Shown piece after piece: positions 1 to 41,039 of a DNA stretch of 41,039 nucleotides. Where the stretch lies: the NCBI GenBank assembly GCA_004322085.1, contig SCRR01000058.1:1-41039 (forward strand), given 5' to 3'. The DNA is from Burkholderiaceae bacterium (GTDB lineage: Bacteria; Pseudomonadota; Gammaproteobacteria; Burkholderiales; Burkholderiaceae_C). Under the pieces are notes generated by a model. It saw only the letters and a program-made list of their open reading frames with translations. It did no database searches and had not been told where the DNA came from. Position 1 is the stretch's first letter. The number at the start of each line of letters is the position of its first letter. A program made the translations under genes and the position numbers.

Positions 1-63
1 CGTAGGCTTGCGATAACTCTCAAAGGTTTGGTCTGCGGCCATGGCCAGGGTTTGTTGCTTCAT
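1..63 (-). CDS. IS5-family transposase, N-terminal fragment (cut by window edge)
   Basis: Reading leftward from an ATG at 63, the 21 codons present begin MKQQTLAMAADQ and continue with an F-E-S-Y-R-K-P-T segment. I recognise this as the characteristic start of one group of IS5-like DDE transposases. The rest of the gene lies outside the window, so neither catalytic residues nor completeness can be judged. The outer end of the element should lie between about 64 and 130, but I could not fix its terminal inverted repeat or target duplication. The identification rests on a short stretch and on memory of the family. Confidence 0.7.
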   Translation of the reverse strand, partial: MKQQTLAMAADQTFESYRKPT

Positions 64-189
64 CTGTTCTGAACGTTTCAGCCCCTCAGTGCGTGGACCT
101 TAATCATCGAAGCCTTAGGGGTCCCCGACAGCGTACAACATATCAGTGTTCCATAGCGCAATGTGCCTTCCCTGGCGCATGAAGCATGA

Positions 190-305
190 ACCCCGCAGGG
201 TCCGGCAAGAAACACCGCGGAACCGGCTCTGCCGGGCCGCTGGTGTTGCCCCCTCCAAGGGGGTTGGCGAAGCGACACGAAGTGCGCGCAGCCTGGGGGT
301 GTTTC
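190..305. repeat. GC-rich palindromic intergenic repeat
   Basis: This stretch contains nested short palindromes: CCGGC/GCCGG at 223-227 and 231-235, and CCCCCT/AGGGGG at 249-254 and 258-263, followed by a GCGAAGCGACACGAAGTGCG segment and a GGGGGTG run. The pattern matches, from memory, an intergenic repeat scattered through Comamonadaceae genomes near gene ends. It begins right beyond the stop codon of the DUF2855 gene (308), so its hairpins may also terminate or stabilise that transcript. No second copy is seen in this window, so its repeated nature is recalled knowledge only. Confidence 0.5.
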
Positions 306-307
306 CA

Positions 308-1417
308 TCACTCCAGCACTACCACATGCCCCTTGAGCGGGTCGATGCGGCCGCCGTGCAGATCGGCAATCAGCGTTTGTGCGGCTTCGAAACCACGGTG
401 CTCGGCCAGTTGCATCCACGGCGCCTGCGCATCGCTCACCCGGCGGATGAAGTCCAGTTGTGCCGCTTTGAAGCGCTGGTTGACCACCGCGTGACCCCAG
501 TCGGCATTGCGTTTGCGGATCTGCACCGGCGCGAAATAGAACTTCGGCTCAGGACCGGGCAAACCCGTGTCGCGCAGGAAGTTCGTGTTCTGCGCCGAGC
601 CGGCAAAGCAGTCGTACACCAGCTGCTCGCCAAAGTGGTGGTGGATTTTGGCGCGCAAGCCTTCGTCGCCCGAAAAGTCGACATAGAGCGTGGGCACGCT
701 CGCGTCGATCGAGGTCAGCTGGTCGTAGCCAACGGTTTCGTCATAGCAGCCCAGGCCTTGGACAAAGCCCTGGTTACCTTGGGAGGTGAGCGCGATCAGC
801 CGGATGCCTTGGGCCCGGTAGTCCTGCAGACAGAAGGCGGTGCCGTACGCGGTCTTGCTGGAAGCGCTGGACAGCACCAGTTGCTTCGCGCCGAAGAACG
901 CGTTGTCCTGCAAGAAGTCGGCCAGCATGAACGAGGTGATGAACAGCGGGCGCACCAGCATCTGGTAGTTCTCGTCATCAACCCGGTAAGCCGGGTCGAC
1001 GCTGCAGCGGGTGTACTGGTTGTAGGCCGAGGTCAGCGTTCGGCGATGCTCGGCGCCGTCATAAAAGCCGCGCGGCGTGACGCGCTCGGGCCGCATGCGC
1101 AAATGGCTGGCAATGGGCCAGTAGCCGTAAAAGCGCTCACCCACTTTTACGCCGTCCACGGTGGACGCCACCACGTCGGCAAAGCCCCAGACCGGCATGT
1201 GTCCAAAATCGGCCTCGTCCGTGGGGAAGAAGTCCCAGTAGTGCATGGCGTCGCCAAAGGCCGCATAGGTGATGTTGTTCGTGGTGAGGGCGACGCGCCG
1301 GATCTGCAGCAGCGCTTCGCCAGGCTGCAGCGGCGCGAGCGCGCTGGTGTTCAAGCGACTGTGATTCAATGCGTTTTTGCGGGTGAGCAGTCGCGTCAGC
1401 TGTGGCGGTGGGTTCAT
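308..1417 (-). CDS. DUF2855 family protein
   Basis: A 369-residue protein matching the DUF2855 family by overall sequence. The function is unknown. The N-terminal part, including TTNNITYAAFGDAMHYWDFF, resembles the GroES-like domain of medium-chain dehydrogenases/reductases, and the middle part (LVLSSASSKTAYGTAF) looks like the start of a nucleotide-binding domain, so a distant MDR relation is plausible but inferred. The start at 1417 is chosen because a GAGAGG ribosome-binding site precedes it and the family begins near this point; the frame stays open further upstream without similarity. It is divergently transcribed from a TetR regulator only 90 bp away, which probably controls it. Its stop is followed by the palindromic repeat. 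Confidence 0.85.
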   Translation of the reverse strand: MNPPPQLTRLLTRKNALNHSRLNTSALAPLQPGEALLQIRRVALTTNNITYAAFGDAMHYWDFFPTDEADFGHMPVWGFADVVASTVDGVKVGERFYGYWPIASHLRMRPERVTPRGFYDGAEHRRTLTSAYNQYTRCSVDPAYRVDDENYQMLVRPLFITSFMLADFLQDNAFFGAKQLVLSSASSKTAYGTAFCLQDYRAQGIRLIALTSQGNQGFVQGLGCYDETVGYDQLTSIDASVPTLYVDFSGDEGLRAKIHHHFGEQLVYDCFAGSAQNTNFLRDTGLPGPEPKFYFAPVQIRKRNADWGHAVVNQRFKAAQLDFIRRVSDAQAPWMQLAEHRGFEAAQTLIADLHGGRIDPLKGHVVVLE

Positions 1418-1507
1418 GTCTGGCCTCTCATAGGTTGCAAATTTCAGGGTGAATTGAATGTATCGCCGTCGTCTGTGGTGCGGGTTCGGAAAGCTGGGAG
1501 TGTGAGC

Positions 1508-2152
1508 ATGGCCAGCGCCAAACCCGTCGCCCATCCCAGCGCCAAGCCCTTGAAGCGGCCGTCGCAGGCGCGCGCCAAATTCACGGTGCAGGCGATTTAC
1601 GACGCCTTTGTTCGGATTTGGCAACGCGAGGGCTGGAGCGGCATCACCACCCGCGCCGTGGCGCTGGAGACCGGCATCGCCGTCGGCACGCTATACGACT
1701 ATTTTCCGAACAAGGAAGCCCTGTTGTCAGGCTATGTGCGGCACTGCATGGACGTGCTGCTACAGGCCATTGCCCGCGAGGCGATCGAGCCCGTGAGTCT
1801 GCCGTGGCAGCGGCGCATCCACCACCTGGTACGGCTGGCCTGCGGCGTGCAGGCGCCCGAGCTGCCCTGGTTTCACCCCGACATGCTGATGCTGGAGGCC
1901 CGCATTGCCGAGCCCCGGCACCATCGGTGGGTCCACGAAGAGCTGTCGGCGGCATGGATCAAGGTGTTTGCGGCCAGCAATGATCTGCCCCATCGCCCGA
2001 CGGACGACACGGTGGTGGCGCTGCACTTGGCAGTCTGGGGCGCGCGCCGCTACGGCATGCTGCTCGCACTGGATGCGCAGGAAACTAACCGTTGGGCGCA
2101 GGCGATGGAGCGCCTGTGCCGTGCCGCCGTTCAGGTGCCGCCAGGCGATTGA
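1508..2152 (+). CDS. TetR/AcrR family transcriptional regulator
   Basis: A 214-residue protein with an N-terminal TetR helix-turn-helix at about residues 46-67 (ITTRAVALETGIAVGTLYDY followed by FPNKEALL), the most conserved part of the family. The rest is a helical ligand-binding and dimerisation domain of unknown specificity. An in-frame GTG two codons upstream (1502) is an alternative start. The frame stays open far upstream, but that part is only antisense to the DUF2855 gene. The divergent arrangement suggests it represses the DUF2855 gene and itself. The 90-bp gap contains an imperfect inverted repeat, AATTTCA/TGAATT around 1440-1455, that could be an operator; this is weak. It converges with the serine hydrolase gene 46 bp downstream. 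Confidence 0.88.
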   Translation: MASAKPVAHPSAKPLKRPSQARAKFTVQAIYDAFVRIWQREGWSGITTRAVALETGIAVGTLYDYFPNKEALLSGYVRHCMDVLLQAIAREAIEPVSLPWQRRIHHLVRLACGVQAPELPWFHPDMLMLEARIAEPRHHRWVHEELSAAWIKVFAASNDLPHRPTDDTVVALHLAVWGARRYGMLLALDAQETNRWAQAMERLCRAAVQVPPGD

Positions 2153-2157
2153 ACCGC

Positions 2158-2183
2158 CCCGCACTGACCTTCCCCGGTGCGGG
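2158..2183. terminator. candidate hairpin between convergent genes
   Basis: CCCGCAC (2158-2164) pairs with GTGCGGG (2177-2183) around a 12-nt loop, in the 46-bp gap between the convergent TetR and serine hydrolase genes. No T-run follows on either strand, so it is at best a weak or Rho-assisted terminator. Confidence 0.35.
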
Positions 2184-2198
2184 TGAAGGTGACTGGCG

Positions 2199-3404
2199 TC
2201 AATCGATCAAGGCCGCGTACACCATGTCCCGAAACAGCGGCCGGTAGTGTTCGCGCTGATTAGGAGCCTGGATCATCATCAGCGCGAACAGGTCTTCGGC
2301 GGGGTCGACGAAGAAGGTCGTGCCCGCAATGCCACCCCAGAAGTACGAACCGACCGAGCCCGGCACCGCCGATAGCCCGGCCGCAGTGCGCACCGCAAAG
2401 CCCAGGCCAAAGCCGTGCCCGGGTGTGAGCAGCGCGGCCGAGCCGCTGTGCGGGTTGACCGGAATGGGGCCCAGGTGGTCGGCCGTCATCCAGTCTACGA
2501 TGCGCGGCCCCAGCAGGCGCACGCCGCCAAGCTCGCCCTTGTTCAGCATGAACTGCAAGAAGCGCGCGTAGTCCATCGCCGTCGAGACCAGGCCACCACC
2601 GCCCGACTCCATCTGCGGCTGTTCCCGCGGGTCGAACAGCACCATCGCCACCCCGCCCTCGGGGTCGCGCGCAAAAGGCTCGGCGATGCGGCTGTGGTGC
2701 TCGGGCGGCACCCAGAAACCGGTCTCCAACATGCCCAGTGGCACAAAGATCTGCTCGTGCAGGAATTCACCGAGCGGCTGGCCACCGATCACTTCCACCA
2801 GCCGGCCGAGCACGTCGGTGGCCCGGCTGTACTCCCAGACGGTGCCGGGCTGCGCCATCAAGGGCAAGGCGGCGAGCGTCCGGGAAAATTCCGCCGTGCT
2901 GCGCTCGCGTGAGCCGATGCGGGCCTGCGCATACTGGCGTTGCACGGCCGACATCCCGAGAAACTCGTAGGTCAGCCCCGCCGTGTGGCGCAGCAGATCC
3001 TGCACCGTGGCGCCGGGCGTCACGGGTTGCAGCTCCAGGCTGCCGTGATGTTCCGCGGCCAGTTGCTGGGCCGTGTATTCCGGCAGGTATTTCGAGACCG
3101 GATCGCTCAGCAGCAGCCGGCCCCGCTCCAGCAGCATCATGACCGCCACCGACACGATGGGCTTGGTCATGGAATAGATGCGAAACAGCGAGTCCCGCGC
3201 CATCGCTACGCCGCCAGCGGGGTCCTGCTGCCCCAGCGCCTCGAACAGCGCCAGCTTGCCGTGGCGTGCGATCAGGGCCACGGCACCGGGCAGGCGCGAG
3301 CGGTCGATCTCCGACTGCAACACCGTCCGCAGACGGTCCAGACGCTGTGCGCTGAACCCGGCGTCGGCCGCCGGGACGATGGAAAACAGGGAAGTCGAAC
3401 TCAT
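2199..3404 (-). CDS. Serine hydrolase of the beta-lactamase/family VIII esterase type
   Basis: A 401-residue protein of the class C beta-lactamase-related superfamily. The SxxK motif is S78-M-T-K81 within RIYSMTKPIV and the catalytic tyrosine is Y192 in WEYSRATD, the spacing seen in family VIII carboxylesterases such as EstB. No obvious signal peptide is present, so a cytoplasmic esterase or amidase is more likely than a secreted lactamase. The start at 3404 is supported by GGAAAGAG just upstream. A TATACA-17-TATAGT promoter precedes it at 3455-3483. The acyl-CoA ligase gene lies upstream on the same strand, so an ester/fatty-acid role is possible; the substrate cannot be read from the sequence. 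Confidence 0.88.
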   Translation of the reverse strand: MSSTSLFSIVPAADAGFSAQRLDRLRTVLQSEIDRSRLPGAVALIARHGKLALFEALGQQDPAGGVAMARDSLFRIYSMTKPIVSVAVMMLLERGRLLLSDPVSKYLPEYTAQQLAAEHHGSLELQPVTPGATVQDLLRHTAGLTYEFLGMSAVQRQYAQARIGSRERSTAEFSRTLAALPLMAQPGTVWEYSRATDVLGRLVEVIGGQPLGEFLHEQIFVPLGMLETGFWVPPEHHSRIAEPFARDPEGGVAMVLFDPREQPQMESGGGGLVSTAMDYARFLQFMLNKGELGGVRLLGPRIVDWMTADHLGPIPVNPHSGSAALLTPGHGFGLGFAVRTAAGLSAVPGSVGSYFWGGIAGTTFFVDPAEDLFALMMIQAPNQREHYRPLFRDMVYAALID

Positions 3405-3454
3405 GTGTGCCACTCTTTCCAGATGCTCGAAGCAAGCCATTCAATGTTCATAAA

Positions 3455-3483
3455 ACTATAGTATTGATAGCTAAATATGTATA
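3455..3483 (-). promoter_or_regulatory. Sigma-70-type promoter for the serine hydrolase gene
   Basis: On the minus strand a TATACA -35 box (3478-3483) and a TATAGT -10 box (3455-3460) are separated by 17 bp, inside an AT-rich gap that stands out from the GC-rich surroundings. It would start transcription about 45 bp before the hydrolase ATG. It suggests the hydrolase can be transcribed independently of the upstream acyl-CoA ligase. Confidence 0.5.
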
Positions 3484-3510
3484 TTGGGTATGAACAAAAC
3501 ACACTTTTCT

Positions 3511-5250
3511 CTAAGAATTCTGACGCTCCGCCTCCTGCAGCGTGCGCCACATCACCTTGCCGCTGCCGCTCTTGGGCAGCGCATCGACGAACTGCACGAT
3601 GCGCGGCATCTTGTACACGGCCATGTGTTCGCGGCACCAGTCCATGAGTTCCTGCCCGGTCACCTTGCCTTTGTAGGATTCCCGTAGCACCACCACGGCC
3701 TTGACGGTCTCGCCGCGGTAGCTGTCTTTGGCCGAGATGATGCAGGCTTCCTGGATGCCCGGGTGGCGAAACATCAGCGCCTCGACCTCGGCCGGCCAAA
3801 CCTTGAAACCCGAGGCATTGATCATGCGCTTGAGCCGGTCCGTCAGGAAAAAATAGCCGTCCTCGTCCACCCGCCCCAGATCGCCCGAGCGGAAAAACTT
3901 CTTGCCATCGAACTCGATGAAGGCCTCGGCGGTCGCGTCCGGGCGCTTCCAGTAGCCCGCGAACACCTCGGGGCCACGGATGATGATTTCGCCCTGCTCG
4001 CCCTGCGCCACTTCCTGCAGCGTGTCGGGATCGATCACGCGCGCATCGGTACTCATGAACGGGATGCCCAGGCACTGCTGCTTGGGGTTGTCGGGCGGAT
4101 TGCTGTGCGAGGGCGCGGCGGTCTCGGTCAGCCCGTAGCCCTCCGCATAGCGCAGCCCGAACTGGTCCAGCAGACGCTGCGCGACCGCCTGCGGCATCGC
4201 TGCACCGCCGCCGCCAATGGCGACAAGGCTGGACAGGTCGTAGCGCTCGAAGTTCGGGCTGGCCAGCAGGTCGATCACCATGGTCGGAATGTTGGTCCAG
4301 TGCGTGACGCGCCACGCGGAAATGAGGCGCCCGGCCAAGTCGCGGTCCCAGCGCGGCATCACCACCATGGTGGCCGCCGCGTAGATCGCCGTGTGCATCT
4401 GGCTCACCATGCCGGTGATGTGGAACATCGGCACCACCGCGAGCGTGACGTTTTCGGGCGTGCCATTGCCCCACAGACAGCTCGCAACGGTGTTGTGCAT
4501 GATGCTGGCGTGCGTGTGCATGCAGCCCTTGGGCAAACCGGTGGTACCGCTGGTGTAGGGCAGGATCGCGAGGTCCGCGGGTCCGACCGAATGCACGGGC
4601 GGCTCGCCCGGGGTGGCCAGCGCATCGTCCCAGTCGATGACCTGGCCACCAGCCAGAGTCGGCGGCGCGTGGCGCGTCGTCAGCCACGGCACCCAAGCCG
4701 CGGGCGGCGCGTTCTCACCCTGCACCCGAGCGTCAAAAGCGTCGGTGAAGTGCGTCACGATCAGGTGCGACAGGCGCTCGGATCCCGGCAGTGCATCGCT
4801 CGCTTGCGCCAGCTCGCCGGCCAGATCGGCCGTGGTGATGGCGACCTTGGCGTCCGGGTCGTTGATGTAGTGCTTGAGCTCTTCGGCGCGGTTCATCGGG
4901 TTCACCGGCACCACCACGGCGTTGGCCCGCAGGATCGCGAAATGGGCCATCACGAGCTGCGGGCAATTCTGCATGCACAACATGACCCGATCACCCTTTT
5001 TGACCCCCAGCCCATGCAGGCAGGCCGCCAGGCGCTCCGCCTTCTGTAGCATCTCGGCATAACTGAAGGTGCGGCCAAAGAACACGAGCGCAGCCTTGTC
5101 GGGATAGCGCAGCGCGCTCACCACGAGGTTTTGCCAAAGGGAATTGGACGGTGGCGTGAGCCGGTAAGGCAGGCGCCTGGGCCAGAAGCGGTAATGCGCG
5201 GGTACTTTGGCAGCAGCCTGCTCAGGCTGCAAGGGCGTCACGGTGATCAT
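3511..5250 (-). CDS. AMP-dependent acyl-CoA synthetase (fatty-acid-CoA ligase)
   Basis: A 579-residue member of the ANL superfamily, which adenylates a carboxylic acid and transfers it to coenzyme A. Visible motifs are the phosphate loop YTSGTTGLPKG, the A5 motif GYGLTETAAPSH, the hinge region FRSGDLGRVDEDGYF and DRLKRMINASGFKVWPAEVE, and the C-terminal lysine motif PKSGSGKVMWR. Length and layout fit medium/long-chain or aryl acyl-CoA ligases; the acid is not predictable. The start at 5250 follows a GAGGAAAC ribosome-binding site; the frame is open upstream to 5433 but that part shows no family similarity. It lies 106 bp upstream of the serine hydrolase gene on the same strand and diverges from the P1 peptidase gene. 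Confidence 0.92.
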   Translation of the reverse strand: MITVTPLQPEQAAAKVPAHYRFWPRRLPYRLTPPSNSLWQNLVVSALRYPDKAALVFFGRTFSYAEMLQKAERLAACLHGLGVKKGDRVMLCMQNCPQLVMAHFAILRANAVVVPVNPMNRAEELKHYINDPDAKVAITTADLAGELAQASDALPGSERLSHLIVTHFTDAFDARVQGENAPPAAWVPWLTTRHAPPTLAGGQVIDWDDALATPGEPPVHSVGPADLAILPYTSGTTGLPKGCMHTHASIMHNTVASCLWGNGTPENVTLAVVPMFHITGMVSQMHTAIYAAATMVVMPRWDRDLAGRLISAWRVTHWTNIPTMVIDLLASPNFERYDLSSLVAIGGGGAAMPQAVAQRLLDQFGLRYAEGYGLTETAAPSHSNPPDNPKQQCLGIPFMSTDARVIDPDTLQEVAQGEQGEIIIRGPEVFAGYWKRPDATAEAFIEFDGKKFFRSGDLGRVDEDGYFFLTDRLKRMINASGFKVWPAEVEALMFRHPGIQEACIISAKDSYRGETVKAVVVLRESYKGKVTGQELMDWCREHMAVYKMPRIVQFVDALPKSGSGKVMWRTLQEAERQNS

Positions 5251-5399
5251 ACAAAAGTTTCCTCTCGTCAGGGTCTGGTCAAATGCCACACCGAACAATA
5301 GAGTACCCCCATTTCGCAGCAAGCCTTCCAGTGTCACGCGCGGGACCCGGGTCCCAACCCGGTCGCCGATCGCGCGCCGGCGTAGATAATCAAAGCGCC

Positions 5400-6434
5400 A
5401 TGACACGTTCCACTCCCCAAGCCACGCCAGCACTGCCGCGCCAGCGTTCCCCCGGCGGACTGACCCAGGTGGAGGGCATCGAGGTCGGCCACTTTACCGA
5501 CGCGCGCCGCCCGACCGGTTGCACGGTGATCGTCGCTCGCGCGGGCGCGGTGGCTGGTGTCGACGTGCGCGGCGCGGCACCTGGAACACGCGAGACCGAT
5601 CTGCTGGCGCCCGGCAATCTGGTGGAACAGGTACACGCCATCGTTCTGGCCGGCGGCAGCGCCTGGGGGCTGGACAGCGCATCCGGTGCAATGCGCTGGC
5701 TGGAGGAACAGGGAATTGGTCTCGATGTCGGCTTCGGCCTCGTGCCGATCGTGCCTGCTGCCGTGCTGTTCGACCTGCCGGTGGGCGATGCGCGCATCCG
5801 GCCCGACGCGCAAGCCGGCTACCAGGCTTGCGCGGCCGCCTCGCGCCAACGCCCGGCCGAGGGCAATGTGGGCGCCGGCGCCGGCGCCGTGGTGGGCAAG
5901 GCGTTCGGGTTGCACCGCGCGATGAAGGGCGGCATCGGAACCGCATCGGTCACTCTACAGGGCGTGACGGTGGGCGCGATCATCGCCTGCAATGCGTTGG
6001 GCGACGTGATCGATCCCGCCACGGGCCGCGTGCTCGCCGGTGCACGCACGGCCAACGGGCGCGCACTGCTCAATAGCCGGCGCGCCATTTTGCGCGGCGA
6101 GACGTTGCATCCCGTGCTCGCGGGCACGAATACGACGATCGGCGTGATCGCCACGGACGCCGTGGTCAGCAAGACCCAGGCACAAAAACTGGCACAGCTG
6201 GCGCATGACGGCCTGGCACGCAGCATCAACCCGGTGCACAGCATGTCCGACGGCGACACCCTGTTTGCACTGGGCACGGGTCAGTCCGGCAAGACGCTGG
6301 GCATGCTGGCGCTGGGCACCATGGCGGCCGAGGTCACGGCCAGGGCAGTGCTGCGGGCCGTGCAGGCGGCGCGCTCGCTGGACATCGGTGATCTCCACCT
6401 TCCCTGCGCAGCCGACCTGGCCACGCCGCTTTGA
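5400..6434 (+). CDS. P1 family peptidase (DmpA/BapA-like aminopeptidase)
   Basis: A 344-residue protein of the DmpA/L-aminopeptidase D-esterase family, N-terminal nucleophile enzymes that cleave themselves into two chains. Family signatures are the N-terminal LTQVEGIEVGHFTD, the AIVLAGGSAWGLDSASG loop, and AGTNTTIGVIATDAVVSK near residue 245, where the new N-terminus and nucleophile (T245 or T246, by analogy with Ser250 of DmpA) would be formed. The start at 5400 leaves a short disordered lead before the conserved region; the frame is open to 5283 with no further similarity. It is followed after 4 nt by the TAXI-type gene, so the two are very likely co-transcribed. Confidence 0.9.
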   Translation: MTRSTPQATPALPRQRSPGGLTQVEGIEVGHFTDARRPTGCTVIVARAGAVAGVDVRGAAPGTRETDLLAPGNLVEQVHAIVLAGGSAWGLDSASGAMRWLEEQGIGLDVGFGLVPIVPAAVLFDLPVGDARIRPDAQAGYQACAAASRQRPAEGNVGAGAGAVVGKAFGLHRAMKGGIGTASVTLQGVTVGAIIACNALGDVIDPATGRVLAGARTANGRALLNSRRAILRGETLHPVLAGTNTTIGVIATDAVVSKTQAQKLAQLAHDGLARSINPVHSMSDGDTLFALGTGQSGKTLGMLALGTMAAEVTARAVLRAVQAARSLDIGDLHLPCAADLATPL

Positions 6435-6438
6435 CGCC

Positions 6439-7764
6439 ATGCCCAAACGGCTCAAGCTCCTGCTGCTGTCGATCCACGACCTGTCCATCTCGATCGGGCC
6501 GCTGCTGCTGATCCTGATCGGCGTGCTGGCGGCAGCCTACTGGTGGCTGGACCCGCAGCCCCCCAAGAAAGTGACGCTGGCGACCGGGCCGACCGGGAGC
6601 GCCTATGCCACCTTCGGCACGCGCTACGCCAAGGCACTCGCGGTCAATCACATCCACGTCGTGCTCAAACCCACCGACGGCTCGTCCGACAACCTGCAGC
6701 TGCTGCGCAGCGGCGAGGCCGACGTCGCGTTCGTGCGCGGGGGCAGCGCCGACCCGGTCGCCGACGAGGCGGCTGGTCTGACTTCGCTGGGCAGCCTGTT
6801 CTACGAGCCGCTGTGGATCTTCTACCGCGGCGACGTGGCACGCCGCATCGACCGCAAGAGCGGCGTGCTCGCCTCGCTCACGCAACTCAAGGGACTGCGC
6901 GTCAACGTCGACAAGCCCGGCAGTGGCGTCCCGGCCATCATGGACAAGTTGTTCGCGGCGAATCACCTGGACGCGCGGTCGATGCGGCTCTCGTACTTCG
7001 AGCCGGCCCCTGCCATGCAGGCGCTGCTGGCCGGCACGCTGGACGCCATCGTGCTCGCGTCAGCGCCGCAATCACCGCTGGTGCAAAAGCTGCTGCGCGC
7101 ACCCGGTATCGGGCTTATGGACTTTCCCCAGAGCGACGCTTATTCGAGGCGCTTCGCATTTCTGTCGGCCGTCACGTTGCCGCGCGGCGTGGTGGATCTC
7201 GCGCGCGATACGCCTCCCCATGATGTCGAACTGCTGGCCGCCACCACCTCGCTGCTGTCGCGCGAACAAACCCACCCGGCCCTGCGTCAGCTGTTTGCGC
7301 AAGCCGCCTTGAAACTGCATGGCGGTGCCGGCTGGTTTCACCGGGTGGGCGATTTTCCGAACACCAAAACCAGCGAACTGCCGGTCAGCCCCGAAGGCGA
7401 ACAGGCCATCAACGGCACACCGCCCTTCTATCAGCGCTATCTTCCGTTCTGGGCCAGCAACCTGGTCGAGCGCATGTGGCTGGTGTTTGGCGGTCTGCTG
7501 GTGCTGATGCTGCCGCTCAGTCGCCTGGTGCCGCCGCTCTATCAGTTTCGCGTGCGCCGGCGCGTGTTCCGCTGGTACGCGCGGCTGCGCGATATCGAGG
7601 CCAGGATCGATGCCGAACCCGCCAGGCGCGACGCCATGCTCGAAGACCTCGACCACCTTGACCGGGTGGTCAACCACGTGGCGGTTCCGCTGTCGTACGC
7701 CAACGAGCTGTACGCGCTGCGCAATCACATCGATCTGGTGCGCCAGAAGCTGCTCAAAGCGTGA
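6439..7764 (+). CDS. TAXI family TRAP-type solute-binding protein, membrane anchored
   Basis: A 441-residue protein of the TAXI (TRAP-associated extracytoplasmic immunogenic) family. After an N-terminal membrane segment (about residues 18-37, not a cleaved signal peptide) comes the binding domain with VTLATGPTGSAYATFGTRYA and SGEADVAFVRGG. A second hydrophobic segment, WLVFGGLLVLMLPL, lies near residue 350, followed by a charged helical C-terminus. No TRAP permease gene is adjacent, so it is an orphan form and may act as a membrane-tethered sensor rather than a feeder for transport. Its 3' end overlaps the convergent DUF1631 gene by 11 bp. Confidence 0.85.
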   Translation: MPKRLKLLLLSIHDLSISIGPLLLILIGVLAAAYWWLDPQPPKKVTLATGPTGSAYATFGTRYAKALAVNHIHVVLKPTDGSSDNLQLLRSGEADVAFVRGGSADPVADEAAGLTSLGSLFYEPLWIFYRGDVARRIDRKSGVLASLTQLKGLRVNVDKPGSGVPAIMDKLFAANHLDARSMRLSYFEPAPAMQALLAGTLDAIVLASAPQSPLVQKLLRAPGIGLMDFPQSDAYSRRFAFLSAVTLPRGVVDLARDTPPHDVELLAATTSLLSREQTHPALRQLFAQAALKLHGGAGWFHRVGDFPNTKTSELPVSPEGEQAINGTPPFYQRYLPFWASNLVERMWLVFGGLLVLMLPLSRLVPPLYQFRVRRRVFRWYARLRDIEARIDAEPARRDAMLEDLDHLDRVVNHVAVPLSYANELYALRNHIDLVRQKLLKA

Positions 7765-10027
7765 CGTCCACGCTGTTGCGCATGGCCGCCTGTGCCACCG
7801 CATCGAGCGCACTGTCCAGCACCGCCTGATCCGAGAACAGACGCAGGGCGCCGTCCTGCACCAACTGGTCGAGCGAATGCCGCGTCATCGAGTGGGTGCT
7901 GCCGTTGACGCCGGTAAACATGAACAGGTTGCCACGCCCACTGGCCCAGGTCAGCTGCATGCGCGTCCAGCGTCCGTGCACCTGCAGCTCCACCCAGGCG
8001 CCGAGCGGAATGGGACACGCCCCGGTCGAGGCGATCGGTGCTGCCGCAGCATCTTGCGATGCATCGGGCGCACCCGCCAGAGGCTGGGTCGGATCAAGAC
8101 GCGGCCGGGACAGCAGCGAGTCCGTGGCTTCGATAAAGCCCGATTGCTGCGCCTCGGACGGAGCCAGCCACAACCGAGCTTCGTCTCCGTCGCGAAACAT
8201 TGCATCCAGCCTGGCGCGTGTGAGCGCTTTGGCGTCGGGCGCAGCCGAAGCGTTGGCTGCAGGTTTGAGTGCCTGCTGATGCAGCGCCATCAACTGGTTG
8301 AAGAACAGGTCCGCCGCCGCCGCGGGGTACTCGATACGCGCAAGGCCCTCACGCAACTTGCCGAGCAGCGGCGCAATCATGCCCGTCAGCCGCGCCACAT
8401 CCGCCTTTTGCAGACCGGGCTGCGTGCTCCACAGCAGATCGCGTGCGACACCCAGGCAACCCGCGGGATCCGCCGCGCCGGGCGGCTGCGCCAGCCTTGC
8501 CTGTGCCACCACCTGTGCCCAGGGGCCATACAGAAAGGTGACGACTGGCGCTGGCGCCTGCGCGGCTTCGGGCCACGCGCGCATCTCTTTTGCAACGCTT
8601 CGTGCCACTTCGTTTCGCTGCTCCGCCCGGGCCAGAACCTGAGCCGCCCTTTTTTGCTGTTCACGCTCACGCTCTTCCTGGCGATCCCAGACCGGCTCAA
8701 GCGACTTGAGGGCAAGCTCGAATGGCTCGGCGCTGTCCATCGATCCCTGTGACAGGGCGTCAACCGCCTGGCGCAGCGGCCGCAGGAAGGCCTCGAACTC
8801 CGGAGCATCAGCGGCCCGATAGGCCAAACTGCGATGCGTCATCTGCTCGATCAGCCGGCGTGCAGGGTGCTGCTTGTGGCTGAAAAAGCGGGGATCGATC
8901 AGGGCCAGCCGCAACAAGGCGGGTTCGATATCGCGCATCGCCTGGCGCACCGGCGCCAGCAGGCGCGTGTCGCGCGTGATGTTGTCGACCATCAGGGCGA
9001 CCACTTCGAGCCCCAGTGCCTGACCCAGCCCGCGGGCCTGCCGGCGCAACTGCTCGCGCAGTGGCAGCGCGGCCTGTGCTGCCAGCGCCGCAGCCGGTGC
9101 GGGGTCACTCGCCCGTTTTGCCAGACGCTGCATCACCTGGTCCACCTGCTTCATCTCCTGCAGCGCTTCAAATGCAGCCGGCACGGTGTTTGCAAAGGCG
9201 GGCGGTGGTGACTCCTTGCCACCAGATTCAAATTCCCGCGCGAATCGGGCCGCGAACGAGTCTGGCACCGGCTGGGCGTCCAGCTCTCCCGCCAGCAGAC
9301 GGTGCAGTTGGCCCAGCGTCAGCCCGGCCGCATCACGGCCCGCCGCGGCGGGCCGGACGAGGTCAGGCGACGATGTGACGGTATACGCCGCGTGCGTCAC
9401 GCCTCGGGACCGCAATGAATCGCTCAACGACGCATACACCGCGCCCAACTCCCCGCCCAGCGTTGCACCCATGTGCTGCATCCAGTTCAACCAGATCCGC
9501 GGCGGCACGTCGGTCTGCGCCAGCAGCTTGCGCAGCGTGCGAACATACAGTTCCGGGCGTACCGGATTGCGATGGGCCTGAACCGTCCTCAAGCCTTGCG
9601 CCGCGCAAATCAGTGCGTTGAGATCCGTCAGCTGGTGGTCGCTTGCAAGCAGCACCACCTGCAGTGCGCGCGCGACCTCGACACTCTCGTCGACCTGGGT
9701 CTCGTTCATCAGCTCGAGTTCATCGAAGCTCACGGACACCAGCCTGGATTTGACCTGTTGCCCTGACACCTCTTCGGCAAAGGCAGCCTGCAACGCGCCC
9801 GGATACGCGTCACGCAGACGCGCTTCGTGTTTGTCCAGCAGACGCAGCGATTGAGCCGGCGAATCACGCTCATTCGATGGAGCGCTGCGCACCTGTTGCT
9901 GCAGCGCCAGCCGCAGCTTGCCGGTCATCATCTCCATCAGGGATCCACCGGCGTGCGCAGCTTCACGCAGGCAGTTGTCGAACAAGGCCGCGCGGCGGGC
10001 CGCTGGTTGCGCGTCGGGAGTGCTCAT
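7754..10027 (-). CDS. DUF1631 family protein
   Basis: A 757-residue protein matching the DUF1631 family, common in Beta- and Gammaproteobacteria and of unknown function. No membrane segment or signal peptide is seen; it is predicted largely helical, with low-complexity Ala/Gln-rich linkers. The C-terminal part (about 640-757) contains a PilZ-like beta stretch, ACPIPLGAWVELQVHGRWTR and LTWASGRGNLFMFT, so c-di-GMP or regulatory binding is a guess only. It starts 18 nt after the EttA stop on the same strand and may be read through from ettA. No strong ribosome-binding site is visible. Confidence 0.8.
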   Translation of the reverse strand: MSTPDAQPAARRAALFDNCLREAAHAGGSLMEMMTGKLRLALQQQVRSAPSNERDSPAQSLRLLDKHEARLRDAYPGALQAAFAEEVSGQQVKSRLVSVSFDELELMNETQVDESVEVARALQVVLLASDHQLTDLNALICAAQGLRTVQAHRNPVRPELYVRTLRKLLAQTDVPPRIWLNWMQHMGATLGGELGAVYASLSDSLRSRGVTHAAYTVTSSPDLVRPAAAGRDAAGLTLGQLHRLLAGELDAQPVPDSFAARFAREFESGGKESPPPAFANTVPAAFEALQEMKQVDQVMQRLAKRASDPAPAAALAAQAALPLREQLRRQARGLGQALGLEVVALMVDNITRDTRLLAPVRQAMRDIEPALLRLALIDPRFFSHKQHPARRLIEQMTHRSLAYRAADAPEFEAFLRPLRQAVDALSQGSMDSAEPFELALKSLEPVWDRQEEREREQQKRAAQVLARAEQRNEVARSVAKEMRAWPEAAQAPAPVVTFLYGPWAQVVAQARLAQPPGAADPAGCLGVARDLLWSTQPGLQKADVARLTGMIAPLLGKLREGLARIEYPAAAADLFFNQLMALHQQALKPAANASAAPDAKALTRARLDAMFRDGDEARLWLAPSEAQQSGFIEATDSLLSRPRLDPTQPLAGAPDASQDAAAAPIASTGACPIPLGAWVELQVHGRWTRMQLTWASGRGNLFMFTGVNGSTHSMTRHSLDQLVQDGALRLFSDQAVLDSALDAVAQAAMRNSVDVTL

Positions 10028-10045
10028 GCAGATCTGCCGTCTTGA

Positions 10046-11707
<1,662 letters not shown>

Positions 11708-11927
11708 CGGGTACGTTATCTCTTGTAGGGTGCTGGAAAGCATCAATTATCCCAGCATGCGACAATACGTCCTGTTGCGGCGCTCCAGTTGCCCGCAACG
11801 TCAGCACTTTGCTGGGGCCGGAACCTTCTGTTCAGCGCCCAATCCTGAATCCATCTGCCTTTGACTGGTGCGGTCGTCTGACTTCCGCGACAGGCCGATA
11901 TCCCGGCGCCCTGGACGGCGCACAACT

Positions 11928-13637
<1,710 letters not shown>

Positions 13638-14230
13638 GACGTATGCGACAGTTCACTGCGTGGGGCGCCGTGCGCCGCCCATCAGCCATCCCAGGCTGAC
13701 TTGCCACACGGTTGACTTCACTGCGTTACCGGCCCTGCCGCGCGTGGACGATGTCTTCATCGCGCTGGGCACGACCATCAAGGTGGCGGGCAGCCAGGCC
13801 GCCTTCCGTGCCGTGGACTATGAGGCTGTTGTGGCCGTAGCCCAAGCGGCACAAGCATCTGGAGCTACAAAGTTGGGAGTGGTCAGCGCTATGGGCGCCA
13901 ACGCCCGGTCAAGCGTTTTTTACAACCGTGTGAAGGGTGACATGGAGCAGGCGGTCTGCCGTCAGGGGTTCGACAGCGTCGTCATCGTGCGCCCATCCAT
14001 CATTGCAGGTGACCGCAGCAGCCTGCAGCAGCCGGGGCGCAGCGCCGAAGGATGGTCGCTGCGCGCGATGCGCCTGCTCAATCCGCTGGTTCCCGCCAAC
14101 TACAAGACCGTTCGACCGGATCAGGTCGCGCGCACTTTGATCCGGGCCGTCAAGGCCGGACAGCCAGGTGTGCAACGCATCCCTTCGGGCCGTATGCAAG
14201 CCCTTTAGGGCCTGCACGGTCGGTGCCTCA

Positions 14231-14626
14231 TCACCCCCGTACGAACAGGGTCACCAGCGGGTCCGGGCCGACCTGCCGACTCCAGTGGCCGTGCACGGTC
14301 GCGTCAAAGCTGGCGCCTTCGGGCAGGACATCGGCGGAATAGAAGTGCTGGCCAGGCTTGAACATACGCGAGTTGCCGTCCTGCAAGCCAATCTCCATCT
14401 CGCCGTCCAGAATGAACACCCATTGCGGCGCGGTCGTGCAATGGAACTGGCTGCGAAAGCCCACCGGGCTGCGGCGCAACTGGTAGCCTGTGGAAGGAAA
14501 CAACCCCGACAGCATGGATTGCGGCGTGCCCTCGTCCAGGCTCACGGTTTCCTCGCGAAATTTCGCGCGCCCGTTCGTGTCCGTATACAGAATGACTTTG
14601 GTGAGGATGGCCATGCGGACGATCAT
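14231..14626 (-). CDS. Cupin-domain protein
   Basis: A 131-residue single-domain protein with a cupin-like core: HCTTAPQWVFILDGEMEIGL, then FKPGQHFYSADVLPEG and HGHWSRQVG, alternating beta strands with conserved glycine and histidine positions. It may bind a metal and a small acid or sugar. The exact function is not recognised. The start at 14626 is preceded by GAAGG; an ATG at 14614 is an alternative without a good ribosome-binding site. It lies 30 bp after the GntR regulator on the same strand, so it is probably the last gene of that operon, and it converges with the reductase gene. Confidence 0.7.
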   Translation of the reverse strand: MIVRMAILTKVILYTDTNGRAKFREETVSLDEGTPQSMLSGLFPSTGYQLRRSPVGFRSQFHCTTAPQWVFILDGEMEIGLQDGNSRMFKPGQHFYSADVLPEGASFDATVHGHWSRQVGPDPLVTLFVRG

Positions 14627-14656
14627 ATCCGCGGGCCTTCACCTGGCGCCACCAAG

Positions 14657-15418
14657 TCAAGCCGCCGAAGAGGCCTTGAGCTGCAGCGCGGGTCGCCCCA
14701 GGCGCGGCAGGCGCCGGCGCGAGCGCAGCACCTGCTCGATGTCCTCGTGCGCGCCATCGATAAGCACCAAGATGGCCTGCTCGGCGCCGGTCACGTCGTG
14801 GGCTATCACGGCATCGAGTACCGCGCGGTGCAGCGGCAACGAACGGCGCGGGCCATTCTTCTTGCTCGTGGAAAGCTCGAAGCTCGTGCGCAGCAGCGCA
14901 CCCAAGGCCTTGCTCATCTGGACCAGCAGGCGATTGTGCGAGGCGCGCATCAAACCCTGGTGAAAGCGCAGGTCGTAGGTGACGTAATCGCCGCCGTGCA
15001 GCACGGCGCGCTTCATGCCGGCATAGGCGTCTTCGATGCCCGCGTTATCTTCGGCCGTGGCCCGCTCGGCAGCCAGCCGGACGGCCGCAGGCTCGACGAC
15101 ACAGCGCAAGTCCTGCAGGTCACGAATGAATTCGGGGCTCAGCCCGGTGCGTGATTGCCAGGCAATCACGTCCGAATCGAACCAGTTCCAGTCGTCCGAC
15201 GGCAGCACGCGGGTCCCCACCTTCGGGCCGGTGTGGATCAATCCCTTGGCCACCAGCGATTTGACAGACTCGCGTATGACCGTTCGACTGACGCCGAGCT
15301 CTTCACAGAGCAGGGGCTCAGGTGGAATCAAGCTATCCACCGCATAGCGGCCGGCGACGATGGCCTCGCCGAGAAAATCGACGGTGTTGCCGTGCACGTT
15401 TTTCATCACGGTTGTCAT
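14657..15418 (-). CDS. FadR-subfamily GntR transcriptional regulator
   Basis: A 253-residue regulator. The N-terminal winged helix (LGEAIVAGRYAVDSLIPPEP, then CEELGVSRTVIRESVKSLVA) is the GntR DNA-binding domain, and the C-terminal helical FCD domain (about 100-235; DLRFHQGLMRASHNRLLVQM, LHRAVLDAV) binds an acid effector, often a sugar acid in this group (DgoR-like). Its ATG (15418) overlaps the stop of the upstream dehydrogenase gene as ATGA, so they are translated together. It most likely represses the divergent dehydratase/importer/dgo-type genes; a palindrome fitting the FadR-type consensus lies at 16484-16500. The effector is probably a galactonate-like acid or its 2-keto-3-deoxy product (inferred). 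Confidence 0.9.
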   Translation of the reverse strand: MTTVMKNVHGNTVDFLGEAIVAGRYAVDSLIPPEPLLCEELGVSRTVIRESVKSLVAKGLIHTGPKVGTRVLPSDDWNWFDSDVIAWQSRTGLSPEFIRDLQDLRCVVEPAAVRLAAERATAEDNAGIEDAYAGMKRAVLHGGDYVTYDLRFHQGLMRASHNRLLVQMSKALGALLRTSFELSTSKKNGPRRSLPLHRAVLDAVIAHDVTGAEQAILVLIDGAHEDIEQVLRSRRRLPRLGRPALQLKASSAA

Positions 15419-16356
15419 TGCGGCACCGGCGTCAGCAAAGGCTGGCCGGCAAAATGCGCCTGCAAATTGCCGAAGGCCAAATCGGCCATGGCGCGGCGCG
15501 TCTGCCAGGTCGCACTGCCCACGTGCGGGGTCAGCACCACGTCGTCCCGCGCGCATAACTCGGCCGGCACACGAGGTTCGTTCTCGAACACATCCAACGC
15601 CGCGCCGGCGATCAGGCCCTGATCAAGGGCACGGATCAGGGCGCCCTGATCGACCACCGAGCCGCGCGCGACGTTGATCAAGTAGCCCTGCGGTCCCAGC
15701 GCCGTCAGCACCTGCTCATTAATGAGCCCACGCGTCGCGTCGCCGCCCGGCGTGATCACCATCAAAAAATCGACTTGCACCGCCAGCGCCTGCGGCGTCG
15801 GGTAGTAGCGGAACGCCGTTGCCGGCTTCTCATGGCGCGCCGTATACGCGACGGACATGCCGAAGCCTTCGGCCCGCCGCGCGATGGCCAGGCCGATACG
15901 CCCCAGCCCGACAATGCCCAGCCTGGCGCCGCTGACCTTGCGCCCCAAAACCATCCGTCCGTGCGACCACTCGCCGGCGCGCACAAACCGGTCCGCCTGC
16001 GCAATACGCCGCGCCACGGCGAGCAGCAGGCCCATGCCCATATCGGCCACATCGTCCGTCAACACATCCGGCGTGTTGGTGACCGGCACGCCGCGCTCCC
16101 GCGCCGCCTGTACGTCGATCCCGTCGTAGCCCACGCCAAATACGGAGATGATCTCCAGTGCCGGCATTTGGTCAATCAGGGCTCGCGGCACCTTGGCCTC
16201 GCCGCTGGCCGCAACGGCGCGGATGCGGGGCGCAAGCGCCGCAAAGGCTACCGGGTCTGATTGATGCACACGATCGTGCACAACATAGGCCACCTGCAGG
16301 GCCTCCATGTATGGTGGCCACAAATTCGCAGCCACCAGAATTTCAGGTTTTGACAA
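15415..16356 (-). CDS. D-isomer-specific 2-hydroxyacid dehydrogenase
   Basis: A 313-residue NAD(P)-dependent dehydrogenase. The Rossmann motif is LGIVGLGRIGLAIARRA, and the catalytic Arg, Glu and His appear in INVARGSVVDQGAL, ALDVFENEP and LTPHVGSATW. It resembles the glyoxylate/hydroxypyruvate and 2-ketoaldonate reductase branch. In a sugar-acid cluster it probably reduces a 2-keto acid or oxidises a 2-hydroxy acid, but it is not a required step of the pathway drawn from the neighbours. It is the first gene of a minus-strand operon with the GntR regulator (ATGA overlap) and the cupin gene, and it diverges from the dehydratase gene. Confidence 0.92.
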   Translation of the reverse strand: MSKPEILVAANLWPPYMEALQVAYVVHDRVHQSDPVAFAALAPRIRAVAASGEAKVPRALIDQMPALEIISVFGVGYDGIDVQAARERGVPVTNTPDVLTDDVADMGMGLLLAVARRIAQADRFVRAGEWSHGRMVLGRKVSGARLGIVGLGRIGLAIARRAEGFGMSVAYTARHEKPATAFRYYPTPQALAVQVDFLMVITPGGDATRGLINEQVLTALGPQGYLINVARGSVVDQGALIRALDQGLIAGAALDVFENEPRVPAELCARDDVVLTPHVGSATWQTRRAMADLAFGNLQAHFAGQPLLTPVPQ

Positions 16357-16483
16357 GACACACTCCAGACAACAAACTCGGACCCGGATACGAGGACTAC
16401 GCCATGTGCTGCCCTCCCCCTACTGAAATTTACCGTATCGATCGGGCGCTCAATTGGGGGCTTTACAGATCGCGGCGGATTGT

Positions 16484-16500
16484 TTATCGTATTACCATAA
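16484..16500. promoter_or_regulatory. Candidate GntR (FadR-type) operator
   Basis: TTATCGTATTACCATAA is a 17-bp palindrome with one mismatched pair, centred on 16492. Its core (16487-16497) fits the FadR-subfamily consensus t.GTa.tAC.a exactly. It lies in the divergent promoter region between the 2-hydroxyacid dehydrogenase and dehydratase genes and overlaps a possible plus-strand promoter (TTTACA at 16462-16467, 17-bp spacer, TATCGT at 16485-16490). The FadR-type regulator encoded two genes away is the obvious binder, giving repression of both directions. The promoter boxes themselves are weak. Confidence 0.6.
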
Positions 16501-16563
16501 TATGATTGTATGATCGCACGGCTGGGGTATTTCCTCAAATTCAAGTCTTCAACCATTTCCACG

Positions 16564-18300
16564 ATGAGCCAACTCCCCAAGAAGAAACCCGAAGAACTCC
16601 GCAGCCAGCAATGGTTCGGCCGCCAGGACCGCGACGGCTTCGCCTATCGCAGTTGGGTCAAGGGCAAGGGTGTGCCGCACGACCAGTTCGACGGACGCCC
16701 GGTCATCGGCATTTGCAACACCTTCAGCGAACTCACGCCCTGCAACTCTCACTTCCGTACCCTGGCCGAGCAGGTCAAGATCGGCGTGTACGAAGCTGGT
16801 GGCTTTCCCCTCGAATTCCCGGTCATGTCGTTGGGCGAGACCTTGCTGCGCCCGACCGCCATGCTGTATCGCAACCTGGCCAGCATGGATGTGGAAGAAA
16901 GCATTCGCGGCAACCCGCTCGACGGCGTCGTGCTGCTGATGGGCTGCGACAAGACCACACCCTCGCTGGTGATGGGCGCGGCCAGCGTGGACTTGCCGAC
17001 CATCGGCGTGAGCGGCGGCCCGATGCTCAACGGCAAATGGCGCGGCCAGGACCTGGGCTCGGGCACCGGCGTGTGGAGCATGAGCGAGCAGGTGCGCGCC
17101 GGCACCCTCAAGCTGACCGATTTCTTTGAAGCCGAGAGCTGCATGCACCGCAGCCACGGCCATTGCATGACCATGGGAACAGCCAGTACCATGGCCAGCA
17201 TGGTGGAAGCGCTGGGCCTCGGGCTGCCCGGCAATGCGGCGTACCCGGCCGTCGACGGGCGGCGCAATGTACTGGCGCGCATGGCCGGGCGGCGCGCCGT
17301 CGGCATGGTGCACGAAGACCTCAAGCTGTCGAAAATCCTCACGCGCGAGGCATTCGAGAACGCCATCACGACACTGGCCGCAATTGGCGGCTCCACGAAT
17401 GCCGTGATCCACCTGATTGCCATGGCGGGGCGCATCGGCGTCAAGCTGACAATTGACGACTTCGACCGGCTCGCCGGCGAACTGCCCTGCCTGGTGAATC
17501 TGCAGCCGTCGGGAAAATTCCTGATGGAAGACTTCTGTTACGCGGGTGGCCTGCCCGTCGTACTCAAGGAAATGGCGCAGCACTTGCACCTTGGGGCCCT
17601 CGCGGCCAACGGCCTGACGCTCGGCGAGAACATTGCCGGCGCACAAAACTACAACACCGAAGTCATCAAGCCGCTGGCCACGCCGTTCAAGGAGCACGCC
17701 GGCATCGCGGTGTTGCGCGGCAACCTGTCGCCGCGCGGTGCCGTCATCAAGCCCAGCGCCGCCACGCCCGCGCTGATGGTGCACAAGGGCCGGGCCGTCG
17801 TCTTTGAAAACATCGAGGACTTTCATAAACGCATCGACGATGAGTCGCTCGACATCGACGAAAACTGCGTCATGGTGCTCAAGAACTGCGGCCCCAAGGG
17901 CTATCCCGGCATGGCCGAGATCGGCAACATGCCGCTGCCGCCCAAGATACTGCGCCGCGGCATCACCGACATGGTGCGCATCAGCGACGGACGCATGAGC
18001 GGCACCGCCTACGGCACCGTGATCCTGCATACCGCGCCCGAAGCCGCCGCCGGCGGGCCGCTGGCTGTGGTGCAAAACGGCGACATGATCGAACTCGACG
18101 TGCCGCGCCGCCTGCTGCACTTGCACGTCAGCGACGAAGAACTGGCGCGCCGGCTGGCCCAGTGGACGCCGCCTGAACCCCCGCTGCCCTCCGGCTACTG
18201 GAAGCTGTACGTGGACCGCGTGCTGCAGGCCGATGAAGGCGTCGACCTGGACTTTCTGGTGGGACAACGGGGCTCGTTCGTGCCTCGCAACAACCATTGA
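16564..18300 (+). CDS. IlvD/Edd-family sugar-acid dehydratase (arabonate/galactonate type)
   Basis: A 578-residue dehydratase that resembles, from memory, the L-arabonate dehydratase of Rhizobium along its whole length. The Fe-S ligands expected from that enzyme are present: C60 (TPCNSH), C128 (MGCDKTTPS, with K130 the likely carbamylated metal ligand) and C201 (GHCMTMGTAST). The active-site serine region is RISDGRMSGTAYGT. It removes water from an aldonate to give a 2-keto-3-deoxy acid. With DgoK- and DgoA-type genes downstream, D-galactonate is the most consistent substrate, but L-arabonate or D-fuconate remain possible. The start at 16564 (MSQLPKKKPEELRS) matches the family; the frame is open to 16510. 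Confidence 0.9.
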   Translation: MSQLPKKKPEELRSQQWFGRQDRDGFAYRSWVKGKGVPHDQFDGRPVIGICNTFSELTPCNSHFRTLAEQVKIGVYEAGGFPLEFPVMSLGETLLRPTAMLYRNLASMDVEESIRGNPLDGVVLLMGCDKTTPSLVMGAASVDLPTIGVSGGPMLNGKWRGQDLGSGTGVWSMSEQVRAGTLKLTDFFEAESCMHRSHGHCMTMGTASTMASMVEALGLGLPGNAAYPAVDGRRNVLARMAGRRAVGMVHEDLKLSKILTREAFENAITTLAAIGGSTNAVIHLIAMAGRIGVKLTIDDFDRLAGELPCLVNLQPSGKFLMEDFCYAGGLPVVLKEMAQHLHLGALAANGLTLGENIAGAQNYNTEVIKPLATPFKEHAGIAVLRGNLSPRGAVIKPSAATPALMVHKGRAVVFENIEDFHKRIDDESLDIDENCVMVLKNCGPKGYPGMAEIGNMPLPPKILRRGITDMVRISDGRMSGTAYGTVILHTAPEAAAGGPLAVVQNGDMIELDVPRRLLHLHVSDEELARRLAQWTPPEPPLPSGYWKLYVDRVLQADEGVDLDFLVGQRGSFVPRNNH

Positions 18301-18335
18301 CCGCTTATGCCTGCATAGGGCCCACACGTTGGTTG

Positions 18336-18354
18336 ATGCTGATGACATGCTGAT
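18336..18354 (+). repeat. Helically phased direct repeat upstream of the ABC genes
   Basis: ATGCTGAT occurs at 18336-18343 and again at 18347-18354, an 11-bp period of about one helical turn; a degenerate third copy, ATGCTAAA, is at 18361-18368. The array sits in the 104-bp gap before the ABC importer operon. It could be an activator or repressor site, or chance; no binder is identified. Confidence 0.3.
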
Positions 18355-18404
18355 TCTTTCATGCTAAAAAGTTTCAGGCTCAAGAAAAAACCTTCAAGGA
18401 GACC

Positions 18405-19490
18405 ATGGCTGCCGTTCAAATCAGAGGAGTCGAAAAACATTTCGGCGCGACGCATGTCATTCGCGGCGTGAACATCGACATTGAAGACGGGCAGTTCACC
18501 GTGCTCGTGGGTCCGTCAGGCTGCGGCAAGTCGACCTTGCTGCGAATGATTGCGGGCCTCGAAGAAATAAGCGGCGGAGAAGTCGCCATTGGCGGCAAAG
18601 TGGTGAACAAGATGATGCCGAAGGAGCGGGACATCGCCATGGTTTTCCAGAACTATGCGCTCTACCCGCACATGACCGTGCGCGACAACCTGGCCTTCAG
18701 TCTGATGTTGGCAAAACAGTCGAAGGCCATGGCTGATGAGCGGGTCATGAAGGCTGCCGACATCCTGGGCTTGGCCGATCTGCTGGATCGCTTCCCGCGC
18801 CAGCTGTCTGGCGGACAGCGTCAGCGCGTGGCCATGGGCCGCGCCATCGTGCGGGATCCCCAAGTATTCCTGTTCGACGAGCCCTTGTCCAACCTTGACG
18901 CGCAATTGCGGGTACAGATGCGCACCGAGATCAAGGAACTGCACCATCGCCTCGAAGCAACCTCCATCTATGTCACGCACGATCAGATCGAGGCCATGAC
19001 CATGGCTGACAAGATCGTCGTGATGCGCGACGGCCTTGTCGAGCAAACCGGCTCGCCACTGGAGCTGTACGACCATCCGGTCAACCGGTTTGTGGCGGGC
19101 TTCATCGGCTCGCCCTCCATGAACTTCCTGCCTGGCGTGCTTCACCGCAGCGGTGGCACCGCCACGGTGGAGTTCGCTGACGGCGTGTCCCTGCCGGCGC
19201 CGATCCATGCAGGTGGCCAGGACGGTCAGAAAGTCATTTACGGCACCCGGCCCGAGCACATCGATCTGGCTGGCGCGGGCGACGGCGTTGCAACCAGGGT
19301 AGTGGTGGTTGAACCCACGGGAGCCGAAACCCAGATCTTCACGAAGATAGCCGGCGTCGAAGTCACCAGCGTGTTCCGTGAGCGTCATGAGTTCAGGCCC
19401 GGTGAAACCATCCGGCTGCGCCCCGACGCCGCCCGCGCCCATTTGTTTGATGCTGCCAGCGGAGTGCGCCTGGCGGCTTTGAGTGCTTGA
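18405..19490 (+). CDS. ABC sugar importer, ATP-binding subunit (UgpC/MalK type)
   Basis: A 361-residue ATPase with Walker A GPSGCGKST, Q-loop VFQNYALYPHMT, signature LSGGQRQRVAMGRAI, Walker B VFLFDEPLSNLD and switch histidine YVTHDQIEA. The last 120 or so residues form the TOBE/regulatory domain typical of carbohydrate importers of the CUT1 family (YGTRPEHIDL). The start follows AAGGAGA. It energises the binding protein and two permeases encoded next. The ATPase gene comes first in this operon, ahead of the binding-protein gene. Confidence 0.94.
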   Translation: MAAVQIRGVEKHFGATHVIRGVNIDIEDGQFTVLVGPSGCGKSTLLRMIAGLEEISGGEVAIGGKVVNKMMPKERDIAMVFQNYALYPHMTVRDNLAFSLMLAKQSKAMADERVMKAADILGLADLLDRFPRQLSGGQRQRVAMGRAIVRDPQVFLFDEPLSNLDAQLRVQMRTEIKELHHRLEATSIYVTHDQIEAMTMADKIVVMRDGLVEQTGSPLELYDHPVNRFVAGFIGSPSMNFLPGVLHRSGGTATVEFADGVSLPAPIHAGGQDGQKVIYGTRPEHIDLAGAGDGVATRVVVVEPTGAETQIFTKIAGVEVTSVFRERHEFRPGETIRLRPDAARAHLFDAASGVRLAALSA

Positions 19491-19491
19491 T

Positions 19492-19515
19492 GGCGCCGAG
19501 CGCGCCTGGTTTTTT
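19492..19515 (+). terminator. Terminator-like hairpin between ATPase and binding-protein genes
   Basis: GGCGC (19492-19496) pairs with GCGCC (19502-19506) around a 5-nt loop, and a TGG plus six T residues (19510-19515) follow. This is a short intrinsic terminator shape. Lying inside the importer operon, it would act as a partial terminator or attenuator rather than an end of transcription. Confidence 0.45.
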
Positions 19516-19545
19516 GTTGCTTGATCCAACCTAAAGGAGACATCC

Positions 19546-20862
19546 ATGTCCGGTTTCAATCGTCGAAAATTCCTGGAAAAAACATCAGCGGCAGGGGCCG
19601 CCGCAGCCGTGCCCATGCTTTGGCCCACGGCAGCGCAGGCTCAGTGGAACGTTAAGCCCGAAAAAGGAGCCAAGCTGCGCGTTCTGCGCTGGAGCCGCTT
19701 CGTGCAGGGCGACATTGACGCTTACATGGCCAACGTCAAGAAGTTCACCGAGAAGACAGGCATCGAGGTTCGGGTCGAAAACGAAGGCTGGGAGGACGTG
19801 CGACCGAAGGCGGCGGTCGCGGCCAACACCGGCGCCGGCCCCGACATCATCCTGTCGACCAACGATGATGCCAACTTGTACCCCGAAAAGCTGCTCGACG
19901 TGACCGACCTGTGCGACTACCTCGGCAAGAAATACGGCGGCTGGTATCCGGTGTGCTACCAATTCCTGCGTCCCGATGGCAAGCACTGGATCGGCGTGCC
20001 GCTTGGCGCCGCGGGTTCGATGATGGTCTACCGCCAAAGCATGCTGAAGGCGGCTGGCTTCGACAGTTTTCCGAAGGACACCGACGGTTTCCTGAAGATG
20101 TACAAGGCGCTCAAGGACAAGGGCACGCCGGGCGGCATGGCGCTCGGCAACGCCACCGGCGACGGCCTCTGGTGCAACTGGCTGATGTGGGCCTTCGGCG
20201 GCAAGCTGGTCGACAAGAACAACAAGGTCGTGATTGACAGCCCAGAGACCATCAAGGCGCTCGAGTATGGCAAGGACCTTTATGCCAACTTCATCCCTGG
20301 CACGCTGTCGTGGCTCGACCCAAACAACAACAAGGCTTTCCTGGACGGCCAGATCAGCGTCACCAACAACGGCATCTCGATCTACTATGCCGCGAAGAAC
20401 TCGCCCGATCCCAAATTGAAGGAAATGGCGCTCGACATCCAGCACGCAACGTTCCCGATCGGCCCGGTTGGCGTGCCGACCGAATCGCAGCTGTTCTTCA
20501 ACCAGATGGTGATGAAGTACACCAAATACCCGAACGCGGCAAAGGAGTTCCTGCGCTTCATGATGGAAGCAGATCAGTTCAACGCCTGGCTGGAGGGCTG
20601 CGGCGGTTATGTGGCGCAGCCGCTGGTCGCCTACGAGAAGAACCCGATCTGGACCTCGGACCCGAAAAACACGCCATACCGCGACTCGGTCAAGAACATG
20701 CGTCCGGCCGGCTACGACGGCAAGCTCGGTTACGCGTCGGCGGGCTGTGCGGCCGACTTCATCGTCGTCAACATGGTGGCCGAAGCGGCGAGCGGCGCGA
20801 AGACGCCGAAGGAAGCGGCGGAGCGTGCGCAAAAGCGTGCCGAGCGCTATTACAAGGTTTGA
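19546..20862 (+). CDS. ABC sugar importer, extracellular solute-binding protein (Tat signal)
   Basis: A 438-residue CUT1-type binding protein. The N-terminus has a twin-arginine export signal, NRRKFLEK, then an Ala-rich hydrophobic stretch and a likely cleavage site after AAQA near residue 31. So it is exported folded. The mature part has features of the family, such as RVENEGWEDVRPKAAVAAN and GAGPDIILSTND. A clear AAAGGAGA ribosome-binding site precedes the ATG. The sugar cannot be read directly; the neighbouring genes point to galactose or another aldose/aldonate. A hairpin lies after its stop, before the permease genes. Confidence 0.93.
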   Translation: MSGFNRRKFLEKTSAAGAAAAVPMLWPTAAQAQWNVKPEKGAKLRVLRWSRFVQGDIDAYMANVKKFTEKTGIEVRVENEGWEDVRPKAAVAANTGAGPDIILSTNDDANLYPEKLLDVTDLCDYLGKKYGGWYPVCYQFLRPDGKHWIGVPLGAAGSMMVYRQSMLKAAGFDSFPKDTDGFLKMYKALKDKGTPGGMALGNATGDGLWCNWLMWAFGGKLVDKNNKVVIDSPETIKALEYGKDLYANFIPGTLSWLDPNNNKAFLDGQISVTNNGISIYYAAKNSPDPKLKEMALDIQHATFPIGPVGVPTESQLFFNQMVMKYTKYPNAAKEFLRFMMEADQFNAWLEGCGGYVAQPLVAYEKNPIWTSDPKNTPYRDSVKNMRPAGYDGKLGYASAGCAADFIVVNMVAEAASGAKTPKEAAERAQKRAERYYKV

Positions 20863-20908
20863 CGATAAGTCCCCGTTGACACCTCTTGCAAGACGAGTAC
20901 GTGACCCA

Positions 20909-20931
20909 AGCTGCCCGCCGCGCGGGCAGTT
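20909..20931 (+). repeat. Strong hairpin downstream of the binding-protein gene
   Basis: CTGCCCGC (20911-20918) and GCGGGCAG (20922-20929) form a perfect 8-bp stem with a CGC loop, extended by a G-T and an A-T pair. No T-run follows. Its place between the binding-protein and permease genes is like the REP hairpin of the E. coli malE-malF gap, which protects the upstream message, so an mRNA-stability role is plausible. Confidence 0.55.
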
Positions 20932-20986
20932 CGGGTGACAGGACGATTCGCCCTGTGCTTCACGGCAAGGCAAACTAAACGCCACC

Positions 20987-21889
20987 ATGCTGCGAAAACT
21001 GCAAAACAGTCGAAACGCGCTGGGCTTGATTTTCATGCTCCCGGCAGCGGTATTTCTGGTGCTATTCCTGACATATCCGCTCGGCTTGGGCCTGTGGCTC
21101 GGCTTCACCGACGCCAAGATCGGGCGCGCCGGCAGCTGGATCGGGCTGGAAAACTACGAGTTCCTGTGGGGCGACAGCGTGACACGGCTGGCGCTCTTCA
21201 ACACGCTTTTCTACACGACGGTAGCCTCGGTGCTGAAGTTCGGGCTGGGGCTGTGGCTCGCGATCCTGCTCAACCGCAACATCCGCTTCAAGACCTTTTT
21301 CCGCGCCGTCATCCTGCTGCCCTACATCGTGCCAACCGCGCTTTCGGCGATCGCCTTCTGGTGGATCTACGACGCGCAGTTCTCCATCATCAGCTGGGCG
21401 CTGGTCAAGATGGGGCTGATCACCCACTATATCGACTTCCTCGGCTCGCCGTGGAACGCGCGCTTTTCCGTCATTGCCGCCAACGTCTGGCGCGGCGTGC
21501 CCTTCGTCGCGATCACGCTGCTGGCGGGTCTGCAAACGATTTCACCGTCGTACTACGAGGCGTCGGCCATCGACGGTGCCACGCCATGGCAGCAATTCCG
21601 TCACGTCACGCTGCCGTTGTTGACGCCGATCATCGCGGTGGTGATGACGTTCTCGGTGCTGTTCACCTTCACCGACTTCCAGTTGATCTACGTGATCACC
21701 CGCGGCGGACCGCTGAATGCGACGCACCTGATGGCAACGCTCGCATACCAGCGCGCGATCAATGGCGGCGCGCTCGGTGAAGGCGCGGCGATCGCAATCT
21801 CGATGGTGCCGTTCCTGCTCGCTTGCATCATGTTCAGCTTCTTCGGCTTGCAGCGCCGCGCCTGGCAACAGGGAGGGACCGACAAATGA
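20987..21889 (+). CDS. ABC sugar importer, permease subunit 1 (MalF type)
   Basis: A 300-residue inner-membrane permease with about six membrane segments, starting with the first near residues 12-35 (LIFMLPAAVFLVLFLTYP). The cytoplasmic EAA loop that contacts the ATPase is YYEASAIDGATPWQQFRHVT. It forms the channel with the second permease. Its gene overlaps the next by 4 bp (ATGA). The gap before it is 124 bp and contains the hairpin at 20909-20931; no strong ribosome-binding site is seen. Confidence 0.93.
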   Translation: MLRKLQNSRNALGLIFMLPAAVFLVLFLTYPLGLGLWLGFTDAKIGRAGSWIGLENYEFLWGDSVTRLALFNTLFYTTVASVLKFGLGLWLAILLNRNIRFKTFFRAVILLPYIVPTALSAIAFWWIYDAQFSIISWALVKMGLITHYIDFLGSPWNARFSVIAANVWRGVPFVAITLLAGLQTISPSYYEASAIDGATPWQQFRHVTLPLLTPIIAVVMTFSVLFTFTDFQLIYVITRGGPLNATHLMATLAYQRAINGGALGEGAAIAISMVPFLLACIMFSFFGLQRRAWQQGGTDK

Positions 21890-22761
21890 AAGCCGCCACG
21901 CAAACCGACTCGGCCGGCATGAGCTTTCTGGAATCCATACCGCGCCGCGCGGTCATCGTGTATTTGCCACTGATCGTGTTTGTGGTCGTGCTGCTATTCC
22001 CGTTCTACTGGATGGCCATCACGTCGGTGAAGCCCAACGCTCAGCTACTCTCGCCCGCGGGGAACCCGTTCTGGGTGGTCGGGGCAACCCTGACGCACTT
22101 CCACAAGCTGCTGTTCGAGACCTCGTTCCCCGAGTGGATGTGGAACACGGTGCTGATATCGGTCTTGGCGACCGCTTTTTCTCTAGCGGCGGCGGTGCTC
22201 GCCGCCTACGCCATCGAACGGCTGCGCTTTCGCGGCTCCAGGTACTTCGGGCTGGGGATCTTCCTGTCTTACCTGGTGCCACCGACCATTCTGTTTATTC
22301 CGCTGGCCAACGTGGTGTTCAAACTCGGTTTGTCCGATACGCGCTGGGCGCTGATTCTGACGTACCCCACGTTCCTGATTCCGTTTTGCACCTGGCTGCT
22401 GATGGGCTACTTCCGCTCGATTCCGTTCGAACTCGAGGAGTGCGCCCTGATCGACGGCGCCACTCGCTTGCAGATTTTGGTCAAGATCGTGCTGCCGCTT
22501 GCCGTGCCGGGCATTATCTCGGCCGGCATCTTTGCCTTCACGCTGTCATGGAACGAGTTCATCTACGCGCTGACCTTTATTTCGTCGTCGGAGAACAAGA
22601 CACTGGCGGTTGGTGTCGTGACCGAGCTGGTGCAGGGCGACGTCTACCAATGGGGTCCGCTGATGGCGGGCGCCCTGCTTGGTTCCCTGCCGGTGGCCAT
22701 TGTCTATTCCTTCTTCGTCGAATACTATGTTTCGGGCATGACGGGTGCGGTCAAGGAATAA
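21886..22761 (+). CDS. ABC sugar importer, permease subunit 2 (MalG type)
   Basis: A 291-residue inner-membrane permease with about six membrane segments; the EAA loop is LEECALIDGATRLQILVKIV followed by LPLAVPGI. The start at 21886 is chosen because it gives an ATGA overlap with the first permease, a usual translational coupling, and is preceded by GGGAGGG. The gene is followed after 24 bp by the DgoK-type kinase gene, so import and catabolism probably share one transcript. Confidence 0.93.
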   Translation: MKAATQTDSAGMSFLESIPRRAVIVYLPLIVFVVVLLFPFYWMAITSVKPNAQLLSPAGNPFWVVGATLTHFHKLLFETSFPEWMWNTVLISVLATAFSLAAAVLAAYAIERLRFRGSRYFGLGIFLSYLVPPTILFIPLANVVFKLGLSDTRWALILTYPTFLIPFCTWLLMGYFRSIPFELEECALIDGATRLQILVKIVLPLAVPGIISAGIFAFTLSWNEFIYALTFISSSENKTLAVGVVTELVQGDVYQWGPLMAGALLGSLPVAIVYSFFVEYYVSGMTGAVKE

Positions 22762-22785
22762 GGGTGCACCGGTGAACACGCGGTC

Positions 22786-23691
22786 ATGAACCACGTCCTG
22801 GCCATCGATTGGGGCACGTCGTCGTTGCGCGGCGCGCTGCTCGATGACACCGGTAAGGTATTGGAAGAACGGTCTATTGCACGCGGCGTCCTGACTGTAT
22901 CGCCAGGTGAGTTCGCTACAGTTTTTGAGGCTCACTTCGACCAATGGGTAAGGGCTACAGGCACTTTTTGCTTGATATCCGGTATGGCCGGCAGCCGCCA
23001 GGGCTGGATCGAGGCCCCCTACTGCGCCTGCCCCGCGGGGTTTGACGAAATCGCCCACGCGCTGGCCTGGATCACGCCGGGCCGTATCGCCATCGTGCCG
23101 GGACTGCACTGCGAGCACGGCGGCATCCCGGATGTCATGCGCGGCGAGGAAACCCAGGTGCTCGGCGCCCTGCAGTTGCTGGGCCTGCGGGACGCGCTGT
23201 TGGTACTGCCCGGCACGCACAGCAAATGGGTGCGCGTGCGCTCACGCCGTATCGAGCACTTCGCCACCCTCATGACGGGCGAGTTCTATGCGCTGTTGCG
23301 CCAGCATTCCATCCTTGCGCGCACCCTGCCCACCGATGACGGTGAGCTCGATTTGGACGCGTTCAACCAGGGCGTTGCACTCGCGCTGCGCGGCAACAGC
23401 CTACTGCAAACAACTTTCAGCGCGCGGACATTGTCATTGTTTGAACGCTTGCCCGCGCCAGCGCTGCCGAGCTACCTGTCGGGCCTGGTGATCGGTGAAG
23501 AGTTGCGGGCTCAGCCGCTGCAGGCGGGCGAAACGGTGGTCGTGATCGGTTCCAACACGCTAACCGAACGCTACGAACTCGCCCTGGCGCAGCGCCACGT
23601 GTCGGTCCAGTGCGTGGGCCAGGAGGCTGCCTGGTGCGGCCTGTGGGCCATCGCCGAGTCCTTGTCTCCATCTCTCTCTGAAATGTCATGA
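22786..23691 (+). CDS. dgoK: 2-dehydro-3-deoxygalactonokinase (DgoK type)
   Basis: A 301-residue kinase of the DgoK family (E. coli DgoK is about 290). It starts with the phosphate-binding motif LAIDWGTSSLRGALLDD and carries LISGMAGSRQGW and LVLPGTHSKWVRV, typical of the family. It phosphorylates 2-keto-3-deoxy-galactonate at C6 using ATP. Its stop overlaps the ATG of the aldolase gene (ATGA). It follows the importer genes closely, and its product feeds the aldolase encoded next. Confidence 0.9.
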   Translation: MNHVLAIDWGTSSLRGALLDDTGKVLEERSIARGVLTVSPGEFATVFEAHFDQWVRATGTFCLISGMAGSRQGWIEAPYCACPAGFDEIAHALAWITPGRIAIVPGLHCEHGGIPDVMRGEETQVLGALQLLGLRDALLVLPGTHSKWVRVRSRRIEHFATLMTGEFYALLRQHSILARTLPTDDGELDLDAFNQGVALALRGNSLLQTTFSARTLSLFERLPAPALPSYLSGLVIGEELRAQPLQAGETVVVIGSNTLTERYELALAQRHVSVQCVGQEAAWCGLWAIAESLSPSLSEMS

Positions 23692-24326
23692 ACGCACACG
23701 AAAAATGGGCGCACTCGCTGCACACCCTGCCCCTCGTTGCCATTTTGCGCGGCCTGCCGGCGAACGACGCCCTGTCGATCGGCGCAGCGCTCGCCGGCGT
23801 GGGCTGGACGCTGATTGAGGTGCCACTCAACTCCCCGCAACCTCTGAAGAGCATCGAAGCCATGGTCGACGCGTTTCCAAACGCCCTGGTCGGCGCGGGC
23901 ACGGTACTCAACCCCGGCGATGTACGTGATGTTCACGCGGCCGGCGGTCAGCTCGTGGTGGCACCCAATTTCAACCCGGAGGTGGTTCGCGAGGCAGTGC
24001 ATTTGGGTCTGGTCTGTCTGCCGGGCGTGATGACCCTGACCGAGGCGTTTGCCGCGCTGGACGCCGGCGCCACCGGTCTCAAGCTGTTTCCGTCGGAGCT
24101 GATTCCACCAGCCGCGGTGAAAGCCCTGCGCGCTGTGCTGGATGCGGACACCGTGCTGCTGCCGGTCGGCGGCATCACGCCCCACAACATGGCCGCTTAC
24201 CTAAGCGCCGGGGCCAGCGGCTTCGGCATTGGTTCTGCGCTTTACAAGCCCGGCATGGGCGCTCTGGCCATCCACGAGAACGCTATGGACTTCATAGCTA
24301 CTTACGGGGGTACCATCAGGGCATGA
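23688..24326 (+). CDS. dgoA: 2-dehydro-3-deoxy-6-phosphogalactonate aldolase (DgoA type)
   Basis: A 212-residue class I aldolase of the KDPG/KDPGal family (E. coli DgoA is about 205). The base glutamate is in LIEVPLNSPQPLKSI and the Schiff-base lysine in GLKLFPSELIPP; PVGGITPHNMAAYLSAGASG is the phosphate-binding end. Products are pyruvate and D-glyceraldehyde-3-phosphate. The sequence is closer to DgoA than to Eda (LPLVAILRGLPANDA start). It overlaps both neighbours by ATGA, first with dgoK and then with the SDR gene. Confidence 0.9.
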   Translation: MNAHEKWAHSLHTLPLVAILRGLPANDALSIGAALAGVGWTLIEVPLNSPQPLKSIEAMVDAFPNALVGAGTVLNPGDVRDVHAAGGQLVVAPNFNPEVVREAVHLGLVCLPGVMTLTEAFAALDAGATGLKLFPSELIPPAAVKALRAVLDADTVLLPVGGITPHNMAAYLSAGASGFGIGSALYKPGMGALAIHENAMDFIATYGGTIRA

Positions 24327-25105
24327 ACGCTATTTCTTCTCAAGTTTCGTTTGGATTGGGCGGCCGGGTGTGCATCGTCACTGGCGGCGCGCAAGGCATC
24401 GGCGAAGCCTGCGTTCGCCGCTTCGCCCGCGAAGGCGCCCCCGTCGTGATCGCCGACGTGGACGATGCGCGCGGCCAGAAGCTGGCGCAGGAACTCGGGG
24501 CCCTGCACGCGCATTGCGACGTTGGCGACAAGGCCCAGGTGGATGCGCTGGTCGCCCGGGTCATGACCGTGCATGGCCGCATCGATGTGCTGGTGAACAA
24601 CGCGGGCATCTTCAAGGCCGCGGATTTTCTGGATGTGACCGAGGCCGATTTCGATGCCGTGCTGCGCGTCAACCTTAAGGGCGCGTTCCTGATGGGGCAG
24701 GCCGTGGCGCGCGCGATGGCCCATGTGCACCGGGGCGCCATCGTCAACATGAGCTCCGTCAACGGCGTGCTGACCATCCCCACCATCGCGAGCTACAACG
24801 TCAGCAAGGGCGGCATCAACCAGCTCACGCGCGTGATGGCGCTCGCGCTGGCCGACCAGGGCATTCGCGTCAATGCCGTGGCGCCCGGCACCATCGCGAC
24901 CGAGCTCGCCGCCAAGGCGGTGCTGACCAGCGAAGAGGCCAAGGCGCGCATCATGAGCCGCACACCGATGAAGCGACTCGGTGAACCGTCCGAGATTGCC
25001 GACGTGGTGGCCTGGCTGGCCAGCGACGCGGCCAGCTACGTTACCGGCGAGATCGTCACCGTCGATGGCGGGCGCATGACGCTGAACTACACCGTTCCGG
25101 TGTAG
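24323..25105 (+). CDS. SDR family oxidoreductase, probable aldose dehydrogenase
   Basis: A 260-residue classical short-chain dehydrogenase: cofactor motif VTGGAQGIGEA, NNAG, catalytic Ser in NMSSVNG, YNVSK as the Tyr-Lys pair, and a C-terminal VTGEIVTVDGG. Related enzymes oxidise glucose, galactose or arabinose at C1 to the lactone, and its place as the last gene of the ATGA-linked dgoK-dgoA chain supports an aldose 1-dehydrogenase role here. Substrate choice is inferred from context only. Asp-Val-Asp after the second beta strand suggests NAD preference. Confidence 0.85.
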   Translation: MNAISSQVSFGLGGRVCIVTGGAQGIGEACVRRFAREGAPVVIADVDDARGQKLAQELGALHAHCDVGDKAQVDALVARVMTVHGRIDVLVNNAGIFKAADFLDVTEADFDAVLRVNLKGAFLMGQAVARAMAHVHRGAIVNMSSVNGVLTIPTIASYNVSKGGINQLTRVMALALADQGIRVNAVAPGTIATELAAKAVLTSEEAKARIMSRTPMKRLGEPSEIADVVAWLASDAASYVTGEIVTVDGGRMTLNYTVPV

Positions 25106-25133
25106 CGCCAGCCAAATGCGAGGAGAGGCCGGC

Positions 25134-25520
25134 ATGGCGCGCGCGAACGGCACCGCAGCACAGGGCGATGCGCTTGAGGCGCCTGAGACGCCCTGCTGCC
25201 TCGTTCTCACCACCGTTGCCGACGAACAGCAGGCGCTGGCGCTGGCGCGCCAGATTGTCCAAGCTCGCCTGGGTGCCTGCGTGCAGATCGACCGGATCCA
25301 AAGCGTCTACCGCTGGGGTGGCCAAGTATGTAGCGAGCCGGAATGCCGCCTGATGATCAAGACGCGCAAGGCGCAGTTCGAGGCGCTGGCGCAATTCATT
25401 CGCGCGCACCACACCTATGACGTGCCCGAGATTGTGCAGATTCCCGTGACCGCCGGTTTCATGGACTACTTGCGATGGATCGACGAGGGCACGCAGCCCG
25501 GGGACAGCCCGTCGGGCTAA
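25134..25520 (+). CDS. cutA: CutA1 divalent-cation tolerance protein
   Basis: A 128-residue protein with the CutA1 core: CCLVLTTVADEQQALALARQ, LGACVQIDRIQSVYRW and HTYDVPEIVQIPVTAG. CutA forms a ferredoxin-like trimer that can bind copper; its physiological role is still unsettled. The start at 25134 is chosen because AGGAGAGG lies 5 nt upstream; an ATG at 25116 is less likely. It begins 28 bp after the SDR stop and may be part of the same transcript by read-through, with no functional link apparent. Confidence 0.92.
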   Translation: MARANGTAAQGDALEAPETPCCLVLTTVADEQQALALARQIVQARLGACVQIDRIQSVYRWGGQVCSEPECRLMIKTRKAQFEALAQFIRAHHTYDVPEIVQIPVTAGFMDYLRWIDEGTQPGDSPSG

Positions 25521-25577
25521 CCGCCCTGCACCACGGATATTCCGCGTCAAGCAAGGGCTCGCCGGGGCGGGCCGGCT

Positions 25578-26999
25578 TCAAGCAGCGCCGCACGCCACGT
25601 CGAGCTTGAGACGGCGAAGCAGAGCGTCCGTGCGGCACGGCCAGCCGATGCGGCCAAACCACGCACCGCCGGCAATGGTGGATGCGATGACGCCACCATA
25701 CACAACCAGCGCGGCGCCTTGTGCGATAAACACATGCAACAGCCCGCCGCCCAGGCGGATCGCGAGCACGCCGCCCAGGGCGGCCACCGCGAGGCGCGCG
25801 ATACTGCCGGCCACCGGCCAGAGCAGGCGACCGGCCCCCTGGGACGCGAAGTACAGCACCAGCCCGATGCCGAAAAACCCATAGAGCGGACCGACCGTGC
25901 GCAGGTACAGCGTACCGGTTTCCAGCATAGCCGGATTGCTGCCGAACAATGACAGCCAGGCGTGCGGAAAGACCGCGGCGGCAAGCCCGATCGCCTCCGC
26001 CAGCACGAAGGCCATGGCGGCGCCGATCCAGCTTGCGCGCAGGGCGCGCGCGTGCAGGCCCGCACCCATGCAGGTGCCGACCATGGCCACCAGCGGCGCA
26101 CCCAGGCCGAACATCAGCGGCACCAGCAGGTACTCCAGCCGCGCCGCCGTTCCATAGCCTGCGATGGCGGCGGGCCCGAAACTGCCTGCGAGCGAGGTCG
26201 CGATACCGATCGACAGGTTGGTCGCCACGGTGCCGATGGAGCCGATCAGGCCGACGCGCAGGATGTCGCGGAACAGCGGCCAGCGCAGTCTGACGTTCCG
26301 GAAAGACGGCTTGAGCAGGCTGCGATCCGACCAGAGGTAGGCAGCAAGCGTGAGGGTGCCGACAAGGTAGTACAGCAGCAGCGCGGCGGCGCCGCCCGCA
26401 ATGCCGAGCGCCGGCACGGGACCCCAGCCGAAAATCAGCAGCGGCGACAAGGGCACCAAAACGATCACGCCAGCGACCGTGACATTGGCTGGCACCGCCA
26501 TGTTGCCGGTGCCACGGATCACGGCGGCCAGCGAATTGAACAGCCATACCAGTACCGCGCCGGAAAACACCCAGTCCGCATAGGTCGTTGCCGCGACCAG
26601 CGACGCACCGCTGCCGCCCATTTCAGAGAACAGCCAGCGCCCGCCGAGCAGCAGCACCAACGAGAACGACAGGCCGAAGCCCAGTGCAATCAGCATGGCA
26701 TGCAACACCAGTGCATCGGCATCGCTGCGCCGCGTTGCCCCCAGCGCACGTGCAATCGACGAGGCGATGCCCCCGCCCATCGCGCCGGCCGACATCATCT
26801 GCATCAACATCACGATCGGGAATACCAGCGCCATGCCTGCCAGCGCATCGGTGCCGAGCTTGCCGACAAAATAGGTCTCGATCAGACCGACACTGGCCTG
26901 CGCGATCATCACCAGCACATTGGGTGCGGCCAGGCGCAGCAGCGTCGGACCGATCGGTGCCTCCAGCAGCAGGCGCGTGCGGCCATCGAGCGCACTCAT
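25578..26999 (-). CDS. MATE family efflux transporter
   Basis: A 473-residue integral membrane protein of the multidrug and toxin extrusion family with about 12 membrane segments in two similar halves; APIGPTLLRLAAPNVLVMIA opens the first and RDILRVGLIGSIGTVATNLS the second. It exports drugs or metabolites in exchange for Na+ or H+. The start at 26999 fits the family; the open frame to 27143 lies over the MFS gene end and is not similar. It follows the MFS gene by 52 bp on the same strand, so it is likely the third gene of a marR-MFS-MATE operon. Confidence 0.92.
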   Translation of the reverse strand: MSALDGRTRLLLEAPIGPTLLRLAAPNVLVMIAQASVGLIETYFVGKLGTDALAGMALVFPIVMLMQMMSAGAMGGGIASSIARALGATRRSDADALVLHAMLIALGFGLSFSLVLLLGGRWLFSEMGGSGASLVAATTYADWVFSGAVLVWLFNSLAAVIRGTGNMAVPANVTVAGVIVLVPLSPLLIFGWGPVPALGIAGGAAALLLYYLVGTLTLAAYLWSDRSLLKPSFRNVRLRWPLFRDILRVGLIGSIGTVATNLSIGIATSLAGSFGPAAIAGYGTAARLEYLLVPLMFGLGAPLVAMVGTCMGAGLHARALRASWIGAAMAFVLAEAIGLAAAVFPHAWLSLFGSNPAMLETGTLYLRTVGPLYGFFGIGLVLYFASQGAGRLLWPVAGSIARLAVAALGGVLAIRLGGGLLHVFIAQGAALVVYGGVIASTIAGGAWFGRIGWPCRTDALLRRLKLDVACGAA

Positions 27000-27051
27000 G
27001 AGACGCCCGGGCTGGCGCCCGTGGTTTTTCCGTTCATGAAATCTCTCCTGT

Positions 27052-28344
27052 TCAACCAGCGAGCGCCGGCTTGGCGACACGCTGTGGTTTGCGAATCGCC
27101 ATGGCGATGACGGCGGCCAGCAGGCAGGCCCCCCCCGCGGCATACAGCGCCGGGGTGTAGGTCAGCAGCAGCGTGCGGGTCATCCCTGCGCCATAGGCGG
27201 CGGTGGCGGCGCCGATCTGGTGCGCCGCAAATATCCAGCCGAACACGAGACCCACACGCTCCTTGGGAAACGTCGCGCCGGTCAACTTCACGGTGGGCGG
27301 CACCGTGGCGACCCAGTCCAGACCATAGAACAGGGCAAAGATCGACAGCCCGTAGAACGTGAAGGTGGAGTGCGGCAACCAGATCAGCGACAGGCCGCGC
27401 AGCCCGTAGTACCAGAACAGCAGCTTGCGGTTGTCGTAGCGGTCCGACAGCCAGCCCGAGAGGATCGTGCCGAAAAAATCGAAGGCGCCCATCATGGCCA
27501 GCACCGACGCCGCAGGAACCGCGGACAACCCGTAGTCGTGGCACAGCGAGACGAAGTGCGTCTGTATCAGGCCATTGGTACTCAGGCCGCAGATAAAAAA
27601 GGTACCGAAGAGAATCCAGAACGTGCGGTTGCCCGAAGCTTCGCGCAACGCCACGAAAGAGGTACGGAAGGTCATGCCGGACGCGACCGCTGGCGCATTA
27701 CCGGGCACAAAATCCTCCCCCAGCGGACCCAGCCCGACCTCAGCAGGCTGGTCGCGCACCAGGCACAGTGCCAGCACAGCCACCAACGCGCAGCCGATGA
27801 AAATCGGAATCACGGAATAGCGCCAGCCCGCGTGTTCGATGATCCACGCAGCCACCGGCAGGAAAGCCAGCTGCCCCGTCGCCGAACTGGCCGTCAGCAT
27901 GCCGATCACCAAACCGCGGCGAGAGGTGAACCAGCGGCTGGCCACGACCGCGCCCAGCACCAGGGCCGTCATGCCGGTGCCCACGCCCAGCATCAGTCCC
28001 CACAGCACGAACAGCTGCCAGAGCTGGGTCGCCTGCGTGGCCAGCGCCATTCCGCCACCGACCAGGGCCAGCCCGGCGCACATCACGGCACGCAAGCCCC
28101 AGCGCTCCATCAGCACGGCGGCGAACGGTCCCATCAGGCCGTACAGCGCGAAGCGCAGCGCCAGCGCGGAAGATATCTGCTCGTTGCTCCAGCCAAATTC
28201 GCGGCTCAGCGGCTGCAATAGCACGCCCGGCAGGCCCAGCGCGGCCGCCATGATGAACATGGTCAGAAAGGTGACCGCGGCCACCACCCAGCTGTAATGA
28301 ATACCGCGACGCTGCAGCCAGTGGGAGACTTGTTGGGCAAACAT
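27052..28344 (-). CDS. MFS transporter, OFA/monocarboxylate-like
   Basis: A 430-residue major-facilitator protein with 12 predicted membrane segments, GIHYSWVVAAVTFLTMFIM opening the first and RRGLVIGMLTASSATGQLAF in the N-terminal half. Overall pattern is of the oxalate/formate and monocarboxylate-like groups, so a carboxylate is the likely cargo, but this is weak. The start at 28344 is preceded by CCAGGAC. It stands 55 bp after the MarR gene and 52 bp before the MATE gene, all on the minus strand. Confidence 0.9.
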   Translation of the reverse strand: MFAQQVSHWLQRRGIHYSWVVAAVTFLTMFIMAAALGLPGVLLQPLSREFGWSNEQISSALALRFALYGLMGPFAAVLMERWGLRAVMCAGLALVGGGMALATQATQLWQLFVLWGLMLGVGTGMTALVLGAVVASRWFTSRRGLVIGMLTASSATGQLAFLPVAAWIIEHAGWRYSVIPIFIGCALVAVLALCLVRDQPAEVGLGPLGEDFVPGNAPAVASGMTFRTSFVALREASGNRTFWILFGTFFICGLSTNGLIQTHFVSLCHDYGLSAVPAASVLAMMGAFDFFGTILSGWLSDRYDNRKLLFWYYGLRGLSLIWLPHSTFTFYGLSIFALFYGLDWVATVPPTVKLTGATFPKERVGLVFGWIFAAHQIGAATAAYGAGMTRTLLLTYTPALYAAGGACLLAAVIAMAIRKPQRVAKPALAG

Positions 28345-28399
28345 GGTTGTCCTGGTGAAGACTATCGGGGGCAAACCGCCGGTGTGGCGCGGCTGGCGA

Positions 28400-28879
28400 T
28401 TACTGGTCGGACTCGCCGGCATCGACGCCGGCCAGCAGCCCGATCGACTCATCAATCAGGCTGTGCAGCGCCAGCACGCGCTCGGCGCCGAGCAGCCGGT
28501 TCAGGCTTTGCTGCGCCGCCTTCCAGTGGCGTTGGGCCTCGCTGCGCTTGGTACGCCCGGCCTCGGTGATGGTGACGCTGCGGCTGCGCGCATCGGGGCC
28601 CGCGGACAGCTCGACCCAGCCGGCATCGATCAGCGGCTTGAGGTTGCGTGTCAGTGTGGAAGCGCCAAATTGCATGGCCCAGGCCAGCTCGGTAGGGCGC
28701 ACCGGTCCCAGCTTGAGGACATGCGACAACAGCGAATACTGGGTGGTCTTGAGGCCGGCTTTCGCCATCTCCAGGTCGTAGTGATGCGTCACATGCCGCA
28801 CCAGCTGGCGCAGGCGCAGATGAGTGCAGCCCAGCGTCCTGAGAGCGGCCTGCAAGGGGGGATCGATGACAGCGTTCAT
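28400..28879 (-). CDS. MarR family transcriptional regulator
   Basis: A 159-residue winged-helix regulator. The DNA-binding part is TTQYSLLSHVLKLGPVRPTE, then AMQFGASTLTRNLKPLIDAG and the wing VELSAGPDARSRSVTITEAG. Dimerisation helices flank it. The start at 28879 is chosen because a TATAAT -10 box covers an upstream in-frame ATG at 28909, which therefore cannot be in the message. It probably represses its own operon with the MFS and MATE genes and perhaps the divergent thioesterase gene, through the inverted repeat at 28919-28943, and is released by a phenolic or similar ligand (family knowledge). Confidence 0.9.
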   Translation of the reverse strand: MNAVIDPPLQAALRTLGCTHLRLRQLVRHVTHHYDLEMAKAGLKTTQYSLLSHVLKLGPVRPTELAWAMQFGASTLTRNLKPLIDAGWVELSAGPDARSRSVTITEAGRTKRSEAQRHWKAAQQSLNRLLGAERVLALHSLIDESIGLLAGVDAGESDQ

Positions 28880-28907
28880 GGTGGGTAAGTCGCGTGTTGG
28901 TTTTCGC

Positions 28908-28936
28908 ATTATACTTGTAGTTGCAAATTTTGTATA
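28908..28936 (-). promoter_or_regulatory. Promoter of the marR-MFS-MATE operon
   Basis: On the minus strand TATACA (28931-28936) and TATAAT (28908-28913) are 17 bp apart, a strong sigma-70 match. Transcription would start near 28901, about 20 nt before the MarR ATG at 28879. The -35 box lies inside the inverted repeat at 28919-28943. Confidence 0.65.
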
Positions 28937-28943
28937 TGCAACT
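28919..28943. promoter_or_regulatory. Candidate MarR operator
   Basis: AGTTGCA (28919-28925) and TGCAACT (28937-28943) form a perfect 7+7 bp inverted repeat with an 11-bp AT-rich spacer. It covers the -35 box of the MarR promoter and ends 14 bp before the thioesterase start codon, so a bound dimer could block both directions. Size and placement fit MarR operators. Confidence 0.6.
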
Positions 28944-28957
28944 TAAAAGGATGCCGC

Positions 28958-29539
28958 ATGGATACCGCGACCCCCAACGTCACCTCTGAATCGGGCGCAC
29001 AGCAGACCCTGCGCCAGTGGAACCACGAGCGCGATGAGATACAGGCCCGCATACGGGCCCGCGGCGGCAAGCCTGGCCTCGCCAGCCCCGCGATGACCGC
29101 CGGGAAAACCGGCCTGGAGCTCATGCAGGCGATGCTGACCGGCGAGCTGCCCTATGCGCACATTGCCGAAACGCTGGATTTCACGCTGGTGCAGGTTGGC
29201 CCCGGCACGGCCGTGTTTCAAGGCACGCCTCAGCTCAAGCACTACAACCCGCTGGGCAGCGTACATGGCGGCTGGTATGCCACGCTGCTCGACTCCGCCG
29301 TGGGCTGCGCCGTGCACACCATGATGCCAGTGGGACGCGGCTACACGACGGCAGAGCTCAGCATCAACATCGTACGCGCCGCCTTCAATACCTCAGGGCC
29401 GCTGCGCGCGATCGGCACGGTGGTCCACTGCGGACGCCAACTGGCCACCGCCGAAGGCCGCATCGTCGGGCCGGACGGCAAACTCTATGCCCACGCCACC
29501 ACGACTTGCCTGGTGTTCGAGCTGCCGACTCGGGGTTAG
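28958..29539 (+). CDS. PaaI-family hotdog thioesterase
   Basis: A 193-residue protein with a hotdog thioesterase domain in its C-terminal two thirds: HYNPLGSVHGGWYATLLDSA on the central helix with the usual HGG, then TTAELSINIVRAAF and GRQLATAEGRIVGPDGKLYA. It would hydrolyse an acyl- or aryl-CoA thioester. The first 60 residues are a charged helical extension. An AAAAGGA ribosome-binding site precedes the ATG. It diverges from the MarR operon, and the shared operator suggests it responds to the same compound. Confidence 0.9.
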   Translation: MDTATPNVTSESGAQQTLRQWNHERDEIQARIRARGGKPGLASPAMTAGKTGLELMQAMLTGELPYAHIAETLDFTLVQVGPGTAVFQGTPQLKHYNPLGSVHGGWYATLLDSAVGCAVHTMMPVGRGYTTAELSINIVRAAFNTSGPLRAIGTVVHCGRQLATAEGRIVGPDGKLYAHATTTCLVFELPTRG

Positions 29540-29580
29540 CGCTGACGAAGCGTGGCGGCTGCTCGCCTCCCCCTGCCCGC

Positions 29581-30039
29581 TCACAGCATGGATTTGCCCT
29601 GGGCCAGCACCTTGTCGCAAACCTGCTTCGTGACTTTCTCCTTCAGGCCACCGCCACTCAGGTCGAGCTGACTGCCATTGCTGCCGCTCAAAATCCCCTT
29701 GGCGCCACTCTTGTAGCCGCTGTCCGACGAGGGTGCTGCAGATCCCCCCGACAGCTTGCCCATCAGCGAATCCTTCACCGAGGCCGCGCTGTTGCCGCTG
29801 AGATAGTTGTTCTTGATACAGAACTGCAGCAGGCCGGCCACGTTGCCGACGCTACCGGAGGTCATCGACTGTCCCGCCAATGGACCTCCCATGTTCCCCA
29901 GGTTCGCGAGTCCGCCGGCCATGTCCTTGTTTTGCTCCTGCTTGAGCAGATTCCCGAACTGCGCGTATGCGCTCGACAAAGGCAGGAATGCGGCGAGCAC
30001 GATCACTGCGGCTGTGATGCGGTGGGTGGTTGTGGTCAT
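29581..30039 (-). CDS. DUF2501 family secreted protein (YjjA-like)
   Basis: A 152-residue protein with an N-terminal signal peptide (hydrophobic core VIVLAAFLPL, cleavage after AYA near residue 25). The mature part matches DUF2501 proteins such as E. coli YjjA; it is Gly/Ser-rich with CIKNNYLSGNSAASVKDSLM and a C-terminal LKEKVTKQVCDKVL. The two cysteines may form a disulfide. The function is unknown. AAGGAG stands 7 nt before the ATG at 30039. It lies between the thioesterase gene (convergent) and gloA (divergent). Confidence 0.88.
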   Translation of the reverse strand: MTTTTHRITAAVIVLAAFLPLSSAYAQFGNLLKQEQNKDMAGGLANLGNMGGPLAGQSMTSGSVGNVAGLLQFCIKNNYLSGNSAASVKDSLMGKLSGGSAAPSSDSGYKSGAKGILSGSNGSQLDLSGGGLKEKVTKQVCDKVLAQGKSML

Positions 30040-30117
30040 GCTGGAACTCCTTGGGTGGGCGGATAGTCCCTTGACTATAGTGTTTTCCCACACGCGCATC
30101 GGCGCGATAATCCGGCG

Positions 30118-30564
30118 ATGAGACTCCTTCACACCATGCTGCGCGTCGGCGACCTGCAACGCTCGATTGATTTCTACACCCAGGTACTCGGCATGAAATT
30201 GCTGCGCACCTCCGAGAACCCCGAGTACAAGTATTCGCTCGCCTTCGTGGGCTACGGCAACAACCCCGAGCACGCCGAGATCGAGCTGACCTACAACCAC
30301 GGTGTCGATCGCTACGACATGGGCAGCGCCTACGGCCACATCGCGCTCGGCGTGCCCGACGCGTATGCGGCTTGCGAGAAGATCAAGGCATCCGGCGGCA
30401 ACGTCACGCGCGAAGCAGGCCCGGTGAAGGGCGGCAGCACGGTGATTGCCTTTGTCACCGACCCGGACGGCTACAAGATTGAATTAATACAAGAAAAATC
30501 AATAGCTTACGAACACAGCCGCCATTCAGCCGCCAAAAGCACCGATCCGCTGCGCAGCGCGTAG
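30118..30564 (+). CDS. gloA: Lactoylglutathione lyase (glyoxalase I)
   Basis: A 148-residue glyoxalase I. The metal ligands known from the E. coli enzyme are at the same numbers: H5, E56, H74 and E122. It isomerises the methylglyoxal-glutathione hemithioacetal to S-lactoylglutathione as a homodimer. The C-terminal tail after E122 is 26 residues, longer than the roughly 13 usual, and low in conservation ([16 protein letters not shown]). A factor-independent terminator follows 14 bp after the stop. Methylglyoxal arises from triose phosphates, so it fits a sugar-degrading cell but is a general housekeeping gene. Confidence 0.96.
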
Positions 30565-30578
30565 CCGATAGGCAACAG

Positions 30579-30607
30579 AAGCCCGCTTACGCGGGCTTGT
30601 CTTGTTT
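30579..30607 (+). terminator. Intrinsic terminator after gloA
   Basis: AAGCCCGC (30579-30586) and GCGGGCTT (30591-30598) form a perfect 8-bp stem with a TTAC loop, followed by the T-rich GTCTTGTTT. It ends the gloA transcript and marks the last conserved housekeeping feature before the defence island. Confidence 0.85.
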
Positions 30608-30875
30608 GTCACGGCGCTCGCCTAGTCTCCCTCAGCACGTTGAAATGCCCTGTACCTACGCCCTTCTGCGCCGCGACAGGTTTCCCACGCGGCTTGCGTG
30701 CTGCATAGTTGCGGACACCCAAAGGGCAACTGGGGCATAGCTCAGCATATGGCTGCGTACTTTGACGAGGCTCGCACGGGGCTCGTCTCAGCCCTGCACA
30801 GGTACGCTTCAGCACCTAGTCCCATCCGCTCTCAAGCGCATCGGAGCGCATCATCGATCTGGAGCCATCGATCAC
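30608..30875. other. Gap at the left edge of the defence island
   Basis: Between the gloA terminator and the ribbon-helix-helix gene I see no supported gene, no integrase and no complete tRNA. A 15-base stretch at 30732-30746 resembles the 5' end of tRNA-Ala but lacks a base and any 3' half. This is where a left attachment or recombination border of the island should lie; no direct repeat matching the right side was found by eye. Confidence 0.5.
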
Positions 30876-31145
30876 TCATTTGGGATGTTTCGGCCGGAGA
30901 ACGGTCAGGCGCTCCAATTTCGCAGCCCTGTTCCTCAACTCTTCATCGCTCATCTCGGCAAGCACACGCAACCCCACACGAACCACCTCACTCTGGTTCA
31001 TCAACATGCCCTGTGTTGCGCAACGAACGCGCAGTGCTTCAATGAGCTGTGCGTCGGCTTCCTGCATCGAAAAAGCGCGCCGGACCACCGGGCTAGTCTG
31101 GCCTGTCGAGGTCTGTCGGCGGCCCTTGCTCACCTTGCTGGACAT
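30876..31145 (-). CDS. Small ribbon-helix-helix DNA-binding protein
   Basis: An 89-residue basic protein. A strand-like VVRRAFSMQEADAQLI is followed by two helices, with NQSEVVRVGLRVLAEMSDEE in the second, a pattern of MetJ/Arc-type repressors in which S-E-V-V-R-x-G-L-R starts the second helix. Such proteins dimerise and insert the paired strands in the major groove. GGAGG stands 6 nt before the ATG at 31145. It is divergent from the first GHKL gene with 111 bp between, so it may repress the restriction operon and itself. It could instead be a solo antitoxin-like protein; no toxin gene is next to it. Confidence 0.75.
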   Translation of the reverse strand: MSSKVSKGRRQTSTGQTSPVVRRAFSMQEADAQLIEALRVRCATQGMLMNQSEVVRVGLRVLAEMSDEELRNRAAKLERLTVLRPKHPK

Positions 31146-31256
31146 AGTCGCCTCCAAGCGAAGATGATACGATAATACCGTGTGCCCAGTATGTGCGGAT
31201 GGGCAGCCGAACAAGATTGCAGCACGCCTGAGCCGCCTCAGAACCGGAGAATGCCT

Positions 31257-33356
31257 ATGGCCATACCTTCTCGCCGAGCAGTAACGGCCGTCGGCAGTAA
31301 GCCAAGTAGGTCTGCTCCTGCTGCGAAGAAGGCAGCGGCCAAGAACTCTCCGTACCAGCTCCGCATTTCGCGTCTGACGGTCGACAAACTCGGCGTCAAG
31401 CTGTACGACAAGGCCAGTGCGGTAGTGGCTGAGCTCATCGCCAACGGCTACGACGCTGACGCCGAAACCGTCACGGTGCGACTTCCACTCAACCTGCAAC
31501 TGGCTTCACAGGCCGGCGGCAAGCTGAAGGATCTCGGCTACGTCATCGAGGTTGAGGACGATGGCCACGGTATGACGCCCGAGGAGGCCATCGGCTTCTA
31601 TCTGCGGGTAGGTACCGACCGCAGAACGCGCAAGGGCGAGGACGGTAGTAAGTCACGGAAGAAGAAGCGGCCCGTCATGGGTCGCAAAGGCATCGGAAAG
31701 CTGGCGCCCTTTGGGATTTGCCGCTGCATCGAGGTGTGGTCCGCCGGCGGTCCCAAAACGAAAGACGGCTACGCCATCACGCACTTCTTCATGGACTTCG
31801 ACAAGATCGTTACCGACGACGACGAGGCCGTGCCGCTCGAAGTCGGCAGCGAAGATCGTGGCTGGAGCAAGAAGTCGGGAACGCGCATCAGGTTGACGTC
31901 GTTCCTAGCCAAGCGCGTTCCTGATCAGGAGACATTCTTGCGCCAGTTGGCAGTCCGGTTTACGTTCGCCAAGCCGGACTTCAAGATCATGATCGTCGAC
32001 ACGGCCACCAACGGGGCAAAGCCGATAAAGGTCAATCCGCTAGACATACCATTGCTCCCCGGTTCGAAGATCGACTTGGCCAGCCGCCCCGTCATCGCTG
32101 ACAACGGCTCCACGCTTCCCGTGTCGGGCTGGCTCGGTATGGCCAAGGAGGCGTACAAGAACGAAGAGATGATGGGCGTACGCATCTACGCCCGCGGCAA
32201 GATCGCGGGCGTGACGCGGGACTTCAACCAGCCCGCCGGGTTCACCGGCGAGTTCGCGATGCGTTCATACTTGGTGGGCCAGGTTGAGGCGGAGTGGTTG
32301 GATCTCGACAACGGTGACGACCTCGTACGAACCGACCGCCAGGACATCCTCTGGTCGTCAGACTATGGCGAGTTGCTGCGACGCTGGGGAGCTGAGCTCA
32401 TTAAGGAGATCGCCCGCATCTCGCGTGAGCCACGCCGCGTGCGCGTGCGCGACGAGTTTCTGCGCAAATCTGGCATCGAGGACAGAGCGCGCCAGCGGTT
32501 CGGCGATAAGCAAGTGGCTCGCGTCGCCATCGACTTGGCCAAGAAGTTTGGCGGCTTTGCCGCCGAGGACGAGCTGAGCGACGACGTTTACGTCGAAGAC
32601 CTTTCTCAGATCATCTTGTCGGTTGCACCGCACCAAGCACTGATGGAGGCTTTCCACGAATTCACCAATCAGGTGACCAAAGGCGAGGCCTCGATCGACC
32701 AGATGCTGGACATCTTCAGCAAGGCGCAGATCGCGGAACTGGCCTCGTACGCACAGATCGCGGCCCAACGCGTCCGGGTGATCAAGGACCTCGAGCAAAT
32801 CATCGACGTGTCGATGGACGAGAGCCAGTTTCAAGCACTGATTGCGCAGGCGCCCTGGCTTATCGAGCCATCTTGGACCGTGATCACGAAGAATCAGAGT
32901 TTGAAGAACTTCAAGCACGCGTTCGAGAAGTTCTGGAAACGCACCCATGGGACCGATGTCGTCCTTGCGATTGACCACGAAGGGAAACGCCCGGACTTTA
33001 CCTTGGTTAGCATCGACGGCCTGTTGCACATCATCGAAATCAAGAAGGCAGGTCATGCCTTTGACGACACTGACTTTGATCGGCTCATCAACTACGTCGA
33101 TGCGTTTGAACGATTCTTCAAAGAGAACGAAAAGACCGTGGCAGAGTTTTACAGGGAGTGGCGTATTGACGTCGTGGCGGATGGAGAGAAGCTGAAGAAG
33201 AGTCCAAATCAACGCGCATACGCCGGCTTGGTCAAAGATGGGCGCGTTAGACGCATGTCCTGGCTTGATTTCTTGAGCGGGGCAAAGAAGGTCCACGAGC
33301 AGTTCCTGGACGTGCATGATCTCGGCGTCGAAAAGCGCCAGGGGAAGAAGACATGA
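31257..33356 (+). CDS. GHKL (MORC/MutL-like) ATPase with C-terminal PD-(D/E)XK nuclease domain, copy A
   Basis: A 699-residue protein. A Lys/Ala-rich lead (1-30) precedes a Bergerat ATPase fold: N-box with E59 and N63 (VAELIANGYDAD), DDGHGM (101-106), GRKGIGKL (142-149) and GTRIRL (208-213). About 220-480 is the transducer/linker region. The C-terminus (about 520-690) has ESQFQALIAQAPWLIEPSW, then D580 (PDF) and E594-I-K596, a PD-(D/E)XK nuclease core resembling the DUF4263/Shedu group. ATP-driven clamping of DNA with cleavage of non-self DNA is inferred. The start at 31257 is set by GGAGA six nt upstream; its stop overlaps the methyltransferase ATG (ATGA). Confidence 0.85.
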   Translation: MAIPSRRAVTAVGSKPSRSAPAAKKAAAKNSPYQLRISRLTVDKLGVKLYDKASAVVAELIANGYDADAETVTVRLPLNLQLASQAGGKLKDLGYVIEVEDDGHGMTPEEAIGFYLRVGTDRRTRKGEDGSKSRKKKRPVMGRKGIGKLAPFGICRCIEVWSAGGPKTKDGYAITHFFMDFDKIVTDDDEAVPLEVGSEDRGWSKKSGTRIRLTSFLAKRVPDQETFLRQLAVRFTFAKPDFKIMIVDTATNGAKPIKVNPLDIPLLPGSKIDLASRPVIADNGSTLPVSGWLGMAKEAYKNEEMMGVRIYARGKIAGVTRDFNQPAGFTGEFAMRSYLVGQVEAEWLDLDNGDDLVRTDRQDILWSSDYGELLRRWGAELIKEIARISREPRRVRVRDEFLRKSGIEDRARQRFGDKQVARVAIDLAKKFGGFAAEDELSDDVYVEDLSQIILSVAPHQALMEAFHEFTNQVTKGEASIDQMLDIFSKAQIAELASYAQIAAQRVRVIKDLEQIIDVSMDESQFQALIAQAPWLIEPSWTVITKNQSLKNFKHAFEKFWKRTHGTDVVLAIDHEGKRPDFTLVSIDGLLHIIEIKKAGHAFDDTDFDRLINYVDAFERFFKENEKTVAEFYREWRIDVVADGEKLKKSPNQRAYAGLVKDGRVRRMSWLDFLSGAKKVHEQFLDVHDLGVEKRQGKKT

Positions 33357-34786
33357 GCAAGCTGCGCGCGGTCAGCCTGTTTTCCAACTGCGGCGCCGGC
33401 GACGTAGGCTACCGCGCAGCCGGCTTCCGCTTCGACGTGATGGCGGAACTTGACCCGCGTCGCCTCGACGTTTGTCTGCTCAATCACCCTGGAGCCGAAG
33501 GCGTCCCCGGTGACTTGCGCAAGACGTGGCAGACCGTGATCAAAAAATACCGTGCGCGCGCAGGACAGGCGCGCCCGGCCCTGCTCTGCGCTTGCCCACC
33601 GTGCCAAGGAATGAGTTCTGCGAGATCGGGTAAGGGTAGCCACGATGACGCCGAGGCAGGTTCAAAGGATGAGCGAAACCTGCTGGTTACGGTGATCGCC
33701 AACGTCGCGTTGAAGCTGATGCCTTCCCTCATCGTTGTCGAGAACGTCCCGGCGTTCTTCACTCGCAAGGTGCATCACCCCAAAGACAAGAAACCGGTCT
33801 CCGCCGCGAACTACCTCATCACCTCGCTGGCTGACCACTATGTTGCGTTTCCGTTGGTCGCGGACCTCTGCGACTTCGGCGTGCCGCAGTCGCGCAACCG
33901 CGCGTTCCTGACTTTCGTGCGCAGGGACCTTCCGGGACTCAAAGAGCTGCTGCACATTGGTAGGACGCCGTTTCCGCGAGCTACGCATGCACCCGACGTT
34001 GGCAATGCAACACCGGTGTCACTAGCGGACGCGCTGGCGGAATTCGCGCTCCCCGATCTGGACGCGGCTTCGCCCGAAACTGCCCGAGCGGATGAGTACG
34101 CCGGCTTCCACTCCGTGCCCGTGTGGGACGAACGCACTTACGCCATGGTGGCGGCAATTCCGGCCGGCACGGGTCGCAGCGCATGGGACAATGACGTCTG
34201 CCATCACTGCGGACCGGTTAAGGTGTTGCCCGACACGGTCACTTGTCCGAAGTGCTCGGAGCCGCTTCTTCGTCCCATCGTGCGGGAGGACGATGGCAGC
34301 TATCGACTGATCAAGGGGTTCAAGAGCAGCTATCGCAGGATGTATGCCGACCGCCCTGCCGCCACAGTCACCACCGCCAGCGGACACATTGGCAGCGACT
34401 ACACGATCCATCCGACGCAGAACCGTTTGCTCAGCCCGTTGGAGTGCTCCCTCCTTCAAACCTTCCCGAGCGATTTCAAGTGGGGCGACGCTGTCAAGAA
34501 ACTTGGCCATACCAACGTACGCGAAATGATCGGCGAGGCCGTTCCGCCAGCGTTCACCAAGCTGCATGGGGAGGTGTTACACGGCATCTTGAAGCGCGAG
34601 TGGGCCCGCGCACCCATGGCTTCAAGTGACGAGCGGATCGCCAAGGGATGGACGAAGCTCGCCACGGCATCCAAGAAGGACGGCCGCAAGGACCCTCGCG
34701 ACTACTTTGACTATGCGAAGCCAGCCGCCCGTGCCGCGCCGCCGAGTAAGCGCGTTGGCAGTACGTCGGCGCCCGCGCGGGACTGA
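33353..34786 (+). CDS. C5-cytosine DNA methyltransferase with zinc-ribbon insertion
   Basis: A 477-residue methyltransferase. Motif I is VSLFSNCGAGDVGY, the catalytic cysteine C84 is in CPPCQG, motif VI is VVENV (E130), motif VIII is PQSRNRAF, and motifs IX/X are RLLSPLECSLLQTFP and MIGEAVPP; all are intact. The target-recognition region contains CHHC (C283, C286) and CPKC (C298, C301), a likely zinc ribbon. It should protect the host DNA at a cytosine-containing site; the site is unknown. A 50-residue basic tail follows motif X. It is co-translated with the GHKL ATPase gene and converges with the Vsr gene after 7 bp. Confidence 0.93.
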   Translation: MSKLRAVSLFSNCGAGDVGYRAAGFRFDVMAELDPRRLDVCLLNHPGAEGVPGDLRKTWQTVIKKYRARAGQARPALLCACPPCQGMSSARSGKGSHDDAEAGSKDERNLLVTVIANVALKLMPSLIVVENVPAFFTRKVHHPKDKKPVSAANYLITSLADHYVAFPLVADLCDFGVPQSRNRAFLTFVRRDLPGLKELLHIGRTPFPRATHAPDVGNATPVSLADALAEFALPDLDAASPETARADEYAGFHSVPVWDERTYAMVAAIPAGTGRSAWDNDVCHHCGPVKVLPDTVTCPKCSEPLLRPIVREDDGSYRLIKGFKSSYRRMYADRPAATVTTASGHIGSDYTIHPTQNRLLSPLECSLLQTFPSDFKWGDAVKKLGHTNVREMIGEAVPPAFTKLHGEVLHGILKREWARAPMASSDERIAKGWTKLATASKKDGRKDPRDYFDYAKPAARAAPPSKRVGSTSAPARD

Positions 34787-34793
34787 GGTTCGA

Positions 34794-35249
34794 TCACCGC
34801 GGTTCGAGGAACGCCCGTAGCCGTGCTTCCAGGCGAGGCACGTCCCGGACTTCGCATTCCCAAACGACGAGAACCTCCCAGCCCAACGCGCCGAGTGCGT
34901 CCAGGTTCCACTGATCTCGTCGGCGATTGCCTTCGATCTTCGCCGCCCAGGTACTGGCGTTGTTGACGGGGCGCGTCGCACGTTTGCAGTCTTCGTGGCC
35001 ATGCCAGAAGCAGCCGTGGACGAGCACGATCTTGCGATGGCGCGGCAATACGACATCGGGCGTACCGGGCAAATCTTTCCGATGCAGCCGGAATCGATAG
35101 CCCATGGTATGCAGGATGCGTCGAACGCGCATCTCCGGCACCGTGTCACGCCCTTTCACTGCCAGCATGCGTCGCCGGGTCTCCGGAGTCACCTTCGCGT
35201 ACGCCGGCACCGACGCGCCGGGGTTGTCAGGCATCGAAGGTTCACGCAT
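34794..35249 (-). CDS. vsr: Very short patch repair endonuclease (Vsr)
   Basis: A 151-residue Vsr-family nuclease: RRRMLAVKGRDTVPEMRVRR, RKDLPGTPDVVLP with catalytic-type D65, and VHGCFWHGHEDC with H78 and H83, followed by a DQWNLDALGALGWEVLVVWE end. Vsr nicks at T:G mismatches left by deamination of 5-methylcytosine, and so normally accompanies a C5 methyltransferase, which here is encoded convergently. The start at 35249 overlaps the upstream nuclease gene by 8 bp; an ATG at 35234 is possible. Ribosome-binding sites are weak at both, so coupling is likely. Confidence 0.93.
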   Translation of the reverse strand: MREPSMPDNPGASVPAYAKVTPETRRRMLAVKGRDTVPEMRVRRILHTMGYRFRLHRKDLPGTPDVVLPRHRKIVLVHGCFWHGHEDCKRATRPVNNASTWAAKIEGNRRRDQWNLDALGALGWEVLVVWECEVRDVPRLEARLRAFLEPR

Positions 35250-35724
35250 AGACGAACTCGGCGCGAGCTACCGCAGGCTCCTGCACGCGAACGCCCAGGC
35301 GCACAAAGACGCCATGTCGATAGCCGAGCTGCTGGCAGTAGCCACGCAGCTTTTCGAAGTCACGATCGTCCGACTCGGGGTTGTTCGACTTCTTGAGCTC
35401 GAAGACGATGTGGTTGTCGGTCGTTCCTCTCTTGTGGACGATCACGTCGGGAAACACGCGACTGCCGTGTTCTCCGTCATCACCGGAGCCAAAGGCAATC
35501 TCCTTCGGATCGTGGCCGTCGCGGTTGTATTCGCAATCAACGTCCCAACCGGGAAACGCTTGTTCGACGTAGATCGCCAACCGATGCGTGACGGTTCGCT
35601 CGTTCACGTCCGACCACAGCAAGTAAGCGTCGCGCTCGAGCAAGGTTTGCACCGCGTGAACGACCGCCTCGGCCAGAGCTTGATCACCCTGGCAACTCGC
35701 CTTCAACGAATCGACCCCAGTCAC
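35242..35724 (-). CDS. Stand-alone PD-(D/E)XK nuclease-fold protein
   Basis: A 160-residue protein, not recognised as a named family. NERTVTHRLAIYVEQAFPGW (about 41-60) is a helix with a family-type start, D93 lies in RVFPDVIVHKR and E109-L-K111 in NHIVFELKKS, giving the beta-hairpin and core signature of PD-(D/E)XK enzymes; the lysine pair and following helix (FEKLRGYCQQL) also fit. It starts with GTG, and the GTGA overlap with the AbiEii stop indicates translational coupling. It ends inside the Vsr start. A DNase role in the restriction or toxin module is inferred. Confidence 0.75.
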   Translation of the reverse strand: MTGVDSLKASCQGDQALAEAVVHAVQTLLERDAYLLWSDVNERTVTHRLAIYVEQAFPGWDVDCEYNRDGHDPKEIAFGSGDDGEHGSRVFPDVIVHKRGTTDNHIVFELKKSNNPESDDRDFEKLRGYCQQLGYRHGVFVRLGVRVQEPAVARAEFVYA

Positions 35725-36623
35725 GTCGGACCGCCCTTCGAGAGATTGCCTGCGGACAGTTCGCTGGCGCGACGCGCGTGAGGTAGCAGAAATTCGGCGA
35801 GGGCCGACACGACGCCGCCAAGGCCCAAGACTTCCATTCCCAAGTCACGCACGAAGGCTTGCCATTGCCGCTGCTTGGCAGCGTCGTTCGCAAACGTTGC
35901 GCTCAGTGCTTCGGGCGCCTCGGTGGGCAGCGCCGTGCCGCGGCGCTCGAAAGTGGCAGCAACGGCGCGCGCCAGGCGATCATCGTTGAAATCGTACGTC
36001 CGGCTGAGCACCCACACGTCGTAGAAGTCCTTCATTCGGCTGTTCGCAAGTCCCAAAGCAACCATCGCTTGGAACTTCTCCGCGATTACGGTTTCGCGTG
36101 CGTATGCACGAAGCTTCGGCTGGGGCAAGTCGAGAAGAACCGGCAACTCCACTTCTTCGAGTCCTGGCTCGATGGCATCCCCAAAGCCGATGTCGATCAC
36201 TACCGTGATGCGAGCACCGGAAAGCCGCGCAGTGGTGCGAAGCCGCAAGCCGCCGTAGTCCAGCTCTTCCCTGATCAACTCGACGCGCAAACCCTCAACG
36301 TCGAATTCGATACCGTCGTTCAGCACGATGGCGCATATCTCGCGGAAGGTCGCGAGCATCGGTTCGGGTGCCGGGTCGCCGTAGCCCAGCAGATCCACGT
36401 CGCGTGTCGGGCGGTGTGGATCTTCGAACCACGTCGTCATTAGCATCGCCCCTTTCAATACGAAGCGGTCACGATGCGGCGAGATGCTGAGCCTGTGCAA
36501 TAGTCGTTCGATGGCGTAGCGCGTCAAAAGAAGATCGAGCGCCTGGCCCTTCTGCTTGGCGAGATTGAGCAGTCGCGCCCTCACCGAGGCACCGACGTCC
36601 CGCGACTTCTTGGTATCAGCCAT
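35721..36623 (-). CDS. abiEii: AbiEii/AbiGii-type nucleotidyltransferase toxin
   Basis: A 300-residue protein of the AbiEii family (DNA polymerase beta-like nucleotidyltransferases). Motifs are intact: FVLKGAMLMTTW (55-66), RPTRDVDLLG (71-80), VIDIGFGD (142-149), and EKFQAMVALGLANSRMKDFY (182-201). In AbiE systems it is the toxin: it stops growth during phage attack, in related enzymes by modifying tRNA ends. The expected second glycine after the lysine is alanine here (KGA). Its start overlaps the AbiEi gene by 8 bp and its end overlaps the nuclease gene by GTGA. Confidence 0.92.
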   Translation of the reverse strand: MADTKKSRDVGASVRARLLNLAKQKGQALDLLLTRYAIERLLHRLSISPHRDRFVLKGAMLMTTWFEDPHRPTRDVDLLGYGDPAPEPMLATFREICAIVLNDGIEFDVEGLRVELIREELDYGGLRLRTTARLSGARITVVIDIGFGDAIEPGLEEVELPVLLDLPQPKLRAYARETVIAEKFQAMVALGLANSRMKDFYDVWVLSRTYDFNDDRLARAVAATFERRGTALPTEAPEALSATFANDAAKQRQWQAFVRDLGMEVLGLGGVVSALAEFLLPHARRASELSAGNLSKGGPT

Positions 36624-37239
36624 GCGACGTCAGCGCCACGAGGTACGGCTCCATGGCTTTCCAGACCTTAGCCTTAGCCGCCTGACTGGAGATTTCCGAA
36701 GGCGTCACCTTCTTCTGCCTCAGGCTTTCGCGCAGACCTTCGAGAGCAACGTTGATGCCAACGGTCTGGCGGTAGCGGAACAGATCTGCGACGGTCCGAG
36801 CAATGCCGAACACGGGAACGGCGACGCCATCGACGAGGTGCCATTCCACGTCTTCTTGCAGACGCACATCGTCAAAGCGCGCAAAGCGCACTGGTGGATA
36901 GGTAAACTTAGGGTGCCAGTCCTTCGTGCCGATGGCCATCCAGATTTTGGCGGGAATCTGATCCGTAAGGCCATGGAACGCGAGGGCTGACGTGAGACAG
37001 ATGACTCCTTTTGGAACGAGCTTCGCTGCCTCTGCGAGAGAGTGATTCACGTCGAGAGGCGCATCGGGCAATTGGTACAGACCGCGCGCCAGCCGGACGA
37101 TCAACCCGTCACGCTCAAGCCGTGACACCGTGGCCGCCGTGGCGCCCGATGCGATCAATTCGCTCAAACGCGCCATCCCCCTAGCGCGCAGGTGCGCCAT
37201 GACGATGTCGCGGTGGCTGAGAGGCTGGGAGGCAGGCAT
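36616..37239 (-). CDS. abiEi: AbiEi-type antitoxin/transcriptional repressor
   Basis: A 207-residue AbiEi-family protein. The N-terminal winged helix is MARLSELIASGATAATVSRL followed by ERDGLIVRLARGLYQLPD, and the middle and C-terminal part, with CLTSALAFHGLTDQIPAKIW and GIARTVADLFRYR, is the domain that counters the AbiEii toxin. The ATG at 37239 is preferred over a TTG immediately before it. AbiEi proteins repress their own promoter by binding inverted repeats; a perfect 6+6 bp repeat lies 11 bp upstream. It is the first gene of an overlapping four-gene chain that ends with vsr. Confidence 0.92.
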   Translation of the reverse strand: MPASQPLSHRDIVMAHLRARGMARLSELIASGATAATVSRLERDGLIVRLARGLYQLPDAPLDVNHSLAEAAKLVPKGVICLTSALAFHGLTDQIPAKIWMAIGTKDWHPKFTYPPVRFARFDDVRLQEDVEWHLVDGVAVPVFGIARTVADLFRYRQTVGINVALEGLRESLRQKKVTPSEISSQAAKAKVWKAMEPYLVALTSHG

Positions 37240-37249
37240 CAATGATACA

Positions 37250-37265
37250 AAACCTAGGAAGGTTT
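37250..37265. promoter_or_regulatory. Candidate AbiEi operator
   Basis: AAACCT (37250-37255) and AGGTTT (37260-37265) form a perfect inverted repeat with a 4-bp spacer, between the GHKL copy B stop and the abiEi start. It can be extended imperfectly to ATAC/GTAT on the outside. Its position fits an autorepressor site for AbiEi. No clear -35/-10 pair could be assigned, though the gap is AT-rich. Confidence 0.5.
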
Positions 37266-37307
37266 CTGGTATTTTCCGATGTTTTATATCAAAATGCCAG
37301 CGTCCCG

Positions 37308-39512
37308 CTACGAAGCTGGCACCTCCCCGGGTGAACTCGTGGCAGGCACGATAGCCGATACGGAGGTGGGCTCGTCCAAGAGGCCCAGCATATCGGTGAT
37401 GACGTTCGGGAAGTCACCCACCGGCGCCAGCCGCGCAAGCAACTGCATCGTCTCCTTACCGCCAAAGTCGGCGATCTGCCTCAGCCGGGCGTCCGTGGCC
37501 GTGGGATCGGAAGCCAGGAGAAGCGCGCGAAGGTACTCCACGTGAAGATTTCGGGCCTCCGCAAGCACCTCCGACCAGGTAGTGACGGTAATCCGAGTGT
37601 TGTGCTCCTCGAAGCCGCCTCTGTCGTGACCCACTAGAAGGCCGCGCACCGTGATTTTGGGGCTCGTGTAGGCAGCGCGGATGATCCTCAGGTACTCACC
37701 GAGTTGCTCGTACTCGACGGGCTGCAAGGTCTTTCCTGCCTCTGGCCCCTTCAACTCGAAGACGATGAGTTCTTCAAGGCCGCCAGGATCGCTTAAGAAC
37801 ACGAAGTCCGGCTTCAACTTGGCCTTTTCACCCACGATCGACCATTCGCCAAGGGCCTCGTCAGGTTTGTGCTTCTGCGTCACCAGCGTCTTGATCGATT
37901 CATTGGCCGTGAGACGCTCCCAGCGTGGTCCCAAGAGCCAAGGGAAAGTCTCAATCAATCTCTGCAGATGCGTCTCAGTCTTGTCCTGTTCGATCATGCG
38001 TCGCATGACCGTGATCGCGGCGATACGCTGTGCCATCGTGACAGCGAGCCCCATGGCTTCGGGAACCATGCTCTTCCGAAGGTTCTCGACCAGCGTCGCG
38101 AAAACCGCTGAGTCCGAGTCCAGCGATGAAAAGACCTTCTCCCACAAGCTCTTGGTCAGGAGCCGGGTCGGCGCATGCGTCCAAGCTTCCGTGAAACTCT
38201 TCGTCGCCCGGTCCTTCGCCTCTTCGTCATTAGCCAGGTTTGGCAGGACCTCGCTCAAGAGTTCGGCGAGCGCCTCTTCCTCTGCTCCGGTGAGGGTGGA
38301 CTTTGGCGAAACGGCCCGAATGCGGGTAATGATCTCCTTCTTGGGCTGCTGGCCACGCCACTTGCGAAATTCTTCGAGCCAGTGCGAGATCCTGGAGTTG
38401 CCCCATTGCTGAAACGCAATGGTGTCGTCCGTGTCCCAATCGATCGACCGCCGATCTGTGGAGACGACATCGTTGGGCAGTTCGTCCAGCCAATCGGCTT
38501 CGATCACGCCGTACAGGTAGCGGCTCAGGATCTCCTTACCCTTGACGTCGAAAAAGAACGGTCGATCCTGCGCGATCTTCCCATGCGCATAGACGCCAAT
38601 GCCGGCGTTCTCGATCGACCAGTCCGATCCCTGTAAGCTGACGAACTTGATCCAGTAGCGAACCTGCCGCGCGACCCCGTTGATCGTCAGAATTTCTTCG
38701 ATGGGGTTATTCCAGTCGCCGAACCCGAAGTCGTGCAACGGTGGCAGTGCCTGGTCGGGAGTGATCCGCTTGCCGTTGATGTTGATCACGAAGTCGGGCC
38801 GCAACATCGACACCGTGAAGCGGCGCCCCATTGACTGCAGCAAGGTCTCCACGTTCATCGCCTTCTTCAACGTCGTGTTCCGAAGAAACACGCACACGCC
38901 GCCCTTGCCAGCATCGACGTTGTCGATGAAGTGCTTGTACGCGCTCTCATGACCGCTTTGCTTCACCAACGCCTTGAAAGCGGCCTCATCGACGCCGTCA
39001 GCGATTACCTCCGGTTCATAGCTTCCGGCCAGCGCTGATCCTGACTTCGCAATCAGTTCCTTCAACGAAAATCGGAGCCAGTAGAAACGCTGTTCCGGCT
39101 TCGGTTCCTCCCTTCGCTGCACATTGTTGGGCGTCGAAACGATGTCCACCGTCCCTGCGATGCCGAAGCCGGCCAACTTTCCAATGCCCTTTCGGCCCAT
39201 CGGTAGCCGGCCACCTGGCGTCAATTCGGTGGGCGACGTACGCCGATTCCGACCAATGACCAAAAATTCGTCGGTGAGCTCGTCGCGGGTCATTCCGCGA
39301 CCGTCGTCCGTGATGACGATGGTGGGACGACCATCCTCGCCGTGGGCCGTCAGCTCGATGTGGACCGTGTTCGCATCTGCATCCCAGCAGTTGGATAGAA
39401 ACTCAGCGACGACATTGGTAGGTTTGTTCTGGTACAGCTTTATGCCGAGGTGCTCAATCACCCGATTGGAAAACTCCAACTTGAATGGCTTGACCATATC
39501 TCCAATCGGCAT
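37308..39512 (-). CDS. GHKL (MORC/MutL-like) ATPase with C-terminal PD-(D/E)XK nuclease domain, copy B
   Basis: A 734-residue protein with the same layout as copy A. The ATP site is E37/N41 (VVAEFLSNCWDAD), TDDGRGM (68-74) and GRKGIGKL (106-113). A long helical linker follows to about 490. The C-terminus has THLQRLIETFPWLLGPRWER, D569 (PDF) and E586-L-K588 (VFELKGP), the same PD-(D/E)XK pattern, then a 90-residue tail. Identity to copy A appears confined to motifs, so they are old paralogues or independently acquired. AGGAG lies 6 nt before the ATG at 39512. It is followed by the AbiE genes after 68 bp. Confidence 0.85.
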   Translation of the reverse strand: MPIGDMVKPFKLEFSNRVIEHLGIKLYQNKPTNVVAEFLSNCWDADANTVHIELTAHGEDGRPTIVITDDGRGMTRDELTDEFLVIGRNRRTSPTELTPGGRLPMGRKGIGKLAGFGIAGTVDIVSTPNNVQRREEPKPEQRFYWLRFSLKELIAKSGSALAGSYEPEVIADGVDEAAFKALVKQSGHESAYKHFIDNVDAGKGGVCVFLRNTTLKKAMNVETLLQSMGRRFTVSMLRPDFVININGKRITPDQALPPLHDFGFGDWNNPIEEILTINGVARQVRYWIKFVSLQGSDWSIENAGIGVYAHGKIAQDRPFFFDVKGKEILSRYLYGVIEADWLDELPNDVVSTDRRSIDWDTDDTIAFQQWGNSRISHWLEEFRKWRGQQPKKEIITRIRAVSPKSTLTGAEEEALAELLSEVLPNLANDEEAKDRATKSFTEAWTHAPTRLLTKSLWEKVFSSLDSDSAVFATLVENLRKSMVPEAMGLAVTMAQRIAAITVMRRMIEQDKTETHLQRLIETFPWLLGPRWERLTANESIKTLVTQKHKPDEALGEWSIVGEKAKLKPDFVFLSDPGGLEELIVFELKGPEAGKTLQPVEYEQLGEYLRIIRAAYTSPKITVRGLLVGHDRGGFEEHNTRITVTTWSEVLAEARNLHVEYLRALLLASDPTATDARLRQIADFGGKETMQLLARLAPVGDFPNVITDMLGLLDEPTSVSAIVPATSSPGEVPAS

Positions 39513-40104
39513 CGCTATCTCCTGTGTCTGAGTTCCCCTCCTTGGTCATGCCGTCACGTCTGCCCCGCGGAGTAGCCTATTTGTAACAGATCGCAGCTTG
39601 CCCACCGGAAGATGGGCGGAGCATTCTTCATTGGAGGCGGATGACGACGTAGAGAAACCGGTGGAAGTATCGAACTACCTTCTGCAATCATGTCAGAGGC
39701 AACTGCATCCTGCACTCGCTGCTGTCAGCCACTAGGAAGCGACTAGTTCGGAACCTGGAGATCGCTCAATCTCCATCTTGTCGATAAGATGGATCATCGC
39801 ATGATCTGATCGAGTTTCAGCCGCCATTTTGTGACGGCTGAGGATGCTTTCGAGACGTTTTTCAAACCCGCATGTTTGCGTAACTTATTGATTTATAAGG
39901 ATTTCAAAAATGACGGCGAGACAGGCAATCAGCTACAAGATCGAGCTGATCCAGCGCGCCGAAGCCGCCAGACGGCGGTGGCTTGCGCTGAGCTGCAGCG
40001 CAAACGCCCCGCATTCGATAGCGAACTATGGAGTCTGAATAAGGCTTTAAAGCCTATTTGGTGCCAGAACCGGTCGCCGAATTGATCCCGTCCTGGTTCA
40101 CAAC
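39513..40104. other. Gene-poor structured region at the right edge of the island
   Basis: No supported gene over 592 bp. It holds three adjacent perfect inverted repeats: TGGAGAT/ATCTCCA (39756-39762, 39769-39775), GATCAT/ATGATC (39792-39797, 39801-39806) and CAGCCG/CGGCTG (39818-39823, 39835-39840). A 42-codon open frame with an AAGGA site is at 39910-40038, and the palindrome AGGCTTTAAAGCCT is at 40042-40055. Base composition drops then returns to high GC at the MFS gene, so the island border probably lies here. Confidence 0.55.
39910..40038 (+). CDS. Possible 42-residue protein
   Basis: The frame starts MTARQAISYKIELIQRAEAA and continues with a basic R-R-R-W segment; an amphipathic helix is likely. 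AAGGA stands about 8 nt before the ATG. No family is recognised, and another frame over the same DNA is also open for 84 codons, so it may be noise or the remnant of a longer gene. Ends just before the palindrome at 40042. Confidence 0.25.
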   Translation: MTARQAISYKIELIQRAEAARRRWLALSCSANAPHSIANYGV

Positions 40105-41039
40105 ATGGTCGTGACCGACACCGACATTCCCGCCCGCCTCGACCGCCTTCCCTGGTCGCGCTGGCACTGGCGGGTGGTGATCGCGCTGGGCGTGGCCTGG
40201 ATCCTCGACGGGCTCGAGGTCACGCTGGTCGGCTCCATCGGCGCGGTGCTGGAGAGGACCGACACCCTGGCGCTGACGCCGGCCCAGGTCGGGGGTGCCG
40301 GTTCGCTTTACGTTGGTGGCGCCGTCGCCGGGGCGTTGCTGTTCGGCCGGATGGCGGATCGGCTCGGGCGCAAGAAACTGTTTCTGACGACGCTCGCGGT
40401 GTATGCGGTTGCCACATTGGCCACCGCCCTTTCGCCCGACTTTTACTTCTTTGCGGCCTGCCGTTTTCTGACCGGCCTGGGCATCGGCGGCGAATACGCA
40501 GCCATCAACTCGGCCATCGACGAACTGATTCCGGCGCGGGTGCGCGGCCGCGTGAATCTGGCGATCAACGGCAGCTTCTGGATCGGCGCGGCGCTCGGTG
40601 CGGGCCTGAGTCTGGTGCTGCTCGATCCGCGCGTGCTCGGGCCGGTGCATGGCTGGCGTGCCGGCTTCGCACTCGGGGCGCTGCTGGCCATCGCCATCCT
40701 TTGGGTACGTCGCGACGTGCCCGAAAGCCCGCGCTGGCTGGTGGCGCACGGACGGGCCGACGAGGCCAGGCACGTCATCGAAGCGATCGAGGAGCGGGTC
40801 ACCGGGCAGCATGGCCCGCTGGCGCCCGTGACCACGCAGCTTCGCTTCGTGCGACAGGGGGCGCCGCCAATGCGGCAGGTGGCACGCGTGCTGCTCAAGC
40901 AGTATCGGGCGCGCAGCGGCGTCGTGCTCGCGCTGATGATCTCGCAGGCGTTCTTCTACAACGCCATCTTCTTCACCTATGCGCTGGTCCTCACGCGCTT
41001 TTACAAAGTGCCCGATGAACGCGTGGCGCTGTACATTTT
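40105..41039 (+). CDS. MFS transporter, sugar-porter-like (cut by window edge)
   Basis: The first 311 codons of a major-facilitator protein; the C-terminus lies beyond the window. It begins with a charged lead and SRWHWRVVIALGVAWILDGL, with the D-G-L-E of the first membrane segment. The MFS signatures are FGRMADRLGRKK between segments 2 and 3, CRFLTGLGIGGEYAAINSAI in segment 4 and PESPRWLVAHGRADEA at the end of segment 6. About eight membrane segments are present. A carboxylate or sugar cargo is likely. No strong ribosome-binding site is seen before the ATG, which is chosen by family match; a stop lies in frame about 55 bp upstream. Confidence 0.88.
   Translation, partial: MVVTDTDIPARLDRLPWSRWHWRVVIALGVAWILDGLEVTLVGSIGAVLERTDTLALTPAQVGGAGSLYVGGAVAGALLFGRMADRLGRKKLFLTTLAVYAVATLATALSPDFYFFAACRFLTGLGIGGEYAAINSAIDELIPARVRGRVNLAINGSFWIGAALGAGLSLVLLDPRVLGPVHGWRAGFALGALLAIAILWVRRDVPESPRWLVAHGRADEARHVIEAIEERVTGQHGPLAPVTTQLRFVRQGAPPMRQVARVLLKQYRARSGVVLALMISQAFFYNAIFFTYALVLTRFYKVPDERVALYI

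Follow-up and report, generated by a model that had tools for sequence, protein, structure and literature searches.

RESULTS

Gene neighborhood of the divergent region

The window, by which we mean the whole 41,039-nucleotide stretch of DNA that was analyzed, holds a 207-bp divergent region between a leftward transcript and a rightward gene cluster. The first gene of the leftward transcript encodes a D-2-hydroxyacid dehydrogenase (15415 to 16356, minus strand) and overlaps by 4 bp with the gene for a 253-residue GntR/FadR-subfamily regulator (P0001; 14657 to 15418, minus strand), the predicted reader of the operator described here. The apparent start codon of the dehydrogenase is TTG (16354 to 16356, minus strand), and TTG occupies the same place in most orthologues. 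The rightward cluster, all on the plus strand, opens with an IlvD/EDD-family sugar-acid dehydratase (16564 to 18300), whose solved relatives are 8EJ0, 5J83, and 9EVV (L-arabinonate dehydratase), followed by 7M3K (galactonate dehydratase). Downstream lie a sugar ABC transporter (18405 to 22761), made up of an ATPase (18405 to 19490), a binding protein (19546 to 20862), and two permeases (20987 to 21889 and 21886 to 22761, the second placed by its open reading frame position only); a DgoK-like 2-keto-3-deoxygalactonokinase (22786 to 23691; PF05035, E 3.6e-97); a DgoA-like 2-dehydro-3-deoxy-6-phosphogalactonate aldolase (23688 to 24326; NF006600, above cut-off); and an SDR dehydrogenase that is possibly an aldose 1-dehydrogenase (24323 to 25105; NF005559, above cut-off, a family match only). 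Judged by its protein families, the cluster encodes a predicted galactonate-type hexonate pathway; the families leave the exact substrate unfixed, given that the nearest solved relatives of the dehydratase are general sugar-acid dehydratases. The nearest named genome is that of Polaromonas sp. C04, whose regulator is 90% identical.

An N-terminal GntR winged helix (PF00392, E 6e-13) and a C-terminal FCD domain (PF07729, E 8e-26) place P0001 in the FadR subfamily, which bears out the claim of the initial annotation that a FadR-type regulator is encoded next to the site; the GntR/FCD protein is encoded two genes away. The closest solved structure is that of Escherichia coli DgoR (7C7E, E 2e-36; 38% identity over 212 residues), and the gene adjoins those for the hexonate dehydratase, the KDGal kinase, and the KDPGal aldolase, the context expected of a DgoR orthologue. 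Four of the 10 mapped residues of the galactonate pocket of DgoR (PMC7674646) are identical in P0001, namely R105 and the metal site D149/H153/H197, and the remaining ones differ (Q173, R179, W181, D184, T191, and S221). D-Galactonate is a plausible effector judging from the pathway; the pocket does not indicate it.

The site matches the FadR-subfamily consensus, and its symmetry alone is weak evidence

Positions 16484 to 16500 read TTATCGTATTACCATAA, centered on T16492, in agreement with the sequence and coordinates first reported. The arms, TTATCGTA and TACCATAA, pair at 7 of 8 positions, with C16488/C16496 as the unpaired position. The core at 16487 to 16497, TCGTATTACCA, matches TNGTANTACNA (t.GTa.tAC.a) without mismatch at any fixed position, as had been claimed, and contains GTATTAC (16489 to 16495), the GT-N3-AC palindrome of FadR-type operators. 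The site had been described as midway in the divergent region; it does lie inside the 207 bp between the dehydrogenase start (16356, minus strand) and the dehydratase start (16564, plus strand), but somewhat nearer the latter.

The TNGTANTACNA pattern occurs twice in the 41-kb window, compared to 0.03 expected, and the second match lies within a permease gene (21548 to 21558). Throughout the 3.6-Mb genome, the pattern is found at nine places (seven on other contigs and two in the window). We considered the eight other matches as extra operators and rejected them, given that all are within coding sequence. Palindromic 17-mers of equal quality number 37 in the window, compared to 28 after shuffling. 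When the 207-bp intergenic region is shuffled by dinucleotides, 6.5% of the shuffles yield a 17-mer that is at least equally symmetric, for which reason palindrome strength alone was rejected as proof of an operator. The bare palindrome is therefore weak evidence, and the significance of the site derives from its conservation and genome-wide specificity.

The motif is conserved in orthologous regions and unique in the genome

Regulator orthologues were gathered from whole genomes and named contigs, their neighboring genes were located, and the divergent regions were compared. All 33 distinct dehydratase/regulator-arm regions align on one block, the core positions of which carry high information. 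Its consensus is ATSRT-MAT-AYSAT (also given as ATSRT-NAT-AYSAT), symmetric about a fixed A. The minus strand of the site, TTATGGTAATACGATAA, is an exact match to the refined motif ATSRTNATAYSAT, which was found at the corresponding place in 30 of the 33 regions compared to 0.02 expected from shuffles, a figure that overstates independence since the regions are related sequences; the leave-genus-out, uniqueness, and co-occurrence tests stand apart from it. A matrix trained without the genus ranked 16484 first in the window with a score of 24.0, close to the training median; the next nonoverlapping place in the 41 kb scored 7.9, and none of 3,000 shuffles reached the score of the site (best, 18.7).

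The exact refined motif occurs once in the 3.6-Mb genome, at the site itself, and once each in three other genomes (G002, G005, and G042), at the orthologous place. It had been proposed to look for the same site at other sugar genes of this genome; the search returned no other exact refined motif, and the regulator therefore looks local. Matches with one mismatch numbered 33 on the two strands besides the exact one, compared to 16 for a reversed control, and 3 of these 33 are reverse-strand and neighboring boxes of the same operator.

The GTA.TAC form at this locus is one of several. Many orthologues carry ATCAT-CAT-ATGAT in its place, and the G/C pair of GT-N3-AC is relaxed to A/T in some (R/Y at that pair). 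The palindrome is perfect in Polaromonas sp. C04 (TTATGGTAATACCATAA), and other lineages have TTATCGTCATACCATTG or CAATCATCATATGATAA. The exact fit to the FadR consensus thus holds here, but it is partly a property of the lineage. The recognition helix reads GVSRTV(I/V)RE in practically every one of the 45 orthologues, whatever the form of the site, and the contact residues R45, T46, and R49 are invariant; R45 and R49 are presumably the recognition-helix arginines in FadR numbering. We considered a change in contact residues as the explanation for the GTA.TAC and ATC.GAT forms and rejected it, given the unchanged helix in these 45 proteins.

A second conserved element was observed on the dehydratase side of the operator (16525 to 16536), reading GGGGTATTTCC here and CAGGGTATTCCCC, GGGGTAAACCCTG, or AGGATTAACCCTGATG in other orthologous regions. 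It coincides with the ribosome-binding site and dehydratase start where regions lack the dehydrogenase, and in regions with the dehydrogenase it lies upstream and resembles GGGT-ACCC symmetry.

The site accompanies the regulator gene

We compared the presence of the motif with that of the regulator in 61 genomes of the family, with an orthologue defined by at least 67% identity. Of the 16 genomes that encode an orthologue, 15 carry the exact motif within the cluster; in the remaining one (G053), a form with one mismatch precedes a transporter operon whose last gene is that of the regulator. Among the 45 genomes without an orthologue, the motif matched somewhere in 6, and none of the matches that were placed lies at the dehydratase. 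No site was found upstream of the dehydratase in 13 genomes that have this gene and lack an orthologue at the 67% threshold. These 13 include a genome of the same genus (G006; dehydratase 95% identical) and one in which the dehydrogenase and dehydratase genes form the same divergent pair but the regulator is absent (G036).

Across the Comamonadaceae and their neighbors, including most of 29 further loci, the site goes with regulator orthologues even where the gene order differs. Where gntR is placed elsewhere or apart from the dehydratase, the site heads its operon (L049, L053, G018, G053, L042 to L044, L050, and L052), in some of these loci several kilobases from gntR, and at the two loci where no dehydratase adjoins the regulator (L049 and L053), it is still just upstream of the regulator gene. 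In G018, Polaromonas CF318 and JS666, Ideonella, Rubrivivax albus, and Ramlibacter, the regulator is encoded at the far end of the transporter operon, and the motif is found in the dehydrogenase/dehydratase divergent region; a second copy heads the transporter operon in all of them except Ramlibacter, and these genomes have no exact matches beyond these cluster sites.

FadR-subfamily operators look alike, and the site could in principle belong to a different regulator of this family, of the hexuronate or lactate type, for example, instead of the neighboring GntR protein. In two genomes of the Comamonadaceae with no clear intact orthologue (G024 and G045), good motif matches occur at other loci, and another regulator might share the motif. 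We nevertheless judge a different reader to be very unlikely, given the close co-occurrence of the site with this orthologue in the 16 family genomes and most of the 29 further loci, including unlinked and operon-head layouts, and the joint absence of orthologue and site in the same-genus genome. As a counterexample, G024, one of the 13 genomes without an orthologue, is ambiguous, since it contains an orthologue fragment interrupted by an assembly gap.

Exact motif copies in G024 (L120 and L131) are located at other genes that, read from their translations only, resemble sugar-acid catabolism: in one case a dehydrogenase with an enolase-superfamily-like dehydratase after it, in another an SMP-30-like lactonase. 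The regulon may be larger in that genome. Some relatives have a further operator copy between the dehydrogenase and gntR (L011:1457, L015:1467, and L047:3965), which suggests separate autoregulation, and a Rhodoferax region has two full operators 57 bp apart (L038:3914 and L038:3971), possibly one per side of the divergon.

The probable operator is an array of half-sites that overlaps a predicted promoter

The extent of 16484 to 16500 stood as the core of the operator, but the array is longer: four half-site boxes, each without mismatch, run from 16486 to 16514 in 8-bp steps with 3-bp spacers (ATCGT, 16486 to 16490; ACCAT, 16494 to 16498; ATGAT, 16502 to 16506; and ATGAT, 16510 to 16514). A third box at the 8-bp step, with at most one mismatch, is present in 58% of orthologous regions compared to 0 to 27% at other offsets; the -3 and +3 offsets are high only through overlap with the core. 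Compared to Polaromonas sp. C04, the window has an 8-bp insertion that supplies the fourth box; two or three boxes are present in relatives. We tentatively entertain, as a reading that we would not favor at present, that the operator evolves as a ladder of 8-bp half-site units, that any two adjacent boxes can serve as a dimer site, and that the number of boxes tunes cooperative repression of the divergent genes. The operator is otherwise ordinary, and only this ladder of half-sites is slightly unusual.

The sole promoter-like match in the divergent region is a predicted sigma-70-type dehydratase promoter (16462 to 16490, plus strand), in which TTTACA (16462 to 16467) is followed after 17 bp by TATCGT (16485 to 16490). 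This is a consensus match only and a weak one, at 9 of 12 positions. The likely -10 element lies inside the operator and shares its sequence with the outer half-site, suggesting repression by occlusion. Six orthologous regions (L005, L006, L007, L041, L046, and L051) retain TTTACA with 17 to 18 bp between it and TATSRT; they comprise genus relatives and some others and thus only part of the orthologues.

Given that -10-like hexamers (TATTAT and TATSRT) occur in the block on both strands, we considered that it could be nothing other than the overlapping -10 elements of two divergent promoters, with the palindrome as a consequence. This is extremely unlikely: the conserved S/R pairs of the half-sites differ from the -10 consensus, genomes with the regulator have extra sites at transporter operons as well as between gntR and the dehydrogenase, and the site is missing from G036, where the divergent genes are the same but the regulator is absent. 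The weakness of the promoter match is also compatible with a regulator that binds here as an activator, or as an activator on one arm and a repressor on the other, and some FadR-subfamily proteins, such as GlcC, do activate. We regard activation as unlikely, given that the site covers the predicted -10 and start region, as is typical where a regulator represses, and that the closest characterized relative, DgoR, is a repressor (PMC12288454).

DISCUSSION

Judged from sequence comparison, positions 16484 to 16500 very probably form the core of the operator to which the GntR/FadR-type regulator (14657 to 15418) binds. This assignment is supported by the conservation of the site, by its single occurrence in the genome, by its association with the regulator in other genomes, and by the promoter-like match that it overlaps. 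Three observations count against it: GT/AC is not present in all orthologues although the contact residues are unchanged, the -35/-10 match is weak and kept in part of the orthologues, and G024 and G045 have good motif matches elsewhere.

We hypothesize that a regulator dimer would read the inverted half-sites ATSRT/AYSAT of boxes 1 and 2, 3 bp apart, through its winged-helix domains, and that the neighboring boxes at 8-bp steps up to 16514 would offer a place for a second dimer, perhaps on boxes 3 and 4. In the absence of inducer, the protein on the DNA would mask the dehydratase promoter at its -10 element and probably also the leftward dehydrogenase-gntR promoter at its start region; one site would therefore silence both arms, and the regulator would control itself. 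A sugar acid of the pathway, either the hexonate or its 2-keto-3-deoxy product, would bind the metal-containing FCD domain and cause the protein to release the DNA, whereupon the uptake and catabolic genes would be made.

This predicted arrangement resembles the DgoR/dgo system, in which a FadR-subfamily repressor controls hexonate genes from an operator (IR1/IR2) that overlaps the promoter and has more than one binding unit; the IR1 core, TTGTAGTACAA (PMC12288454), shares the GTA-N-TAC frame with the site in the window. The two systems differ in that gntR is here the second gene of a divergent transcript with the dehydrogenase, the operator prefers ATSRT half-sites, and the dehydratase is of the IlvD/EDD type and not of the DgoD type. 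DgoD is an enolase-superfamily dehydratase.

FadR-type sites usually contain GT-N3-AC, lie in the middle of a divergon when single, and often have an extra half-site 7 to 12 nt away (PMC4494728). The operator shares with the consensus of the subfamily (Rigali consensus; TKGT-N3-ACMA, Suvorova et al. 2015) the inverted half-sites with GT and AC 3 bp apart, the single mid-divergon location, and the extra half-site at 7 to 12 nt. It departs from that consensus in having C or G at the K/M position, often A/T at the G/C of GT/AC, fixed AT/AT flanks, and, in the window, four boxes instead of three. A regular array of half-sites under a FadR-subfamily repressor is also known from the NanR operator, (GGTATA)3, where such arrays are occupied by several dimers (PMC8012715). 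The NanR repeats are direct, whereas neighboring boxes here also form inverted pairs, and outside the core the array varies.

The open-access literature that we searched contained no publication on a galactonate regulon in the Comamonadaceae, Burkholderiales, or betaproteobacteria; an in silico regulon for this orthologous group may already exist, for example in RegPrecise. The comparison gives a precise predicted operator and motif ATSRTNATAYSAT for these sugar-acid regulators of the Comamonadaceae, a family on which we found no paper in that same literature.

In summary, the predicted operator is of a familiar kind and leaves the general understanding of GntR regulators unchanged. A single recognition helix that tolerates both GTA.TAC and ATC.GAT-like forms makes a useful case for DNA recognition. 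With one or two sites in many genomes, the regulator appears to act locally, and the motif lets its regulon be read from the genome of any relative.
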